Notes under the pieces: generated by a model
What the model was told of the DNA's origin: nothing
Seen by the model: the letters and a program-made list of their open reading frames with translations, nothing else
Databases searched by the model: none
In this document: one piece after another, positions 1 to 64,000 of the stretch
How the letters are laid out: the number at the start of each line of letters is the position of its first letter
Numbering within the stretch: the stretch's first letter is position 1
Made by a program: the position numbers and the translations under genes
Source of the DNA: Saprospiraceae bacterium
Lineage (GTDB): Bacteria; Bacteroidota; Bacteroidia; Chitinophagales; Saprospiraceae
Length of the DNA stretch: 64,000 bases
NCBI GenBank assembly: GCA_026993525.1
Contig: JALWSS010000084.1
Span: 1 to 64,000, forward strand
Direction: 5' to 3'

Positions 1-30
1 TGAGGTTTTTAGAGGTTTTTAGAGGTTTTG

Positions 31-235
31 GAGGTTTTTGTCCCGAGGCAAGCTCGGGATTGAGACCCCATCAGGCGCTGACTTTCGGTCAGCTCCTGAA
101 TTCTCCTTGCGGTTTATTAGAGGTTTATTAGAGGTTTTTGAGGTTTTTGGTCCCGAGGCAAGCTCGGGATTGAGGTTTTTGAGACCCCATCAGGCGCTGA
201 CTTTCGGTCAGCTCCTGAATTCTCCTTGCGGTTTT
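31..235. repeat. Two copies of a ~75-bp unit in a GAGGTTTTT field
   Basis: The unit at 41-114 recurs at 151-235. Each copy opens with a small palindrome (TCCCGAG, 5-nt loop, CTCGGGA) and continues through a second hairpin (GCTGAC/GTCAGC stem). The second copy differs by an extra ~9 bp made of the local GAGGTTTTT repeat, so the units are embedded in, and were edited by, the short tandem repeat that fills positions 1-290. No coding sequence is credible here. Confidence 0.8.
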
Positions 236-284
236 TGGGAGGTTTTTTTTGAGGTTTTTCGAAGGTTTTTTGGTGGTTTTTTTT

Positions 285-305
285 AGACGTTGCGGTGCAA
301 CGTCT
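285..305. repeat. Palindrome AGACGTTGC/GCAACGTCT
   Basis: A perfect 9-bp inverted repeat (AGACGTTGC, loop GGT, GCAACGTCT) lies just beyond the 3' end of the oligopeptidase gene. It has a T-run before it on the plus strand and none after it on either strand, so it does not have the layout of an intrinsic terminator. It is better read as a REP-like palindrome. Confidence 0.7.
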
Positions 306-337
306 CTACGGGCTCGGTATAAACACCTTGAGGGGTG

Positions 338-2521
338 TTACTGTTCGACCTTGACGCCGGCCCGGCCGTCCAGGTCGAGCAGGAAGGCGTATTCCATGGC
401 AATTTCCTTGTAAACCCTGAAGCGGCCTGACTGACCGCCGTGGCCGGCATCCATGTTGGTGTGCAGCAGCAGGGGGTTGTTGTCGGTTTTCAATTCTCTC
501 AGCTTCGCAACCCATTTGGCGGGCTCCCAGTATTGCACCTGCGAATCGTGCAGGCCGGTGGTGACCAGCAGGCTGGGGTAGTCTTTGGCTTCCACGTTGT
601 CATAGGGCGAATACGAGAGCATGTACTCGTAATATTCTTTTTTGTGCGGGTCGCCCCATTCGTCCCACTCAAAGGTGGTCAGGGGGATGCTTTCGTCCAG
701 CATGGTGGTCACCACATCCACAAAGGGCACGGCAGCGATGACCCCATTGAAGAGATCGGGCCGCATGTTGACGACGGCTCCCATGAGCAGACCGCCGGCG
801 CTGCCGCCCATGGCATAGAGGTGCTCAGGGCTGGTGTATTTTTCTTTTACGAGGTACTCACCGCAATCGATGAAATCGTAAAAGGTGTTCTTTTTCTTCA
901 GCAATTTTCCATCTTCGTACCACTGGCGCCCCATTTCCTGGCCACCCCTGATGTGGGCAATGGCAAAGGCGAATCCCCGGTCGAGAAGGCTGAGTCTTGA
1001 TGGTGAGAAAGAAGGGTCGATGCTGTAACCGTAACTGCCGTAGCCGTACAGCAACAGCGGCTGTTTTCCGTCTTTTTTGAAGCCTTTCCGGTAAACGATG
1101 GAGATGGGCACCCTGACGCCATCCCGGGCCGTGGCGAAGATGCGTTCGCTCACATAATTGCTACGGTCAAAGCCCCCCAGCACCTCCTGCTCCTTCATGA
1201 TCTTCTTTTGCTTCGACTTCATGTTGTAGTCAAAAACGGAAGGCGGTGTAGTCATGGACTGATAGCTGATCCTGACCACATCGGTCTCATAGCCCGGATT
1301 GTTGGAAAGGCGGGCTACATAGGCGTCTTCGCCGTAGTCAATGTAGTGGTCATCGCTGCCGTCCCAGGCTTTGATCCTGGTTTTTATCTGGCCGTTGATT
1401 CGCTCCTGCAAAACCAGGAAGTTTTTGAACAATTCAAAACCCTGCAGGAAAGCATCCTCCCGGTGCGGGATCACTTCTTTCCAGTTTTCTTTGGTAGTGG
1501 CGTTTTCATCCGTTTCCATCAGCCTGAAGTTCCTGGCGTCCATGTTGGTGCGGATGTACCACTTGCCACCGGCGTGGTCGGCACTGTATTCAAGGCCCCG
1601 CTCACGCGGCTGCAGCACTCTCCAGTCACCGTCGGGGTTGGAAGCGTCGAGGTAGCGGTATTCCTGTGAAAGCGTCTGCCAGGAAGCAGCAATGATGTAC
1701 TTTTTCGACTTGCTTTTGCCGAGGCTCAGGTTGAAGGTGGGGTCTTTCTCGTGGTAAACTTCTTCATCGTCGGAATACGGCGTCCCGAGCCGGTGTTTCA
1801 TGATCTTGTAAACCCTCAGGGTTTCGTCTTTGAGGCCATAGAAGATGGTTTTGTTGTCATTGGCCCATTCGATGCTGCCGTTGGTGCCGGGTATGTGGTC
1901 TTCGAGCATCTCTCCCGTTTCCAGGTTTTTGAACCTGACGGTGTATATGCGCCGGCTGAGGGTGTCTTCGGCAAAGGCCAGGAGCCTGTTGTCGGGGCTT
2001 ACCTCCAGGCCAGCGGCGTTGTAATAATCGTAAGGCTCTGCCATTTCATTGACATTGAGCATGATCTCCTCCGGTGCATCCAGTGTTCCTTTTTTCCGGC
2101 ACCAGATGGGATACTCCAGGCCCTCGTCATAGCGGTAGTAGTACAAGTAGCCATTGTCCAACTGAGGCACAGATTCGTCTTTCTCTTTGATGCGGCCTTT
2201 TATCTCTTCGAAAAGTTCATCCTGGACTCCGGCAAGGTGTTCCATCACAGCAGCCTGGTAGGCGTTTTCAGCTTCCAGATAAGCGATGACCTCCGGGTTT
2301 TCCCGCTCTCGCAGCCAGTAGTACTTGTCCACACGGGTATGCCCGTGTTCTGTCATTTCATGGGGCTTTTGAGCTGCTTCCGGGGCTTCGAGCTGAGCCG
2401 CTTTTGTGTGCATTCCTGACATGTTTTTTTCAGTTTTTGACGGTTCTTCGCCGCAGGCGGCAACGAAAAAGGCAAGCGTTAATCCGGCAAACAGAAGTTG
2501 GGTGCAACGCAAAGGTCTCAT
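338..2521 (-). CDS. Prolyl oligopeptidase family (S9A, oligopeptidase B-like) lipoprotein
   Basis: This is a serine peptidase that cleaves short peptides, probably in the periplasm or on the outer-membrane side. The first ~23 residues form a lipoprotein signal with a lipobox ending VAAC (Cys23). Residues ~60-430 look like the beta-propeller and the C-terminal ~270 residues are the alpha/beta-hydrolase. The triad can be read directly: nucleophile Ser574 in GGSAGG, Asp659 in LHDSQV and His694 in AGHGG. The length of 727 residues fits oligopeptidase B (about 680-720) plus the signal. Oligopeptidase B cuts after basic residues and prolyl oligopeptidase after proline; the sequence alone does not settle which, though the pattern favours the B type. 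It stands alone with repeats on both sides. Confidence 0.9.
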   Translation of the reverse strand: MRPLRCTQLLFAGLTLAFFVAACGEEPSKTEKNMSGMHTKAAQLEAPEAAQKPHEMTEHGHTRVDKYYWLRERENPEVIAYLEAENAYQAAVMEHLAGVQDELFEEIKGRIKEKDESVPQLDNGYLYYYRYDEGLEYPIWCRKKGTLDAPEEIMLNVNEMAEPYDYYNAAGLEVSPDNRLLAFAEDTLSRRIYTVRFKNLETGEMLEDHIPGTNGSIEWANDNKTIFYGLKDETLRVYKIMKHRLGTPYSDDEEVYHEKDPTFNLSLGKSKSKKYIIAASWQTLSQEYRYLDASNPDGDWRVLQPRERGLEYSADHAGGKWYIRTNMDARNFRLMETDENATTKENWKEVIPHREDAFLQGFELFKNFLVLQERINGQIKTRIKAWDGSDDHYIDYGEDAYVARLSNNPGYETDVVRISYQSMTTPPSVFDYNMKSKQKKIMKEQEVLGGFDRSNYVSERIFATARDGVRVPISIVYRKGFKKDGKQPLLLYGYGSYGYSIDPSFSPSRLSLLDRGFAFAIAHIRGGQEMGRQWYEDGKLLKKKNTFYDFIDCGEYLVKEKYTSPEHLYAMGGSAGGLLMGAVVNMRPDLFNGVIAAVPFVDVVTTMLDESIPLTTFEWDEWGDPHKKEYYEYMLSYSPYDNVEAKDYPSLLVTTGLHDSQVQYWEPAKWVAKLRELKTDNNPLLLHTNMDAGHGGQSGRFRVYKEIAMEYAFLLDLDGRAGVKVEQ

Positions 2522-2680
2522 GGCAATGATTTGGTTGAGTGCTGAAATTTACCCGGCAAAGGAAAGAAAATTTGTGTTGGCTCGTAGCTCCCCGAGGGAT
2601 CGGGGCAGGCCGTGGCTCGTAGCTCGTGGCTCGTAGCTCGTAGCTCGTGGCTGAATCTGCTAAACCTCATAATCCTTCAT

Positions 2681-2698
2681 CCCCGATGAATATCGGGG
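2681..2698. repeat. Hairpin CCCCGAT-gaat-ATCGGGG, copy 1
   Basis: A 7-bp inverted repeat with a 4-nt loop, embedded in a TCATAAYCC-type tandem array. Near-identical copies occur at 8121-8138, 26213-26230 and 33414-33431, always inside the same sort of array. Confidence 0.8.
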
Positions 2699-2929
2699 TC
2701 ATAAACCTTCATAATCATAAACCACAGAGTTTAACAGAGTTTTTCCACAGAGTTTAACAGAGTTTGATCACAGCGTTAACCGGAGATGGTGCCCAACCCT
2801 ACACCCTACACCCTACTCAGGGATGAGGGATGCCCCGATAGCCATCGGGGGAGGGATGAGGGATGAGGAATGAGGAATGACAGAGCTAGCTCCCCCAACT
2901 CTACACCCTACTCCCTGCCGAAGCCTGCC

Positions 2930-2970
2930 CTGTCCGGCTGGCCAGACGGGCTGGCCGTCAGACAGGGCAG
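2930..2970. repeat. Palindrome with CTGCCCTGTC/GACAGGGCAG arms
   Basis: Outer arms of 10 bp enclose an inner CTGGCCA/TGGCC inverted pair. A partial relative in the opposite orientation lies at about 7529-7571. Immediately downstream (2971-2989) is another hairpin, TCCCGAC/GTCGGGA, which recurs at 45552-45570. Confidence 0.65.
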
Positions 2971-3005
2971 TCCCGACGAATGTCGGGATACACCCTACAC
3001 CCTTC

Positions 3006-3034
3006 AAAAAAAGCCTCCCCCGAAGGGGAGGCCC
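3006..3034 (-). terminator. Intrinsic terminator-like hairpin, minus strand
   Basis: The minus strand reads GCCTCCCC, a 4-nt loop, GGGGAGGC and then seven T residues, the classic layout of a Rho-independent terminator. No minus-strand gene lies directly upstream of it: the next gene in that direction is dapB on the opposite strand. It could end an antisense or small RNA, or be a relic. Confidence 0.6.
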
Positions 3035-3066
3035 TGTTGTGAGCCGCAAGGACTCTGAACAACAAA

Positions 3067-3092
3067 AATCGGCATTCTGACGGGTGCCGATT
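3067..3092. terminator. Hairpin AATCGGCA/TGCCGATT before dapB
   Basis: A perfect 8-bp stem with a 10-nt loop. On the minus strand it is followed by TTTTTGTT, so it could terminate there. On the plus strand it is followed by CTTG and would be a weak terminator in the dapB 5' region. Together with 3006-3034 it forms a tandem hairpin pair 80-165 bp before dapB. Confidence 0.45.
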
Positions 3093-3172
3093 CTTGAAGT
3101 CACAAAAGCGAAACATCCTGCATGGGAATTACTTCTTGTTAATTTGCGGGCCGGAATCCTAAAAATATTATT

Positions 3173-3889
3173 ATGAAAATCGGACTGATCGGATATGGCA
3201 AAATGGGAAAAACCATCGAAAGGCTGGCAGGGAAATACGGGAACGAAATCGTGCTGAAGATTGGCTCTTCCAATGCAGACCAACTGACGACAGAAAACCT
3301 GAAAGGCTGTGATGCCGTGATTGAGTTTACCCGGCCGGAGGCTGCTTTTGACAACATTGTGGCCTGCCTGAATGCAGGTGTACCGGTGGTGTCCGGCACC
3401 ACGGGGTGGTTGGACAAATTGCCGGAGGCGAAGAAAATCTGCGAAGAAAAAAAGGGGGCCTTTATTTATGCTTCCAATTTCAGTGTAGGTGTCAACCTGT
3501 TTTTTGCCATCAACCGGTACGTGGCCAAATTGATGAACGGGCATCCTGAATACCGGCCTTCCATCGGGGAGACACACCACACCCAAAAACTGGATGCTCC
3601 CAGCGGAACCGCCATCACCCTGGCCGAAGACCTGATCGGGCAGGTGGAGGGCCTGAAAGAATGGCAACTGGATGGCAGCGGCGATGCTGTATTGCCGGTG
3701 ACGGCGAAACGAATGCCCGATGTGCCGGGTACGCACATCATCAAATGGCAATCTGAAATAGACAGCATTGAACTCAAACACACCGCCCACTCCCGGGAGG
3801 GCTTTGCCGGCGGTGCCCTTCTGGCTGCAAATTGGCTGGTTGGCAGGCAGGGCTTTTTCACCATGCAGGATGTGCTGGGAATAGCATGA
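3173..3889 (+). CDS. dapB: 4-hydroxy-tetrahydrodipicolinate reductase
   Basis: It reduces the dapA product to tetrahydrodipicolinate with NAD(P)H in the lysine and diaminopimelate (peptidoglycan) pathway, in the cytoplasm. The N-terminal Rossmann motif is GYGKMGK (residues 7-13). The DapB signature GETHHTQKLDAPSGTA (132-147) carries the conserved His135/His136 and Lys139. The length of 238 residues matches the short Bacteroidota form of the enzyme. The ATG at 3173 is the first in frame and directly precedes the Rossmann beta-strand. A near-consensus promoter box (TTAATTTG, about 3139-3146) lies just upstream and a hairpin terminator follows. No other lysine genes are adjacent. Confidence 0.96.
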   Translation: MKIGLIGYGKMGKTIERLAGKYGNEIVLKIGSSNADQLTTENLKGCDAVIEFTRPEAAFDNIVACLNAGVPVVSGTTGWLDKLPEAKKICEEKKGAFIYASNFSVGVNLFFAINRYVAKLMNGHPEYRPSIGETHHTQKLDAPSGTAITLAEDLIGQVEGLKEWQLDGSGDAVLPVTAKRMPDVPGTHIIKWQSEIDSIELKHTAHSREGFAGGALLAANWLVGRQGFFTMQDVLGIA

Positions 3890-3894
3890 AAAAT

Positions 3895-3926
3895 GCCCGC
3901 CCGGACGTGGCCGGACGGGCTGTTTT
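3895..3926 (+). terminator. Intrinsic terminator of dapB
   Basis: GCCCGCCCGG pairs with CCGGACGGGC (one mismatch) across a 6-nt spacer and is followed by TGTTTT, starting five bases after the dapB stop codon. Confidence 0.75.
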
Positions 3927-3929
3927 GGG

Positions 3930-3972
3930 GTTAAGCGTTTAGAGGAGTTTAGAGGGGTTTAGAGGAGTTTAG
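3930..3972. repeat. GTTTAGAGGA tandem repeat
   Basis: Four copies of a 10-bp unit (gtttagaggR) fill the space between the convergent dapB and the outer-membrane barrel gene and run into the 3' end of the latter. The same family recurs at about 14225-14300 and 29318-29360. Confidence 0.7.
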
Positions 3973-4529
3973 AAGCGGTATCCGATACCGGTGCTGAGGA
4001 AGGTGGTGCCAAAGCCCAGTTCAGAATAAATGCTGAAACCGTAGGCGATGTCATACGCTGCACCGACAAATCCGGTGTAAAGCAATTCGGTGGAATTGGG
4101 CTTGAGGCCCAGGTGCCTGGAGAAAAAGTCAAACGAGCCCTGGTTGGTTTCTAACTTTGAGAAGGTAAGCCCGAGTTGCATCCCTCCGTACAGGTCCAGT
4201 TTCTCAATCCTGTCAATGTGAAAGGCAGCTTTCATGGCAGCCTGTTGGTAGGTGTGTTTGAGTTGCTGAAACAGCCCGTCAGAAACAATATATTGGGAGC
4301 CGTCATAGCTGACACGGCTGTAAGACAGGCCCAGGCTGAATTTTGAAGAGAATTTGTGTTGCAACTGAATGTTGAATGGAAGGAAGTTGTTTTGGCCTCC
4401 TTCAAAAGCGGTGGCGGTTTGGCCGAGGCCGATTCCTGCCATGATCTTTGTGTTTGGGGAAGCTGTGTTTTGAGCGTTGCCGAAGGCGAAGAAAAGAAAA
4501 CTGAAAAATGCGATCAAGGTGGTTCTCAT
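3969..4529 (-). CDS. Small outer-membrane beta-barrel protein, function unknown
   Basis: A protein of 186 residues. I start it at the ATG at 4529 because the sequence from there opens with a good signal peptide (MRTTLIAFFSFLFFAFGNAQ, cut after AQ); the longer frame upstream adds 32 residues without such character. The rest is alternating hydrophobic/polar beta-strands with many Gly, Tyr and Phe residues, ending in Tyr-Arg-Phe, the terminal aromatic typical of barrels recognised by the BAM complex. It resembles the porin-type small barrels common in Bacteroidota (8-10 strands). The substrate cannot be told. Confidence 0.75.
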   Translation of the reverse strand: MRTTLIAFFSFLFFAFGNAQNTASPNTKIMAGIGLGQTATAFEGGQNNFLPFNIQLQHKFSSKFSLGLSYSRVSYDGSQYIVSDGLFQQLKHTYQQAAMKAAFHIDRIEKLDLYGGMQLGLTFSKLETNQGSFDFFSRHLGLKPNSTELLYTGFVGAAYDIAYGFSIYSELGFGTTFLSTGIGYRF

Positions 4530-4971
4530 GGGAAACTGATTTTTGATTGACCTCCCTTCCCGGCTGACGCCGTAAAGCAGAGGATGGGTTTGACGAATGG
4601 TTTTGATTCTGTGGTGGCAGGCCACCCTGGGGTTAAAGGTTCAGGTAAAGGTCAATCTCGAATAGGTGCGAATTTTTAGTTTCCCAAAATTTTGAATGCG
4701 TATGAAAAAACGATGCCCAAATAACGACCCGGAATCAAAAAGAAACAACTTTCAACCGGTGATTTTTGGCAACCGCCAAAACGAGCGGCAAATGTATCTT
4801 GGGCCCGCATTTGAAATCGAACGGTACGGTAAAAAAATTGTAAACGTTGCCGGTTGTTTTTAGCAGCTGCCTTGCAAAACGTTTAGCTGGAGCTTGTAGC
4901 CGGGAATGCGGTCCCGGAAAAAGGCTCGGCCCTGTGTGCAGGATCCGGATTCCTCTGCGAGGGGGATTTTC
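4530..4971. other. Intergenic region between divergent genes
   Basis: A 440-bp spacer between the barrel gene (-) and the cysteine desulfurase (+). It is more AT-rich in the middle and must hold both promoters. The only local structure I see is CCGGGA/TCCCGG (about 4899-4916), a 6-bp stem followed by five A residues. No gene is supported. Confidence 0.5.
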
Positions 4972-4979
4972 TAACTTTG
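4972..4979 (+). promoter_or_regulatory. Bacteroidota -7 box TAACTTTG before the desulfurase gene
   Basis: TAACTTTG matches the TAnnTTTG -7 element of the primary sigma factor in Bacteroidota and lies 65 bp before the chosen ATG. No clear TTTG -33 element is visible at the right spacing. Confidence 0.45.
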
Positions 4980-5043
4980 CATGCTTTCATTGGCACCGAA
5001 ACCGGGGTCATTTCGGAAAGAGGACACAATTCAATTTTTTTTG

Positions 5044-6198
5044 ATGAGAATTTACCTTGACAACGCAGCAACAACCCCGCTCCGAACGGAAGTCATTGAA
5101 GAGATGAACCGTTGTATGCGGGACATCTACGGCAACCCTTCCAGTATTCATGCGGAAGGCCGAAAGGCGCGTGCCGCCATAGAAGAGGCCCGCAAAACAG
5201 TGGCCAATGCCATTGGTGCTTCCATTGGCGAAGTGTTTTTTACCTCCGGTGGTACCGAGAGCAACAACATGGCCATCAAGTGTTCTGTGAGAGACCTGGG
5301 CGTTTCCCGCATCATTTCCTCGCCAATGGAACACCATTGCGTGCTGCACCCTTTGGATGTGGTGAAAAAGCACGGGGTGAAAATTGACCTGGTAGAAGTG
5401 GATGCCCGGGGGAGGATCAATTATGAACACCTGGAACAATTGCTCAAAGCAGGCGGTGACAATAAAACGATGGTGTCTTTGATGCACGCCAATAATGAAA
5501 TCGGCACTTTGAGCGATATGAGCCGAATCTCCCAACTGTGCGAAGCGTATGGTGCGCTTTACCACTCAGATACCGTTCAGACAATTGCCCACCTGCCCAT
5601 TGATGTTTCAAAAACAAAAATTCATTTCCTGGCCGGCGGTGCCCACAAATTTCACGGCCCCAAGGGTGCGGGCTTCATTTATATCAACAGCGAAGCAACG
5701 CTCAAACCATTCATTGACGGTGGCTCGCAAGAGCGCAACATGCGGGGCGGAACAGAAAACATTTACGGCATAGTCGGCATGGCCCGGGCTTTGGAGTTGG
5801 GTGTGGCAGAAATGGAAAGCCACCGCACCCACATTGAAGGCTTGCGCAGCTACCTGATGGAGCAACTTCAAAAGCGCTATCACGACATTCAGTTCCTCGG
5901 TGATTACGACGGCCAATACAATTACAGGGTACTCAATGTGTCGTTCCCTCCCTCCAAAAACTCGGAAATGCTGCTGTTGCACCTCGATATTCTGGGAATA
6001 AGCGCCAGCGGCGGTTCAGCTTGCAGTTCTGGTGCTGAGACCCGCTCTCATGTGCTCAAAGCAATAGGAGCCGACCCCGGCCGCAAAGCCATCCGCTTCT
6101 CATTCTCATTCATGAACACCAAAGCGGACATTGACTATCTGCTGGATAAACTTGACACCCTGCTGGAAAAACGGCAGGCTACACCAGCACTTGGTTGA
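5044..6198 (+). CDS. Cysteine desulfurase (NifS/IscS family)
   Basis: A PLP enzyme that takes sulfur from cysteine to give a persulfide for Fe-S cluster or tRNA thiolation. The start at 5044 places the family's N-terminal motif MRIYLDNAATTP at residue 1; the longer frame from 4981 adds 21 unlike residues. The PLP lysine is Lys202 in GGAHKFHGPKG, and His98 and Asn150 region motifs are intact. The sulfur-carrying Cys327 sits in ASGGSACSSG, the long flexible loop of the group I (IscS/NifS) class. It has 384 residues. No iscU, iscA or suf genes are next to it, so the acceptor is not known. The FabH-like gene follows after 21 bp and is probably co-transcribed. Confidence 0.92.
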   Translation: MRIYLDNAATTPLRTEVIEEMNRCMRDIYGNPSSIHAEGRKARAAIEEARKTVANAIGASIGEVFFTSGGTESNNMAIKCSVRDLGVSRIISSPMEHHCVLHPLDVVKKHGVKIDLVEVDARGRINYEHLEQLLKAGGDNKTMVSLMHANNEIGTLSDMSRISQLCEAYGALYHSDTVQTIAHLPIDVSKTKIHFLAGGAHKFHGPKGAGFIYINSEATLKPFIDGGSQERNMRGGTENIYGIVGMARALELGVAEMESHRTHIEGLRSYLMEQLQKRYHDIQFLGDYDGQYNYRVLNVSFPPSKNSEMLLLHLDILGISASGGSACSSGAETRSHVLKAIGADPGRKAIRFSFSFMNTKADIDYLLDKLDTLLEKRQATPALG

Positions 6199-6219
6199 TC
6201 TTCGTCAAAACCTGACATT

Positions 6220-7290
6220 ATGCCCAACTCCAGGATTGCAGGAATCGGTTATTACATCCCCGAAAAAACGGTGACCAACTTTGACCTGATGCGCTACATG
6301 GATACCTCCGACGAGTGGATCCAGGAACGAAGCGGCATCGTGGAAAGACACTACGCCAAACGCTTTGAAGAAACCACTTCAGTGCTGGGGGCCAAAGCGG
6401 CCCGCATCGCCATCGAGCGGGCGGGCATCGCACCTGAAGAAGTGGATTTTATCATCTTCGCAACACTAAGCCCTGACTATTTCTTCCCCGGCTGCGGGGT
6501 ACTGATGCAAAGAGAACTGGGTATAGCAAAAACGGAAATCGGCGCACTGGATGTGCGCAACCAGTGCTCAGGATTCATCTATGCCCTGACCGTCGGCGAT
6601 CAGTTTATCCGTTCCGGAATGTACAAAAACATCCTGGTGGTAGGTGCCGAGGTACACTCCATGGGCCTGGACTTCACCACCCGGGGGCGCAATGTCACCG
6701 TGCTCTTTGGCGACGGCGCCGGAGCAGTGGTGCTGCAACCCACGGAAGAGGAAGGCAAAGGCATACTCACCTGCCGCCTGCATTCTGACGGAACCTATGC
6801 CGAAGAACTGGCCATGATCAACCCCGGTTCTCACAGCGGGTATCACCTTCGCAAACTCGGACTGGATGCCGACCTCGGCTTTGATGAAAACCTGGAGTTC
6901 GGGGGCCTTTTTGTGACGCAAAAAATGCTGGACGAAGGCATGCTCTTCCCTACCATGAACGGGCAACTGGTCTTCAAAACCGCTGTGATCAAGTTCATTC
7001 AGGTGATCAATGAAGTGCTGAAGGACCAGGGCTATTCCCCTTCGGATATTGACCTTTTCATCCCCCACCAGGCCAACCTGCGCATCTCGCAATTTGTGCA
7101 AAAGAAACTCCGCCTTTCCGATGACCAGGTCTGGAACAACATCCAGCGCTTTGGAAATACCACCGCAGCCACCATCCCCATTGCCCTCGCAGAAGCCTGG
7201 GAGGCCGGGAAAGTAAAGGAAGGTGACCTGCTCTGCTTCGCCGCCTTCGGAAGTGGTTTCACCTGGGGCGCTACCTTGATAAGGTGGTGA
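6220..7290 (+). CDS. 3-oxoacyl-ACP synthase III family protein (FabH-like)
   Basis: A thiolase-fold condensing enzyme that joins an acyl-CoA starter to malonyl-ACP. The triad is readable: Cys116 (RNQCSGF), His283 (PHQANLRI) and Asn313 (FGNTTAATIP). GFTWGATL near the C terminus is the usual FabH ending. At 356 residues it is longer than housekeeping FabH (about 320-330), with an insertion around residues 190-250 (HSGYHLRKLGLDADLGF). That makes it more like the Bacteroidota FabH paralogues, which may use longer or branched starters in specialised lipid synthesis. It lies 21 bp after the cysteine desulfurase. FabH itself is the main alternative reading. Confidence 0.88.
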   Translation: MPNSRIAGIGYYIPEKTVTNFDLMRYMDTSDEWIQERSGIVERHYAKRFEETTSVLGAKAARIAIERAGIAPEEVDFIIFATLSPDYFFPGCGVLMQRELGIAKTEIGALDVRNQCSGFIYALTVGDQFIRSGMYKNILVVGAEVHSMGLDFTTRGRNVTVLFGDGAGAVVLQPTEEEGKGILTCRLHSDGTYAEELAMINPGSHSGYHLRKLGLDADLGFDENLEFGGLFVTQKMLDEGMLFPTMNGQLVFKTAVIKFIQVINEVLKDQGYSPSDIDLFIPHQANLRISQFVQKKLRLSDDQVWNNIQRFGNTTAATIPIALAEAWEAGKVKEGDLLCFAAFGSGFTWGATLIRW

Positions 7291-7385
7291 TCAGTAATCA
7301 GTGATCAGTGATCAGTAATCAGTAGGCAGTGATCAGTAATCAGTAGGCAGTGATCAGTAATCAGTGGGCAGTGGGCAGTGGGTCC
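7291..7385. repeat. ATCAGTA/ATCAGTG tandem repeat
   Basis: About a dozen imperfect copies of a 7-bp unit (atcagtR, with gGCAGT variants) start directly at the stop codon of the FabH-like gene; the TGA is part of the first unit. Confidence 0.8.
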
Positions 7386-7477
7386 CGGGGCTCCGCCCGG
7401 TACTTGTCAGAATCGTGGATTATGCGGATTAAGGGATTGCACGGATTGGGCATCCCGAGGCAAGCTCTGAACCAATA

Positions 7478-7616
7478 ACCCCTCATAACCCCTCATAACC
7501 CTTCATAACCCTTCATAACCCTTCATAATCCCTGTCTGCCGCCAGCCCGTCTGGCCGTCGGACAGGGCAGCTTCATAACCCCTCATAACCCCTCATAACC
7601 CCTCATAACCCTACCG
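7478..7616. repeat. CATAACCCYT tandem array, left part
   Basis: About nine copies of a 10-bp unit (tcataacccY), interrupted at about 7529-7571 by a CCCTGTC/GACAGGG palindrome. The array resumes on the other side of the MITE-like element (8033-8185), so it looks like one array split by an insertion. Confidence 0.85.
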
Positions 7617-8032
7617 ATTACCCACAAATCCTCATCACATCGGGAAGTGCCTCTGCAACCCGCATTGAATGTGAAAAAAATCCTTCTAATACCCTGGTGC
7701 CCTGGCTGTGCTAAAAAGTCGTGGCGACATCAGCCATCTTGTAACCCGCTGTTTCAACGGCGGGAATCTTGCCAGTACCCCTGGACACATCCAACTTCTA
7801 TTCAAAACATCACATCAGGAATAGCTTTAGCACCAAATCCGGGATGTGAATTGAAATTGATTCTGATGCTCTGTAAAGATGTTTGATGTGATTAGGGGTT
7901 AATTCGCTAACCCCTCGTTAAAACAAGGGGTTTCAAGATGTTTGATGGGGTAAAGGATGCTTTTTCAAGCCTCGGTTACTTCATGAGTCAGAGCTCTCAG
8001 AACCGGAATGATGGATTTGTGGGTAATGGATA
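7612..8032. mobile_element. MITE-like element, 411 bp between inverted repeats
   Basis: ATTACCCACAAATCC at 7617-7631 is repeated exactly, inverted, at 8013-8027. Extending outwards three bases (16 of 18 matching) brings both ends to a TA dinucleotide (7612-7613 and 8031-8032), the target duplication expected of IS630/Tc1-mariner type transposition. The element interrupts a CATAACCCYT array. Its composition differs from the array and it carries no transposase: the longest frame (7647-7886, 79 codons) shows no domain. Inside are two mutually exclusive hairpins sharing AACCCCT (7894-7915 and 7909-7932) flanked by direct repeats of AGATGTTTGATG (7877-7888 and 7936-7947), and another hairpin CCCGC/GCGGG around 7746-7766. 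The mobile origin is an inference from structure. Confidence 0.65.
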
Positions 8033-8185
8033 GCCTTCATAACCCCTCATAACCCTTCATAACCCTTCATAACCCTTCATAACCCTTCATAACCCTTCAT
8101 AACCCCTCATAACCCTTCATCCCCGATGAATATCGGGGTCATAACCCTTCATAACCCCTCAAAACCCCTCATAACCCTCCTTCCA
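8033..8185. repeat. CATAACCCYT tandem array, right part
   Basis: About thirteen copies of the 10-bp unit with a CCCCGAT-gaat-ATCGGGG hairpin (8121-8138) in the middle. The last unit runs into the stop codon region of the T9SS gene that ends at 8169 on the minus strand. Confidence 0.85.
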
Positions 8186-11100
8186 CAACCACTTTCACAG
8201 GTATTCCCCTTCGCCCTTCGGGCAACAGGTAAACGGTGTAGAGGCCGCTGCGCCATTGGTTGCAGGTGATCTGGATGGGGTGGCCGTCGTAGTGGTCAAT
8301 TTGCCGAAGGAAGACCACCCGTCCGAGCAAGTCATTGACCCTGACCGTCAGGTTTTGACCTTTGAATTTTGAAGCTTCCACTTCAAAGGATTGAGTGGCA
8401 GGATTGGGGAACACTGCAAATGCATCCAGGGGGGTAAAAATGGCGGCTGACAGTGCATGGCCGAGGGGTTTTCCGAAGGAATCAAAAAGGATGAGCTGGT
8501 AGTGGTTCCTGCCGGGGGCGGGTTCCGGATCCACCAGCTCCAGGGATGTATAATTGTGTGTAAGCGGGTCCAGGTTTTGCGAAGCGAGGACAATGGCACC
8601 GGCGCCCTCCACCAGGCGGTAAAGGGTGAACGAGCGGGCCTCGGGGGCTAATTCCAACACCCCGTACAGTTTGATGTGGTCTGTTTCCGGAACGGCATCC
8701 AGCTGCATGGCCAGTGCCCGCTGTGAAGTGCCCTGACCTACAGCCGGGGCAATGTTGACGGTGTAGTCTTCTACCTCGCCATAGGCCAGGGTTTCACAGG
8801 CTTGAGCTGCACCGCCCCTTTTCATGGTCACCCGCATGCGGGTAAGACCGGTCGGGGCATTCTGCGGGACCTGGAGTGTTCCATTGACGGTGGCTTCGAG
8901 GGTGCCATTGGGGGGTGCCGTGGCCAATTGTGAGAAGACCAGTTCGTCGGGTTCTTCGAAAACACCGTTCTGGTTGAAGTCAATCCATACAGACCAGTGC
9001 TCATCGTAGGTGTACCAGCTAAAGCCGGAAGTAAGGTTGATGGTGTAGCTGTCACCGGCGGTCAGGTTGGCCGTCAGGCCGGTGAAATCGCTGTAAGGGC
9101 TTTTGAAAGAAGGGTTGGCCAGGTCGGCCAGGGCCACGCCGGCAATCCAGTCGTGCCAGGGAAAGTTGGAAACCGAGGCACAGTAGGTCACGCCACCGCC
9201 CCCGTTGGAACAGGGTGCCGGTGGTGTCACACTGACATTGTATGAGCAGGCGGGCAATCCCGTGTGCTGAACCGTGAAGTTGAGGATGCCACTGTTGATG
9301 GCATAGGGGCCCATAGTGTTGGGCGTGCCAATAGTTCCGCTCACAGGCGTACCGAGCACGGTAGTCGTCCATCCATCGCCGGGATTGCTGCCGCTCACGG
9401 TGAGTAAGAAAGTATAGGTATCGTCATCGGGATCGTTGGGGGTGCCGGCGTCGTGGCAAAGCAGGTTGGTGACGCTTGCCGAAAGGTCGCAGGCCACCGG
9501 TGTGGAGCAGGGTTGGGGGGGCTCAACAGCGACCGAAGTGCTGCAGCCGGGGTCATTGGCGTCGGTAATGGTCAGCGTTACCGTTCCCAGGCTGATGTCA
9601 AAGGGGCCGGTTTCTGTGGCTGTTCCGTAATTGCCGAAGAAGCTCGTGCCGTTTGTGCTTGCCTCCCAGGTAGCGGAGGTGCCGCTTCCGTTGACGGTCA
9701 GGTTGAAGCTGAACAGGTCGTCAGCGGGGTCGGTGGGTGTGTTGTTGTCGTCGCAAACCGGGGTGGCGGCAATGGCATCAATGCTGCAGGGTGGTGGAGC
9801 GCCATTGCCGATGATGACCGTGTAATCTTCCACTTCGCCAAAGGGGATGGTCTCACACGGGGTGGCAAAAGCCCCTCTTTTCAGTGCCACCCGCATCCGG
9901 GTTGGGCCGGTCAGGGCAGTGGCGGGCACGCTCACCGTACCCTCGATCGTTGCCGAAGGAGTGCCGAGTGGCGGGGCACTGAGCACACCGGAGAAGGCCA
10001 GTTCACCGGGTTCCTCGAAAGTGCCGTTCTGGTTGTAGTCAATCCACACTTTCCAGTATTCATCGTAGGTCTGCCAGCTGAAGCCGTTGCTGAGAAAAAC
10101 CGTGTAGTTGGAGCCGGCATTGAGTGAGGCGGACAGCCCGGTAAAATCCGTGTATTGCGATTTGCCGGAGCTGTTGTCCAGGTCGTTCAGTTGCACGCCG
10201 GTGATCCAATCCACCCACGGAAAGTCTCCCTTCGCTGCGCAATAGCTGTTTTGCCCGGTGCCCGTACCGACGATGGCCGTTCCGGTGGCAGTGCAGGCGT
10301 TGGCATCGCTCACGGTAACGGTGTAAACCCCGGCGTCCAGTTGGTTGATGTTGGCGGTGGTGGCGCCGGTGCTCCACAGGTAGCTGTAGGGCCAGGTGCC
10401 GCCGAAGGGATTTGCGGATGCAGAACCATTGTTGGCAGCGGGCGCGGTTTCGTCTTGTGCGCTGACGTTGGCGTTCAGGGCTTGCGGTTCAGTCAGTATC
10501 ACCTGCATGCTGCCGCTCAGTCCGTTGGCATCGGTGGCGGATACGGTGTAGGTGCCTGCTGCCAGACCGGTTGCTGTGGTGCCTGTTGCCCCGTTTGACC
10601 AGTTGACGGTATAGGGTGCGGTTCCGTTGTTGATGCTGATGGTGGCACTGCCGTTGGCGGCGCCGTGGCAGGTGGGGTTGGTTTTGCCGGCCAGGGTCAT
10701 GGCCAGTTGGCCGCCGCTGCCCTGAATGCTGAAGCTGGCCCGGTAGTACTGGCCGTTGTTGTCGTGGTAGAGGGTGTCGTCGGCAATGCCGTTGCCGTTG
10801 AAGCTGATGGTGATGCTGAAGTACAGCTCCAGGTAGTAATCACCGGGGCCGAGGCCTGACAGCACGTCCAGGGCGTTGTTGAGCTTGAAGGTGCGGCCGG
10901 TATAGGGGCCGTTGGTATTGCTGCTGAATTGGGGAACTTCAATGGTGGTAAAGCTCCCGGGGCTGGCGCCCTGCTCGTAAATGCGGTAGTGGAGCCAGCC
11001 GTCCAGCACATCGTTGCTGCAGCTTTCCCAGGTTTGTATCTGTGCATAGTTGATGACCAGGTTGGAGGTGTTTCCAAAAGCGTGGTTGTGAAATACCGTC

Positions 11101-11276
11101 AGGTAAGGGCATTGTGAAGCCTGAAATCCGCTTTCGTTACCGTTGTTGGTGATGCTCAGGGTGGTGGCACAATCGGAAACATATCCGTATCCGCACGCTT
11201 TTGATTTCAGTGCCCACAACAGCATTCCCAGAACGATCAGCCAGGCGCCGAGCGGAACCCACGATTTGCTTTTCAT
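8169..11276 (-). CDS. T9SS-secreted surface protein with SprB and GEVED repeats
   Basis: A protein of 1035 residues, started at the ATG at 11276 where a signal/membrane segment begins (MKSKSWVPLGAWLIVLGMLLWAL). Domains in order: N-terminal beta domain (~30-210), SprB-type repeats (~215-360; SATISINNGTAPYTVNWSNG pattern), GEVED domain (~365-505, ending FGEVEDYTVII), two repeats opening with PVCDDNNTPTDPADD and LCHDAGTPNDPDDD (~510-700), a second GEVED domain (~705-850, ending YGEVEDYTVNI), and a type A Por-secretion tail (~950-1035; AVFPNPATQSFEV ... SGLYTVYLL). It should be exported by Sec, moved across the outer membrane by T9SS and left on the surface or released. SprB repeats are linked to gliding adhesins. 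The two GEVED copies are very alike, which points to internal duplication. Confidence 0.88.
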   Translation of the reverse strand: MKSKSWVPLGAWLIVLGMLLWALKSKACGYGYVSDCATTLSITNNGNESGFQASQCPYLTVFHNHAFGNTSNLVINYAQIQTWESCSNDVLDGWLHYRIYEQGASPGSFTTIEVPQFSSNTNGPYTGRTFKLNNALDVLSGLGPGDYYLELYFSITISFNGNGIADDTLYHDNNGQYYRASFSIQGSGGQLAMTLAGKTNPTCHGAANGSATISINNGTAPYTVNWSNGATGTTATGLAAGTYTVSATDANGLSGSMQVILTEPQALNANVSAQDETAPAANNGSASANPFGGTWPYSYLWSTGATTANINQLDAGVYTVTVSDANACTATGTAIVGTGTGQNSYCAAKGDFPWVDWITGVQLNDLDNSSGKSQYTDFTGLSASLNAGSNYTVFLSNGFSWQTYDEYWKVWIDYNQNGTFEEPGELAFSGVLSAPPLGTPSATIEGTVSVPATALTGPTRMRVALKRGAFATPCETIPFGEVEDYTVIIGNGAPPPCSIDAIAATPVCDDNNTPTDPADDLFSFNLTVNGSGTSATWEASTNGTSFFGNYGTATETGPFDISLGTVTLTITDANDPGCSTSVAVEPPQPCSTPVACDLSASVTNLLCHDAGTPNDPDDDTYTFLLTVSGSNPGDGWTTTVLGTPVSGTIGTPNTMGPYAINSGILNFTVQHTGLPACSYNVSVTPPAPCSNGGGGVTYCASVSNFPWHDWIAGVALADLANPSFKSPYSDFTGLTANLTAGDSYTINLTSGFSWYTYDEHWSVWIDFNQNGVFEEPDELVFSQLATAPPNGTLEATVNGTLQVPQNAPTGLTRMRVTMKRGGAAQACETLAYGEVEDYTVNIAPAVGQGTSQRALAMQLDAVPETDHIKLYGVLELAPEARSFTLYRLVEGAGAIVLASQNLDPLTHNYTSLELVDPEPAPGRNHYQLILFDSFGKPLGHALSAAIFTPLDAFAVFPNPATQSFEVEASKFKGQNLTVRVNDLLGRVVFLRQIDHYDGHPIQITCNQWRSGLYTVYLLPEGRRGIPVKVVVEGGL

Positions 11277-11612
11277 AGCTCTTGTTTTTTCTACTTCAAT
11301 GGTGATTTGGTACGCCAAAGGCATAAAACAGGCTGGTGTGTGTTAGCCGTTTCTCCTTTGATAATTGCCCGAAGGGCGAAGTCAAATAGTGTTTTGCAAC
11401 AGGTTTAAGAGAGTGAGCTGAGCAAAGACGTGTGTTTGAATCCCGGATTGGATCAATGCCTGACACGCTACTCCTCTACGGAATGCCGTCAGCATCAATT
11501 TGATAAATCTTGTGAATGAGACAGAGAAGAGGGAAAATAGGTGGCAGGGGGTAAGAACAGGTGCAAAGGTAAGTCACTGCCCCGGCCGTTGCAAGGAAAT
11601 GAAGTATATTCT
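11277..11612. other. Upstream region of the GEVED protein
   Basis: A non-coding stretch between two minus-strand genes. It must hold the promoter of the T9SS protein gene; I see no consensus box or repeat array, only ordinary mixed sequence. Confidence 0.4.
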
Positions 11613-11652
11613 TTTTTAAAAATTGAGCACCCGCCGGAATGACGGATGCTCA
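11613..11652 (-). terminator. Intrinsic terminator of the polysaccharide operon
   Basis: On the minus strand GAGCATCCG pairs with CGGGTGCTC (one G-T pair) over a 9-nt loop and is followed by AATTTTTTAAAAAAG. It lies about 40 bp after the stop codon of the glycosyltransferase ending at 11694, the last gene of the minus-strand operon. Confidence 0.75.
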
Positions 11653-11693
11653 GCTGTTTGTTTTTCAGACTTTTATCGGTGCCGGTGTGATTT

Positions 11694-12818
11694 TCAGGCT
11701 GCCAGTTCTACGGGAGAAATCTCTTTTTCACCTTCAGAAAGCAGCGCGGACAGAACTCCTTCGGCAAATTTTTCTTCACTGAAATTAGCGGCAAAATCAA
11801 TGGCATAGGCGGCCATCTGCTCATAGCGTTTGCGGTCGGTGGCCAGCAGGCTGACTTTGTTGACCAGGGTGTTGAAATTGCGCTGGTCCACCTGAAAACC
11901 ATTGTAGCCATCGCGGATGATTTCCGCCGGGCCACCCACCGGCGGCCCGATGACCGGCAAACCGTACTGCATTCCTTCCAGCAGAGTCATCCCGAAGGTC
12001 TCTACCCAATAGAGCGGATGGGAGAGGTTGAGCACCAGGTGGGCTTCTTCGTAAAACGAGTGCACCGATTTTGCCGAAGGGAAAATGACCAGGTTGTTGG
12101 GCAATCCGGTTTCAGCAAAGTATTCTTTGATGCTGTCCATGTTGCTGTTCAGCACCAGTAAAAACTGGTACTGTGGCAGTTTTGCCGCCAGGCGAACGAA
12201 AACGTCAACGCCCTTGTAAGCCTTCAGCGAGCAAAGCATCAGGGCGGTGAATTTTCGGGATTTTACCTTCCCGCTGTTGCGGAAGTTGATGGCGTGCTTC
12301 ACAAAATCCGAATCGAGCGAATTGTAAACGACGGTGGATGGAACACCCGCCAGCGGCTCTGCCCGTTGCAAGAAGCGGGAAACGTAAATGGCCCCGGAGG
12401 CGCAGTGCCTGGCCACAGCCTTCAAAAAGCGTTTCAGAATGGGCGGATTCACGGTGGTTTCGTGCATGTGGTACACCACTTTCAGGTTCCACAACCTGGC
12501 GCCCAGCGCTGCCCCGAATGGCAGCAGGGTGTTGATGTAAACCACGCTGCCGCTGCCCCGGTACTTTGCCATCCGCAAAAACAGCATCATTTGGCTCCAC
12601 AAAAGCATGGCCAGGCGGAGCAGCTTGTTTTCATAAAACCGGTACCGGAAGCTCCGGTAAGCCACTCCTTCAATACCGGAAAGGAAACCGGTGCTGCCTT
12701 TTGAGGTGAGTACCTCTACCTCATATCCTCTTTTGACCAGGTTTTTGATGGCCGTGGAAAGTACCAGCGGACTGCCGCTGTAGTCGTTGAACAGGTGAAT
12801 GCAGATAATTTTTTTCAT
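11694..12818 (-). CDS. Glycosyltransferase family 4 (GT-B fold)
   Basis: It transfers a sugar from an activated donor to a growing surface glycan on the cytoplasmic face of the membrane. The 374-residue protein has an N-terminal Rossmann half (MKKIICIHLFNDYSGSP) and a C-terminal donor-binding half with the E-x7-E motif (VETFGMTLLEGMQYGLPVIG, ~280-300) followed by GGPAEII. It is the last of four minus-strand genes (16391 to 11694) for a surface polysaccharide. The donor and linkage cannot be predicted. Confidence 0.88.
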   Translation of the reverse strand: MKKIICIHLFNDYSGSPLVLSTAIKNLVKRGYEVEVLTSKGSTGFLSGIEGVAYRSFRYRFYENKLLRLAMLLWSQMMLFLRMAKYRGSGSVVYINTLLPFGAALGARLWNLKVVYHMHETTVNPPILKRFLKAVARHCASGAIYVSRFLQRAEPLAGVPSTVVYNSLDSDFVKHAINFRNSGKVKSRKFTALMLCSLKAYKGVDVFVRLAAKLPQYQFLLVLNSNMDSIKEYFAETGLPNNLVIFPSAKSVHSFYEEAHLVLNLSHPLYWVETFGMTLLEGMQYGLPVIGPPVGGPAEIIRDGYNGFQVDQRNFNTLVNKVSLLATDRKRYEQMAAYAIDFAANFSEEKFAEGVLSALLSEGEKEISPVELAA

Positions 12819-12926
12819 GGTTGATGTTGTGTGCCGGATCTAGTTGCAGCCTCAGGCTGCGTCCTGATTCTTTTACGTGTTGGTCCAGAGAATTGGCTGT
12901 CAATACCAATCGTGTTACCTCTTGCG

Positions 12927-14201
12927 TCAAGCGGTGCCCCAGTTCACCTTTTGAGATGATTTTGACTGGCCGCTTCTCAAGGCCCCGTACACCTCTGCGA
13001 TCTGTAGCGCTTTGGCTTCGTAGGTGTAGGTGTTGCGGTAGCGCTGCCGGGCGTTTTCACCCATGGTTTTTCTGAGTTTTTCGTCGCAATAAAGTTTTTC
13101 CAGTCCTTCGGCAAACTCGTTCAGGCAGGCGTCATAGCTGCTGTACGGAACCCGTATGGCACAGCCATCGTCAGTGAACTCACCGGGGCCGTAGTTTTTG
13201 AAGCAAAGCACCGGAAGACCGTAAGACAAGGCCTCCACCACCACCATGCCTGCCCCCTCGTGCGAGGGGAAGAAAAAGGCCTTCGAGGAGGCGTAGTACT
13301 TCGGCAATTCGCTCCGCTCGATCCACGGGATGATCTCCACAGCGCCGCCGGGCAGTTGTGCTTCCCGGATCATCCGGCGGAGGTGCGCTTCCTCGGGCCC
13401 CTTGCCAATGAGGGTCAGTTTCAGTTTGCGTTGTACCACAGCCGGCTGCCGGTGGAAAAACCGGGCGAAAGCCCGAACAGTAACGTCAAAGCCTTTCAGC
13501 GGAACAAAACGACCGACGCTGATCACCCTGAAATCATCTGTTTCGATGTTGAGTTGGGGTGGTTCTTCGGTGGCGGTGGGCGGTATGAGAACGTGTTTCC
13601 CCTCGGGCACGTGAAGCACCTCGTCCACACTGCTGTTCATGCAGAGGATCTTCCCGGATGTCCATTTGGTGATCTTCAGGAAGGGGTCCAGGTTCCAGAA
13701 TGATTTTTTGAGCCACCACAGGATACGGTCGTTCAGCCATGCCTTGAAACCATAGGGCTTCAGAAACTCAGCGGGTATTTTGTGGTGATGGCCGATGGGA
13801 CCCCAAACCAGCGGTTTCCCCAACAACCACAGAAATGAGGGGGTCCAGTCATTGTGGAAATTCAAGTGGTGGGCTATGTCGAATCGAATGCCTTTTTTCA
13901 GAATGAAAAATACCACGCCGATGTGCCACAGGTAGTGGTACAGCATGGCACCCCGGCCACCTTTTTTCCAGAAACGCATCCAATAGGGAAGGTCGAAGTA
14001 CTCGAATTGGAGTTGCCTGCCGGAATTGGCCGGGATCCGGTTCTCTGCCATGAATTTTTCAATGTGCGGCCGGTTGTTTTTGCGGGTGATGGCCACCACG
14101 TCCACATGCTCAGCCACATGCCGGATGATGTTCCATCCGGAACCATCTTCAGACCCCTTGTAGGGGTTGGCGGCGTAGGCGGTCATTAGTACTCTTGCCA
14201 T
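12927..14201 (-). CDS. Glycosyltransferase family 4 (GT-B fold)
   Basis: A second retaining-type glycosyltransferase of the same operon, 424 residues. The N terminus MARVLMTAYAANPYKGSEDGSGW is typical of EPS and lipopolysaccharide GT4 enzymes. The donor site motif is in HEGAGMVVVEALSYGLPVLCF (~315-335), with VGRFVPLKGFD (~225) at the start of the C-terminal domain. It is separated by 108 bp from the next glycosyltransferase and by about 100 bp, filled with GTTTAGAGG repeats, from the acyltransferase upstream. Confidence 0.88.
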   Translation of the reverse strand: MARVLMTAYAANPYKGSEDGSGWNIIRHVAEHVDVVAITRKNNRPHIEKFMAENRIPANSGRQLQFEYFDLPYWMRFWKKGGRGAMLYHYLWHIGVVFFILKKGIRFDIAHHLNFHNDWTPSFLWLLGKPLVWGPIGHHHKIPAEFLKPYGFKAWLNDRILWWLKKSFWNLDPFLKITKWTSGKILCMNSSVDEVLHVPEGKHVLIPPTATEEPPQLNIETDDFRVISVGRFVPLKGFDVTVRAFARFFHRQPAVVQRKLKLTLIGKGPEEAHLRRMIREAQLPGGAVEIIPWIERSELPKYYASSKAFFFPSHEGAGMVVVEALSYGLPVLCFKNYGPGEFTDDGCAIRVPYSSYDACLNEFAEGLEKLYCDEKLRKTMGENARQRYRNTYTYEAKALQIAEVYGALRSGQSKSSQKVNWGTA

Positions 14202-14204
14202 GTT

Positions 14205-14299
14205 GCTGGTGTTTTTTGGAAGGTTTTTGAGGGTTTGGAGAAGTTTAGAGGGGTTTATCCCGACACCGAAAGCTTTCGGTGCCGGGAGGTTTAGAGGGG
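14205..14299. repeat. GTTTAGAGG repeat with a GACACCGAAAG palindrome
   Basis: Imperfect 10-bp units (gtttagaggg) surround a long imperfect palindrome at 14258-14287 (TCCCG, CACCGAAAG/CTTTCGGTG, CGGGA; one mismatch). The core CCGAAAGC is shared with the palindromes at 45401-45443 and 56250-56269. It lies between two genes of one operon. Confidence 0.75.
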
Positions 14300-15037
14300 T
14301 TATTCAAAACTTGCATAGGCCCATTCGTCAACGGGGCGTTTTGGCCGGTGGGTCGGTTTGAGTACCCTGGCCGGCACGCCGCCGATCACGCTGTTGGGGG
14401 GCATGCTTTTCGTCACAACGGCTCCGGCCGCGATTACGCAATTGTCACCGATGGTCACGCCATCCAGGATGGTCACCTTGCTGCCGATCCAGCAGTTCCT
14501 GCCGATTTTGATTCCTTTGCGGGTCACCCCCTGCAGCCGGATGGGCTTTTTGGGGTCGTCGTAAACGTGATTTTCCGGGTGGCAGGAAAGGTATTGCCCG
14601 ATGATGCAGTCATCCCCGATCACCAGGCCGCCGGCACCGCCGAGGTAGGCAAATTCACCCAGTCCCACGTTGTTGCCGATTTTGATGTGAGCGCCAAGAT
14701 CGTTCAGTGTGGTGGAGATGATCAGCCGGCTGTAGGCGCCGATGCGCACGTGCCGGCCCAGCTCAATCTTGCCTTTGCCAAGACCATTCAGGTGTACGCC
14801 GTCCTCGATGCGCACCCACGGTGAAAAGCGAATGTTCTGCAGGTTGCGGATCACCACTCCTTTTCCGAGGAAAAGCCAGTTGGGCTTATGGCCTCTCAAC
14901 AGCAGCTTCCAACTTCGCATCCAGGCGAAAAGGTTGGACCTGAACAATTGCCAGATCATGGCCGACTGCACCGAATCGTCAAATTGAAAATTGGGGTTCT
15001 TTCTCCTGATGAGCCAGGTGAGCAGTGGTTTTATCAT
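14300..15037 (-). CDS. Hexapeptide-repeat (left-handed beta-helix) acyltransferase
   Basis: Likely an O-acetyltransferase that decorates the surface polysaccharide with acetyl-CoA as donor. The protein has 245 residues from the ATG at 15037 (a 25-residue upstream extension is possible but does not look conserved). Isoleucine/valine-rich hexapeptide repeats run from ~75 to ~225, e.g. IGDDCIIGQYLSCHPENH and IGSKVTILDGVTIGDNCVIAAGAVVTKSMPPNSVIGGVPARVLK; the last piece is the classic end of the Maa/WcaF/VatD trimeric family. The conserved His in SCHPENH is the likely catalytic base. Its start overlaps the 3' end of the upstream kinase-like gene by 59 bp, so translation is probably coupled. Confidence 0.85.
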   Translation of the reverse strand: MIKPLLTWLIRRKNPNFQFDDSVQSAMIWQLFRSNLFAWMRSWKLLLRGHKPNWLFLGKGVVIRNLQNIRFSPWVRIEDGVHLNGLGKGKIELGRHVRIGAYSRLIISTTLNDLGAHIKIGNNVGLGEFAYLGGAGGLVIGDDCIIGQYLSCHPENHVYDDPKKPIRLQGVTRKGIKIGRNCWIGSKVTILDGVTIGDNCVIAAGAVVTKSMPPNSVIGGVPARVLKPTHRPKRPVDEWAYASFE

Positions 15038-16391
15038 GGTTATGGTGTTTTGAAACGGTTTTGAATGAAGGTTTTGCAGCCGTGGCTGCGAAGGCGTCCA
15101 AAATGGTTTCAAGGGTGGCTTGCCGGTTCATGTTTTCAACGGGCAGGTATTTGCCGGCATGTTTTTGCGCAAACGCTTCGAACAACTTCAGGTACCGATG
15201 GGTCAGCTCACTGATTGCTTCCTCTGAAAGTTCCTGCTTCCGTTTTCGGATATGAACTGGGTGTGCGTACAAAAAGACGTTCAGGTCGGGCTTCCAGACG
15301 AAATGGTAGAGCCATTTTGGAAGGGCTTCCCCCAATGCAATGTTGGAGCGTCGCCCATCGGCAATGAAGTCAAAGTAATATCTGTCGTAAAGTACCACAT
15401 AGCCCCGCAGCAGGTATTTGGCCCACACCACCCACTGACCCAGGAGGTAGTCAGTGTAGTAGTAGGCAAACCTGATGATGGAAGAGAGCTTGCTGTGGTT
15501 CTTTCCCTGTCGGGGTAAGGTGGCTGCCGCTTTCGCCTCTGCATTTTGTTTTCCGTGTGTCCAGGCGCTGAGTATCGGCAGAATGGATGGCCTGTGACGG
15601 AGCATCACTACTTTCTTGCGGTACTTGTTTTTCAGCACTTCTTTCAGGTCACCGAGAATGGTGGATTTTCCGGCCCCGTCCACACCGCTAAAGGTGATGA
15701 TCTTTCCATAATTCGTGAAAGGTGAAATGGCGGTGTCCAACAGCCAGGCAAGCCCGTTGCCAGCCTGAGCGAGGAGGCTGTTTTGCTTCTGGGCCCTAAG
15801 CGTGCTCCTGATGGCTGCAAGGCGATGGGCTTTGAAAACCGTCATGCTCTGGATGGAGCAGAAATCGGTGCCGTACTTTTTGTTGATGAAGTTGAAAAAG
15901 TTGACCTGCTCCCTGTCATTGAAATGAGAAAAGAAACGGACGTATTTAAAAGGTATCCCGCTTCCGTTCAGAAAATTGAAGAGCATCACGTGTTCCAGCA
16001 TTACCTGGGGCTGACAGACACTGACACCATTGATCTTTGTGCGGTTGGAAAAAACATAATCATTGGTGAGGTAGCGGAATTCCTTCCTGACCAGGCCTGT
16101 CAGGAGGTCTATTTGCAGAAAACCACCGTCTTCGAAAAACAATTCCAGGTAGGTGCAATGGCTGAAGGCCTTGAAATTGGAAAAAGCAACCAGGTGATGT
16201 GTTATGCAGAAATTTCTGACGGAAGGTAAAAAATCCTTTTTGACCAGGAGGTCCAGATCGGAACAGGTGGTGATTTCAGTAGGGTGGGGCACCACCGCCT
16301 TCAACCACACATATTTGTCTTCGTAAGAACTGAGAAAATAAAACAGCTCTTCGATAAAACGCTTTCTCAAAACTGAATTCATAGTTTTCAT
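14979..16391 (-). CDS. Nucleotidyltransferase-like domain fused to thymidylate-kinase-like domain
   Basis: A protein of 470 residues and the first gene of the minus-strand polysaccharide operon. The C-terminal half (~228-440) is a P-loop kinase of the thymidylate kinase fold: Walker A GVDGAGKST (236-244), DR motif at 336-337 (LYDRYYFDF) and a basic lid region (HIRKRKQE). The N-terminal half resembles an NTase fold: Asp45 and Asp47 in SDLDLLV, and a third acidic residue, Asp95, in FLQIDLLTG, but the usual Gly-Ser before the DxD is absent. Real dTMP kinases are about 210 residues and lack such an N-terminal domain. Linked to glycosyltransferases, it more likely phosphorylates a sugar or glycan end than dTMP. 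That role is inferred from context only. Confidence 0.7.
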   Translation of the reverse strand: MKTMNSVLRKRFIEELFYFLSSYEDKYVWLKAVVPHPTEITTCSDLDLLVKKDFLPSVRNFCITHHLVAFSNFKAFSHCTYLELFFEDGGFLQIDLLTGLVRKEFRYLTNDYVFSNRTKINGVSVCQPQVMLEHVMLFNFLNGSGIPFKYVRFFSHFNDREQVNFFNFINKKYGTDFCSIQSMTVFKAHRLAAIRSTLRAQKQNSLLAQAGNGLAWLLDTAISPFTNYGKIITFSGVDGAGKSTILGDLKEVLKNKYRKKVVMLRHRPSILPILSAWTHGKQNAEAKAAATLPRQGKNHSKLSSIIRFAYYYTDYLLGQWVVWAKYLLRGYVVLYDRYYFDFIADGRRSNIALGEALPKWLYHFVWKPDLNVFLYAHPVHIRKRKQELSEEAISELTHRYLKLFEAFAQKHAGKYLPVENMNRQATLETILDAFAATAAKPSFKTVSKHHNHDKTTAHLAHQEKEPQFSI

Positions 16392-16689
16392 CTTTTGTCG
16401 GCTTCCTGTTAGCCATTATGGTGCCTTTTGGTATTTGCTATTGATTTTCAATGTTTTATCGTCAATCTCCCCTTGGTTGTTCTCCCAAAATTGTCCACAG
16501 CGGTTCCATTCTGGGAAAGCGGAACGCTTTTTGGAAAACCATCAACATCCACACTGATCCCCCCACATAGATTCCACATTTCTTCACCCAGGCAACTCAA
16601 ATTCCCACCTGCCACGTCCCGTGGCACCCGAACACCTGAATCATTAACTGTCTCAGTCGAATCAGACAGACGAAAAACACTGTGGAACT
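16392..16689. other. Divergent intergenic region, polysaccharide operon / regulator pair
   Basis: A spacer of 298 bp shared by the polysaccharide operon (-) and the two-component genes (+). A short inverted repeat CTGTCT/AGACAG (16648-16653 and 16664-16669) could be an operator but is weak. TGGCAC at 16622 resembles a sigma-54 -24 half but no matching -12 GC follows at the required spacing. Confidence 0.4.
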
Positions 16690-18066
16690 ATGCAGCAGCC
16701 CAACACCTTGGTCTTCATTGTGGAAGACGACCCTATGTATCAGAAAATGGTGAAGTACGTCATGGAACTCAATCCCGACCACGAAGTGCGGGTATTTTCC
16801 AAAGGCAGGGATTGCCTGAAACACCTCGACGAGAAGCCAGCCATTGTTTCACTTGATTACACTTTGCCGGATCTGGAAGGAGAGGAGATTTTGAAAAAAA
16901 TAAAATCTCACGACCCGAACATCGGGGTGATCATTCTCTCCGGTCAGCAAGATGTGGCCACGGCCGTGAACCTCCTGAAGGAAGGAGCAGACGATTATGT
17001 CATCAAAGACAATGAAACAAAGGAGCGGCTCCTGTTGAGTGTGAATAAAATCAAGGAAAAACAATCACTCGTTCAGGAGGTCAACCAGCTCAAACGACAA
17101 CTTGGTCAGACCAGTGAATTCCGTAAAAATATCATTGGCAACAGCCGTCCGATGCAGCATGTGTTTTTGCTGATCGAGAAGGCGGTAAAAACCGATATCA
17201 CAGTTTCCATCACCGGAGAGACGGGCACCGGAAAAGAAGTTGTGGCCAAAGCCATCCACCACAACTCCGGTCGCAGAAAAGGGCCTTTCGTCGCAATCAA
17301 CATGAGTGCCATTCCATCCGAATTGCTTGAAAGTGAATTGTTTGGGTACGAAAAAGGAGCTTTCACCGGGGCTCAGGCCCAAAAGAAGGGCCAGTTTGAG
17401 CTGGCCGACGGCGGCACCCTGTTCCTGGATGAAATCACCGAGTTGGATATGAGTATGCAGGCCAAGCTTTTGCGGGCCCTGCAAGAGCGTGAATTCGTCA
17501 GGGTAGGGGGCAGCAAACCCATTCCGTTCAATGCCCGGATCATTACCGCCTCACACAAAGACATGGCCAACGAGGTGGCCAATGGCAATTTCCGGGAGGA
17601 TTTGTACTACCGGCTTTTGGGCCTGAGCATCGAGTTGCCGCCACTCAGGGATCGGGGCAGTGACGTCCTGTTGCTGGCCCAGCATTTTCTGAATGAGTTC
17701 ACCAAAGCAAACCGCATGGAGCGGATGCACTTTTCAGAGGATGCCCGTCAGAAATTACTGGATTACACATTCCCAGGCAACGTGCGTGAATTGAAGGCCG
17801 TGGTGGAACTGGCAGCGGTCATGGCGTCGGGTTCCTCTATTGTGCCGGAGGATATCCGCTTCAACAGCGCACGAAGCAAAGAAGAAAACTTCTTGCACCA
17901 GGAACTTACCCTCGAAGAATACAAAGAAAGGATCATCCAGCACTACCTGGGCAAATACAACAACGATGTGCTGTTCGTCGCAAAAAAGTTGGGCATTGGA
18001 AAATCCACCATTTACCGGATGCTCAAAGAAAAAGACCTTAGACAAACTGCATCGGCGTATGCCTGA
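16690..18066 (+). CDS. Sigma-54-dependent response regulator (NtrC family)
   Basis: A cytoplasmic transcription activator of 458 residues. Receiver domain ~5-120 with acidic pair Glu12/Asp13 and phospho-acceptor Asp56 (SLDYTLPD); AAA+ domain ~145-385 with Walker A GETGTGKE (176-183), GAFTGA loop (223-228) that contacts sigma-54, Walker B GGTLFLDEI (241-249) and arginine fingers in REDLYYRL; C-terminal Fis-type helix-turn-helix (~425-450; VAKKLGIGKSTIYRMLKEK). It is encoded 15 bp before a hybrid histidine kinase that is very probably its partner. Being divergent from the polysaccharide operon and upstream of WecA-like genes, it may control surface glycan synthesis; that is inference. Confidence 0.95.
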   Translation: MQQPNTLVFIVEDDPMYQKMVKYVMELNPDHEVRVFSKGRDCLKHLDEKPAIVSLDYTLPDLEGEEILKKIKSHDPNIGVIILSGQQDVATAVNLLKEGADDYVIKDNETKERLLLSVNKIKEKQSLVQEVNQLKRQLGQTSEFRKNIIGNSRPMQHVFLLIEKAVKTDITVSITGETGTGKEVVAKAIHHNSGRRKGPFVAINMSAIPSELLESELFGYEKGAFTGAQAQKKGQFELADGGTLFLDEITELDMSMQAKLLRALQEREFVRVGGSKPIPFNARIITASHKDMANEVANGNFREDLYYRLLGLSIELPPLRDRGSDVLLLAQHFLNEFTKANRMERMHFSEDARQKLLDYTFPGNVRELKAVVELAAVMASGSSIVPEDIRFNSARSKEENFLHQELTLEEYKERIIQHYLGKYNNDVLFVAKKLGIGKSTIYRMLKEKDLRQTASAYA

Positions 18067-18081
18067 GAATAATCCATTACA

Positions 18082-21000
18082 ATGGAAATGTGGAACCCAA
18101 AATTTGACCTTACAGAACTGGCCCTGGAAATTGGCCGGGGAGATCATCCCGTTGAATCATGGGCTTTGTTCCTGGCAAAATTGGCTCAGGTTGCCGGGTG
18201 TGACGATCTTTCGGTCTGGCGTCTCAATCAAGCTGATAATAAACTCTATTTATACAGTTCGGCAGGCCGTTTAAAAGACGATATTATTCGCAAAAGTGGT
18301 CTGGACAATATCCCCAGCCGTAATTTTGCGATACGATTAAATAAAAAACAATTATCAGAAAATTATCTGCAAGCCTTTGGCGGTTTAAGGGATACGCTCG
18401 TACTCATCCGGTTGGATGGGTACGGGTTTCTTGCTTTGGAGGATCCCCGTTGGCCTTTGGAAGAGCTGGCAGGCGATGACGTATTTGTCAGAATATGCAA
18501 GCGGCAGATTGAAGCTGCTGCCAGGTTGGAGCAACAACTCAGATTGAAATTCCGGAACAAGAAAAAACTGCGAATCATACAAAAACTTCGTGACTGGCGG
18601 GGTACCTATGCCGAACTGTTCGAAAACATCAACCACGCGGTTCTGGTTACCGACTCCAATGGGGTGATTACCAATGCCAACAAAGAAGCAAGAGAGTTGC
18701 TGGGCTTTCCCAGGTCAACATTGCGACAGGCCAGGCTGCACCATTTCGTTCATGAAAAATCTATTGAAAGTTTTCAAAATTTGATTCTGAGAACCAAAGA
18801 ATCCGGTGCCGTATTCAACCATGAATGTGATTTCAGGAACAGCAACGGCATGCTCATTCACTGCCTGGTGAATTGCAGCCTGGTCAGGAAAAGCGGCACA
18901 TTCTCCGGTTTCAATATCTCACTTCAAAATATTACCCGAAGAAAAAAAGCAGAAAGTCTTCTGGAACAAATCCGGCAAACCCAGGAGCAGGTTTTGAGCA
19001 ACCTGCCGGTGGGCATTTGCCTGACTGACATGGATGGGAATGTGACAACGGTTAATCCTCATTTTTTCAAAATATTTGAGGTGTGTAAATCAGAAGATGA
19101 CCTGCATAATTTCAAATACGAAGATCATTTTCTGAATCCGCAAAGGGAAGAGCGAAGGGTTAGTGAATTAAACGAAAAAATGGAACCGGTCACCAACGAT
19201 GTCATCTTTTTGAAGAATGGCCGAATTGTAAGCAGGGACTTTGTGCCGATCAAGTTCCAGGGCAAGCCAATCGGTAAACTCTGGACCTTCAAGGACATCA
19301 CTGAAGAATACAACGCACATCTTGAACTTCAGGCCAGCGAAAAGCGGTACCGGGGAGTCATTGAGAATCTCTCATTGGGCATATTGGAATGGAGCCCCGA
19401 CAAGAGGGTAGTCGCTGTTTATCCTTCATTTATGAAAATTGTCAATGTTGACCCTGTCAGAATTTTGGGTAAGAGGAGTTCAGATATTTTTGTCACGGGG
19501 CAAGATATTTTTGAAGAGATAGCGGGAGGTACCTCTATCGAGGCGGAATTTCGTTTGCCTGGTGCGGCCACAAAATGGATGCTGATCAGCACCGTGCCGG
19601 TGTATGAGCAATACCAGAAAATCAGGGGCTATTTGTCTGTGTTGTATGACATTACTGACAGGAAGATGATGGAGGAGCAATTGTTGGAGGCACAACAGCG
19701 CGCGCTGGAAGACAGAGATTACGAGCGTTATTTTCTGGCAAATATGAGCCATGAAATCCGCACACCGCTGAATGCCATTGCAGGCATGACGCACCTGTTG
19801 CGAAATACCCGGCTAAGCTCTGCTCAAAGGCAATACGTTGACAGCCTGGAGTCTTCTACCGGGGCTTTGCTGCACTTGCTCAATGATGTACTGGATATTT
19901 CAAAGATGGAGGCCGGCCAAATGGAGCTGGAAACAAGAGAATTCAACCTGGAAACTTTGTGCAAAAACCTGGTCTCTTCATACCAGGCCAGGACCAAAGG
20001 CGAGCCGGTTCAACTGTTGTTGCAGTTCGACAAGCGCATTGACAGGGCCGTCATGGGTGATCCGGTACGCTTGCAACAGATACTGGGCAACCTGCTCAGC
20101 AATGCCTGCAAATTCACCCGGGAGGGAGCAATAGTCCTGGAGCTGTCGCTTGTTGAAAACAGGGCAGATGTTTACCATGTGAAATTTGCCGTTCATGACA
20201 CCGGTATTGGTATATCTGAGGAAAAACAAGAGCGGATTTTCGAAAAATTCAAACAGGCCGATGCAGCAACCGGCAACGATTTTGGCGGCACGGGGCTGGG
20301 TTTGTCCATCGTGAAACAACTGGTTGAGTTGCACGGTGGATTCATCGAAGTAGATTCCAGGGAGGGTGAAGGTTCTTCCTTCAGTTTCATCATTGACCTG
20401 AAAAAATCTGACCGGCCGGCCATCGAGCTCCTTGTCTCTGATGAAAAGGAATCAAGTGCGAGCAAGGAATTGCAAAACGGTACTTTTCTCATTGTGGATG
20501 ACAACCCCACCAACCTTAAGCTGATGGCCAGGCTTTTTGAAATGTGGGGCTGCGGATATGAGTTGGCCATGAGCGGAAAAGAAGCCATCGTAAAAACAAG
20601 GGGTCAGCAATTCGATCTTATATTGATGGACTTGCGCATGCCCGGAATGGACGGTTGTGAAACGACCCGGAGAATCCGAACCGATGCGTTGAATCAAAAC
20701 AGGAAGACTCCTGTGGTTGCGCTTTCGGCTGCCATCCTTCCGGATGACCGCCGGCAGGCTTTGAAAGCAGGTATGGACGACTTCATGCCCAAACCTTTTT
20801 CTCCTCCCCAATTGTTGGAATGCATGCACCGGCATCTGAAATTCAAACTTCAACCGGCAAGTGTTGTGAAAACAGGTGAGCCGAAAAATACTTCAGCGAA
20901 AGATTTTGCAAGGGCACCTGCCAACACTCCAGGTCTGGAATACCTGCTGGCGTTCAGCGATGGCGATAAAAAATTTGTTCAGGACATCATCACCACTTTC

Positions 21001-21270
21001 CTTGACGACGCACCCGCGGCCATCGAGAGCATGGAACGCCATTTAACCGAAGGGAATAACAGAAAGGCCGCAAATATCATTCACCGTTTCAAGCCCAACC
21101 TGGAAACACTTGGCCTGATTGATCTAAAAAACGATGCGGTAATTCTTGAGAATGAATTAAAAGAAACATCCTCATCAGATGCTGAATACCTGATGAGGAT
21201 GTGCAAACCGTTTATCAGCGATCTCAGGCAGGCACTTGCCGCTTTGCGTCGTTCCTTGAAGGAGTTGTAA
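18082..21270 (+). CDS. Hybrid histidine kinase with PAS domains, receiver and HPt
   Basis: A protein of 1062 residues without obvious membrane segments, so a cytoplasmic sensor. Order: GAF-like N-terminal region (~1-150), a coiled linker, three PAS domains (~175-290, ~300-415, ~420-535), HisKA with phospho-accepting His557 in NMSHEIRTPLNAI, HATPase_c (~665-785; DTGIGI and GGTGLGLSIV), receiver with Asp850 in LILMDLRMPGMDG, and a C-terminal HPt-like domain with His1001 in NIIHRFKPNLETLG. This gives a full phosphorelay: His557 to Asp850 to His1001 to Asp56 of the NtrC-type regulator encoded 15 bp upstream. The 3' end overlaps the convergent WecA-like gene by 47 bp. The signal sensed is unknown. 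Confidence 0.93.
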   Translation: MEMWNPKFDLTELALEIGRGDHPVESWALFLAKLAQVAGCDDLSVWRLNQADNKLYLYSSAGRLKDDIIRKSGLDNIPSRNFAIRLNKKQLSENYLQAFGGLRDTLVLIRLDGYGFLALEDPRWPLEELAGDDVFVRICKRQIEAAARLEQQLRLKFRNKKKLRIIQKLRDWRGTYAELFENINHAVLVTDSNGVITNANKEARELLGFPRSTLRQARLHHFVHEKSIESFQNLILRTKESGAVFNHECDFRNSNGMLIHCLVNCSLVRKSGTFSGFNISLQNITRRKKAESLLEQIRQTQEQVLSNLPVGICLTDMDGNVTTVNPHFFKIFEVCKSEDDLHNFKYEDHFLNPQREERRVSELNEKMEPVTNDVIFLKNGRIVSRDFVPIKFQGKPIGKLWTFKDITEEYNAHLELQASEKRYRGVIENLSLGILEWSPDKRVVAVYPSFMKIVNVDPVRILGKRSSDIFVTGQDIFEEIAGGTSIEAEFRLPGAATKWMLISTVPVYEQYQKIRGYLSVLYDITDRKMMEEQLLEAQQRALEDRDYERYFLANMSHEIRTPLNAIAGMTHLLRNTRLSSAQRQYVDSLESSTGALLHLLNDVLDISKMEAGQMELETREFNLETLCKNLVSSYQARTKGEPVQLLLQFDKRIDRAVMGDPVRLQQILGNLLSNACKFTREGAIVLELSLVENRADVYHVKFAVHDTGIGISEEKQERIFEKFKQADAATGNDFGGTGLGLSIVKQLVELHGGFIEVDSREGEGSSFSFIIDLKKSDRPAIELLVSDEKESSASKELQNGTFLIVDDNPTNLKLMARLFEMWGCGYELAMSGKEAIVKTRGQQFDLILMDLRMPGMDGCETTRRIRTDALNQNRKTPVVALSAAILPDDRRQALKAGMDDFMPKPFSPPQLLECMHRHLKFKLQPASVVKTGEPKNTSAKDFARAPANTPGLEYLLAFSDGDKKFVQDIITTFLDDAPAAIESMERHLTEGNNRKAANIIHRFKPNLETLGLIDLKNDAVILENELKETSSSDAEYLMRMCKPFISDLRQALAALRRSLKEL

Positions 21271-22279
21271 TGGTCTGGTTATTGGCAACAACAAACAGGT
21301 TGGCAACGGCATAGGGTGCGAGCACCAACAGTGGTGCTATGAACCAGAATATTTTGTTATCAAGCACTGTTGCCAGTACGATGGCAATTACCTGAATGCT
21401 TCCCAAAATTACTGATGCCACCGGGTGTGATACCTCATTGTCCACAAAGAGGTGGTGTACATGCGACCGGTCCCCGAAGAAGGGTGAGTTGCCATTCAGC
21501 ACCCTGGTGATTGACACCTTTACCATATCCACCACGGGAAGGGCAATCACACCAAAAGTCATTTGGCAGGCGGAGGCAAAATTTCCGGGTTCAGAATGCC
21601 CTATATTCCAGGTAGCAATGGCCATCAGCGCCATAAAGTATCCCAGGACTACCGACCCGTTGTCACCCATGAATATTTTGGCTTTTTTCCCAAAATTGAA
21701 TCTCAGGAAACCCACCAATGCGCCGGCATAGGAAAAGCTGACGATGGCAAGTGCGTTGTAACCATATTTCAGAAAATACCAGCCGAAAGCCACGCTGGCA
21801 ACGGTTCCCAAAATGCCGGAAAGGCCGTTAATTCCATCAATTAAATTGAAGGCATTGATCATGGCCATGATCACAAATACGGTTGTGCCAAGGTTGAGCA
21901 GCCAGGCATTTTCGACGATTTCGATTTTAAAACCCAGCTCAAATGCGAGCACGGCAGTCAGGGCCTGGAACACCAAACGGGTGGTGACCCCCACAGTGCG
22001 AACATCGTCAATGATTGCCAGCACAAACAAGGGCAGAGCCAGCGCAAATGCCGCCATGGTATTTCCAGCCTGCGGTACCAGCAACATGCCGGCAGAAATG
22101 GCCCAGGCAATGAATATCCCGATACCTCCGAGGCTGCTGACTTTTTCGGTGTGTTTTTTCCTGGTCCCGGGTTCGTCGAACAATTGATTTTTTCGGGCAT
22201 AGTTGATGACCACAGGAATAATGGCCATGGCCATAACCAGGGAGACGGCGAAGGATAGCGTGTAAGTCCAGGTGTTCAT
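21224..22279 (-). CDS. Undecaprenyl-phosphate sugar-1-phosphate transferase (WecA/TagO/MraY family)
   Basis: An integral membrane enzyme that loads the first sugar-phosphate (usually GlcNAc-1-P) on undecaprenyl phosphate to start glycan synthesis. It has 351 residues from the ATG at 22279 and about ten or eleven membrane helices. Family motifs: HTEKVSSLGG (~25-40), the aspartates of IDDVRTVG (~85), NLIDGINGLSG (~145), FMGDNGSVVLG (~200) and the WecA-type histidine loop DRSHVHHLFVD (~270). This loop distinguishes it from MraY. It is 44 bp downstream of a glycosyltransferase gene on the same strand. The C-terminal tail is encoded on DNA that also codes for the end of the histidine kinase on the other strand. 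Confidence 0.9.
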   Translation of the reverse strand: MNTWTYTLSFAVSLVMAMAIIPVVINYARKNQLFDEPGTRKKHTEKVSSLGGIGIFIAWAISAGMLLVPQAGNTMAAFALALPLFVLAIIDDVRTVGVTTRLVFQALTAVLAFELGFKIEIVENAWLLNLGTTVFVIMAMINAFNLIDGINGLSGILGTVASVAFGWYFLKYGYNALAIVSFSYAGALVGFLRFNFGKKAKIFMGDNGSVVLGYFMALMAIATWNIGHSEPGNFASACQMTFGVIALPVVDMVKVSITRVLNGNSPFFGDRSHVHHLFVDNEVSHPVASVILGSIQVIAIVLATVLDNKIFWFIAPLLVLAPYAVANLFVVANNQTITTPSRNDAKRQVPA

Positions 22280-22323
22280 AGCTTTCGTTTTACTTTCATG
22301 GTTTAGGTGTACCAATCACGGCA

Positions 22324-23481
22324 TCAGGATGCCCGCTGAAGGTTTTTCGGCAATTCGAAGTCGAAAACCGGTTTTGGAAGGCGGCTGCTGCTGGTGGCAG
22401 CTTCGGCATACAGGCTGGCAATCCGGCTCCACAGGTACATGCGGTCGGCAATGCGCTTCATGGTGCCTGCCAGTTCTTGCAGGTTGTAGCTGTCCAGTTC
22501 ATCCAATACCCGGCTGATGTCCGAAGAGTCGTTGAAATACAGTGCTTTATGTTGAGTGGTGATCCGGTTGTACACCACGTCGAAAGCCAGGATGGGCCTT
22601 GCCAGGTACATGGCCTCCACCAGTGATGGGTTGGTGCCGCCGGCGCTGTGGCCGTGTACGTACAAGGTGCAATTTGACCGAAGGGTGTTCAACTCTTCCG
22701 GTTCGAAAATGGGGTCCAGCAATTTGATGTGTTCGTATCGGCGGAAAGATTTGCGCAGCGACTTTCCGTATTCGCTGTGGTTCCAGTTTCCGACAATGAC
22801 GAGGGGGAGCTTGTCGTATTTTGCAAAAGCCTCCAGCACCACGTGGATGTTGTTTTCCGGCTCGATGCGGCAGACCTTGAATGCATATTTCCCTTTTAAA
22901 AAGGGATATTTTTTCACGTATTTATCAGTAACGTGAACGGGTTGTGCGTGGTCAGCTCCATACTCGATGAGGCGGCTGCTGATGCCGTAATTATCGAGCA
23001 CATATTTTTGGATGGCTGCGTTGTCCGTAATTATTTCATCGGCAAAACGCACGGCTATTTTTTCACTGATAATGAGGAATTTTTTTGCCAGCCCGTTCCA
23101 CTTTGCCCGGCGCCATTCCAGCCCATCCACGTTGACGATGACCTTGACCCAGGGAAACAGTTTTACGAAGGGAAGCAGCAAACAGCCCGATACGCCAAGT
23201 ACCAGCATCACATCTGCAAAGAGCAGTGCGTGCAGCATGGACAACATATCGTAAAATATGCTCTGCAAGCCATTGGCCTTCAGGGGCAGGTACACCACTT
23301 TGGCGCCTTCCCATTCCGATGTTCTTTCCTCTTCGGAATAGCTTTGCTTGCTGGCATAAACGGTAAGCTGAAACCGGTTGCGGAGTTGCAATACCAGTTG
23401 GTGGGCAAGGGTTTCAAAACCCCCATATTTGGCCGGTACTCCCACCGTACCAATGATGGCGAGCCTGGAGTGAGACTTCAT
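22324..23481 (-). CDS. Glycosyltransferase (DUF1972/GT4-like, rhamnosyltransferase type)
   Basis: A GT-B enzyme of 385 residues for surface polysaccharide synthesis. The N terminus AIIGTVGVPAKYGGFETLAHQLV is the signature of the DUF1972-containing glycosyltransferases, which often add the second sugar (rhamnose or galactose) to the lipid-linked primer. The C-terminal donor domain carries GHSAGGTNPSLVEAMYLARPILAFD (~285-310). It is transcribed just ahead of the WecA-like gene, so this pair probably makes the primer and first linkage for the polysaccharide built by the genes at 11.7-16.4 kb. Confidence 0.85.
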   Translation of the reverse strand: MKSHSRLAIIGTVGVPAKYGGFETLAHQLVLQLRNRFQLTVYASKQSYSEEERTSEWEGAKVVYLPLKANGLQSIFYDMLSMLHALLFADVMLVLGVSGCLLLPFVKLFPWVKVIVNVDGLEWRRAKWNGLAKKFLIISEKIAVRFADEIITDNAAIQKYVLDNYGISSRLIEYGADHAQPVHVTDKYVKKYPFLKGKYAFKVCRIEPENNIHVVLEAFAKYDKLPLVIVGNWNHSEYGKSLRKSFRRYEHIKLLDPIFEPEELNTLRSNCTLYVHGHSAGGTNPSLVEAMYLARPILAFDVVYNRITTQHKALYFNDSSDISRVLDELDSYNLQELAGTMKRIADRMYLWSRIASLYAEAATSSSRLPKPVFDFELPKNLQRAS

Positions 23482-23972
23482 AGTTCCTGTTTTGGTTCAA
23501 ACAGGATTGGCTATGAAGGTGCCAAAGCTACAGGCTTTTGAATATCAATGATTTATGAGTTGATCTTGCAGGTGTGTGTTCCCATTTCAGGAAAAATCCT
23601 CCAATCTGTGAACTGGGGGTTATTGATTATGGAGGATTATGCGGGTTATGGAGGGTTATGGGGATTATAGAGGTTGTTGTTCCCGGGGCTGCCCCCGGGA
23701 TCGGTTGCCGGTTGTCGGTTGTTCCCGAGCTTGCCTCGGGATCAGTTGCCGGTTGTTCCCGAGCTTGCCTCGGGATCAGTTGCCGGTTGTCAGTTGCCGG
23801 TTGGCAGGAATACTCTGTTTAACTCTGTTTTTAACTCCGATAACTCTGCGGTTAAAAAAGTGTAGGGTTGAGAGTGTAGGGTGTAGAGTTTGGAAGCGCT
23901 AGCTTTTTCATCCCTCATCCCTCATCCCTCATCCCTCATCCCTGGATTATGGGGTTTAGCGGCCATCGTCCC
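23482..23972. repeat. Repeat-filled spacer (GGTTATGGRG, GTYGGTT, CTCATCC arrays)
   Basis: A gene-free stretch of 490 bp. About 23625-23680 carries a GGRTTATGG-type repeat; 23688-23815 alternates GGTTGYCGGTTG units with three palindromes (CCCGGGGC/GCCCCCGGG near 23692, and TCCCGAG/CTCGGGA at 23723-23741 and 23757-23775); 23815-23850 repeats AACTCTG; 23905-23945 repeats CTCATCC. The palindromes are inverted copies of those at 41-59 and 151-169. Confidence 0.8.
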
Positions 23973-25877
23973 TCAGCTATTGCTGAAAAACTTATCTGCC
24001 AGGTGCAACTTGCGCAGCAGGGACCTTTTTTTGGTTTGGTGGTCCTGCATTCTCCGAAGGATGTCATCCAGTGAGCGGGTGGCTTCCACAATGTGTTCAC
24101 CTTTGTTCAGCATGATGCATTCAGCCCTTTGTCCGAGGGCTGCGTCAGATATTTCAGCGCGGGTGGGCAGGCCTTGTTTGGCCAGCCCTTCCAGCACCTG
24201 CGTGGCCCAGATGGCAGGAATATGGGCAGCTTCGCACACCCACAGGATTTGTTCCTGCACCTCTGCCAGGCGCTCAAAACCACATTCCACGGCCAGGTCG
24301 CCACGGGCGATCATCACCCCCAGATTTTCGGCCTTCATTCCGATGAGCAGCAGTGACGGCAGCCGGTCAAATGCACGCCGGGTTTCTATTTTTAAAATTA
24401 TTCCCGGCATTTCAACGGCTGAGCGTTGGCATTCTGCTTTTGCCAGTTCGATCAAGTCATCCACATCTGCCGGCCGGTTGACGAAGGACATGCCAATGAG
24501 ATCGGCATGCTTTACGACGAAGGGTAAAATGGCTTTGTCCTCATCGGTGAGGGCGGGCAGGTCAATGTCGGTATCGGGCAGGTTGATGCCCTTGTGGGAA
24601 CGGAGCCGGGTGCCCTGTGGCCTGGCGTGCGTGATGGACACCTTGATATACTCTTTGGCAATTCCACTTATGGTACCACCGATTCTTCCGTCGTCAAACC
24701 AGACCGATTCGCCGGTTGCGGCATTGTCCAGCACCTGGGGAATGGAGCAACAGACCCTGGCCGGATGGAGGATTCCGTTTTCGTCAAAATGAGCCCCTTT
24801 GCCTGGCACCGGGATGCGGTACAAGAGGATTTCATCTCCTGTTTTCAGGTTGATAAAGCCATCCAGTGGCGGCAGTTGTCCGATGGTGTGGGGTTTTTTA
24901 CCCTTGATCTTTTCGCCATTGCGAGTGAGGCGCAGTTTCATCCCACTGGTGAAATAGGCGGTTTTGCCCAGGGCTGCCAGGGCTCCTTGCTGTGTGGCCG
25001 AGGTGATGGCCATTTGCCGTTTCGATCCCCTGGCATCCCTGAAGCTGAGCACATCGCCGGGCTGGCATTTCCGGATCCAGCCTCCGTTCACCGGCAGGGC
25101 TGCTTTTGCTTCCGTTGGCGGGGTGGGTTCAATTTTTTCAGGGTACAGCCAGACCATGGCCGGTTCCACTACCTGTCCCAATTGGTTTTTAACCGGCCTG
25201 ACTTTGAGCACTTCGGGCCCGGGTTCAATTTCGCCGGTTCTGAGTTTGGGGCCGGCCAGGTCCATGAGGATGCGGCATTTTCTGCCGGTGCGGCTTTCGG
25301 CTTTTCGGATGTTCCCGATCAGCCGGAACCAGTCGTCGGGCGTGCCCTGGGCGGTGTTGATCCGGGCGCAGTCCATGCCATTGTCCAGCAGTCTGGCGAT
25401 GAGCCCCATGTCAGTGGAGGCTGCTTCGGGCATGGTCACCATGATGCGGGCCCGGCGTCCGGAGGGGTGTTCACCCAAAAGCTGATCGGTGTGGTCTTCC
25501 AGCAGTTTGCGGCCTTCGCGATGGCAAACAGGCGGCGGCACCGGCGGTTGCCACGCCACACCTTTGAGTTGGTGCAACACTTCCAGAAGGGAGTCCATGG
25601 TGGCCATCACCTTTCGCTCTGCCCGGCCGATGGACGAAAGGCCCCATTCTGACAACAGCAATTGCAAATGCCTTAAGTCCAGTTTTCGCAAAGCCATGTA
25701 ATGCACCAGGTTGATGGCGCTCTTGCGGTATTTGTCATGAACGCCTTCCGGTATGACGGCTTTCGCTGCGTATTTTTCTATTTCGCTGCGCAATGCAGTC
25801 ACTTCTCTGATCAGCAGGTCGAGGCTTTCACGTTCACAAGGCCAGGTGTTTGGTCGGTCGGTCATGGATTGTGACAT
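23973..25877 (-). CDS. Atypical pyruvate kinase family protein with N-terminal extension
   Basis: A protein of 634 residues (ATG at 25877; an in-frame ATG at 25865 is an alternative). Residues ~1-140 are an alpha-helical extension with no family I recognise. Residues ~145-600 follow pyruvate kinase: MDLAGPKLRTG, KIETRRAFDRL, NLGVMIARGDLAVECGFERLAEVQEQI, WATQVLEGLAKQGLPTRAEISDAA and ECIMLNKGEHI. The sequence then stops, so the regulatory C domain of normal pyruvate kinases (470-500 residues) is missing. The usual RxNxSHG segment reads ARINTAQG, so the Ser that helps bind K+ and the neighbouring His are both changed. Activity on phosphoenolpyruvate and ADP is likely but kinetics and ion use may differ. 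A long antisense frame (24594-25652) is a shadow. Confidence 0.8.
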   Translation of the reverse strand: MSQSMTDRPNTWPCERESLDLLIREVTALRSEIEKYAAKAVIPEGVHDKYRKSAINLVHYMALRKLDLRHLQLLLSEWGLSSIGRAERKVMATMDSLLEVLHQLKGVAWQPPVPPPVCHREGRKLLEDHTDQLLGEHPSGRRARIMVTMPEAASTDMGLIARLLDNGMDCARINTAQGTPDDWFRLIGNIRKAESRTGRKCRILMDLAGPKLRTGEIEPGPEVLKVRPVKNQLGQVVEPAMVWLYPEKIEPTPPTEAKAALPVNGGWIRKCQPGDVLSFRDARGSKRQMAITSATQQGALAALGKTAYFTSGMKLRLTRNGEKIKGKKPHTIGQLPPLDGFINLKTGDEILLYRIPVPGKGAHFDENGILHPARVCCSIPQVLDNAATGESVWFDDGRIGGTISGIAKEYIKVSITHARPQGTRLRSHKGINLPDTDIDLPALTDEDKAILPFVVKHADLIGMSFVNRPADVDDLIELAKAECQRSAVEMPGIILKIETRRAFDRLPSLLLIGMKAENLGVMIARGDLAVECGFERLAEVQEQILWVCEAAHIPAIWATQVLEGLAKQGLPTRAEISDAALGQRAECIMLNKGEHIVEATRSLDDILRRMQDHQTKKRSLLRKLHLADKFFSNS

Positions 25878-25929
25878 TTGCCGCTGCAAGGTAAGGGCAT
25901 TCGCACTCAGTGTCCATTTCCCGAAGGTG

Positions 25930-26245
25930 AGTTTTATCCAGTGTTCAGTGTTCAGTGGTCAGTGTTCAGTGCTCAGTTGTCAGTTGTCAGTTGTCAGTGG
26001 TCAGACCTGTCAGTTGAATCGGCAACATAACCCCCGTCTGACCACCGGGCCCTTATAAATCCACACAGTTCAGGAGTTAAAAACATCGTTGAATCCCGAG
26101 ACAAGCTCGGGACCAACCTACAACCTACAACCTCATAATCCTTCATAATCCTCATAATCCTTCATAATCCTCATAATCCTCATAATCCTCATAATCCTTC
26201 ATAATCCTTCATCCCCGATAAATATCGGGGTCATAATCCTCCCTA
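25930..26245. repeat. TTCAGTG array and CATAATCC array
   Basis: Positions 25937-26015 repeat a 7-bp unit (ttcagtg, changing to gtcagtt). At 26094-26112 is the palindrome TCCCGAG/CTCGGGA. Positions 26115-26245 repeat tcataatcc or ttcataatcc (9-10 bp) about a dozen times, with a CCCCGAT-aaat-ATCGGGG hairpin at 26213-26230. The array ends within 5 bp of the next start codon. Confidence 0.85.
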
Positions 26246-26248
26246 ACC

Positions 26249-26779
26249 ATGAAAAACCTCCCAATCCTCCTCTTTCTCCTCAGTCCATTTTTCCTCGCTT
26301 CGCAAAACGGGGGTTTCCCGGATGAATACCTTGGGAAATGGGCCGGCACGCTCCGGATTTTCAACGGCGAGGGCCTGGCGCAGGAACTGCCCATGCAATT
26401 GCACATTTTACCGACGGACAGCACGGAACGGTACACGTTCACGCTCATTTACGGGGTGGACACCATTGCCGGCAAAAGGCCTTACGAACTGGTTGTTCTG
26501 GACCGGGAAAAAGGGCTTTACCTCATTGATGAAAAAAACAGCATCCAGATGGAGGCCTATTACATAGGTGGCAAGCTCTGGCAAAATTTTGAGGTGCAGG
26601 GCACTGTGTTGTACACCGTACTTTGGCGGGAAGGCGACGCACTGGTCTGGGAACTATCGGTGGTTTCCTCAACACCGGTCAGGACCAGTGGCGGCCGCTT
26701 GCACGAAGGTGAAGAAATACCGGAAGTAAAGGCCTTCCCGGTCAATGGCGTTCAACGTGCCCGGCTGGCCAGGATGTGA
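26249..26779 (+). CDS. Secreted protein of unknown function
   Basis: A protein of 176 residues with a clear signal peptide (MKNLPILLFLLSPFFLASQ). The mature part is beta-rich, starting GGFPDEYLGKWAGTLRIFNGEG; such 'GxWxGxL' openings are common in lipocalin-like or heme-binding-like small domains of Bacteroidota, but I cannot assign a family. The ATG at 26249 comes almost directly after a CATAATCC array, so the 5' untranslated region must consist of repeats or start elsewhere. A T9SS gene follows 165 bp later on the same strand. Confidence 0.65.
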   Translation: MKNLPILLFLLSPFFLASQNGGFPDEYLGKWAGTLRIFNGEGLAQELPMQLHILPTDSTERYTFTLIYGVDTIAGKRPYELVVLDREKGLYLIDEKNSIQMEAYYIGGKLWQNFEVQGTVLYTVLWREGDALVWELSVVSSTPVRTSGGRLHEGEEIPEVKAFPVNGVQRARLARM

Positions 26780-26944
26780 GTTTACCGAAGGAAATCCGCT
26801 TTTGAGACCCGGTTCCCAAATTTGTTTTTCCGTTCCCGCAATGGGAATCCTCCCTTGCCGGGTTAATCTGTAACACGTTGAAAAACAAGAGGTAGCGCCG
26901 CTGGCGCAAGCCTTGCAGCAGGGCGGTCAAATGCCAATTCGAGT

Positions 26945-29254
26945 ATGAAAGTGCACTTGACCACACTATGCCTGCTCATGGCCTGTCTGCAAGTCAGCGG
27001 TCAGTGGGTGCAGACCGTTGCCGGCGTATTGGAAACACCCGGCTTCAACGACGGGGCTGCCCTCAGCGCCCGCTTTTTCAACCCCCACGGAATTGCAGTT
27101 GACGGGCAGGGCAACGTTTACATCGCCGACAGGTACAACCACACCATCCGCAAATACGACCCGCTTACGCAAACCGTCATCACCCTTGCAGGGCAACACG
27201 GTGAAAACGGCAGCCTCGACGGGCAGGGCACCAACGCCCGCTTCAACGAGCCCTGGGGCCTTTGTGTCACCCCTGATGGCACCGTTTACGTGGCTGACAC
27301 CAAAAACAACAAAATCCGCAAAGTGACCCCCGACGGCATCGTGACCACGGTGGCCGGAACGGGCAATTACGGCACCAGCAACGGCGCAGCCCTGGCCTCT
27401 ACCTTCGGCAACCCCACCGGCATCGAGATTGACGATGCCGGCAACCTCTATGTAGCCGACCACCTCACCCACCTCATCCGCAAGATCAGCACCAACGGCA
27501 CCGTCACCACCATTGCCGGAACGCCCTACATCCCCGGCGATCAGGATGGCACGGGCAACCAGGCGCAGTTCTGGCGCCCGTACGGCCTCACCCTCGACAA
27601 CGACGGCAACATCATCGTGGCAGACGAGTGGAACCACAAGATACGAAAGGTGACCCCTGCAGGAGTGGTGACCACCATTGCCGGCACCGGGGTGAAAGGC
27701 CTCGCCAATGGGCCGGGGGCCACTGCCACCTTCAATTACCCCTGGGATGTCACCGTGGACCCCGCCGGCAACATCTACGTTGCCGACGGTTACAATTACG
27801 TGATCAGGAAAATTACACCGGGTGGTCAGGTGAGTTCTCTGGCCGGTACTCCCCAAACCAGCGGGGGTGTGGACGGGCCGGCCCTGCTGGCCACCTTCAG
27901 CGGTGCCACGGCGGTGGCCTGGGAATACGACCAGGGCACCATCTACGTTGGCGATGCCTACAACCACCTCATACGCCGCATCATTTTCGACGAGGCGCCT
28001 CCCACCTCCGTGACCCTGGTAAACCTCAGCGGCACCACCCAGCTTTGCGAAGGCGATTTTCTGCAGGTGGAGGCTCAGCCCGGCACTTATACCACTTACC
28101 GCTTTTTCCTCGATGGAGAACTGGTGCAGGACAATGGCAGCGCCTCGGCCTCCGTCGGAAACCTGGACGTGGGCAACCACGACCTGTATGTGGAAGTGAT
28201 CAGTGGCACCGACACCGTTGAATCCAATTCCATACAGTTCGTCGTTGTTGCCGTTCCGCAAACCGGCATTTCCGTGGTGGGCGAGCTGAGTTTTTACGAA
28301 GGCGATTCTGTAACGTTAGTGGCCAGTGGGGTGGGGGAGTTTCTGTGGTCCAACGGGGCCACCACCCAAACCATCACCGTTTTCGATGCCGGCACCTATT
28401 ATGTGCAGCTCACGCAAAACGGCTGCACGGGCATTTCCGATCCGGTAGAGGTGGAGGTGATCCCGCTGCCCGATGAGGTATCCATTGCTGCCGATGGCGA
28501 CAACGTACTTTGCCCGGATGAGGTCATCACCCTGAGCAGCAGCCTGCCCGACAGCAACCAATGGCTCAAAGACGGCTGGGAAATAGCCGGAGCCACCGGC
28601 CAAACCCTGGAAGTGACCGAACCCGGAAGCTACCAGGTGCGCAGAGTGGACAACGGCATCACCGCATTCTCCAACATCATAGATATTACCGAAGCACCAC
28701 AGGTCAGTATTGACATCGGGGCCACACCCGTTCAGGCCGAACCGGGAACGGCCGTGACCTTCCAGGTATTGACCGAAAGCGCCCTGAGCACTTATGCCTG
28801 GGATTTTGGCGACCCCGGCTCCGGTGAGGCCAATTTCTCGGCTGCGGCGGCGCCCGTTCACGTTTACGAAAACGAAGGCACCTACAGCGTTTCGCTCCGT
28901 GCCGATGACACGTACCAGTGCGAATACAGTGTCAGCAAACCCTCGTTCATTCAAATTGCAGAAAACCCGGTTGTGCCGGTGGGCGGGGAGCTCTTTCTGC
29001 CCACCGCTTTCTCGCCAAACGGCGACGGCGTCAACGACCTGTTCCGGCTGAGGGGTACCCTGCCGGAAGAACTCCGCATCAGCATCTACAACCAATGGGG
29101 AGAGGTGCTTTTCCAGAGCGAAAACCCCGGCTTTGCCTGGGACGGCACCCGCAACGGACTGCCCGTACACAGCGGCACCTACGTCTATGTTTTGGAAATT
29201 ACCACCGAAAGCGGCACCCAGGTTCAATCGGGGCACGTCACTTTGTTAAGATAG
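26945..29254 (+). CDS. T9SS type B cargo: NHL repeats, Ig-like and PKD domains
   Basis: A protein of 769 residues: signal peptide (1-20), about six NHL repeats forming a beta-propeller (~22-355; FFNPHGIAVDGQGNVYIADRYNHTIRK type), three Ig-like modules (~360-600; SVTLVASGVGEFLWSNGATTQTITV), a PKD domain (~595-670; YAWDFGDPGSG) and a gliding-motility-associated C-terminal domain (~680-769; PTAFSPNGDGVNDLF ... NGLPVHSGTYVYVLEI), the type B T9SS sorting tail. Type B cargo is often exported with a dedicated SprF/PorP partner, and the next gene downstream encodes one. Likely a surface-attached protein; the ligand is unknown. Confidence 0.9.
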   Translation: MKVHLTTLCLLMACLQVSGQWVQTVAGVLETPGFNDGAALSARFFNPHGIAVDGQGNVYIADRYNHTIRKYDPLTQTVITLAGQHGENGSLDGQGTNARFNEPWGLCVTPDGTVYVADTKNNKIRKVTPDGIVTTVAGTGNYGTSNGAALASTFGNPTGIEIDDAGNLYVADHLTHLIRKISTNGTVTTIAGTPYIPGDQDGTGNQAQFWRPYGLTLDNDGNIIVADEWNHKIRKVTPAGVVTTIAGTGVKGLANGPGATATFNYPWDVTVDPAGNIYVADGYNYVIRKITPGGQVSSLAGTPQTSGGVDGPALLATFSGATAVAWEYDQGTIYVGDAYNHLIRRIIFDEAPPTSVTLVNLSGTTQLCEGDFLQVEAQPGTYTTYRFFLDGELVQDNGSASASVGNLDVGNHDLYVEVISGTDTVESNSIQFVVVAVPQTGISVVGELSFYEGDSVTLVASGVGEFLWSNGATTQTITVFDAGTYYVQLTQNGCTGISDPVEVEVIPLPDEVSIAADGDNVLCPDEVITLSSSLPDSNQWLKDGWEIAGATGQTLEVTEPGSYQVRRVDNGITAFSNIIDITEAPQVSIDIGATPVQAEPGTAVTFQVLTESALSTYAWDFGDPGSGEANFSAAAAPVHVYENEGTYSVSLRADDTYQCEYSVSKPSFIQIAENPVVPVGGELFLPTAFSPNGDGVNDLFRLRGTLPEELRISIYNQWGEVLFQSENPGFAWDGTRNGLPVHSGTYVYVLEITTESGTQVQSGHVTLLR

Positions 29255-29257
29255 CGA

Positions 29258-29296
29258 CCAACGCTGGCAGGGGTTCCAAACTCCTGCCAGCGTTGG
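29258..29296. repeat. Palindrome CCAACGCTGGCAGG/CCTGCCAGCGTTGG, copy 1
   Basis: A perfect 14-bp inverted repeat with an 11-nt loop, beginning four bases after the stop codon of the T9SS cargo gene. A second copy with the same stem lies at 31249-31283, after the next gene. No T-run follows; it may still act as a terminator or stabilise the transcript end. Confidence 0.85.
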
Positions 29297-29317
29297 AACA
29301 AACCCTCTGCGAAAGGC

Positions 29318-29425
29318 TTGGTTCAGAGAGGTTTAGAGAGGATTAGAGGAGTTTAGAGTAGTTAGATTATGCCGTTCAACCAACCTCTCTCAACTTCTCT
29401 AAACCTCTCTGAACCCCTCTCAACA
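29318..29425. repeat. GTTTAGAGR and CCTCTCTRAAC tandem repeats
   Basis: Direct repeats of ggtttagagagg/gaggagtttagag at 29318-29362 are followed by the complementary-sense caacctctctcaacttctctaaacc at 29378-29424, so the two halves could also form a long imperfect stem. They separate the T9SS cargo and the PorP-type gene. Confidence 0.7.
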
Positions 29426-29445
29426 AAAATACATACACCCGTAAC

Positions 29446-31212
29446 ATGAAAACACCAACACTCTCCCTTATACTTCTTTTCGTCGCAATGGCGGTGGGGG
29501 CACAGGACCTCCACCTTTCCAATTTTCAGCCGGCGGCCATGCTCACCAATCCGGCACTGACCGGGAGTATGCCGGCCAGCTACCAGTTGAGTTTTCAGTA
29601 CCGCAGCCAGTGGACGGCCATTCCCGACCAGCCCTATACCACCGTTGGATTCGGAGGGGAAATGAAACTGAAAAGCCTGGGGCTGGGCGCCTTTCTGACG
29701 AAAAACCACGCCGGCCCGGCCAGCCTCAACGCCACCAACGTCATGTTAGCCGGAGCTTATCACCGGCAATTGGGGCAGCGCAGCTACCTTTCGTTGGGCG
29801 CAGCCGGCGGCATTCTGCAAAAGAGCATCATCCCCAATGCCTTCACCTACGAAAACCAGTACGTGGAAGGCGAGGGCTTCGACCCCCTGCTGGACTCCGG
29901 CGAGCCGTTCATCCAGAACCGCTATACCGTAACAGATTTTTCCGTCGGCCTGTCGGCCAAAACGGTGTTGTCCCCTTCGGGCAATGTAGGGCTGCTGATG
30001 GGCGGCAGCCTGGCGCATCTCAACGTTCCCAACGAGAGTTTTTACGGAGAGGTGGCCGAACTGCCCATGCGAACCACCCTCCACGCCCGGCTCAGCTTCA
30101 AAACCGACCAGCTTTTTTATGTGGAGCCGCACCTGTTGTTCATGCAGCAGGGGCAGCACCGGGAGGTGTTGGCAGGCGCCAATTTCCGGATGGTCATAGA
30201 GCCGGATTTCAAAGTCCGCTTTGGCCTGTCCAGCCGCTTTGGCGATGCCATCATCGGGCAGGTGGAACTGGAACTGGCCGGCAAGAGTTTCTGGTTCAGC
30301 TATGACGGCACCACCAGCTCGCTGCGCAATGCCAACGCCGGCAAAGGCGCCTGGGAAACCGGCATCTACCTGCGTTTTGGCGAAGAGAAAAACGACCGGG
30401 CCACCGACAGCGACGGCGATGGCATCATGGACCCCGACGACGACTGCCCCAAAGTGCCGGGCCTGCCTGAGCTGAACGGCTGCCCCAAAGAATACGACCT
30501 GAAAAACCTGCCCGACACCGACGGTGACGGCGTGCCCGACACCCTGGACCAGTGCCCCCTGGAGCCGGGCCTGCAATGCTTTTACGGGTGCAACGACAAA
30601 GACCGGGACGGCACCTGGGACCACCTCGATGCCTGCCCATCCATCTTCGGGCCGCCGGAAAACAACGGCTGCCCCCTTAAAACCAAAGACAGCGACCTGG
30701 ACGGCATCCCCGATTTGGAAGATTACTGCCCCTTCCTCAAAGGCCTGCCGCAATTCCACGGCTGCCCCGACAGCGACGGCGACGGCATTTCCGACATTGA
30801 CGACGAGTGCCCATACATGAAGGGAGAAAAGCGCTGGCGGGGTTGCCCGAAGGGCGAGGAGGCAAAAAAAGAGGCCCTGCCCGAAGTGACCGTTTACTTT
30901 GACCTCGACCAGGCCGTCATCAAACCGCAATACCGGGTGCTGCTGATGGAGTTTGCCCGAAGCCTGCCCGCCGACGGCCATTTCCGCATCCTGGTGGCCG
31001 GCCACACGGATTACGAAGGCTCCAACGATTACAACTACGAGCTCGGACTGCGCCGCGCCCAGGCCGTGGCAGATTTCCTGATGCTGAAAGGGGTGCATTC
31101 GGCCCGCATGGAACTCATGTCATACGGCGAGGTGATGCCCGCTGCTACCAACGCCACCGAGGCCGGCAAGGCCCGCAACCGCCGGGTGGAAGTGGTGCTG
31201 CTGCCGTATTGA
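29446..31212 (+). CDS. PorP/SprF-family barrel fused to TSP3 repeats and OmpA domain
   Basis: A protein of 588 residues. Signal peptide 1-19 (ends VGAQ); PorP/SprF barrel ~20-320 (opening DLHLSNFQPAAMLTNPALTGS, the family signature); aspartate-rich thrombospondin type 3 repeats ~325-480 (DSDGDGIMDPDDDCP units, five or six, calcium-binding); OmpA C-terminal peptidoglycan-binding domain ~485-588 (TVYFDLDQAVIKPQYR ... VAGHTDYEGSNDYNYELGLRRAQAV). SprF-type proteins cooperate with T9SS to export the type B cargo encoded next door. Ordinary SprF proteins are about 300-340 residues; here TSP3 and OmpA modules add a link to the cell wall. It is bracketed by two copies of one palindrome. Confidence 0.88.
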   Translation: MKTPTLSLILLFVAMAVGAQDLHLSNFQPAAMLTNPALTGSMPASYQLSFQYRSQWTAIPDQPYTTVGFGGEMKLKSLGLGAFLTKNHAGPASLNATNVMLAGAYHRQLGQRSYLSLGAAGGILQKSIIPNAFTYENQYVEGEGFDPLLDSGEPFIQNRYTVTDFSVGLSAKTVLSPSGNVGLLMGGSLAHLNVPNESFYGEVAELPMRTTLHARLSFKTDQLFYVEPHLLFMQQGQHREVLAGANFRMVIEPDFKVRFGLSSRFGDAIIGQVELELAGKSFWFSYDGTTSSLRNANAGKGAWETGIYLRFGEEKNDRATDSDGDGIMDPDDDCPKVPGLPELNGCPKEYDLKNLPDTDGDGVPDTLDQCPLEPGLQCFYGCNDKDRDGTWDHLDACPSIFGPPENNGCPLKTKDSDLDGIPDLEDYCPFLKGLPQFHGCPDSDGDGISDIDDECPYMKGEKRWRGCPKGEEAKKEALPEVTVYFDLDQAVIKPQYRVLLMEFARSLPADGHFRILVAGHTDYEGSNDYNYELGLRRAQAVADFLMLKGVHSARMELMSYGEVMPAATNATEAGKARNRRVEVVLLPY

Positions 31213-31248
31213 AAAAATGAGGTGATGACTTCAAACCATCGAGTCTCC

Positions 31249-31283
31249 AACGCTGGCAGGGGTTCTGAACCCCTGCCAGCGTT
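31249..31283. repeat. Palindrome AACGCTGGCAGGGGTT/AACCCCTGCCAGCGTT, copy 2
   Basis: A perfect 16-bp inverted repeat with a 3-nt loop, 37 bp after the stop of the PorP-OmpA gene. It shares the stem AACGCTGGCAGG with the copy at 29258-29296. Confidence 0.85.
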
Positions 31284-31450
31284 CGCTCAACCCCCCTCAT
31301 CCCTCTCAACTTTTATTGCCTCACACGGAGCCCACGGTGCCCACGAAGGTTTTCTCTCTGTGTTCGCCGTGGGCTCTGTGAGCGGAAAAAAACCGTGGGA
31401 TGAATTCAGGCCGCAACTGGAAGTTGCAACCTGATGCGGAACCACAGTTC

Positions 31451-31535
31451 TTGCAAGTGTTGAGCGCAACGGCACTTGCAAACTCTCCTTTGTGCGGCAA
31501 GTGACGTCTCGCCAGGCTCGACTTAACACTTGCCG
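31451..31535. repeat. Two hairpins sharing a GCAAGTG stem
   Basis: TTGCAAGTG (31451-31459) pairs with CACTTGCAA (31473-31481), and CGGCAAGTG (31495-31503) pairs with CACTTGCCG (31527-31535). Stems are perfect and related, so the hairpins look like duplicated units or an RNA able to switch partners. They lie about 150 bp before the MscS gene. Confidence 0.6.
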
Positions 31536-31571
31536 GAACGGCGGCGAACTTTTTCAGGGTTGGTTCAAGCT

Positions 31572-31645
31572 TCTCAAACCTTCAACAGTTTCAACAGTTT
31601 CAACAATCTCAACAACCTCAATCCGTCTCTCAACCTCAAAAAGAT
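31572..31645. repeat. TTTCAACAG/CTCAACAAC tandem repeat
   Basis: Imperfect 9-bp units (ttcaacagt, ctcaacaac) end about 35 bp before the MscS start codon; between them and the ATG is GCATATTTGC, a near-match to the TAnnTTTG box that also occurs upstream of the RecB-like gene (about 52172). Confidence 0.6.
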
Positions 31646-31679
31646 GCATATTTGCTTCTGACCCAATTGCGAAGCGAAT

Positions 31680-33308
31680 ATGAAACACCACCGCCTTGTC
31701 CTGCTTTTCCTTTTTGTGTTGTTTTCTTCGGGCCTGTCGGCCCAAACGGCACCCGAGGTAACCCTCGAGAGCCCGTACAACACCGTTTACTCCCACCTGT
31801 ATTACCTTCAGTCCGACAGTTACCGGCCTGAGCTGGCCGCCAGAACCATTTACCTGCCCGGCGATTCCGTCAGGGCGAAGGAACTGGCCATCATGCTCAA
31901 ACAGATACTGGACGGCAAGGCGCTGTTTGTGAAGCTGGAGGAGGTTCCCGACAACCCCGATCATTTTGACACCCTGTCGGGAAAGAACATCTACAAGCTG
32001 TTTCCGAAGGAACTTCCACAGGTTTATGTGGAGAAGATAGCGGGCAAGTGGTACTATTCTGAAGTCACGGCCAATGCCATACCGGCGCTGCACAAAGCCG
32101 TTTACCCCTGGGGCACCGATGCGTTGATCAAGTTGTTTCCCGTTGAAGAGCAGGGCAGTTTTTTGGGGCTGAAAGCCTGGCAATGGGTGGGTATGGTATT
32201 GCTGGTGTTGGTGGCTTCACTGGTATTCTTGTTGTTGTCGAGGCTAATGCGCCCGCTGGTCAGATTTGCTGTGCGTTCAAAATACTCCCGTCCCATCGAA
32301 GACAAGTCGCAGCTTTTCATCATTGCCAACAGGGTGGCCCTTCTGGGGGTGGGTTGGAGCGTGATGAAGCTGCTGCCGGCATTGCAATTGCCCATCGGGG
32401 CGATGGTCTGGCTGTACCGGGGCATCGAGATTGCGGTGGTGATCCTGTTTGCCATGTTGCTGCTTTCCATTCTGGAAATTGTCAGAACCTATGCCCTTCG
32501 CTATGCCCTCAGCACCGAAAACAAACTCGACGAGCAACTGCTGCCCATTCTCTACCGCTCGGCACAGATCATCCTGATCATCGGGGCCATTATTTACATT
32601 CTCAGCCTTTTGGAGGTCAATGTCACGGCGCTTATTGCCGGGGTTTCCATTGGTGGTTTGGCCCTGGCGCTGGCGGCGCAAGACACCGTGAAGAACCTCA
32701 TTGGCTCGGCCATGATCTTCTTCGACAAGCCCTTCCAGATCGGTGATTGGATCGTGATGAGCGGCATCGAGGGAGAGGTGGTGGAAGTGGGCTTCCGGTC
32801 CACCCGCCTGCAAACGGTTGACAGCAGCATCGTCTCCGTGCCCAACAATGAGATTTCCACCGCCGCCATCACCAACATGGGGGTGCGCCGCTACCGCATG
32901 TTCAAAGCCACCCTCGGTGTCACTTATGACACCCCTCCTGCATTGCTCCAGGCTTTTATCCACGGTTTGCGCCAACTGATAGAAATGCACCCCCTGACCA
33001 AAAAGGACAACTACCTGGTCTATTTCCACTCCTTCGGCGATTCCTCGCTCAACATCTATTTCCGCACCCACATTGCGGTAGCGACCTTCAAAGAGGAACT
33101 GCAGGAACGGGAAAAACTGGCCCTCGGTATTCTGGAACTGGCCAACCAACTGGGCGTTCGCTTTGCCTTCCCCACCCAGACCATCTTTGTGGAAGAATTC
33201 CCCGGCAATGGAAATACCACCCCGAATTACGATATTGACCCCGCCAATATGGAGGCCCGCACCAAAAAGCAGTTGGAAAAGTGGAAACGGAAGTTTTTTA
33301 GCTCGTAG
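31680..33308 (+). CDS. Small-conductance mechanosensitive channel family (MscS)
   Basis: An inner-membrane channel that opens under membrane tension to release solutes during osmotic downshock. It has 542 residues: signal peptide (MKHHRLVLLFLFVLFSSGLSAQ), a periplasmic domain (~25-170), then four or five membrane helices (~180-330). The pore-lining helix carries the small-residue pattern GVSIGGLALALAAQDTVKNLIGSAMIFFDKPFQIGDWI, which is the strongest family match. The soluble vestibule (~370-520) follows. It is longer than E. coli MscS (286) because of the exported N-terminal domain, as in the MscK/YbdG-like groups. It is a single-gene unit. Confidence 0.88.
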   Translation: MKHHRLVLLFLFVLFSSGLSAQTAPEVTLESPYNTVYSHLYYLQSDSYRPELAARTIYLPGDSVRAKELAIMLKQILDGKALFVKLEEVPDNPDHFDTLSGKNIYKLFPKELPQVYVEKIAGKWYYSEVTANAIPALHKAVYPWGTDALIKLFPVEEQGSFLGLKAWQWVGMVLLVLVASLVFLLLSRLMRPLVRFAVRSKYSRPIEDKSQLFIIANRVALLGVGWSVMKLLPALQLPIGAMVWLYRGIEIAVVILFAMLLLSILEIVRTYALRYALSTENKLDEQLLPILYRSAQIILIIGAIIYILSLLEVNVTALIAGVSIGGLALALAAQDTVKNLIGSAMIFFDKPFQIGDWIVMSGIEGEVVEVGFRSTRLQTVDSSIVSVPNNEISTAAITNMGVRRYRMFKATLGVTYDTPPALLQAFIHGLRQLIEMHPLTKKDNYLVYFHSFGDSSLNIYFRTHIAVATFKEELQEREKLALGILELANQLGVRFAFPTQTIFVEEFPGNGNTTPNYDIDPANMEARTKKQLEKWKRKFFSS

Positions 33309-33511
33309 CTCGTAGCTCGTAGCTGGTAGCTCGTAGCTGGTAGCTGGTAGCTCCCCGAGGTTTCGGGGCAGGCTGTGGCTGGTAGCTGGTAGCAGGCCCT
33401 GCTAACCCTTCATCCCCGATGAATATCGGGGTCATAACCCTCATAATCCTCATAATCCTTCATAACCCTCATAATCCTCATAATCCTCATAATCCTTCAT
33501 AACCCTCATAA
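33302..33511. repeat. GTAGCTSG array followed by CATAATCC array
   Basis: From the stop codon of the MscS gene, about ten copies of an 8-bp or 7-bp unit (gtagctcg, gtagctgg) run to 33395, with a CCCCGA/TCGGGG hairpin near 33353. After a CCCCGAT-gaat-ATCGGGG hairpin (33414-33431) come about nine copies of cctcataa(t/c)cc to 33511. The array ends 10 bp before the next start codon. Confidence 0.85.
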
Positions 33512-33521
33512 CCCTTCCCAC

Positions 33522-34655
33522 ATGAAAAATCTCAACAGACGGCAATGGTTGCGCACGGCGGGGTTGGCTGCCGGGGCAGCAGCGTTCATCGGGCCATCGG
33601 CGGTGGCCGGGGTTCCTTCTTTCAGTGATTACCTTCGGAAAATTGACGGGGTGGAACTACCTCCCGGTGTGATTAAGCTCAGCAGCAACGAAAATCCTTA
33701 CGGCCCTTCGGAAAAAGTGAGACAGGCCATGGTGGCCGCTTTCGACGACGGCTGCCGCTACCCCTTCCGGGAGCGGGTGGACCTGACCAACAAACTGGCA
33801 GAGAAATACGGTCTCAGCCCCGATCACATCCTGGTGACCATTGGTTCCACGGAGGGACTGAAGATCACGGCACTTACCTATGCCATCAACGGGGAGATCG
33901 TGACGGCTGATCCCACTTTCGAGGCCATGTTGTACTACGCTGAGCATTTCGGAGCGCACATCGTCAGGGTGCCGGTGAAAGAGGACATGACCACCGACCT
34001 GAACGGCCTGGACCAGCGCATCAGCAACAACACCAACCTGGTTTTCCTGTGCAACCCGAACAACCCCACCGGCACCATCGTGGGTGCCCGGCAGTTGCAG
34101 CAGTTTTGCGAAGCGACCGCAAGAAGAACCATGCTGTTCAGCGATGAAGCCTATTACGACTACATCACCGAGCCCGGCTATCCGAGCATGGTGGAATTGG
34201 TCAAAAAGGACTACAACGTCATCGTCTCAAAAACCTTTTCCAAAGTGTACGGCCTGGCCGGCTTGCGCATTGGTTACCTCATCGCCCGGCCGGACATCAT
34301 CGCCCGCCTCAAAGAGCGCCAGGTGGAGCGCACCACGGTACTCTCCTGCCACGCCGCCTCAACGGCATTGGACGAGCAGGAGTTTTACCGTTTCTCACTG
34401 CTCAAAACCAACGAAGCAAAGCAGATCATTTACGATACCCTGGACGAGCTCGAACTTAAATACGTTCCCAGTCACGCCAATTTTATTTTTTTCGAAACGG
34501 GTCGTGAGATCATTGATTTCCGCCAGCAAATGCTGGACCTGGGCATCCGCGTGGGGCGGCCATTTCCGCCCTTCCGCAAATGGTGCAGGGTCAGCACCGG
34601 AACCATCGAAGAAGTGCAGCAGCTCAGATCGGCACTGCTGAAGGCCTTTTCGTAA
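33522..34655 (+). CDS. Tat-signal PLP aminotransferase (histidinol-phosphate aminotransferase-like)
   Basis: A fold-type I PLP enzyme of 377 residues similar to HisC. The N terminus MKNLNRRQWLRTAGLAAGAAA is a twin-arginine signal (RRQWLR followed by a hydrophobic, Ala/Gly-rich stretch), so the enzyme should be exported folded with its cofactor. Landmarks: NPNNPTGT (~170-177), DEAYYDY (~205), the PLP-binding Lys237 in SKTFSKVYGLAGLRIGY, and the phosphate/carboxylate arginine in GRPFPPFRKWCRVSTGT near the C terminus. It is not in a his operon. Export suggests a role with extracytoplasmic amino compounds rather than histidine synthesis; the substrate is unknown. Confidence 0.82.
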   Translation: MKNLNRRQWLRTAGLAAGAAAFIGPSAVAGVPSFSDYLRKIDGVELPPGVIKLSSNENPYGPSEKVRQAMVAAFDDGCRYPFRERVDLTNKLAEKYGLSPDHILVTIGSTEGLKITALTYAINGEIVTADPTFEAMLYYAEHFGAHIVRVPVKEDMTTDLNGLDQRISNNTNLVFLCNPNNPTGTIVGARQLQQFCEATARRTMLFSDEAYYDYITEPGYPSMVELVKKDYNVIVSKTFSKVYGLAGLRIGYLIARPDIIARLKERQVERTTVLSCHAASTALDEQEFYRFSLLKTNEAKQIIYDTLDELELKYVPSHANFIFFETGREIIDFRQQMLDLGIRVGRPFPPFRKWCRVSTGTIEEVQQLRSALLKAFS

Positions 34656-34705
34656 CTCGGCCGCTTCGGTACCTGTAGCAACCCGACGGGCTGCCCCCCC
34701 TGTAG

Positions 34706-34801
34706 CGCAGCTTTCAAGCTGCGATAGTGCAACGACCTTCAGGTCGTTGGCCAAAACACACGACCTGAAGGTCGTGTTACTGTCACAGCCTGAAGGCTGT
34801 G
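34706..34801. repeat. Cluster of four hairpins with TTCA/TGAA loops
   Basis: Four perfect stem-loops in 96 bp: CGCAGCT-ttca-AGCTGCG (34706-34723), CAACGACC-ttca-GGTCGTTG (34730-34749), ACACGACC-tgaa-GGTCGTGT (34758-34777) and CACAGCC-tgaa-GGCTGTG (34784-34801). Stems differ but stay paired, and every loop is TTCA or its complement TGAA. They lie between the aminotransferase gene and ilvD. Confidence 0.85.
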
Positions 34802-35187
34802 TTACAATTACGGCTGTACATCTTCCAGGGATTTGGATGTTGCCGGTTTCATTTTGAGAAGGGTGTACCCCGTTCAGGATCCTCCTTCGGATGATGACAA
34901 GGTGTGTGTTTTTTGTTCGCAACTGGATTGATATTTGAAGGAAACGGTATGTGAGTTCAGCCTTTTCTGGCACGTCCAATCTGGAATAAGTACCGGACAC
35001 TTTCCCGCCTAAGCCCTTCCAGTACCAGATAATAACCTGCTAAGACTGTAATCGGAGCAAGTGCAAACGCACTGAAGAACAGGAGTTTAAGCTACCGCAG
35101 GCGGCTTTTGAGGTTTGTAGCAACCCTTTGATTTGAGGCTGCCGGCAAAATTCTGAAGTGGACTTTTGTGAAGAAAAAAGAGAAAAA
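34802..35187. other. ilvD upstream region
   Basis: Almost 390 bp without a supported gene. It must hold the ilv promoter: GATATTTG at about 34932 is near the TAnnTTTG consensus. I looked for a leader peptide rich in Ile, Leu or Val, and for a T-box, and found neither. Local hairpin potential is modest. Confidence 0.4.
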
Positions 35188-36912
35188 ATGCCGCAACTCA
35201 ACAAATACAGCAGAACAATAACGCAGGACGACAGCCAGCCTGGTGCGCAGGCCATGTTGTACGGCATTGGCCTCACGGAGGCCGACATGAGCAAGGCCCA
35301 GGTGGGTATTGCCAGTACCGGATGGGAAGGCAACACCTGCAACATGCACCTCAACGACCTTGCGAAGCGAATAAAGGAAGGGGTGAACCGGGAGGACCTG
35401 GTGGGCTTGATCTTTCATACCATCGGCGTCAGCGACGGTATTTCCATGGGGACTGATGGCATGCGCTTCAGCCTGCCCAGCCGTGACCTTATTGCCGACA
35501 GCATAGAGACGGTGGTGTCTGCGCAGTGGTACGATGCTGTGGTGGCCGTGGCCGGCTGTGACAAGAACATGCCGGGTGCCTTGATGGCCCTTGCCCGGCT
35601 CAACCGGCCCTCCCTCCTGTTTTATGGCGGCACCATCAGCCCGGGCTGTGTGGCGGGCAGAAAGCTGGACATCGTGTCGGCCTTTGAGGCGTTGGGAGAA
35701 AGGATCGCCGGCCGCATTGACGAAGAAGAATTTAAAAAAATCGTTCAGAACAGTTGTCCCGGACCGGGTGCCTGTGGCGGCATGTACACGGCCAATACCA
35801 TGTCCAGCGCCATAGAGGCTTTGGGCATGTCTTTGCCGTACAATTCTTCCATACCTGCCACCGGCCCTGACAAACCGGACGAGTGCCACAGGGTGGGCAA
35901 GGCCATCCGACTGTTGCTGGAAAAAGACCTCAAACCCCTGGATATTCTGACGAAGGAAGCTTTTGAAAATGCCATCACGGTGGTGACGGCGCTGGGTGGT
36001 TCCACCAATGCGGTGCTGCACCTGCTGGCCATCGCCCGGGTTGCCGGAGTGGCACTGAGCCTCGACGATTTCCAACGCCTCAGCGACAGAACGCCCTTCA
36101 TTGCCGACCTCAAGCCCAGCGGGCAATACGTCATGGAAGACCTGTTCGATGTGGGCGGGGTGCCGGCGGTAATGAAATTGCTGCTGGAGGCAGGCCACCT
36201 GCACGGTGATTGCATGACGGTGACCGGCAAAACCCTTGCGGAAAACCTGGAAACCTGCCAGCCTTTGGCCGCAGGCCAGAAGGTGATCATGCCCATAGAT
36301 CAGCCCATCAAGCCACAAGGGCACCTGCAAATCCTCTATGGCAACCTGGCTGAGGCTGGGGCTGTGGCCAAGATCACCGGCAAAGAAGGGGAGTATTTCA
36401 GTGGCCCTGCCCGGGTTTTCAACTCCGAAAAGGAGGCCAATGACGCCATCATTGCGAAGCGGGTGAAACCGGGAGAGGTGGTAGTGATACGCTATTGCGG
36501 CCCCAAAGGTGCCCCCGGCATGCCCGAAATGTTGAAACCAACTTCTGCCATCATGGGGGCAGGGCTGGGCAAATCCGTGGCACTGATCACCGACGGTAGA
36601 TTCTCCGGCGGAACACACGGCTTTGTGGTGGGCCACATTACCCCGGAAGCCCAGGTGGGGGGCGCCATCGGCCTGTTGCACGATGGGGACATCATCACCA
36701 TTGATGCAGTGAACAACAGGATTTGGGTGGACTTGAGCGATAATGAAATGAATGCCCGAAGGGCGGCCTGGAAAGCACCGGAACGTAAGCTTACGGGCTT
36801 TCTGAAGAAATACGCAAGGCTGGTGTCGTCGGCCAGTGAGGGTTGTATCACCGACGGCGACGAATCGCAGCCGGAGGGCCAGTTGACCAGTATTCAAAAT
36901 CATACGGCATGA
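35188..36912 (+). CDS. ilvD: Dihydroxy-acid dehydratase
   Basis: It converts dihydroxyvalerate or dihydroxymethylvalerate to the 2-keto acids for valine, leucine and isoleucine; a cytoplasmic Fe-S enzyme. It has 574 residues from the ATG at 35188 (a GTG 30 bp upstream adds ten unlike residues). Cluster-binding motifs are present: [10 protein letters not shown] (~45-55), AGCDKNMPG (~122-130) and [16 protein letters not shown] (~190-205). C-terminal family motif: [16 protein letters not shown]. First gene of ilvD-ilvB-ilvN-ilvC; its TGA overlaps the ATG of ilvB (ATGA at 36909-36912). A 620-codon antisense frame across it is a shadow. Confidence 0.96.
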
Positions 36913-38672
36913 CAAAACCGGTAAACGTTGACGAAGCAAGAAATGTGCAGGCAAGCCCCGTTGAAAGGGAAGTGATCACGGGGGCAGAAGCCGTTCTGCG
37001 TTGTCTGATGGCGGAGGGCGTTGACACCATATTCGGATACCCCGGCGGCGCCATCATGCCTGTTTACGATGCCCTGCTCAATTGTCAGAAGCAAATCAGA
37101 CACATCTTGCCCCGGCACGAGCAGGGGGCCATCCATGCGGCAGAGGGCTATGCCCGTATGCTTCGCAAAACAGGGGTCTGCATGGCCACCTCCGGGCCTG
37201 GCGCCACCAACCTGATCACCGGCCTGGCTGATGCCATGCTTGACAGCATTCCGCTGGTTTGCATAACGGGGCAGGTACCCGCTGCCTTTCTGGGTTCCGA
37301 TGCCTTTCAGGAAACCGACGTGGTGAACTGCACCATGCCGGTGACCAAATGGAATTACCAGATCACCAAAGCCTCGGAAATTCCGGAAGTGTTTGCCAAA
37401 GCCTTTCACGTGGCCAACACCGGCAGGCCCGGCCCGGTGGTGATTGACATTGCCAAGAATGCACAACTGGAGACCCTGGAATTTGCTCCTTCGGCTGCGC
37501 CAAAAATCAGGGGTTACCATCCGTTTCCGAAAGCGGATGAAAGCGCCATTGAGGAGGCAGCGGCACTGATCAACAATGCCCGACGGCCGTTCATACTGGC
37601 CGGCCATGGCATTCAGATTTCGCAGGCCCACGACCTGTTTTTGGAGTTCGTGGAGAAGGCGGGGATTCCGTTTGGATGCACCTTGCACGGGTTGTCGGTG
37701 GCACCCTCGACGCATCCGATGAACATGGGCATGCTGGGCATGCACGGCAATTACGGCCCCAATGTCTTGCAAAACGAATGCGATGTGCTGATTGCCATCG
37801 GTATGCGCTTCGACGACCGGGTGACCGGCAACTTGTCAAAATACGCACGGCAGGCACAGGTCATCCACATTGAAATTGACAAATCTGAGATCAACAAAAA
37901 CGTCAGGGCCCATGTGCCCATTCACAGCGATGTGGCCGGTGCGATCGAACGCCTTTTGCCGAAGGTGAAGAAAAAAAGCTACCCGGAATGGTATGCCCGC
38001 TTCGCTGCCTGCGCAGCAAAAGAAGAGGCGCTTGTGGTCAGAAAAGCCCTGGCACCTGATGCAGAAGGCCGCATCAAAATGGGCATGGTGGTGCAAGCGG
38101 TTTCGGAACAGACCGGGGGCAAGGCCATTGTGTGCACCGATGTGGGGCAACACCAAATGATGGCTGCCCGCTATTACCGCTTTGCAGAACGAAACCTGTG
38201 GGTGAGTTCCGGAGGGGCGGGCACGATGGGGTATGGCTTGCCGGCGGCATTCGGAGCGCAAATGGCACATCCCAACAAAACCGTGGTGGCCTTCATCGGT
38301 GACGGTGGTTTTCAGATGACCCTTCAGGAACTGGGCCTGCTGTCGCAATGGAAGGCGCCGGTGAAAATCATCTTGCTCGACAACAACTACCTCGGAATGG
38401 TTCGCCAATGGCAACAGTTGTTCTTTGACCGGCGATACTCCGCCGTTGAGTTGGAGAACCCGGATTTTGTGAAGATAGCCGGTGGATTCGGGGTGTCGGG
38501 AAAGACCATTTCGGAACCGGAGGAACTGCCCGGGGCGGTGGCTGAGATGCTCCGTTTTGACGGACCCTACCTGCTGCACGTCAGGGTTGCCAAAGAGGAA
38601 AACGTATTTCCAATGGTGCCATCAGGTGCCGGTGTGGGGGAGATATTGTTGGAGAAACCTGACAAAGCCTGA
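36909..38672 (+). CDS. ilvB: Acetolactate synthase, large (catalytic) subunit
   Basis: A thiamine-diphosphate enzyme forming acetolactate or acetohydroxybutyrate from pyruvate, the first common step of branched-chain amino acid synthesis. It has 587 residues from the ATG at 36909. The ATG overlaps the ilvD stop by four bases, which signals coupled translation; a TTG further upstream is not needed. Motifs: [14 protein letters not shown], catalytic Glu in [15 protein letters not shown] (~72-86), [15 protein letters not shown], and the ThDP/Mg site [15 protein letters not shown] ... [13 protein letters not shown] (~465-505). It is followed after 18 bp by the regulatory subunit. Confidence 0.96.
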
Positions 38673-38690
38673 AGAATTGAATCTCAAAAG

Positions 38691-39230
38691 ATGAAGAAGG
38701 AATACACCATCACCGTTTTTACCGAAAACCAGACCGGGCTTTTGGCCAGGGTTACCGCTGTATTTACCCGAAGGCACATCAACATCGAGAGCCTGACGGT
38801 GTCCAAGTCCTCCATCCCTGGCATCCACCGGTTTACAATTGTGGTGAACATCGAGGAGCACACGGTGCAGGTGTTGGCGGGCCAGTTGGAAAAGCAGGTG
38901 GATGTGGTGAAGGCTTTTTATTACGAAGAAGAGGAAATTGTGTACCAGGAGGTGGCCCTGTACAAGGTGCCAACGCAGGCCTTTCACAATGGCCAAAGCA
39001 TCGAGACCCTCATCCGCAACCACAATGCCCGCATTCTGGAAATAGAGCCCAACTACATCGTCATCGAGAAAACCGGCCACCAGCACGAGACGGAGAAATT
39101 GCTGGAAGAGCTCCGGCAATACGGCATCTACGAGTTCGTCAGGTCGGGCAGGGTGGCCATTGTGAAGCCCATGGAACAATTGAACACTTACCTGAAATCC
39201 GTTGAAAAAAAACCGGCGGATGTAGAATGA
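38691..39230 (+). CDS. ilvN: Acetolactate synthase, small (regulatory) subunit
   Basis: It stimulates the large subunit and gives valine feedback control. It has 179 residues: an N-terminal ACT domain (YTITVFTENQTGLLARVTAVFTRRHINIESLTV, ~4-75) and a C-terminal activating domain (~85-175). The length is between short IlvN (~96) and IlvH (~163) of enteric bacteria and typical for Bacteroidota. The last codons overlap a possible early ATG for ilvC. Confidence 0.94.
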   Translation: MKKEYTITVFTENQTGLLARVTAVFTRRHINIESLTVSKSSIPGIHRFTIVVNIEEHTVQVLAGQLEKQVDVVKAFYYEEEEIVYQEVALYKVPTQAFHNGQSIETLIRNHNARILEIEPNYIVIEKTGHQHETEKLLEELRQYGIYEFVRSGRVAIVKPMEQLNTYLKSVEKKPADVE

Positions 39231-39301
39231 TACAATTCACAAAGTTTCAAACGCATAACAGCAGGCAAGCCTGCAAAACACAAACCACAAAATCTTCGAA
39301 A

Positions 39302-40363
39302 ATGGCCAGGATGAATTTTGGAGGCGTGGAGGAAAACGTCGTCACCCGTGAAGAATTTCCTCTCGAAAAAGCCCGTGAAGCACTGAAAGACGAAGTAATC
39401 GCCGTCATTGGTTATGGTGTGCAGGGGCCGGGGCAGGCGCTCAACCTGCGTGACAATGGCTTCAACGTGATCGTTGGTCAGCGGCAGCCCTCTGCCAGTT
39501 GGGAAAAAGCTGTGGCAGACGGCTGGGTGCCTGGCGAAAGCCTGTTTCCCATCGGGGAGGCAGTACGCCAGGGAAGCATCGTGCAGTACCTGCTTTCCGA
39601 TGCGGCACAGATTGCGCAATGGCCTGTGGTGAAAAAGCACCTCACCAAAGGCAAGGCGCTTTATTTCTCTCATGGCTTTGCCATAACCTATTCCGACCGC
39701 ACCGGAATCATTCCGCCTGCCGACGTTGACGTAATCCTGGTGGCACCCAAGGGTAGCGGCACCAGCCTGCGCCGCATGTTTCTGCAAGGCCGTGGGCTGA
39801 ACTCCAGCTACGCCATTCATCAGAATGCCACGGGAAGGGCGTTTGAGAGGGTGGTGGCGCTGGGTGTCGGTATTGGGTCCGGTTACCTGTTTGAGACCAG
39901 CTTCCAAAAAGAAGTTTACAGCGATTTGACCGGTGAGCGGGGCACCCTCATGGGGGCCATTCAGGGTATTTTTGAGGCGCAATACAACGTGCTTCGCAAA
40001 AGGGGGCACTCACCCAGTGAAGCGTTCAATGAAACCGTTGAAGAACTCACCCAGAGCCTGATGCCGCTGGTGGCAGAAAACGGCATGGACTGGATGTACG
40101 CCAACTGCTCCACCACTGCCCAGCGTGGAGCTCTTGACTGGAAAAACAAATTCCGGGACGCCGTTGCGCCTGTTTTTGAGGAATTGTACGACAAAGTTGC
40201 AACCGGTGAGGAGGCGCAACGTTCCATTGATACCAACAGCCAGCCCGACTACAGGGAGAAGCTGGAAGAAGAGCTGAAGGAGCTCCGTGAAAGCGAAATG
40301 TGGCAGGCTGGCAAAGTGGTCCGTAGCCTGAGGCCGGAACGCCAGAAAGAGCCAGTGGAATGA
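39302..40363 (+). CDS. ilvC: Ketol-acid reductoisomerase
   Basis: It isomerises and reduces acetolactate with NADPH and Mg2+. I place the start at the ATG at 39302 (353 residues, MARMNFGGVEENVVTREEF); an ATG at 39227 overlaps the ilvN stop (ATGA) and would add 25 residues of unlikely composition. Cofactor motif GYGVQGPGQALNLRDNGFNVIVG (~38-60), metal and substrate region SDLTGERGTLMGAIQGIFEAQYNVL (~203-227), and ANCSTTAQRGALDW (~260-275). Its character is closer to the fungal/Bacteroidota type than to E. coli IlvC (491). Last gene of the ilv operon; leuA-D and ilvA are not in the window. Confidence 0.94.
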   Translation: MARMNFGGVEENVVTREEFPLEKAREALKDEVIAVIGYGVQGPGQALNLRDNGFNVIVGQRQPSASWEKAVADGWVPGESLFPIGEAVRQGSIVQYLLSDAAQIAQWPVVKKHLTKGKALYFSHGFAITYSDRTGIIPPADVDVILVAPKGSGTSLRRMFLQGRGLNSSYAIHQNATGRAFERVVALGVGIGSGYLFETSFQKEVYSDLTGERGTLMGAIQGIFEAQYNVLRKRGHSPSEAFNETVEELTQSLMPLVAENGMDWMYANCSTTAQRGALDWKNKFRDAVAPVFEELYDKVATGEEAQRSIDTNSQPDYREKLEEELKELRESEMWQAGKVVRSLRPERQKEPVE

Positions 40364-40454
40364 TCGCAGTTAAAAACTTCTGTTAACAGCATTCTCCGGA
40401 TAAACATTTCCACTGTATTTTGGGGTTTCTTGCCTGAAATTAAGCCCGGCATTG

Positions 40455-43400
40455 ATGAACAGTGGAAAAAGACCCGAAGTTGAGCACGAAGAATCATTCC
40501 TGGACAGGGTTGAAGAGAAGCTTCACATCCCTGAACTGGAGGATGTTCGTACAGGAGGGAAGGTGCCGCATTGGTTGCGACGCATCATCTTCGGCCTTCT
40601 TTTGGTCTTCGGCCTTCCTTTGGTTGCCTTCCAGATACCCTGGGTGCAGAGCAAAGCCGCCAGGCACCTGGCAGCTTACCTCTCAACGGAGCTTCACACC
40701 ACCGTTTCCGTTAAGAAGGTTTGGCTGGGTTTGCTGACAAATGTTTACCTCGAAGATCTTTACATTGAAGATCAGCTCGGCGACACCCTGATCTATGCCC
40801 ACCAACTGGATGTCAAGCACCAGGGTTTGCATACCTTGCTATCCCGGAAGCTCCGAATAAGGACGCTGAAGCTGGACGGTGCCGAAGTCAACCTCTCCAG
40901 GCCCAGGGGTTCCGAATATTTCAATATCCAGTTTCTGCTCGATTACCTGGCAAAGCCACAGGAACAGGAATATGAGGAGGCTCCAAAACCCTTCTCTATT
41001 GACCTTCAGCACCTCTACCTGGATAATATCCGGTTCAGAAAGCCGGATGCCGAGGCGGGTAAATTCCTGGATATTTCGCTCAGCCATGCCGAGGCACATT
41101 TCCGCAGGTTTGACCTCAACAGAAAGGATCTGGGCATTTCCCGGCTGAGCATCTGGAGGCCGTCGATAAGCATTGTGACAACCGGTGAAGAACAGCCGGA
41201 GGTGGTTGTTCAAATGGACAAACAAACCGAATTGGTGGCCGACAAGGTGATCGGGGCCGTTCCTTTCGTCAGCAGCATTGGCATTTTTGAATTGCGCGAA
41301 GGAAGCTTTTCGCTGCACAATTACCGAAAGGAGCCCATACCGCTCATCCCGGATTCATTGCTGAATTTCCGGCACCTGGATTTGTCTGGAATCAACATAG
41401 ACATCGAGAATTTCACTTCTTCCGACCTGAACTTTCATGGTAAAGTCAACAAGATATCTGCACGAAGCAGTACCGGTTTTATTTTGGAAGAAGCTTCGGC
41501 TCAAAGCGCTTCCGTCACTTGTGATGGCATGGAGCTGTACGGCCTGCGGATAAAAACACCAGACACGGAACTCGGTGACACACTGATTTTCAGGTATAAC
41601 GGTTATGCCGCCTGGCAGGACTTCGTAAACGAAGTAAAAATGGAAGGGCATTTCCACGATGCCTCCGTTACCATTGCCGACATCATCGAGTTTGCGCCTG
41701 CCCTCAACAACAATGTCTTTTTTCGTGAAAACAGGCAAAAGGCAGTCAGGATAGAAGGCTTGCTGAAAGGTGAAGTCAATGGCCTGGATGGCCGGGACCT
41801 GGTGATAGACATTGCCGACGGGTTCCACCTGGAAGGGCGCTTCAATACCAGGGATCTGGCAGTGAAGGATGAGCAATTCGTCCACATGAATCTCAAAAGC
41901 CTGCGAACGGATATGCAAACCATCCGGAAACTCATCCCGGGTTTCAACCCGCCGGAGAACTTCAACCGTTTGGGCAGGATCAACTTCAGTGGCAAGTTTG
42001 ATGGTTTCTTCGTGGATTTCGTCGCCGACGGAAAATTGCGCAGCAACATCGGCACGGCCGAGATGTTCATGAACCTCAAGCTGAGAGAAGGCCGTGAAAA
42101 GGCGGAGTATTCCGGAGATCTGTACCTCAGCGATTTTGACCTCGGCAGATGGTCGGGAAACCCCGATTTTGGGAAAGTCACCCTGAATGCCCACGTCAAC
42201 GAAGGCTTTGGCCTGACGCTCAACTCCGTGGATGCCAAGCTGAGCGGGGTCATTGACAGCATGGCATTCAAAAACTACGTGTACAGGGATGTGTCGTTGA
42301 ATGGCCGGCTGGAAAAAGACCTCTTTGACGGAGAACTGGAAGTGCACGACCAGAACGTTGACCTGGTTTTTGCCGGTACGGTCAGTTTTGCCGACGAACT
42401 GCCCATGTTCAATTTCCGGGCAGCGTTCAACCAACTGGCCCCCAAACCGCTCAACCTCTCCCGGAAAGACCTCCGGTTCAAAGGAAAGCTTGACCTGAAC
42501 CTGAAGGGTAACAAACTCTCCAATGTCGTCGGTGAGGCCAATATCCAGGACTTCCTCGTGGTAAAAAACAAGCGCGATACCCTTCGGGTAAACAATGCCT
42601 TTGTACGCTCATCGGAATTGCCCGGAGGGGCGAGGGAACTGGTGGTAAACTCCAGCCTCGGCGACGTGAATGTGGTAGGGGATTTCAACATTGAAAACAT
42701 CCCGAAGCTGTTTCTTCAGTTCATAGAAACCTACCACCCCCGTATTTCCAAAAAAGTTGGCATTGCCGTCAAAAACCCACTGGTGGCTGACTCTTCCCGG
42801 TTTGAATATTCAGTGGACCTGAAAGATTTGCAGCACCTCTTCGCCTTTATTGACGAGCGGATTGACGGTTTTGACAAAACCTCCATCAACGGACATTACG
42901 ACGGCATTTCTGAAGAGCTGTTCGTTGAAATTGACGTGCCGGAATGGAGCTATGCCAAAGCTACTTTCCGGGACTTGTACCTCAACATGAAGCTGACCGA
43001 AGACGAGGGTAATTTCAGCATCGGCGTTTTTGAAACTGACCTGGGCAACGGCCAGAGACTGGCGCCGGTGAGGCTGATAGGCTACTTGTTGGGCGATACG
43101 GTGGAAATGAGCCTCATCGCAACCAACTTTTACAAAATCCTGGACGACGTAAGCATTGATGCGGTGCTGACCCTGGATGTTGAGGATGCCTGGCACGTTC
43201 AGTTCCTGCCGGGGCGGGTGGTCATTCTCAACCAACCCTGGGACATCAGCGAAAACAACTTTCTGCGCATTGGCGAAGGGTCGGTTCAGACGAAAAACTT
43301 TGTGCTGACCAGTGGCAAGAAACGCATCGTTCTGGAGAATGTAAAGAACAAAGGCCTTCAGTTGCAACTGGACAATTACCCCATCGAGGAACTGGAGTTC

Positions 43401-45383
43401 ATCAAAAAAATTCCACGGCATAAACTTAAAGGCATCGGAGACCTGCACCTGAAAGCCAGGAACATTTTCCAACTGGAGGGGCTCGCTGCCCTGTTGCGCA
43501 TTGACAGCCTGGAAGTGAATGGAGATTACTATGGCACGCTGCGCCTCGATGCTTCCTCCCCCAATCCGAAGCAGAGCGTTACAGCCACCCTCGCAGTCAT
43601 ACATCCTGAGATGAGCCTGGAGGTAGATGGGTACTACAATCCACCCAATTTCGACCCCAACTTCAAACGCAAATGGGTCAGTTCGAAAAAGAATTACCTG
43701 GATGTGAATGTGTCGCTTGACAAGTACCCGCTGCACATTCTCGAGTACTTCGTTGAGGCCCTCAGCGAAGTGAATGGTACGGTGACGGCGGAGGATGTGC
43801 ATTTCAGAGGCCCCCCCAACCGGCTGGTCATGTCAGGTGAGGCCGGGGTCAACGATGCCGCATTCAGGCTGATACCCCTTCAAACCAAATACTATGTTCC
43901 TTCGGCAACCGTGGCACTCACCGAAAATACCATTGATGGTACCGGCCATTACGTCTATGACCGGGACGGAAACCGGGTTTTTGTAGAAGGGGGGCTGACA
44001 CATGACCATCTGAAAAACCTGGGTGTGGATGTGAGGCTCACCACTGAGGACGGCAGACCTTTCCTGGCCATGAATACCACGGAAAAAGACAACCCTGTTT
44101 TTTACGGAACGGCGTATGGCACGGGCTATGTGACCATCAAGGGCTCTTTGAAACAGCCCGAATTGCTGGCGGTTGGCCGGTCCATGCCCGGCACCAAAAT
44201 CGTCATCCCGCTGAGCGGCTCGGTCGCTCCCAATGAAGTTGGTTTCATCAGCTTCCCCAAAGAAGATGAGGAGGAGGCACCCGAATTGACCGAAGTGTTG
44301 CGGGGGATGAACATGACCTTTGACCTGGAATTGACCCCCGATGCCAACATTGAATTGATTTTTGACAAGGCCTACGGGGATATCATCAAAGGCAACGGCA
44401 CCGGCAACATCCAGGTGATCATGAAACGGGAAGGCACCCTGGAAATGCACGGAGACTATACCGTGAGCTCCGGTGAGTACCTGTTTACCCTGATGAACCT
44501 CGGTTTCAACAAGGCTTTTACGGTGGAGCCGGGTGGCACCATCACCTGGACGGGAGACCCCTACAATGCCACCATTGACATCAATGCCGTTTACGAAGGA
44601 CTGAATACCTCGGTGTACAATTTCATTCAGGAATACCTCCAACTGGCCAGTTCCGATCTGGAAACCAGGGCCCGTACCGCCACGCCGGTCAGGCTCAAGA
44701 TGAAGCTCAAAGGCGACCTGTTCAAGCCGGAGATCAGCTTCGATGTGGAGTTTCCGTCACTGGATACCGAGTTGCGTTCATTGGCTGAAAACAAGTTGCG
44801 CATCATCCGGCAAGACCCCAATGAACTCAACCGGCAGGTGTTTGGCTTGCTGGTATTGGGGCAGTTCCTGCCCTCGGATTACACCCTGCAGGCGCAAGAT
44901 GTGACCATCAACACCCTGAGCGAAATGCTGTCCAACCAGTTGTCCATATACGTCACTGAGTTTTTGTCGGAATTGCTGTCCGGCAATGACATCATCCAGG
45001 GCATTGACCTGGACCTGTCTTACAACCGCTATGGCTCCGGCTCATTTGAAGGGCAAAACCTGCCCACCAGCAACGAAGTGCAGGGCCGTGTAAAAGTGAA
45101 CCTCCTCAGCGACCGCTTTTCCATCAAAGCCCGCGGTAATTTTGAAGTGGGACCCGGCGACAACATCTACATCACCAACAATGGCCTTGTGGCACACGAG
45201 TTCGTCATCGAGTATGCCATCACACCTGACCGAAGACTGAAAATAAGGGCCTACCAAAGCAGCGAACCCGACATCGGCGGTGGCCAACGCACCAAATACG
45301 GCGGTGGCCTCAGCTTCCGCAAAGAATTCGACAGCCTGTCGGAATTGTTCAATTTTATCAAGAAAAAACGTGGGAAAAAGTAG
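40455..45383 (+). CDS. Translocation and assembly module protein (TamB/DUF490-like, AsmA superfamily)
   Basis: A very large protein, 1642 residues, anchored by one membrane helix (~44-62; IIFGLLLVFGLPLVAFQIPW) with the remainder in the periplasm. The bulk is repeated beta-strands, expected to form the long groove of TamB-like proteins that bridges inner and outer membrane and moves phospholipids or helps barrel assembly. The C-terminal ~450 residues are the best match to the TamB domain (GTGNIQVIMKREGTLEMHGDYTVSSGEYLFTLMNLG ... IDLDLSYNRYGSG). The ATG at 40455 follows directly on a TTG. It stands 91 bp after ilvC, possibly with its own promoter. A tamA partner is not adjacent. Confidence 0.88.
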   Translation: MNSGKRPEVEHEESFLDRVEEKLHIPELEDVRTGGKVPHWLRRIIFGLLLVFGLPLVAFQIPWVQSKAARHLAAYLSTELHTTVSVKKVWLGLLTNVYLEDLYIEDQLGDTLIYAHQLDVKHQGLHTLLSRKLRIRTLKLDGAEVNLSRPRGSEYFNIQFLLDYLAKPQEQEYEEAPKPFSIDLQHLYLDNIRFRKPDAEAGKFLDISLSHAEAHFRRFDLNRKDLGISRLSIWRPSISIVTTGEEQPEVVVQMDKQTELVADKVIGAVPFVSSIGIFELREGSFSLHNYRKEPIPLIPDSLLNFRHLDLSGINIDIENFTSSDLNFHGKVNKISARSSTGFILEEASAQSASVTCDGMELYGLRIKTPDTELGDTLIFRYNGYAAWQDFVNEVKMEGHFHDASVTIADIIEFAPALNNNVFFRENRQKAVRIEGLLKGEVNGLDGRDLVIDIADGFHLEGRFNTRDLAVKDEQFVHMNLKSLRTDMQTIRKLIPGFNPPENFNRLGRINFSGKFDGFFVDFVADGKLRSNIGTAEMFMNLKLREGREKAEYSGDLYLSDFDLGRWSGNPDFGKVTLNAHVNEGFGLTLNSVDAKLSGVIDSMAFKNYVYRDVSLNGRLEKDLFDGELEVHDQNVDLVFAGTVSFADELPMFNFRAAFNQLAPKPLNLSRKDLRFKGKLDLNLKGNKLSNVVGEANIQDFLVVKNKRDTLRVNNAFVRSSELPGGARELVVNSSLGDVNVVGDFNIENIPKLFLQFIETYHPRISKKVGIAVKNPLVADSSRFEYSVDLKDLQHLFAFIDERIDGFDKTSINGHYDGISEELFVEIDVPEWSYAKATFRDLYLNMKLTEDEGNFSIGVFETDLGNGQRLAPVRLIGYLLGDTVEMSLIATNFYKILDDVSIDAVLTLDVEDAWHVQFLPGRVVILNQPWDISENNFLRIGEGSVQTKNFVLTSGKKRIVLENVKNKGLQLQLDNYPIEELEFIKKIPRHKLKGIGDLHLKARNIFQLEGLAALLRIDSLEVNGDYYGTLRLDASSPNPKQSVTATLAVIHPEMSLEVDGYYNPPNFDPNFKRKWVSSKKNYLDVNVSLDKYPLHILEYFVEALSEVNGTVTAEDVHFRGPPNRLVMSGEAGVNDAAFRLIPLQTKYYVPSATVALTENTIDGTGHYVYDRDGNRVFVEGGLTHDHLKNLGVDVRLTTEDGRPFLAMNTTEKDNPVFYGTAYGTGYVTIKGSLKQPELLAVGRSMPGTKIVIPLSGSVAPNEVGFISFPKEDEEEAPELTEVLRGMNMTFDLELTPDANIELIFDKAYGDIIKGNGTGNIQVIMKREGTLEMHGDYTVSSGEYLFTLMNLGFNKAFTVEPGGTITWTGDPYNATIDINAVYEGLNTSVYNFIQEYLQLASSDLETRARTATPVRLKMKLKGDLFKPEISFDVEFPSLDTELRSLAENKLRIIRQDPNELNRQVFGLLVLGQFLPSDYTLQAQDVTINTLSEMLSNQLSIYVTEFLSELLSGNDIIQGIDLDLSYNRYGSGSFEGQNLPTSNEVQGRVKVNLLSDRFSIKARGNFEVGPGDNIYITNNGLVAHEFVIEYAITPDRRLKIRAYQSSEPDIGGGQRTKYGGGLSFRKEFDSLSELFNFIKKKRGKK

Positions 45384-45576
45384 CTTCGGTTGTCGGTTGT
45401 CCCCGATACCGAAAGCCGATAGCTATCGGCTTCGGTATCGGGGTCGGTTGTCGGTTGTCGGTTGTCGGTTGGCAGTTGCAGCACTTTCGTCCCTCATCCC
45501 TCATCCCTCGTCCCTCATCCCTCATCCCTCATCCCTCATCCCTCATCCCTCTCCCGACGAATGTCGGGATCGTCCC
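45384..45576. repeat. GTCGGTT array, long palindrome, CTCATCC array
   Basis: The spacer starts with GGTTGTC units, contains the long palindrome at 45401-45443 (arms CCCCGATACCGAA and TTCGGTATCGGGG continuing through GCCGATA/TATCGGC, one bulged base), resumes with about five GTCGGTT units (to ~45478) and ends with about ten CTCATCC units interrupted by the TCCCGAC-gaat-GTCGGGA hairpin (45552-45570). The same pair of units meets in the spacer at 23.7-23.95 kb. Confidence 0.85.
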
Positions 45577-46623
45577 TCATCCCTTTTTCATGGTAAGCAA
45601 CACCGGCAGGTGGTCGCTGTAGCCGCCGTAATAGTTGGGGCCGCCGTAGGTGCGGCCGGGCATCTCACCGAAGCGATCGTGTTTGTACATCATCTTTTGG
45701 GTTTTGTAGGGTTTGGCTTCCCAATGCGGAAAGGCATTGAGGAGGACATCGTTCACGATGAATTGATCCAGCATGTTCCAGTTGCCACGGTAGTTGTAGG
45801 TGCCAAGGCCTTGTTGGTCGGCTTCGTAAACGAGGTTGTACAGGTTGCCGGAACCGGTCCCGATATCCCGGGAGGCGACGGAAGAACGGGGAGATAGGGC
45901 ATGGAGGTCGGTTGAGATGCTCAGGTTATCCGGTTCGTCGTTGAAGTCGCCCATGAGCAGGATGCCGGCGCTTGGGTTGGCAGCCATGATGGAATCCACT
46001 TTGCTTCGCAACTGCGTTGCAACGTATCTTCTCAGCGGTTCGGTAGCTTTCAGGCCGCCACTCCTCGATGGGGCGTGCACCACGATGGCATAGAGGTCCA
46101 TTTTTCCCTTTTTCATTTTCAGGTGGGCAATGAGGATTTCCCGGGTGCTGTATTTCAGTCTGGGGTTTTTGCGCAGCGAGTCCGGAAAACGGATGCCGGC
46201 GAATTCGGCTGAGATTTTTTTGAAGACCTTTTTGTCAAACAGCAGTGCCACGTCAATCCCGCGTCCGTCCGGCGAATCGTGGTGGATGATCCCGTAGTTC
46301 CCGTTTTTGAGCCGTGGTTGTTCGATGAGGTCTTCGCAAACCTTTCGGTTTTCCACTTCTGCCAATCCTGTCAGATCCGGCAGGCCCATGCCTGAGAGGA
46401 CTTCCGAAATTCTGTCCAGTTTTGTCTGGTAGCGCTCTGCTGTCCATTTCTGGCGGCCATTGGGGGTGAATTCGTCGTCGTTGGTCAGGGGGTCGTCTTC
46501 CAGGTCAAAGAGATTTTCCACATTGTAAAACCCGGCGAGCAGTGTTTGCGTGTTGCCGGCAGGCGACAAAATGAAAAAAGACCAGATGAATGAAGAGGTC
46601 AGGATCAGGGCTTTAAAGCGCAT
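45577..46623 (-). CDS. Secreted endonuclease/exonuclease/phosphatase family protein
   Basis: A metal-dependent phosphodiesterase fold of 348 residues. The ATG at 46623 puts a signal peptide at the start (MRFKALILTSSFIWSFFILSPAGNTQ); 11 further upstream codons lack this. Active-site motifs in order: FYNVENLFD, LAEVENRKV (metal Glu), DGRGIDVALLFD, VVHAPSRSGG, LLMGDFNDEPD (Asp/Asn pair) and YSDHLPVLL (catalytic His). The substrate could be nucleic acid, nucleotide or sugar phosphate; export suggests nutrient scavenging. A good promoter box lies 31 bp upstream. Confidence 0.88.
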   Translation of the reverse strand: MRFKALILTSSFIWSFFILSPAGNTQTLLAGFYNVENLFDLEDDPLTNDDEFTPNGRQKWTAERYQTKLDRISEVLSGMGLPDLTGLAEVENRKVCEDLIEQPRLKNGNYGIIHHDSPDGRGIDVALLFDKKVFKKISAEFAGIRFPDSLRKNPRLKYSTREILIAHLKMKKGKMDLYAIVVHAPSRSGGLKATEPLRRYVATQLRSKVDSIMAANPSAGILLMGDFNDEPDNLSISTDLHALSPRSSVASRDIGTGSGNLYNLVYEADQQGLGTYNYRGNWNMLDQFIVNDVLLNAFPHWEAKPYKTQKMMYKHDRFGEMPGRTYGGPNYYGGYSDHLPVLLTMKKG

Positions 46624-46653
46624 ATCGGGGGATAGTTTTTGGTGAGAAACGGG

Positions 46654-46661
46654 CAAAGGTA
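46654..46661 (-). promoter_or_regulatory. -7 box TACCTTTG for the EEP-family gene
   Basis: TACCTTTG on the minus strand, a full match to TAnnTTTG, 31 bp before the ATG at 46623. The divergent transaldolase gene has the same octamer on the plus strand at 46738-46745. Confidence 0.5.
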
Positions 46662-46737
46662 AAGCTGAATGTTCTGGTTTTCCACATTGCCATTTTGCGA
46701 AGAAAAAAGCTGCCGTGGAAATGGCTGGCGGGTTGGC

Positions 46738-46745
46738 TACCTTTG
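46738..46745 (+). promoter_or_regulatory. -7 box TACCTTTG for the transaldolase gene
   Basis: TACCTTTG on the plus strand, 33 bp before the ATG at 46779. The spacing to the start codon is the same as for the divergent gene, which supports both being real. Confidence 0.5.
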
Positions 46746-46778
46746 CAGCATCTTTCTGACCCGTAAACTCACAAAAGC

Positions 46779-47450
46779 ATGAAGTTCTTCATTGATACAG
46801 CCAATCTTCAGCAAATAGAAGAGGCCGCTTCGCTGGGCATTCTCGACGGTGTAACCACCAACCCCAGCCTCATGGCCAAAGAAGGCATTTCCGGTGCGGC
46901 AAACGTCGAGCGGCATTACCGCACCATTGCAGAAATGGTCCCCGGCGACGTCAGTGCCGAGGTGATCGCCACCGATTTTGAAGGCATGGTGGAAGAGGGA
47001 AAGCGCCTGGCCGGCATTGCTCCCAACATCGTGGTGAAGGTGCCCATGATCAAAGACGGAATCAAGGCCATTTCCCACTTTTCAAAAATCGGCATCAAGA
47101 CCAACTGCACCCTGGTCTTTTCCGGAGCACAGGCGCTGCTGGCGGCCAAAGCCGGTGCTACTTACGTTTCGCCATTCATCGGCCGCATTGATGACATCAA
47201 CTGGGAGGGCATGGACCTGGTAGCCGAGATTGCCGCCATTTACCAGACCCAGGGCATCAAAACGGAGTTGCTGGCCGCTTCCATCCGCAATTCAAAACAC
47301 ATCGTGGAAGCCGCCCTTGCCGGTGCCGATGTGGTTACCTGCCCGCTGAATTCGATTCTCGGTATGCTGAAGCACCCGCTGACGGATATCGGCCTCGAGA
47401 AGTTTTTGGCCGACCACCGCAAGGTACAGGAAGCGGCTGCCAACGTTTGA
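46779..47450 (+). CDS. Small transaldolase / fructose-6-phosphate aldolase family
   Basis: A TIM-barrel aldolase of 223 residues (TalC/FSA class). It moves a dihydroxyacetone unit between sugar phosphates in the non-oxidative pentose phosphate pathway, or cleaves fructose 6-phosphate. The family opening [36 protein letters not shown] is complete, and the Schiff-base lysine is in [12 protein letters not shown] (~85-96). Other motifs: [32 protein letters not shown]. In most Bacteroidota this short enzyme is the only transaldolase. It ends at a strong bidirectional terminator. Confidence 0.92.
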
Positions 47451-47474
47451 CGGCATTGCCATAATCGAAAAAAG

Positions 47475-47511
47475 AAAAAGGTTGATGGAACTGGTTCCGT
47501 CAACCTTTTTT
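47475..47511. terminator. Bidirectional intrinsic terminator
   Basis: AAAAAGGTTGATGGAAC pairs with GTTCCGTCAACCTTTTT (one G-T pair), so the hairpin ends in a T-run on both strands. It separates the convergent transaldolase gene and the haloperoxidase-like gene. Confidence 0.9.
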
Positions 47512-47530
47512 CATGCGCCTGGGGCAAGGC

Positions 47531-48883
47531 TCATTCATTTTGCATTTGGATGTGGTCCACCACCCATTTGCCCACCAGTTTTCCCTGCTCAACGCCAATG
47601 GAACAGGCGGGCATGTAGTGGATGCCTCCGTAAAGGCGGCTGATGGCGGCCTCCTGGCTGGCTTCCATGAAAGAGTTGAACGAGCGGGGTGGCAACCCAA
47701 ATTCCACTTCCACACTGTCCGTGTACGGGAAGGTCTCACCAAAAATGCTGGTCAGGGCGGTGGCTGCGGCAGCTGATATCACGCTGTGTCCGCTGGTGTA
47801 TTCCGGGAATGGAGGCGTTTGCAGGGTTGGTTTCCATTCCGGATCAATGTAGGTGTTGATCACGGTTTCCGGGCGGATGAGTTCACTGCGGTATTTCTCA
47901 TCCCAGCAGGAAATAAATGCATCGGCCAGGGCGATGGCCGTCAATGCATACACTTCGGCAGATTGCATCGCATCGAGCTTGGCCTGCCGGCAGGCAATCT
48001 GGCTGATGCCCATCCAGTGGCCACCGGGTGTGATCTTTTTCGTCGCAAACATCACGTGACCTTTGTGGTGGGAGATGTAGGGGTTGCAGTCCCAGAATTT
48101 GGCAATGGCAACCCTTTCTTCCATTTCAGTTTCTTCCGGCGCACCGTCAATGGCGTGGTACACCTCCATGGTTTCCTTCATAAACTGGCTGTTGGGCTCG
48201 GTGGAGAAGGGCGTTGGGGGTGCCGGCACAAATTGTTCCGCACTGTCAATCACAAAGGGCCGGATTTTGTTCCAGTGCGGCTCTATGGCATCCATGTAGT
48301 CCGGCGGCGTTGGTTTCCACCTTGAAGGATCATCCGTGATGGTGTATTTCGGGAAGGTCCGGGTTTGCTTGTAGTTGTCTTTATCGGCCCATGCAAGGAT
48401 GTGATCGGCCACAGTGTCGCCGTAGGCCAGTGAGCGGTCATAGACATCCTGTGGCATGTTCACCGCTTTGAATTCTTCCAAAAGGCCATTTTCAAATTTC
48501 TCGATTTTTTCTTCGGAAAAAATCAATGCCTTGCCCACTTTGAGCATGGCGTGGGCTCCTGCCAGGGGGTAGCAGTATTCTTTGCCTTCCCCGGGCTGAG
48601 GAGCAGGGGTCAGGTCTCTCAATTGGCCGGCAAGGCTCTGGTATTCATCGTAACCGGGAACCATGGCCTCATAAGCTGCAACGGTAGCGTAGGCGTAGAT
48701 CCTGCTGGCAACAGGCGGTGAAAAAATGTCGTGTACGATCACATCTGTGATCTCCTTCAGTGAGCGGTGGAGGTACTCCGGGTCGGAGGCATCCTGCTTC
48801 CAGTTGGGGTTGCTTGTCTGACAACTGAAAATCAAAACAGCACAAACCAACAATGCGAATGCCTTGCTCAAATGTTGCTTCAT
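47531..48883 (-). CDS. Vanadium-dependent haloperoxidase-like PAP2 lipoprotein
   Basis: A protein of 450 residues with a lipoprotein signal (LLVCAVLIFSCQ; Cys21). The C-terminal half carries the three PAP2/vanadium haloperoxidase motifs: KYRSELIRP (~325-335), PFPEYTSGHS (~365-375) and SRLYGGIHYMPAC (~412-425), which bind phosphate or vanadate. Members of this family either oxidise halides with peroxide or act as acid phosphatases. The tyrosine and proline pattern before the second motif (TPPFPEYTSGHS) is like the bacterial haloperoxidase-like proteins. Which activity applies cannot be told. Located in the cell envelope. Confidence 0.87.
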   Translation of the reverse strand: MKQHLSKAFALLVCAVLIFSCQTSNPNWKQDASDPEYLHRSLKEITDVIVHDIFSPPVASRIYAYATVAAYEAMVPGYDEYQSLAGQLRDLTPAPQPGEGKEYCYPLAGAHAMLKVGKALIFSEEKIEKFENGLLEEFKAVNMPQDVYDRSLAYGDTVADHILAWADKDNYKQTRTFPKYTITDDPSRWKPTPPDYMDAIEPHWNKIRPFVIDSAEQFVPAPPTPFSTEPNSQFMKETMEVYHAIDGAPEETEMEERVAIAKFWDCNPYISHHKGHVMFATKKITPGGHWMGISQIACRQAKLDAMQSAEVYALTAIALADAFISCWDEKYRSELIRPETVINTYIDPEWKPTLQTPPFPEYTSGHSVISAAAATALTSIFGETFPYTDSVEVEFGLPPRSFNSFMEASQEAAISRLYGGIHYMPACSIGVEQGKLVGKWVVDHIQMQNE

Positions 48884-49111
48884 AACGGGTGTAATTTGAT
48901 GTCAAATATTGAGGAAAAAAATTGAAACGCTTGCTTCAACGGAGAGGAGATTGTTTGCCGGAATTTCAGAGGTGGCCCCAAAATTAAGCATGTGAATGGA
49001 AATTCCTTCCCTTAATGCGGCTTTCTGCCGAAATCGCTCCACAAACCATTTCTGAACTTTTCGCGGGCTATTGCAGCCGGGCCGTTATTTTTGGCGCTCT
49101 AACTTTCAGGC
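48884..49111. other. Divergent intergenic region
   Basis: It holds the promoters of the haloperoxidase-like gene (-) and the GT-C-like gene (+). ATTTGA-tg-TCAAAT (48894-48907) is a perfect short inverted repeat 11 bp before the minus-strand ATG and could be an operator. TAACTTTC at 49099 is close to the -7 consensus but leaves almost no leader. Confidence 0.35.
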
Positions 49112-51478
49112 ATGTACCAAAACTATTTCAGTCAGAAAAGGGGGCCCCTGCTAACCCTTTCATTTACACTGGCTTTCATATTGTGGAAGTACTGGGGCAT
49201 GGTGGTCTCACTTGGCAGCATGAAGGTGATGGACCCGTACAGGGATGGCATCAAGACCTACCTGAATTCAGTCTGGCATGCCCAATTCAGTCCTTCCATG
49301 ACCCTTTTCACGGGGATGAACTACCCCTATCCCGAGCACATCGTGGCGGCCACCGAGATGCCGGGAGTGGCCATGCTACTGCGCCTGGCCGAACCGCTGG
49401 TGCCCGGAATCAGCTGGCATGTGTTCGGAATCATGCACGCCTTGCTGTTGCTCGGCGTACTGGCATGTGCCTGGTTTCTTTTCCGGATACTCAAAATGTG
49501 GGAAGTACCGGATTGGGTGGCTGTTCCGGCGGCTTTGTTCATTACCATCCTCGCTCCGCAAAACCTGCGCATGCCCACGCACATGGGCCTGGCACCGCTG
49601 TTTGTGATACCTGGTTTGCTGTACCTGCTGTTGCGTTATGTTCGTCGTCCCAACGTGAAAACAGCCCTGCTCACCGCTGCATTCATTGTGGCGGTGTCCC
49701 TCCTGCATTTTTACTTTTTTGCCATTACCGTGATTTGCCTCGGCCTGTTTTTTTTCTTTTGGTCGCTGCGCAATGTCGTATTCACGAAGGCCCCGGTCGT
49801 TTCATTTGCCAGGTTCCTCGGGCATGTGGCCCTGATGGTGGGTTTGCCACTGCTCATCTTTGTGCCCTGGCTCATCCTCGCCGACCCCGTTCCGGGGCGA
49901 AACCCGGAGCCCTGGGGTTTCCTGTATTACCACGCCATCCTCGATAGCATATTCACTTCTCCGCACCTGCCATTCTGGAAATGGCTTTCTGAAAACGGGG
50001 CAAAATTCAAAGAATCGGATTTCGAGGGCTGGTCGTATGTGGGATTGGTGGCCGGTTTTTTTTCAGTGTCCTTCACCCTTCGGGCAATGGCGGGGCTGCT
50101 GTTGAGCCGCCTGCGGAAAAAACCTTTTGGTGTAAATGCTGTGTTCATGGCACTGTGGCTGACGGCCATTGTCACCATGCTGCTCAGCATGAGCTGGCCA
50201 TTCACCATACCTGGGTGGGAGGGGCTGCTCGATTACATGGGGCCTTTGAAACAGTTTCGATCCACCGGCCGCTTCGCCTGGATTTTTTATTTCGTCGCAA
50301 ACCTGATGGCGGTTGCCCTTATCTACCATTGGGTGCGTGGCTGGAAAAGACAACTTGCCGGAAAGGTATTTTTGGGGGTGTGCCTGACTGTGCTGGGTGT
50401 GGAGGCCTGGCAGTTTTCCAATTGCGGGGCTTACTACCACGATTACAAACTCAGGGAAATTGCCGAACTGAATCCGGGGCACAGATTTTCGGATGCCGGG
50501 GTGGATTGGAGCCAATACCAGGCGGTGGTGCCCCTGCCGTACTACAATGTGGGCTCTGACCATTTTTTCTCCATTGGCGGAGCCGAATCGGTGCAAAAAT
50601 CGTTGATCCTTTCGGTGCAAACCGGTTTGCCGGTGACCGGGGCCATGCTTACCCGCTCCTCGCCCTGGCAGGCATTTCTGCAACACCAACTGGTGACGGA
50701 GCCCTATCGCCTGCCGGCAATCCTTGAAGATTATCCGAATCAAAAACCACTGTTGTTGCTCTTCAGCCATGTGCTGGGGCCGGCGGATATTGGAAAGTGG
50801 GAGCATCTGAAAATGTTTTCAGACCCGGTTTTGTCCGGCGGGTCCTGGACTGTTTACAAATCCGGACTTTCTGCTTTTGCGAAGCGGATACAATACCGGG
50901 TGGACAGCTTGCGAAGCGAGGCAAGAAAGCAATTGCTCTTCAGCAAGGACGGATTCTTCACTGCTTCCGATTCTGTCTCATTTGTTTACAATTCCCTCGA
51001 TGAATTTCCTTCGGAAAAAAGCTACCGGGGAGGCGGAGCCGCCGGCCTGACAGGCCCGGCGTATCATCCGGTGTGCAGCAATGCCCTCGGGGGGGCTCCT
51101 GCAAATGCCGGCTACAAGCTGAGCCTGTGGGTATATGTTCGGGAACCGGGGCAGGCCACCAGCACCATTTTTCTGAAGGAATATGACGGGGCTGGCAATT
51201 TGTTGCAGCAGAGCACCTATGGCATTGGTTTTCAGGCCACGGTGTACGATCCGAAGGGATGGGTCTTGCTGGAATGCCCTTTCACCACAGCCGGCAATTC
51301 TTCAAATATCGAGGTGGGCCTCCATTGGCCGAAGGCCGAAGAAAACCAAAAAATCTGGGTGGATGAGGTGTTGATAAAACCTGCCGGCGCTGACCTCTGC
51401 CGGGAAACTCCGGATGAATTCTGGTGGAACAACCGCCACTGGAGAATACGAAATGACGGGCTGCAACTTACTGATTAG
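49112..51478 (+). CDS. Polytopic membrane protein, GT-C glycosyltransferase-like
   Basis: A protein of 788 residues. About ten to twelve membrane helices occupy residues ~10-450; the first loop holds acidic residues (MDPYRDGIKTYLN, ~40-52) as in GT-C enzymes that use polyprenyl-linked sugars, and EHIVAATEMPG follows. The C-terminal ~330 residues are soluble: a region ~455-610 (PLPYYNVGSDHFFSIGG, like YfhO/DUF6311-type proteins) and a beta-sandwich, possibly carbohydrate-binding, at ~640-770 (YKLSLWVYVREPGQATSTIFLKEYDG). Likely transfers a sugar to a surface molecule or glycosylates secreted proteins; the family assignment is by overall character, not by a decisive motif. Its last 11 bases overlap the convergent SPOR gene. 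Confidence 0.6.
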   Translation: MYQNYFSQKRGPLLTLSFTLAFILWKYWGMVVSLGSMKVMDPYRDGIKTYLNSVWHAQFSPSMTLFTGMNYPYPEHIVAATEMPGVAMLLRLAEPLVPGISWHVFGIMHALLLLGVLACAWFLFRILKMWEVPDWVAVPAALFITILAPQNLRMPTHMGLAPLFVIPGLLYLLLRYVRRPNVKTALLTAAFIVAVSLLHFYFFAITVICLGLFFFFWSLRNVVFTKAPVVSFARFLGHVALMVGLPLLIFVPWLILADPVPGRNPEPWGFLYYHAILDSIFTSPHLPFWKWLSENGAKFKESDFEGWSYVGLVAGFFSVSFTLRAMAGLLLSRLRKKPFGVNAVFMALWLTAIVTMLLSMSWPFTIPGWEGLLDYMGPLKQFRSTGRFAWIFYFVANLMAVALIYHWVRGWKRQLAGKVFLGVCLTVLGVEAWQFSNCGAYYHDYKLREIAELNPGHRFSDAGVDWSQYQAVVPLPYYNVGSDHFFSIGGAESVQKSLILSVQTGLPVTGAMLTRSSPWQAFLQHQLVTEPYRLPAILEDYPNQKPLLLLFSHVLGPADIGKWEHLKMFSDPVLSGGSWTVYKSGLSAFAKRIQYRVDSLRSEARKQLLFSKDGFFTASDSVSFVYNSLDEFPSEKSYRGGGAAGLTGPAYHPVCSNALGGAPANAGYKLSLWVYVREPGQATSTIFLKEYDGAGNLLQQSTYGIGFQATVYDPKGWVLLECPFTTAGNSSNIEVGLHWPKAEENQKIWVDEVLIKPAGADLCRETPDEFWWNNRHWRIRNDGLQLTD

Positions 51479-52010
51479 CACCGCTTTTTAACTTCACATA
51501 ACTGTCAACGCCATCGGCTTTCAGGCGTTGCTGCAATTCGCGGGCCTCGTCCAGGTTGTCGAAGCGGTCAACGAGGATCACTGCGTATTTACCCCGGTCA
51601 AATAGTTCTACCCTCGCATTTTCGTAGCCTTTGCTGCGCAATTTTTTTACCAGCCTGTCGGCGTTGGCCCGCTGTGTGAATGAGCCAGCAAGCACCATGT
51701 ACCGGCCCTCAGTGGTGGGGGTGAATGCCGGCTGCGATGTTGTTGTGGCAGCTTCGGTTTCTTCTGAAGAGGTGACTTCAGGGGTTTCGTCGGTTACTTT
51801 TTCAGCAGCCTCGGCCGGCATTTCATTTTCTTCTATCAAACTGGTGTCGGTTTCCGTCTGAACCGCTTCGGGTTGACTTTCTTCCTGTTGCGTGACAACG
51901 GGTTGGGTGCTGTCTTCTTTGGCAGCTTTGGTCAGCCGTATCACCAGCAAGATGATGGCGATGACGCAGGCCGAGATAATGGTTACGGTAAGGATATCCT
52001 GTTTTGACAT
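51468..52010 (-). CDS. SPOR-domain membrane protein
   Basis: A protein of 180 residues from the ATG at 52010 (the frame extends upstream but only from there is there a normal start followed by a membrane helix). Layout: short cytoplasmic N terminus, one membrane helix (~7-27; TVTIISACVIAIILLVIRL), an acidic, Thr/Glu/Pro-rich linker (~30-100) and a C-terminal SPOR domain (~103-178; RYMVLAGSFTQRANADRLVKKLRSKGYENARVE). SPOR domains bind peptidoglycan lacking stem peptides, usually at the division septum (compare FtsN, DamX). Hence a probable division or cell-wall remodelling role. Confidence 0.85.
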   Translation of the reverse strand: MSKQDILTVTIISACVIAIILLVIRLTKAAKEDSTQPVVTQQEESQPEAVQTETDTSLIEENEMPAEAAEKVTDETPEVTSSEETEAATTTSQPAFTPTTEGRYMVLAGSFTQRANADRLVKKLRSKGYENARVELFDRGKYAVILVDRFDNLDEARELQQRLKADGVDSYVKLKSGANQ

Positions 52011-52220
52011 GGTGAGCTTGTTTGCAGGCAGAATTGCTTTGAATGATGATGGGTTAACTCGTTTGGTGTGGTAAATATAGTCTGCAACTTTTTGAAATTC
52101 AACAAGGCTGAAAACTACCCCGCCTGACGAGGCCGAATTGGAAGTGGCTTCCGTTCCCGGCCAGGATTTGAAGTTGCATATTTGCCTTTTGTCGTAGCGA
52201 AGAAACACCAAGCCCAAAAT

Positions 52221-55200
52221 ATGAATGTAAAGATTATCTCCGCCGGCGCCGGCAGCGGAAAGACCTACCGGCTGACTTCCGAACTCGTTTCCTTTCTGAA
52301 GTCAGGCGAAGTGAGGCCTTCCGGGGTGATTGCAACCACCTTCACCAACAAGGCCGCAGCAGAACTCCACGAACGGGTCAGAACCCGCCTGATAGAAGAA
52401 GGCCTGAGCGATAAGGCCAATGAGCTGGGCCACGCAATGATTGGAACCGTACACAGCCTTGGTGTCAAATTGCTCAGCCGGTTTGCCCTCGAGGCCGGTA
52501 TTTCACCTGAGGTGGACATCATTGCGGAGGAAGACCGGCAATTGTTTTTCAGCCAGTCCATGGCCACCGTGATGACCCACGAAAGGGTCAGCTCGATAGA
52601 GAAATTGGCCGGCAGGCTGAGTTTGAGCGCAGCGGAAAATAACTATACCGATTGGAGAAAGATGCTGCGGGATATCACGGACCTTTCCCGTGCCAATGAT
52701 TTCAGTATTGACACGCTTGAGCTCAGTAAAAACAAGTCCATTGGGGAGTTTAAAAAGTTTCTTCATCCGGCAGAAGGTGATGAGCAGTATGTGAACCTGA
52801 GTGCCGATGCCTGGAATGCCAGGTTGAAAGAATTGATGGGGCAGACCATCGGGCGTCTGGAACAGAACGAGGACAGCACGAAAAAAACACAGTCGGTCGT
52901 TGACGACCTGCAAAAATTGCTGATAAAGCTGGAGCGGGGAGCGCCATTGTCCTGGGCCGAATGGGCCAAAATTTCAAAGTTGTCGGTTGGGGCAAAAAGC
53001 CGGACAGATGTAGAAGAACTGTTGGCGTTTGCCAAAGCCCATTACCTGCATCCGGAATTCCAACAGGACCTCAATGCTTTTATCGCTGAAATCTTCGACA
53101 TGGCCGGCGCCGCCCTCACAGAATACGCCAGTTTCAAAAAGCAGCGGGGCCTGATAGATTACACCGACATGGAGGTGCTGGTGCGCCACCTGCTCGACAG
53201 GCCCGATGTGCAGGCCATTCTCAGCAAGGAACTGGATTTGTTGATGGTGGACGAATTTCAGGATACCAACCCCTTGCAATTGGACATCTTTCTGAAACTT
53301 TCCAGGTTGGCCAGGCAGTCCGTTTGGGTGGGCGACCCCAAACAGAGCATTTATGGTTTCAGGGGTGCTGAGCCAGCCTTGATACAGGCCATCATCGAGG
53401 ATCAGGGAGGCCTTGATCCTGAAAATATCCAACCCTTTTCATGGCGCTCGAGGGAAGACCTGGTCAATTTCTCCAACGCCGTATTCACTTCGGCTTTCAA
53501 CCACATTCCGGAAGGCCAGGTGGCCCTGGAAGCCAAAAGAAGGGCCACAGATGAGCCGGCAGAAGCCGGTGCACCGGTCCGGATTTGGGAGTTGTCTCCC
53601 GCTGACCCCTCAGCCAGGCTGCGCACCGAATGGATGCACAACTCCATCGCATCAGCCATTGCCTCCCTGGTGCAGGCTCCTCCGATTGTTTTACCGAAGG
53701 GAGAGAAAAAATGGCGCAAAGCCGTGGCAGGTGATGTGGCGGTGTTGTGCCGCTCCAACGATGCCTGCCGGCAAATTGCGGGGGCGTTGCACCGCTCGGG
53801 CCTGAAGGCTTCCGTGGCCCGTGCCGGATTGCTGGAGACAGCCGAGGCCAGGCTGGTGATGGCTTCCCTTCGCCTGATCCTCAACAGGTATGATTCACTG
53901 GCGAAGGCCGAATTGTGGTACTTCACTTCAGATCACAACCTGGAGCAAATCATTCAGGACCGCCTGGACTACCTGGAAGCAATGGAAAATGGCGCCTCTG
54001 AGGCAGGCTGGGGAAGTGAGGTCGGGGTGATTGCACATATCAACCGGCTGCGACAAACGGTGGGAGAACTTTCTGCCTCTGAATTGATCCGGTTGTTGCT
54101 GGATGAACTGGATTTGCGAAGGATCATCATTCGCTGGGGCAATGCAGACCAACGCCTGTCCAATGTCGAACAAATCGTAAAAAATGCCCTGGATTACGAA
54201 GATGCCTGCATCCGTCGCAATGCGGCTGCTTCACTTGGAGGGTTTTTGCTGTGGTTGAATGAAATGGCGAGGAATGACATTGACGAGCAGGGAACTGCCG
54301 ATACCCCCGATGCGGTGAAGGTGGTTACCTACCACCGAAGCAAAGGGCTGGAGTATCCCATCGTGGTTTGCAACAACCTGTGGCAGTCCCTCCGCGCCGA
54401 TCTGTGGGGGGCAGGCATTGTCAGACAATCCGGCACAATTGATCTTTCAAACCCCCTGTCAGGGCGCTGGCTGCGTCTGTGGGTGAACCCTTACGCACGG
54501 CAATATCAACGAACCGTCCTGGCGGAGCGCCTGAGCAATTCCGAAGAACAAAAACTGGAAACAGAACGTGCATTGGCCGAGGAAAAACGCCTGCTATACG
54601 TGGGCTTTACCAGAGCGAGGGATTACCTCGTGTTGCCAACGGCTGCCAAATATCCACCCCAGTGGTTCGACAGGGTAATGGGCCTGCCCGACGGGATGAG
54701 CTCTGTGGTTCAGTTGTTTCAAAGCGGGGAAGTGCAGTGGGCCGGGAAACCCGTAGTCGTCGAGACCCGGCAGTTGGAATTTGATCTGGAAGCGGGAAGT
54801 GCCGGTCGTGCCCGGCGGGAAGCGGTTCATTATTTCGACAGCCCTGCCGGCAGAAGCGACCATCAGGATTACTTCATAGATTTTTCAGAATGGCGGTCGG
54901 AATACCAGGTGGTAGAAAGTGAGGAATATGCGGCGGCTTTTTCAGAAGTAGAAGAAGAGGCGGCCTTTGCCCTTCTGCAATTGTTCAGGTCCTCGAGGCT
55001 GCATTACAGCGATGCTGAATTGATGGAATTGATGGAAGACCAAATGAGGGTTTCACCTTCGCTAAGGGGTTTGCTCCCCAAAGCCGGGCTGTTGCAACGC
55101 CTGAAGAATTGCCAGCAATTGTTGCGGAATAAACTGGGAGGCAACCCGGAATACCTGAAACCGCTCAGTGGCGAGTTGCAGGATAAAAAATATCACCTGG

Positions 55201-55433
55201 AATTGGATATCGTGGCAGTTGAGAAGGGCAAACTGTGGATCGTTCAGCACTGCACCCTGCCACCGAACGGAAAAGCCAGGGAGCGGGTGTTGAAACTGGA
55301 AACCGCCAAATTGCACATCAGCAAATTGGCGGCTTCAAGCTTTTATTCGGTTTCCTCTTGTCTCTGCTTTTTGCATTCGCCCCTCTCGGGGCAATTGATC
55401 GGGATTGATTTTCAGGATCACTCTTCTTCCTGA
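52221..55433 (+). CDS. UvrD/RecB-family helicase with degenerate nuclease domain
   Basis: A superfamily 1A helicase of 1070 residues from the ATG at 52221, which places the Walker A motif (SAGAGSGKTYRLT) at residue 7. Other motifs: TTFTNKAAAEL, Walker B LLMVDEFQDTNPLQLDIF (~350), GDPKQSIYGFRGA (~375), TYHRSKGLEYPIVV (~705) and RLLYVGFTRARDYL (~795). It resembles the RecB/AddA-type subunits that repair double-strand breaks. The C-terminal domain aligns with the RecB nuclease domain, LDIVAVEKGKLWIVQHCTL matching the usual xPDRVxxxxGxxxVxDxKxG, but the catalytic Asp-x-Lys is replaced by Gln-His-Cys. The partner nuclease gene (addB type) is not adjacent. The 3' end overlaps the convergent gene by 16 bp. 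Confidence 0.87.
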   Translation: MNVKIISAGAGSGKTYRLTSELVSFLKSGEVRPSGVIATTFTNKAAAELHERVRTRLIEEGLSDKANELGHAMIGTVHSLGVKLLSRFALEAGISPEVDIIAEEDRQLFFSQSMATVMTHERVSSIEKLAGRLSLSAAENNYTDWRKMLRDITDLSRANDFSIDTLELSKNKSIGEFKKFLHPAEGDEQYVNLSADAWNARLKELMGQTIGRLEQNEDSTKKTQSVVDDLQKLLIKLERGAPLSWAEWAKISKLSVGAKSRTDVEELLAFAKAHYLHPEFQQDLNAFIAEIFDMAGAALTEYASFKKQRGLIDYTDMEVLVRHLLDRPDVQAILSKELDLLMVDEFQDTNPLQLDIFLKLSRLARQSVWVGDPKQSIYGFRGAEPALIQAIIEDQGGLDPENIQPFSWRSREDLVNFSNAVFTSAFNHIPEGQVALEAKRRATDEPAEAGAPVRIWELSPADPSARLRTEWMHNSIASAIASLVQAPPIVLPKGEKKWRKAVAGDVAVLCRSNDACRQIAGALHRSGLKASVARAGLLETAEARLVMASLRLILNRYDSLAKAELWYFTSDHNLEQIIQDRLDYLEAMENGASEAGWGSEVGVIAHINRLRQTVGELSASELIRLLLDELDLRRIIIRWGNADQRLSNVEQIVKNALDYEDACIRRNAAASLGGFLLWLNEMARNDIDEQGTADTPDAVKVVTYHRSKGLEYPIVVCNNLWQSLRADLWGAGIVRQSGTIDLSNPLSGRWLRLWVNPYARQYQRTVLAERLSNSEEQKLETERALAEEKRLLYVGFTRARDYLVLPTAAKYPPQWFDRVMGLPDGMSSVVQLFQSGEVQWAGKPVVVETRQLEFDLEAGSAGRARREAVHYFDSPAGRSDHQDYFIDFSEWRSEYQVVESEEYAAAFSEVEEEAAFALLQLFRSSRLHYSDAELMELMEDQMRVSPSLRGLLPKAGLLQRLKNCQQLLRNKLGGNPEYLKPLSGELQDKKYHLELDIVAVEKGKLWIVQHCTLPPNGKARERVLKLETAKLHISKLAASSFYSVSSCLCFLHSPLSGQLIGIDFQDHSSS

Positions 55434-56029
55434 GTCATCACCAATGAACCGTCAACTTTCCCGGCTTTCTTGGCCATCATCAGGGCTGAAGGAGTGTAGT
55501 TGGACTCGTAGGTGTAGTAAACCACACCATTACCCGTTCCGAAGTCAATGATAGAAAGGTCGTTGCCAGGGTTGCTGTTGTATGAGTTAGGCGGAAGGAA
55601 AGGGTCATTTTGGTTGTCGAACAGGTTGATGCTCTCAGCAAATTCAGGAGCAGCTTCAAAAGTGAACAGCAGGGTCTCTTCAAAAGGGAACAGTTGGATT
55701 TTTGGTACGTCGGTTACGAAGCCGAAAGAGATATATGCTTTGTCAGGAGCTTCAACAGGATTGTTCACCCTTGCATTCTGTACCCAGGTGCCCGCATGGT
55801 TGGTGAAGTTGGTGAAGGTGAAATCAGATGGAGTTACCAGGGTCACCTGGCCGGTTCCGGCGCTGGTATTGGCCGAAGGGGCGATGGTTTCCATCGGCTT
55901 CACAAAAACACCCCAGGTGTTTCCTTCGAGAAGCTGAACCTTGAATTGGAGACCTCCCATGTTGCCCGGCTGGGCGAAAAGGCTGATGGAGAAAAGAAGA
56001 GCGAGACCGAGTGAGAAAATCCTGTTCAT
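55418..56029 (-). CDS. Secreted protein with beta-sandwich (cohesin-like) domain, function unknown
   Basis: A protein of 203 residues from the ATG at 56029, which begins a good signal peptide (MNRIFSLGLALLFSISLFAQ). The rest is one beta-rich domain: FKVQLLEGNTWGVFVKPMETIAPSANTSAGTGQVTLVTP, then FTNHAGTWVQNARVNNP and ISFGFVTDVPKIQLFPFEETLLFTFE, and a segment with asparagine/aspartate-rich loop DNQNDPFLPPNSYNSNPGNDLSIIDFG. The strand pattern and the FxFE segment recall cohesin-type modules found in secreted proteins of Saprospiraceae, but I cannot confirm this. No T9SS tail. The C-terminal end is highly charged (TQEEE). Confidence 0.65.
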   Translation of the reverse strand: MNRIFSLGLALLFSISLFAQPGNMGGLQFKVQLLEGNTWGVFVKPMETIAPSANTSAGTGQVTLVTPSDFTFTNFTNHAGTWVQNARVNNPVEAPDKAYISFGFVTDVPKIQLFPFEETLLFTFEAAPEFAESINLFDNQNDPFLPPNSYNSNPGNDLSIIDFGTGNGVVYYTYESNYTPSALMMAKKAGKVDGSLVMTQEEE

Positions 56030-56485
56030 AATTCTTGATTTTTGTTGTCTTGTCTGTTGACGGTACAAAGATGCAGTCAGGAGTGTTTCAAAAAGGGTGC
56101 GTGTTTGTGGTTGCTGTGACATGGAATTTCTCTCTATATTCTTTGAAAGTGCTGTCATCGCCGGGTTGTTGAAAGATATTTGGGAGCTAATGTTGGGGTT
56201 GTGTTTTTCATAATCAAAACGAAGTGGTTTGGGCGGCGATCCCGTCCCGATCCCGAAAGCTTTCGGGATTCGGGATTCGAGACCCAAACTCCCCATCCAA
56301 ACTGGGCGATAGTGATGAATTATTCTCAAACCATTTCGGGTTGGGTATATACCCCTTTGCAGATGGAAAATGATGTTGGTGCATTGGATATTTTTTCATT
56401 GCTGCAAATGAGCAGGTATTTCGGGTAATGTTCGTTCCAATTGTGTTCATTGTGTGACATCAAAAAGAAATGGGCCTGCACGCTG
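56030..56485. other. Divergent intergenic region with perfect 20-bp palindrome
   Basis: About 450 bp between the secreted protein gene (-) and the DUF4293-like gene (+). The main structure is the palindrome at 56250-56269 (ATCCCGAAAGC/GCTTTCGGGAT), preceded and followed by partial repeats of its arm (CCCGTCCCGATCCCG; GATTCGGGATTCG). The open frame at 56180-56428 has no supporting features. Confidence 0.6.
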
Positions 56486-56493
56486 TATATTTG
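56486..56493 (+). promoter_or_regulatory. -7 box TATATTTG for the DUF4293-like gene
   Basis: TATATTTG, a full TAnnTTTG match, 77 bp before the ATG at 56570, giving a 5' leader of about 70 nt. Confidence 0.45.
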
Positions 56494-56569
56494 CGCATTC
56501 CGTAAAGGGGCCTTTGCCAGGGCCTGTTTATAAATCCGAAAGCTTTAACCCAGATCAAAAGAATTTCAG

Positions 56570-57010
56570 ATGATCCAAAGAATTCAAACTGTTTACCTCG
56601 TTTTGGCTGCAGCATGCGGTTTTGGGGCTCTGGCCTTGCCTCTGGCCACCACCGGCCAGCAAATACAGCAATCAGAACTGTTTGCGGACGGGGCCTTCAC
56701 CGTTCAGGATAATACAGGACTGTTGGTCTTGTTTGCCCTGGCCGGTGTCCTTTCCGTTGCAGCGATATTCTTGTACAAGAACCGCCCGGTTCAAATGAAA
56801 GTGACCCGTTTTGCACTGGTGGCTGATGTCGTTGGCCTGGTGCTGACGGTCATCCTGTTTTGGAGGGACCTCGGCCATGTTGGTTCTGAAGAAGTTGGGG
56901 ATGGAGTGGGGGCCTATCTGCCACTGGCATTTGTTCTGTTTGCAATTCTGGCATTGAGAGGGATCAGAAAAGATGAAAATCTCGTTCGTTCTGCCGATCG
57001 TTTGAGATGA
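56570..57010 (+). CDS. DUF4293-like small membrane protein
   Basis: A protein of 146 residues with four membrane helices (~7-27, ~48-65, ~77-97, ~112-130). The opening MIQRIQTVYLVLAAACGFGALALPL is what I know from the DUF4293 family of Bacteroidota, whose role is unknown. A terminator follows after 24 bp, shared with the convergent ExbD gene. Confidence 0.75.
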   Translation: MIQRIQTVYLVLAAACGFGALALPLATTGQQIQQSELFADGAFTVQDNTGLLVLFALAGVLSVAAIFLYKNRPVQMKVTRFALVADVVGLVLTVILFWRDLGHVGSEEVGDGVGAYLPLAFVLFAILALRGIRKDENLVRSADRLR

Positions 57011-57034
57011 CTTTTCAGAACCTGTGGAAAAGAA

Positions 57035-57065
57035 AAAGAGGCTGTACCGATGGTGCAGCCTCTTT
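57035..57065. terminator. Bidirectional intrinsic terminator
   Basis: AAAGAGGCTGTACC pairs with GGTGCAGCCTCTTT (one G-T pair) with a tight 3-nt loop. On the plus strand TTTAATTT follows, on the minus strand TTTTTCTTTTC. It separates the DUF4293-like gene and the ExbB/ExbD operon. Confidence 0.85.
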
Positions 57066-57087
57066 AATTTCTACGGAATATCTCCGC

Positions 57088-57561
57088 TTACTTGATCTCT
57101 GCCTTTTTACGGGCAGCGTAGTTAACTTTCAACTGTCCAATCTTACGCAGTTTTGTTTTCACGTCCTGAACAATACCCATGGTGATGTCACCATCAACAC
57201 GAAGTGAAGAGGTGATTCTGGACCTCAGGTTAGTTTGAACAGATTGTTTGTGGTTTTCCACAAAAAGTGGAAGGTCGTCAACGGTGGCAAATTTGTCGTC
57301 CAACTGGATACGGGGAGCAGTACCATAGAGGTGTTGGTAGCGCGAATGCGGTCTGCCAATGTAGATGTAGTGTACCAGTGATTTCTGCTCCAGTTTTTCC
57401 AGTTCGGTGGCTTGTGGAACAACCACCTTTACCTTCAGCTCCGTTTCCCGCATTTTGGTGATCACCATGAAGAAAAACAACAGGATGAAAACGATGTCGG
57501 GCAAAGACGAAGTTGAGATCTTCGGTGTTGACTTACCTCTTTTTCGCTGTATTCTGGCCAT
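57088..57561 (-). CDS. Biopolymer transport protein ExbD (second copy)
   Basis: A protein of 157 residues: basic N terminus (MARIQRKRGKSTPKI), one membrane helix (~20-38; SLPDIVFILLFFFMVIT) with the proton-path Asp in LPD, and a periplasmic domain. It works with ExbB as a proton-driven stator that energises TonB at the outer membrane. The C-terminal part contains RVDGDITMGIVQDVKTKLRKIGQLKVNYAA. It is the last gene of the four-gene operon, 38 bp after the first ExbD. Two different ExbD proteins per ExbB are common in Bacteroidota. Confidence 0.9.
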   Translation of the reverse strand: MARIQRKRGKSTPKISTSSLPDIVFILLFFFMVITKMRETELKVKVVVPQATELEKLEQKSLVHYIYIGRPHSRYQHLYGTAPRIQLDDKFATVDDLPLFVENHKQSVQTNLRSRITSSLRVDGDITMGIVQDVKTKLRKIGQLKVNYAARKKAEIK

Positions 57562-57599
57562 AACAAATGAGGCTTTCTGTTAATTGATAAAGACGGTTG

Positions 57600-58148
57600 T
57601 TATCCTTCTTCTCCGTAAGCGGTAGGTTCTGCTTCTGAGATGACAAAGGGAATCTTTTTCTTGATTACTCGCTTTTTCTCAACGGGCAGATCCTCGCTGT
57701 AATGTTCTCCGTACAAGCGCATGCATTCTTCATCCCAAAGCTCGTTGTAGGCGGCTTTGAGTTCGTTGTAAACGGCGATGTACGTTTTGTAGCTGGTACC
57801 CCGGTCGTTTTTCAACGAAATGATGGCGGTGTTGGGAGCTTCGGCCAATTCCGGATCGTTGTAGGGGTTCATGATGAATTCTTTGGCACGGCGGCGCAAA
57901 TCATCGATGTCTGCCAATTCACCCCGAACGAGAAGTTGGTTGGAGGCATTCACCAGCACGGAAAAAATGTTCCGCTTTTTGAGCTTGATATCTTCCGGTG
58001 GTTCTTCACTCCATTCCGGCAACTTCACGGTGATACCCCTTTCAACGTCAATGGTTGTGGTTACGAGAAAGAATACCAGCAACAAAAAGGCGATGTCGGC
58101 CATTGAACTGGCATTGATCTCGGGTGCTTCACGTGAACTCTTGGCCAT
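57600..58148 (-). CDS. Biopolymer transport protein ExbD (first copy)
   Basis: A protein of 182 residues: MAKSSREAPEINASSMADIAFLLLVFFLVTTTIDV gives a short cytoplasmic tail and one membrane helix with the key Asp in MADIAF. The periplasmic domain (~45-130; RNIFSVLVNASNQLLVRGELADIDDLRRRAKEFI) is longer than in E. coli ExbD (141), and the C-terminal tail is charged (KRVIKKKIPFVISE). Its ATG comes three bases after the stop of the membrane protein gene upstream. Confidence 0.91.
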   Translation of the reverse strand: MAKSSREAPEINASSMADIAFLLLVFFLVTTTIDVERGITVKLPEWSEEPPEDIKLKKRNIFSVLVNASNQLLVRGELADIDDLRRRAKEFIMNPYNDPELAEAPNTAIISLKNDRGTSYKTYIAVYNELKAAYNELWDEECMRLYGEHYSEDLPVEKKRVIKKKIPFVISEAEPTAYGEEG

Positions 58149-58151
58149 GGT

Positions 58152-58637
58152 TTATTGCGTTTTAAAGTAATTCCAGATTTCAAGGACCACCATTAAAATA
58201 ACTGAACCCAGGCCCAGGAGCAAGGTAAGGCGGATTGAAGCGCCTATGAGCTTACTCACACCGGGGGTGATCTTAAAGGTTTCTATGGTCTGTTGCAATG
58301 AACCACTTGCATCTGCGTCGGCCATTGCATAGAACACAAAGAACAGCACCAGCAAAACACCGAATGCTATCAAACCCTTGGTGGAGTCTTTCGGGTTTCG
58401 GATGATGTTGTACAAGCTGAGCAAAATGGCGGCGGCTACCGCAATGACAAACAGCGCTGCTGTAATGTACAAGGCCGTGTAAAAGATATCCCCCTCGGGT
58501 GAAAAGGCCTGTTCCTTGTCAGGAATTGAGCTCAGGGCCTCCATGCCTCCAATAATGGGGATGATGGCTATGATGATGAGGACCAGTGCTGCCAGAAAGG
58601 CGAATACCGGACCTTTTCTGATTAATGTTGAGTACAT
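58152..58637 (-). CDS. Membrane protein of the ExbB/ExbD operon, unknown function
   Basis: A protein of 161 residues with four predicted membrane helices (~10-30, ~50-72, ~85-105, ~130-155). It lies between ExbB (17 bp gap) and ExbD (3 bp gap), so it is surely co-expressed and probably a component of the same energising complex. I do not recognise the family by a named domain; similar small proteins occur at this place in other Bacteroidota ExbB/ExbD operons. Confidence 0.75.
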   Translation of the reverse strand: MYSTLIRKGPVFAFLAALVLIIIAIIPIIGGMEALSSIPDKEQAFSPEGDIFYTALYITAALFVIAVAAAILLSLYNIIRNPKDSTKGLIAFGVLLVLFFVFYAMADADASGSLQQTIETFKITPGVSKLIGASIRLTLLLGLGSVILMVVLEIWNYFKTQ

Positions 58638-58654
58638 ATTCAGTTGGATTTCAA

Positions 58655-59491
58655 TTATTTGTTGAATGCGTTGCTCTCGATCAACATATCTATCAAAGCA
58701 AATGAAGCCTCCTCCATCTTGTTGGTGATGCTGTCAATCTTTGAAACGATGTAGTTGTAGAGAACCTGCATGATCATGGCCACGATCAAACCGAATACGG
58801 TGGTCAGCAAGGCCACTTTGATACCACCGGCAACGATGGTGGGAGAAATGTCACCTGCACGCTCAATGTTGTCAAAGGCGGCAACCATACCGATAACCGT
58901 TCCGAAGAAACCGAGCATAGGCGCAAGTGCAATGATCAGTGAAATCCAAACCAGGCCTTTTTCCATCAGCCCCATTTGTACACTTCCGTAAGAAACGATG
59001 GCTTTTTCAACGGCGTCGGGTCCGTTCTTCACATTCTTGAGTCCTTCGTAAAGTACCGAGGCCGTTGGGCCGGGTGTTGCACGGCATACCTCCATGGCAC
59101 CTTCTACGTCACCTGCCTTGAGGCGGTCGTCAATTTGTGTCAACAATTTTTCCGTATTGACAGAAGCGATGTTAAGGGTGATGATGCGCTCGATGGAAAG
59201 TGCAAGACCGATGATGAGGGTAATGAGGATGGGAAGCATAAACTCCCAGCTACCCTGGATGAATTTTTCTTTCAAGACCTGAAATCCTGTTGCGGGCTCA
59301 GGCTCACCACTTTCGGTGTCGGTAGCTGCTGGTGTTGCGTCGGCGGCTACTTCTTCTTCAGCCGGTTGAGCAGCCTGAACTTCAGTGGAGTCGTCCACAT
59401 TGGTAGAATCCGGGGTTGCATCCTGAGCATAAATGTTGCCCGCAAATGCTACCAGACCAAAGACGAGCAGTAATGCTGATAATTTGCGCAT
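58655..59491 (-). CDS. MotA/TolQ/ExbB proton channel family protein
   Basis: A protein of 278 residues. Signal peptide (MRKLSALLLVFGLVAFAGNIYAQ), an acidic low-complexity linker (~24-70; Thr/Glu/Ala/Pro), then the ExbB core: helix ~80-100, cytoplasmic loop, and two helices at ~175-200 and ~215-240 (ISLIIALAPMLGFFGTVIGMVAAFDNIE ... VAGGIKVALLTTVFGLIVAMIMQVLYNYI). The last two helices contain the Thr residues of the proton path. First gene of the operon. CGTAAA-ac-TTTACG (59495-59508 region) is a small perfect inverted repeat right before the ATG. Confidence 0.92.
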   Translation of the reverse strand: MRKLSALLLVFGLVAFAGNIYAQDATPDSTNVDDSTEVQAAQPAEEEVAADATPAATDTESGEPEPATGFQVLKEKFIQGSWEFMLPILITLIIGLALSIERIITLNIASVNTEKLLTQIDDRLKAGDVEGAMEVCRATPGPTASVLYEGLKNVKNGPDAVEKAIVSYGSVQMGLMEKGLVWISLIIALAPMLGFFGTVIGMVAAFDNIERAGDISPTIVAGGIKVALLTTVFGLIVAMIMQVLYNYIVSKIDSITNKMEEASFALIDMLIESNAFNK

Positions 59492-59571
59492 AGTCGTAAA
59501 GTTTTACGTTTAAAATGAGTTTTTCGCAATGAAAGAATTGAGAATCAGTGAAAAAGCTCTTATGAGCCCGG

Positions 59572-59659
59572 CGGAGAGGATGGGATTCGAACCCACGAAG
59601 CGCTTTTGACGCTTACACGCTTTCCAGGCGTGCGCCTTCGACCACTCGGCCACCTCTCC
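59572..59659 (-). tRNA. tRNA-Ser (anticodon GGA)
   Basis: An 88-nt class II tRNA. Acceptor GGAGAGG pairs with CCTCTCC and is followed by discriminator G; the D arm starts TGGCCGAGTGG; the anticodon stem-loop reads ACGCCTGGAAAGCGT with anticodon GGA (UCC/UCU codons); a long variable arm follows; the T arm contains GGTTCGAATCC. The 3' CCA is not encoded. Confidence 0.97.
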
Positions 59660-59927
59660 AATTTCGCTGTTGTCTCTGTTGTCAGGCAATCTTGAAGACC
59701 GCCCTTCCTCCCCAAATCTGGCCGTATGGCTTAATGGAAATGGCGTTTATGAATCGTATAAACATATTTCCGTATAGCAGCCTGGGGTTGGTGCGCCGCA
59801 AAAATTGTAAAAAGAAGTAACACTACAAAATTTTTGTCGGCGCGCACTTTTTCTGTCTCTTTCCTTTGGTAAGGGCTGGAAAATATTCACACAGGCAAGA
59901 TGGGGCAATGATAGCAAAGAGTTGTAT
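59660..59927. other. Spacer between tRNA-Ser and tatD, nothing recognised
   Basis: About 270 bp, more AT-rich than the surroundings. It must include the tRNA promoter (minus strand) and the tatD 3' end. I see no gene or repeat. Confidence 0.4.
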
Positions 59928-60704
59928 TTACCCCGGTTTTTTCCCGAAAATTTTTTCTGCATTGGCTGTTGTAACCCTTGCAATTTCTTCAATGTGGCGT
60001 CTTTGAGCATCTGCCAGGTGTTGGGCAATGATCCTGACGTAGGCGCTTTCATTGCGCTTACCCCGGAACGGAACCGGAGCCAGGTACGGCGAATCCGTTT
60101 CGAGGACGAGGTACTCGACAGGCACATCGGCCAGCGTTTGGGCCAACCCCGATTTTTTATAGGTGATCACTCCTCCTATGCCCATGTAAAAACCCATTTC
60201 CATGATTCGTTGAGCCTGGGCCAATGTGCCTCCGAAACAATGAATGATGCCGCAAAGCGAATCATCCATTTCACTTTCTATGACATCGAGGGCCAGGTCC
60301 ATGGACTCACGGGTGTGCACCACGATGGGAATGCTCAGTTTTTTCGCCCATTTGATTTGTTGCCGGAAGGCGAATTGCTGAATTTCCAGTGTGGTTTTGT
60401 CCCAATAAAGGTCCAGTCCGATTTCACCCACTGCACAGAAAGGCCTTTTGTTCAGCCAATCTTCCATGACTTCGAGCGCTTTTTCAAAACCTTCTTTCAC
60501 CGAGCAGGGATGCAGCCCCATCATGGCCTCGCACTGTCCGTTGGAGGCCGCCTCCAGCTCCAGCATTGCTGAAATGGAATTCACATCTATGTTGGGCAGG
60601 TATATTTTCTCAACGCCGGCTTTCAGTGCATTTTCGAGTACCGGTGAACGATCCTCGTCGAACTGTTTCAAATAGAGGTGTGCGTGCGTATCTGTCAATC
60701 TCAT
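59928..60704 (-). CDS. TatD-family metal-dependent deoxyribonuclease
   Basis: A TIM-barrel metal-dependent hydrolase of 258 residues, related to 3'-5' DNases active in DNA repair and decay; cytoplasmic. The start at 60704 gives the family's first motif directly (MRLTDTHAHLY); the frame upstream adds 33 unrelated residues. Metal ligands: THAH (His6, His8), GEIGLDLYW (Glu), VVHTRES (His), HCFGG (His) and ETDSPYLAP (Asp). TatD here is not part of a Tat translocase operon. Confidence 0.93.
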   Translation of the reverse strand: MRLTDTHAHLYLKQFDEDRSPVLENALKAGVEKIYLPNIDVNSISAMLELEAASNGQCEAMMGLHPCSVKEGFEKALEVMEDWLNKRPFCAVGEIGLDLYWDKTTLEIQQFAFRQQIKWAKKLSIPIVVHTRESMDLALDVIESEMDDSLCGIIHCFGGTLAQAQRIMEMGFYMGIGGVITYKKSGLAQTLADVPVEYLVLETDSPYLAPVPFRGKRNESAYVRIIAQHLADAQRRHIEEIARVTTANAEKIFGKKPG

Positions 60705-61113
60705 GTTTCTGGTTTTAGCGCTTTCAGTTTGGGCTGCGGCTCCGGGTTCAATCTTCCGGATGGTTTTTACAAGGGCCGCAAATCTCTCAAACTTATGCCC
60801 CAATTGGGTGAATTACGGCCGGAAGCATGCAATCGAGGGCCTATTTCTCTCACAATACTTTAATTAATGTATCGGTAAAGTATATTTGCCCTGTATTCAC
60901 ATCCACACATTTTCCTGATGAGCCGGAAACCGGATACCGTCCGAACCCGGAAAAGGAACACGCACAACACGGGATTAACTACACAAGTGCCAACAACCTT
61001 TCCTTTCCGTTGGCCCAAACATCACGCTGAAAGATTATTCGGAGGCAGGAGGACACCCGTTGTTTACTCCTTTGTACTTCCTTCTTTGAGAAGGCAGTGG
61101 TCAAACAATTACT
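60705..61113. other. Divergent intergenic region
   Basis: 409 bp between tatD (-) and the large surface protein gene (+). It is AT-richer around 60850-60900 and holds a promoter box (60881-60888), leaving a 5' leader of about 220 nt on the plus strand. The open frames in it carry no recognisable protein. Confidence 0.45.
60881..60888 (+). promoter_or_regulatory. -7 box TATATTTG for the large surface protein gene
   Basis: TATATTTG, a full TAnnTTTG match. CTTTAATT at 60858-60865 could be the -33 element (TTTA instead of TTTG) at about the right spacing. Confidence 0.45.
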
Positions 61114-64000
61114 ATGTTTCGAAGAATACAACCATATTCGCTTACCGGCATTTGGGTAATTGTTGTTTTGAGTGTGTTGTGTGCCTGCAGGGCCGGAGCT
61201 GCGGTGCATCCGGGGTTTAGCCTTGCTGACCTCGATGCCGGATCATCCTCAGGAACTGCCAACGACACTTTGCTGGTCACCATACCGGCTGATTCTTCTT
61301 CTGTTTACTGTGTTCCTCTTTCGGCCATTGACATCAACGGCGTGTTGACGGCCTCCAGCATTTGCGAAGATGGAAATGCAGGAACGGTGCAGGCCACCGG
61401 CATTGAAGCGTATTGCGTCACATTGAATCCCGCACCGGGATTCACCGGACTCTCACCGGATGTCATTTGTGTGGTTCATTGTTTTGACAATTCAGCCACC
61501 CTGTGCGACACCACTTACCTTCAGGTGGCAGCAGTCCCTGCCAATTGCGACGAGATATTCACTGAGGATACCCTTCATGTTTCTCTTTTCGGCGTTCCGC
61601 AAAATGTCTGCATTCCGCTCTCACCCCTCGATGCGGAGAGCTACGAGCTTTCGTTGGATGGAATTCCTTACCAGAACCTGGTTGGCTGCAATTTCGATTC
61701 GGTGATCGTGTATTCCTATGGTTTGTTGCCGGGAGGAGGGTTCTCCGGGCCATACCAGTTGAACCAATGGGCCGTGAACGGCCAGTCGTTCAATGGCTTC
61801 TTCAACAACGTGGCCAACCTGGTGGTCTTTATGAACTTCGTGGACCCGGCCGGAAACTGGCAGTTGAACACCGATGCCAAGATCATCTTCGGTGGGGTCA
61901 TTGGCAGCAATTACGGCAACATGGACGTGACCCACCTTCCAACCACTTCCAACTCCATACTCAGCGTCAATTACTCCATCCTGCCAAACGGGTTGCAGAT
62001 TCAGCTTCCGGACGATCAGCCCCACTTTTTTGTGGCGCTGGACCCGGTGACGTTTTGCTCGGACACACTGGTCATCAATCCTCAGCCTTACCAGCCGCAA
62101 ACGGACACTTTGTTTCTTTCCCTCGTCGCAAACGGACAGTCCGGTACCATTTGCCTGGACGGCGCCGAGTTGGGCGGCGGTGTTGAAAACATCGGCATTT
62201 GCCAGGCTGCCCAAAACGGCCAGGTGCCCATAGTTGGTGATTCCTGTTTCCAGTACATCCCTCAACCTGGTTACGCCGGAACGGACACCTTTTGCGTGGT
62301 GGTGTGCAACAGTGCTTTCCCGCAATTGTGCGACAGCACGATGGTGATTGTAAAGATCATTCCCGAAAACGATACGGTTCAGTTGTACCTGCCCGCCGGT
62401 GTGCAAGCCCTGGACACTTGCCTGACGGAAGCCATTCTGCAGGTTCAGCCGCCATACACCTGGGAGTCGTTTTGCCAGGGGGACCCCGGCGTGCAGGTCA
62501 GCCTTGACAGCACCTGTGTCAACGTGCTTGCTTCAAACCCCGACGGAGGGTCGGCTTCCTGCTATTTTCTCCATTGCAACGACCTGTTTTGCGATACCAC
62601 CTGGGTTTTTGTCGAGGTGGAACCCGAGGTCATTTGCGACGAGATTTTCCATGCTGACAGCCTGTTTCTGACCGCAGTGGGCGACACGGCTGTGCTGTGC
62701 CTGGATGTACCGGTCTCCATGATCGGCAACTACCAGATCACCCTGGATGGAGCCCCATTCACCAATACCCAGCTTGAACCCTGTGGCGACCCCGTACTCA
62801 CCCGATACGATGTGCTTTCTTTGCCACCGGGTCCTTATTTTATAGAATCCTGGACGGCCGGCGGCAACACCTTTTTTGGTGCCGCTCCCGACCTCGGTGC
62901 CATCGCCGATTCTCTTTTGAGCTGGGATCCGGCAGGCCTCTGGGCCATTCTCGGTTTGCCACCTATGCTGATCGGTGGTGAGGCCGGCACAGCCTATGGG
63001 CCCTTGCTGGTCAGTTCACTGGCCACGGGCCAGACGGACACCCTGCAGCCCCTTCCGGTGGGGCCGGGGGGAGGTTCACGGATCAAGATCGGCGGAGCCG
63101 GAAGCCGGGAATTGGTCCTCACTGCCCCCGATGGCTGTGCGGATTCCGTGTGGCTCATCGTCGAAAACCACCAGGTGTGGGCAGACACCGTACTCGTACA
63201 GACTTTCGTCAACGTGCCGGTGCCGGAAGTGTGCGTGCCCACCGGTCAGTTGCTGGGTGACCTGGCCCAATTCGCCTTTTGCCAGACGCCCCAGAACGGC
63301 GCTTTCAGCCAGGTGGGGCCTGCCTGCGTGGCCTATGCGCCCAACACCAACTTTACCGGAACGGATACCCTTTGCGTCATCCTCTGCGACGATTTTGAGC
63401 CGGTGGTCTGCGATACACAGGTCATCGTCTTCGAGGTGGTGCAAAAAACGGATACCCTGCTGCTCAGCACCTTTGAAGACGTGCCCAGCCAGGTGCTTTG
63501 TCTCGATACCACCTCACTGCCGGGTAACTTTTTGGGGGCAACTGTTTGCGAAGCGCCCCAATCCGGCAACCTGCTGCTGAACCAGAATTGCTTCTCTTAC
63601 AATCCGGCTCCCGGCTTTATCGGGCAAGACACTGCCTGTCTGCTCGTCTGCGATGGCACCGGTGTTTGCGACAGCACCTGGCTGTTCATTCAGGTGGACT
63701 CGCTGTGCAGTTTGTACGAATTCATTCCGGATGACACCCTGATGATAGAAGCGGCCGCTTGCAGCGATCTGGAGCCCTTCTGTGTGGAACTGAATTTTGA
63801 CTCGCTTTCGCAATGGGGCATCCTCGACAACGGCGTGCCGGTGGTCAGCGGCTTGTCTGCCTGCGCCGGCAACAACACCCAGGTAGCGCTCGACACGGGC
63901 TTCCACGAAGTCATCTTCGTACACATAAACACCGGGTGCAGGGACACTTTGCTGGCCGGCATCAATTGCCCTGTGGACTCCACCGGCTGCGGTTTTGCTG
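61114..64000 (+). CDS. Large cysteine-rich surface protein with Ig-like repeats (partial, 3' end outside)
   Basis: An open frame of 962 codons without stop runs from the ATG at 61114 past the window edge. The N terminus (MFRRIQPYSLTGIWVIVVLSVLCACRAGAA) is a signal peptide; LCAC could even be a lipobox. The rest is a series of repeats of roughly 100-150 residues, each with patterns like GxDTLCVxxCDxxxxxCDTxxxxxxV (e.g. GLSPDVICVVHCFDNSATLCDTTYLQV, GTDTFCVVVCNSAFPQLCDSTMVIV, GTDTLCVILCDDFEPVVCDTQVIV), between which lie variable modules. The paired cysteines could form disulfides outside the cell. It resembles giant Ig-like/cadherin-like adhesins of Bacteroidota; a T9SS tail would be expected beyond the edge. 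Confidence 0.75.
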   Translation, partial: MFRRIQPYSLTGIWVIVVLSVLCACRAGAAVHPGFSLADLDAGSSSGTANDTLLVTIPADSSSVYCVPLSAIDINGVLTASSICEDGNAGTVQATGIEAYCVTLNPAPGFTGLSPDVICVVHCFDNSATLCDTTYLQVAAVPANCDEIFTEDTLHVSLFGVPQNVCIPLSPLDAESYELSLDGIPYQNLVGCNFDSVIVYSYGLLPGGGFSGPYQLNQWAVNGQSFNGFFNNVANLVVFMNFVDPAGNWQLNTDAKIIFGGVIGSNYGNMDVTHLPTTSNSILSVNYSILPNGLQIQLPDDQPHFFVALDPVTFCSDTLVINPQPYQPQTDTLFLSLVANGQSGTICLDGAELGGGVENIGICQAAQNGQVPIVGDSCFQYIPQPGYAGTDTFCVVVCNSAFPQLCDSTMVIVKIIPENDTVQLYLPAGVQALDTCLTEAILQVQPPYTWESFCQGDPGVQVSLDSTCVNVLASNPDGGSASCYFLHCNDLFCDTTWVFVEVEPEVICDEIFHADSLFLTAVGDTAVLCLDVPVSMIGNYQITLDGAPFTNTQLEPCGDPVLTRYDVLSLPPGPYFIESWTAGGNTFFGAAPDLGAIADSLLSWDPAGLWAILGLPPMLIGGEAGTAYGPLLVSSLATGQTDTLQPLPVGPGGGSRIKIGGAGSRELVLTAPDGCADSVWLIVENHQVWADTVLVQTFVNVPVPEVCVPTGQLLGDLAQFAFCQTPQNGAFSQVGPACVAYAPNTNFTGTDTLCVILCDDFEPVVCDTQVIVFEVVQKTDTLLLSTFEDVPSQVLCLDTTSLPGNFLGATVCEAPQSGNLLLNQNCFSYNPAPGFIGQDTACLLVCDGTGVCDSTWLFIQVDSLCSLYEFIPDDTLMIEAAACSDLEPFCVELNFDSLSQWGILDNGVPVVSGLSACAGNNTQVALDTGFHEVIFVHINTGCRDTLLAGINCPVDSTGCGFA

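Follow-up and report, generated by a model that had tools for sequence, protein, structure and literature searches.

A MITE whose ends very probably belong to the IS50/Tn5-like group, within a CATAACCCYT repeat array of a Saprospiraceae bacterium

In this study, we analysed a window of 64,000 nt from a Saprospiraceae bacterium (assembly GCA_026993525.1, contig JALWSS010000084.1, positions 1 to 64,000), and the segment at 7611–8033 is very probably a MITE with 21-bp ends of the IS50/Tn5-like group of the IS4 family, which would be moved in trans, duplicate about 11 bp of its target and prefer intergenic repeats of about 10 bp. The kind of element is known, a MITE of the IS50/Tn5-like group; its preference for repeat units, its variable duplication length and the exchange of its interior make it an unusual variant. 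Its features are as follows.

7611–8033, + strand: MITE copy of 423 bp with its two 21-bp ends counted, belonging to a set of 25 two-ended copies in this genome
7611–7631, + strand: left terminal inverted repeat, CTACCGATTACCCACAAATCC (family consensus CTATCSATTACCCACAAATCC)
8013–8033, − strand: right terminal inverted repeat, reverse complement CTATCCATTACCCACAAATCC
7600–7610, no strand: left copy of the putative 11-bp target duplication, CCCTCATAACC, matching 8034–8044 at 10 of 11 positions and inseparable from the array here
8034–8044, no strand: right copy of the putative 11-bp target duplication, CCTTCATAACC, inseparable from the array at this site
7475–7610, no strand: CATAACCCYT array, left part, interrupted by a small palindrome (rows 7475–7533 and 7573–7611)
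8034–8178, no strand: right part of the CATAACCCYT array
7727–7948, + strand: internal palindromic core, an inverted pair of units of about 85 bp detected by self-match, limits approximate
7745–7764, + strand: internal hairpin 1, CCCGCTGTTTCAACGGCGGG; 13 of 24 copies have a small palindrome in its loop
7911–7930, + strand: internal hairpin 2, CCCCTCGTTAAAACAAGGGG; 12 of 24 copies have a small palindrome in its loop

The 15-nt inverted pair described in the first-pass annotation is present, with ATTACCCACAAATCC at 7617–7631 exactly inverted at 8013–8027 (411 bp, outer to outer), and the terminal inverted repeat proved to be longer than first noted, 7611–7631 pairing with 8013–8033 over 21 nt at 90% complementarity. 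The TA that had been reported to adjoin each 18-bp end (7612–7613 and 8031–8032) is indeed there; it is part of the 21-bp terminal repeat, however, and not a duplicated target, and across 24 aligned copies the left TA is invariant and the right one is kept in all but one. The placement of the element within one CATAACCCYT array was borne out by period-10 rows on both sides (7475–7533, 7573–7611 and 8034–8178), as were its differing composition (45% GC against about 46–58% in 2-kb steps across the window) and its lack of a transposase, no open reading frame (ORF) of at least 100 aa with a common start codon being present in it. The element stands between two convergent long ORFs, 6220–7290 (+) and 8169–11324 (−), the first of which looks by eye like a fabH-type gene. 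The array is also interrupted by small palindromes at 7533–7571 (CTGTCTGCC...GGACAGGGCAG) and 8120–8139 (CCCCGATGAATATCGGGG), and a palindrome related to these lies near 2929. Many element-free tandem arrays of about 7–10 bp with related G-rich or C-rich units occur in the window (e.g., 26131–26208, 29320–29424 and 33432–33515).

The reading of the element as a MITE, that is, a multi-copy element with terminal inverted repeats and no transposase, inserted in an array, holds for this genome, in which copies lie on many contigs. With up to two mismatches the 15-mer had 71 matches in the 5.16-Mb genome against seven for the reversed pattern, and the 15-nt end is therefore not a product of chance. 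The genome search that the annotation had proposed, carried out with 7614–8030 (417 bp) as the query, gave 40 matches, 25 of which spanned all or nearly all of it at 73–100% identity. Both ends are present in 24 of these 25, the left end being absent from L021; adding L029, in which the middle is replaced and both ends are kept, gives the 25 two-ended copies, and the end-to-end alignment of 24 copies leaves L029 out. Pairwise identity among the 24 had a median of 0.912 (minimum 0.814, maximum 0.969) and reached 0.99 in none of the 276 pairs. Since the copies are at most 97% identical and a search of this genome at E ≤ 1e-10 detected no homologue of the transposase described below, the family looks old in its own genome, where a sign of recent movement is absent. 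Among the end matches with up to two mismatches in the 230-contig assembly there was no inward-facing pair 1–3 kb apart, and thus no candidate for an autonomous copy bearing these ends.

Three truncated copies (L027, L028 and L030) stand in different places and share one start junction, at which a GGACAGG palindrome meets the middle of hairpin 2; they are possibly deletions produced by recombination between dispersed palindromes. Repeats in opposite orientation on the two sides of the element were seen at L008, L025 and L033, at L073, L082 and L093 of KLAP56 and at L090 of MAG.385, a pattern as expected if copies had recombined with each other and caused inversions.

The neighbouring gene was matched in all 14 genomes of the genus (over only 23 bases in G005 and partially in G002 and G013), and about 1 kb downstream of it was compared between the window's genome and ten others. 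Conservation of the element in place was not seen: in G004, the closest genome of the genus that was found (86% DNA identity in the neighbouring gene), this region of about 1 kb contains short repeat arrays and is without the element. Among the flanks compared, no convincing insertion site common to the window's genome and G004 was found; one gene flank is common to L004 and L072, but at a different distance from the element.

The interior is dominated by palindromes. Optional loop palindromes of the CCTGTCTGCCGACAAGGCAGG type (in both orientations) and of the CCCGTCTGGCCGCCGGACAGG type occur in the two hairpins, both loops carrying one in eight of 24 copies, neither in seven, only the first in five and only the second in four; because all four combinations exist, these palindromes must have been gained or lost more than once, or else swapped from copy to copy. 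The core also has matches in G002, G005, G006, G008, G009, G011 and G012, none of which adjoins an end match. Elsewhere in the genus it stands inside other inverted repeats (L041, L042, L043 and L046), for example between GTGACTTCAAGTCTAATGTCGTCAACTT arms, and one core copy (L056) adjoins what appears by eye to be a type I restriction specificity gene. We read the MITE as a pair of nearly fixed ends enclosing host palindromes.

The same ends enclose other interiors in other genomes. Scanning the genome_contigs collection for exact copies of TATCSATTACCCACAAATCC yielded 30 stretches, with matches in NAT133 (G004), KLAP56 (G413), SJ858 and MAG.385; single matches in Sedimentisphaerales, Prado074 and Odoribacter laneus may be due to chance, about one chance match being expected, and the viral contigs held no exact match to the 20-base end. 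The 21-bp ends enclose elements that adjoin repeats in KLAP56 (274–278 bp), MAG.385 (242 bp) and SJ858 (425 bp). The MAG.385 contig (L090, JAKLJF010000208.1) is labelled Thermoanaerobaculia, yet it bears an element and an array type otherwise found here in Bacteroidota, and it is possibly mis-binned. With up to three mismatches, at least one end match occurred in 96 of 398 genomes of the family and at least six in nine of them (G000, G004, G082, G160, G233, G280, G287, G313 and G413). When 12 interiors and one core were compared, 14 of 78 pairs matched at E ≤ 1e-3; most classes have no detectable similarity to one another, the classes being G000 with G004, G160 with G313, G233 and G280, G287 with SJ858, and KLAP56, MAG.385 and G082 each alone. 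One link across classes was noticed: a MITE of G287, which belongs to another genus, contains half of the core known from the window's genus (L128 against L042 of G006, 76% over 91 bp).

Besides MITEs, Haliscomenobacter hydrossis DSM 1100 (G160) has full-length elements whose ends are similar. Its end matches number 62, of which 58 pair into 24 MITEs of 231–247 bp, mostly ending CTGTCGATTACCCACAAATCC, and five long elements of 1546–1549 bp with ends CTGTCAATTACCCACAAAACC, leaving four unpaired. The ends of the full-length elements differ from the consensus of the window family at three of 21 positions, and no autonomous element with ends exactly as in that consensus (CTATCGATTACCCACAAATCC) was found. 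The long elements encode a 462-aa protein, identical in the four chromosomal copies scored, which scored 301.7 bits against the IS4 family transposase model NF033590 (cut-off 160), carries PF14706 (Tnp_DNA_bind) and matches Tn5 transposase structures over nearly its whole length (best E about 1e-26). Its aspartate motifs DT and DREADI align with Tn5, and it shows the pattern Y-2-R-3-E-6-K, a motif of the IS4 family. With a DDE transposase and 9-bp duplications (see below), the autonomous partner in H. hydrossis is a member of the IS50/Tn5-like group of the IS4 family. The identity of 121 of 253 pairs among 23 of the 24 MITEs was at least 0.99, indicating that the system was recently active in H. 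hydrossis. At one locus, L188 (pHALHY03 60400–63000), a MITE end and one end of a full-length insertion sequence are apparently joined into a composite.

Homologues of the H. hydrossis transposase were detected at E ≤ 1e-10 in 37 of the 398 genomes, but neither in that of the window nor in G004. Of the nine with at least six end matches, only G160 and G313 had a match, that of G313 consisting of a 55-aa fragment and a 27% match; the transposase of G383 is 44% identical to that of H. hydrossis. This absence at E ≤ 1e-10 means that the mover in the window's genome has been lost, lies outside the assembly or is too diverged for the search. Among candidates considered for that role and rejected were three DDE_Tnp_1 genes of the same genome, none of which has these ends within the loci examined, and a Y1/REP-associated transposase, two Y1_Tnp genes having been found with other palindromes in or beside both. 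One of the loci (L069, contig C142 of the window's genome) has its Y1 gene amid GTTCCGTAGGAACGG palindromes and is likely a REP-associated transposase unrelated to the window element. Mobilization of the window element by an IS50/Tn5-like transposase is accordingly proposed as a putative assignment, drawn from its ends and its relatives.

The length of the target duplication was sought by comparing the last n bases before each copy with the first n after it. In the window's genome n = 11 was best, at least eight of 11 positions matching in 19 of the 25 copies (10 of them exactly); two copies (L003 and L018) fit n = 10 better, and four (L008, L024, L025 and L029) have no matching flanks. The 11-bp match alone is no proof of duplication in this genome, because the flanks are repeats and the 11-bp repeat across the element is no more alike than neighbouring array units are (Wilcoxon P 0.56). 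Three lines nevertheless make an 11-bp duplication likely. The arrays, of period 10, and the flanks of L023, of period 9, concur on 11 bp, and as they agree on that length only, a fixed duplication of one or two bases (G or GG) was set aside. In NAT133, copy L096, whose flanks contain no array, lies between GGCCAATAACG and GACCAATAACG, which match at 10 of 11 positions; no ORF of more than 80 codons runs across the join of its flanks. In G383, the 11-bp sequence ACTTTGAAAGT is duplicated without mismatch on the two sides of a 1487-bp insertion sequence whose ends read CTTTTGATTACCCACAGAATA, and this duplication lies centrally within a palindrome.

Other lengths were found in other genomes. A 10-bp duplication (at least eight of 10 positions) fits five of the eight two-ended copies of KLAP56, the other three having no such match. 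In H. hydrossis, 22 of the 29 elements have exact duplications, 19 of 9 bp and three of 10 bp, and of the remaining seven three match at eight of nine positions and four at fewer. Duplications there at sites without neighbouring units include ATCATAGGT, TCCCTGGGT and ATGTTTCAT; the last stands on either side of a MITE that splits an annotated endo-1,4-beta-xylanase gene, in which restoration of the frame does not single out 9 bp, both joins being open (603 and 606 codons). As the duplication length varies among genomes (9, 10 and 11 bp), one enzyme is not to be assumed.

The elements stand mostly among short repeat units. Beyond the 11-bp repeat, a G-rich decamer unit occurs within 80 bp on either side in 23 of the 25 copies of the window's genome, compared with 16.0% of 10,000 random positions in the window and 11.4% of 193 stretches 300–1400 bp away. 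In H. hydrossis, CTAAGG-type units lie within 40 bp beyond the 9-bp repeat in 23 of 29 elements and in 1.5% of 324 overlapping control pieces from five loci. The decamer motifs were picked after the flanks had been viewed, so that the contrast counts as evidence and the exact figure does not. A motif-free lag test gave weak results, with two or four of 25 sites, depending on the null, above the 99th percentile of the window, indicating that most sites are in short, imperfect runs rather than in long arrays. The units differ between genomes, being GGTTTAGAGG in the window's genome, GTCTAAGGTG in H. hydrossis and GGTTTGAAGG in KLAP56. The Tn5 target consensus GNTYWRANC is fitted at nine of nine positions by GGTTTAAACC and at eight by GGTTTGAAGG, GGTTTAGAGGG and ACCTTAAACC; several array units of the window's genome and the 13 H. 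hydrossis targets examined show an ordinary fit, the latter no better than shuffles, so that it was dropped as a general rule. The idea that the arrays are footprints of repeated insertion and excision was also set aside, their period of 10 being unlike the 11-bp duplication here.

In our preferred explanation, a Tn5-like transposase would act in trans on the 21-bp ends and move the MITE by cut-and-paste, each insertion in the window's genome probably creating a target duplication of about 11 bp. The mover there may be the same kind of transposase as in H. hydrossis. A run of units near the duplication length would form a cluster of overlapping preferred targets, and the arrays would draw insertion in this way, as has been reported for Tn5; of the mechanisms for the target choice we find this the most likely.

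The first-pass annotation had assigned the element to non-autonomous elements of the IS630/Tc1-mariner type, which leave TA duplications. Although a TA does adjoin each 18-bp end, this assignment is extremely unlikely and we reject it on the duplication evidence: CTA/TAG belongs to the conserved ends across different arrays, whichever way these run; the genome lacks the predicted empty site GAGGGCTAGGGTTTAG, also when two mismatches are allowed; and the full-length elements whose ends are similar duplicate 9–10 bp and code for a transposase of the IS4 family. The element might also spread without a transposase, by recombination from array to array through homologous flanks. Nearly all copies in the window's genome do lie among related repeat units, and the flank directions are opposed at L008 and L025, as recombination between copies would give; but the junction point is constant across arrays of different sequence and period, the same junctions recur at the array-free sites L096, L171, L173 and L187, and the ends are conserved across genomes despite different interiors. 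We consider such a spread improbable, recombination having probably reshuffled some copies at a later time.

About equally improbable is that the segment is a structured RNA or a regulatory DNA hairpin (a terminator or insulator, for instance) retained because it serves the host, its mobility belonging to the past. Folding is what speaks for it: the window copy, ends included, folds as single-stranded DNA far better than its shuffles (z −6.2), and z lies below −3 for the interior in all but one of 15 elements drawn from 11 genomes (15 shuffles each), the exception being SJ858; seven other genomes of the genus, moreover, contain the core without these ends. Against this, the conserved ends are common to several unrelated interior classes, and the element is absent downstream of the same gene in G004. 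A comparison of six loci with Rfam gave only weak matches far below the gathering scores, on which ground a structured RNA was rejected. A mobile MITE of the IS50/Tn5-like group, which remains our preferred reading, may still have a transcriptional side effect.

Several known systems resemble this one in part. Tn5 duplicates 9 bp. Like Tn5/IS50, the H. hydrossis elements make 9-bp duplications and encode a transposase homologous over nearly its whole length, and the ends of the present elements resemble the mosaic end CTGTCTCTTATACACATCT, more than shuffles of their letters do (P 0.0004–0.010). Unlike those of Tn5/IS50, the ends are of 21 bp and of distinct sequence, and duplications range from 9 to 11 bp across genomes. 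Tn5 has been reported to favour a 9-bp target, best inside a cluster of similar overlapping sequences (PMC1525189, citing Goryshin 1998, in the available part of the text). Targets here are strongly biased to repeat units, in contrast to in vitro Tn5-based insertion, for which the part of the report available gives a low bias per position (PMC3046479). ISRm22, one of the insertion sequences that target REP palindromes, is likewise an IS4-family element inserted in intergenic repeats, with 10 of 10 copies in REPs by the table and nine by the text in the sections available (Tobes and Pareja, 2006; PMC1525189); the targets here, by contrast, are mostly tandem units of about 10 bp rather than REP palindromes, the carriers are mostly MITEs, and the repeat units differ between several genomes.

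The BrickBuilt MITE of Porphyromonas gingivalis is, by the excerpts available, also an intergenic, minisatellite-associated element of Bacteroidota; its 23-nt tandem repeat, however, is inside the MITE, and the repeats here are the target outside (PMC4596501). The internal core, an inverted hairpin pair repeated in the genus, is similar to REPINs and BIMEs as described in part of PMC3116915, but 27 of 28 exact matches of the core motif CATCTTGTAACCC in the window's genome fall where the element stands, and other palindromes occur in or beside both Y1 transposase genes that were found. A limited literature search found no paper on the present elements, and we do not claim that they are absent from print.

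A wider reading, which we offer tentatively and as somewhat short of probable, is that a Tn5-like lineage of the Saprospirales may use intergenic arrays of about 10 bp as landing pads, the duplication following the unit at 9–11 bp, targets and arrays having changed together, and near-fixed ends being retained while interiors were replaced, mostly by host palindromes. The element accounts for a dispersed repeat family of these genomes. If true, the targeting of arrays would be a natural case of the preference reported for Tn5 for clusters of overlapping targets, and natural elements with duplications of 9, 10 and 11 bp would let the cluster-target rule be tested. It would also represent naturally safe, mostly intergenic targeting in a transposase family that is widely used in sequencing.
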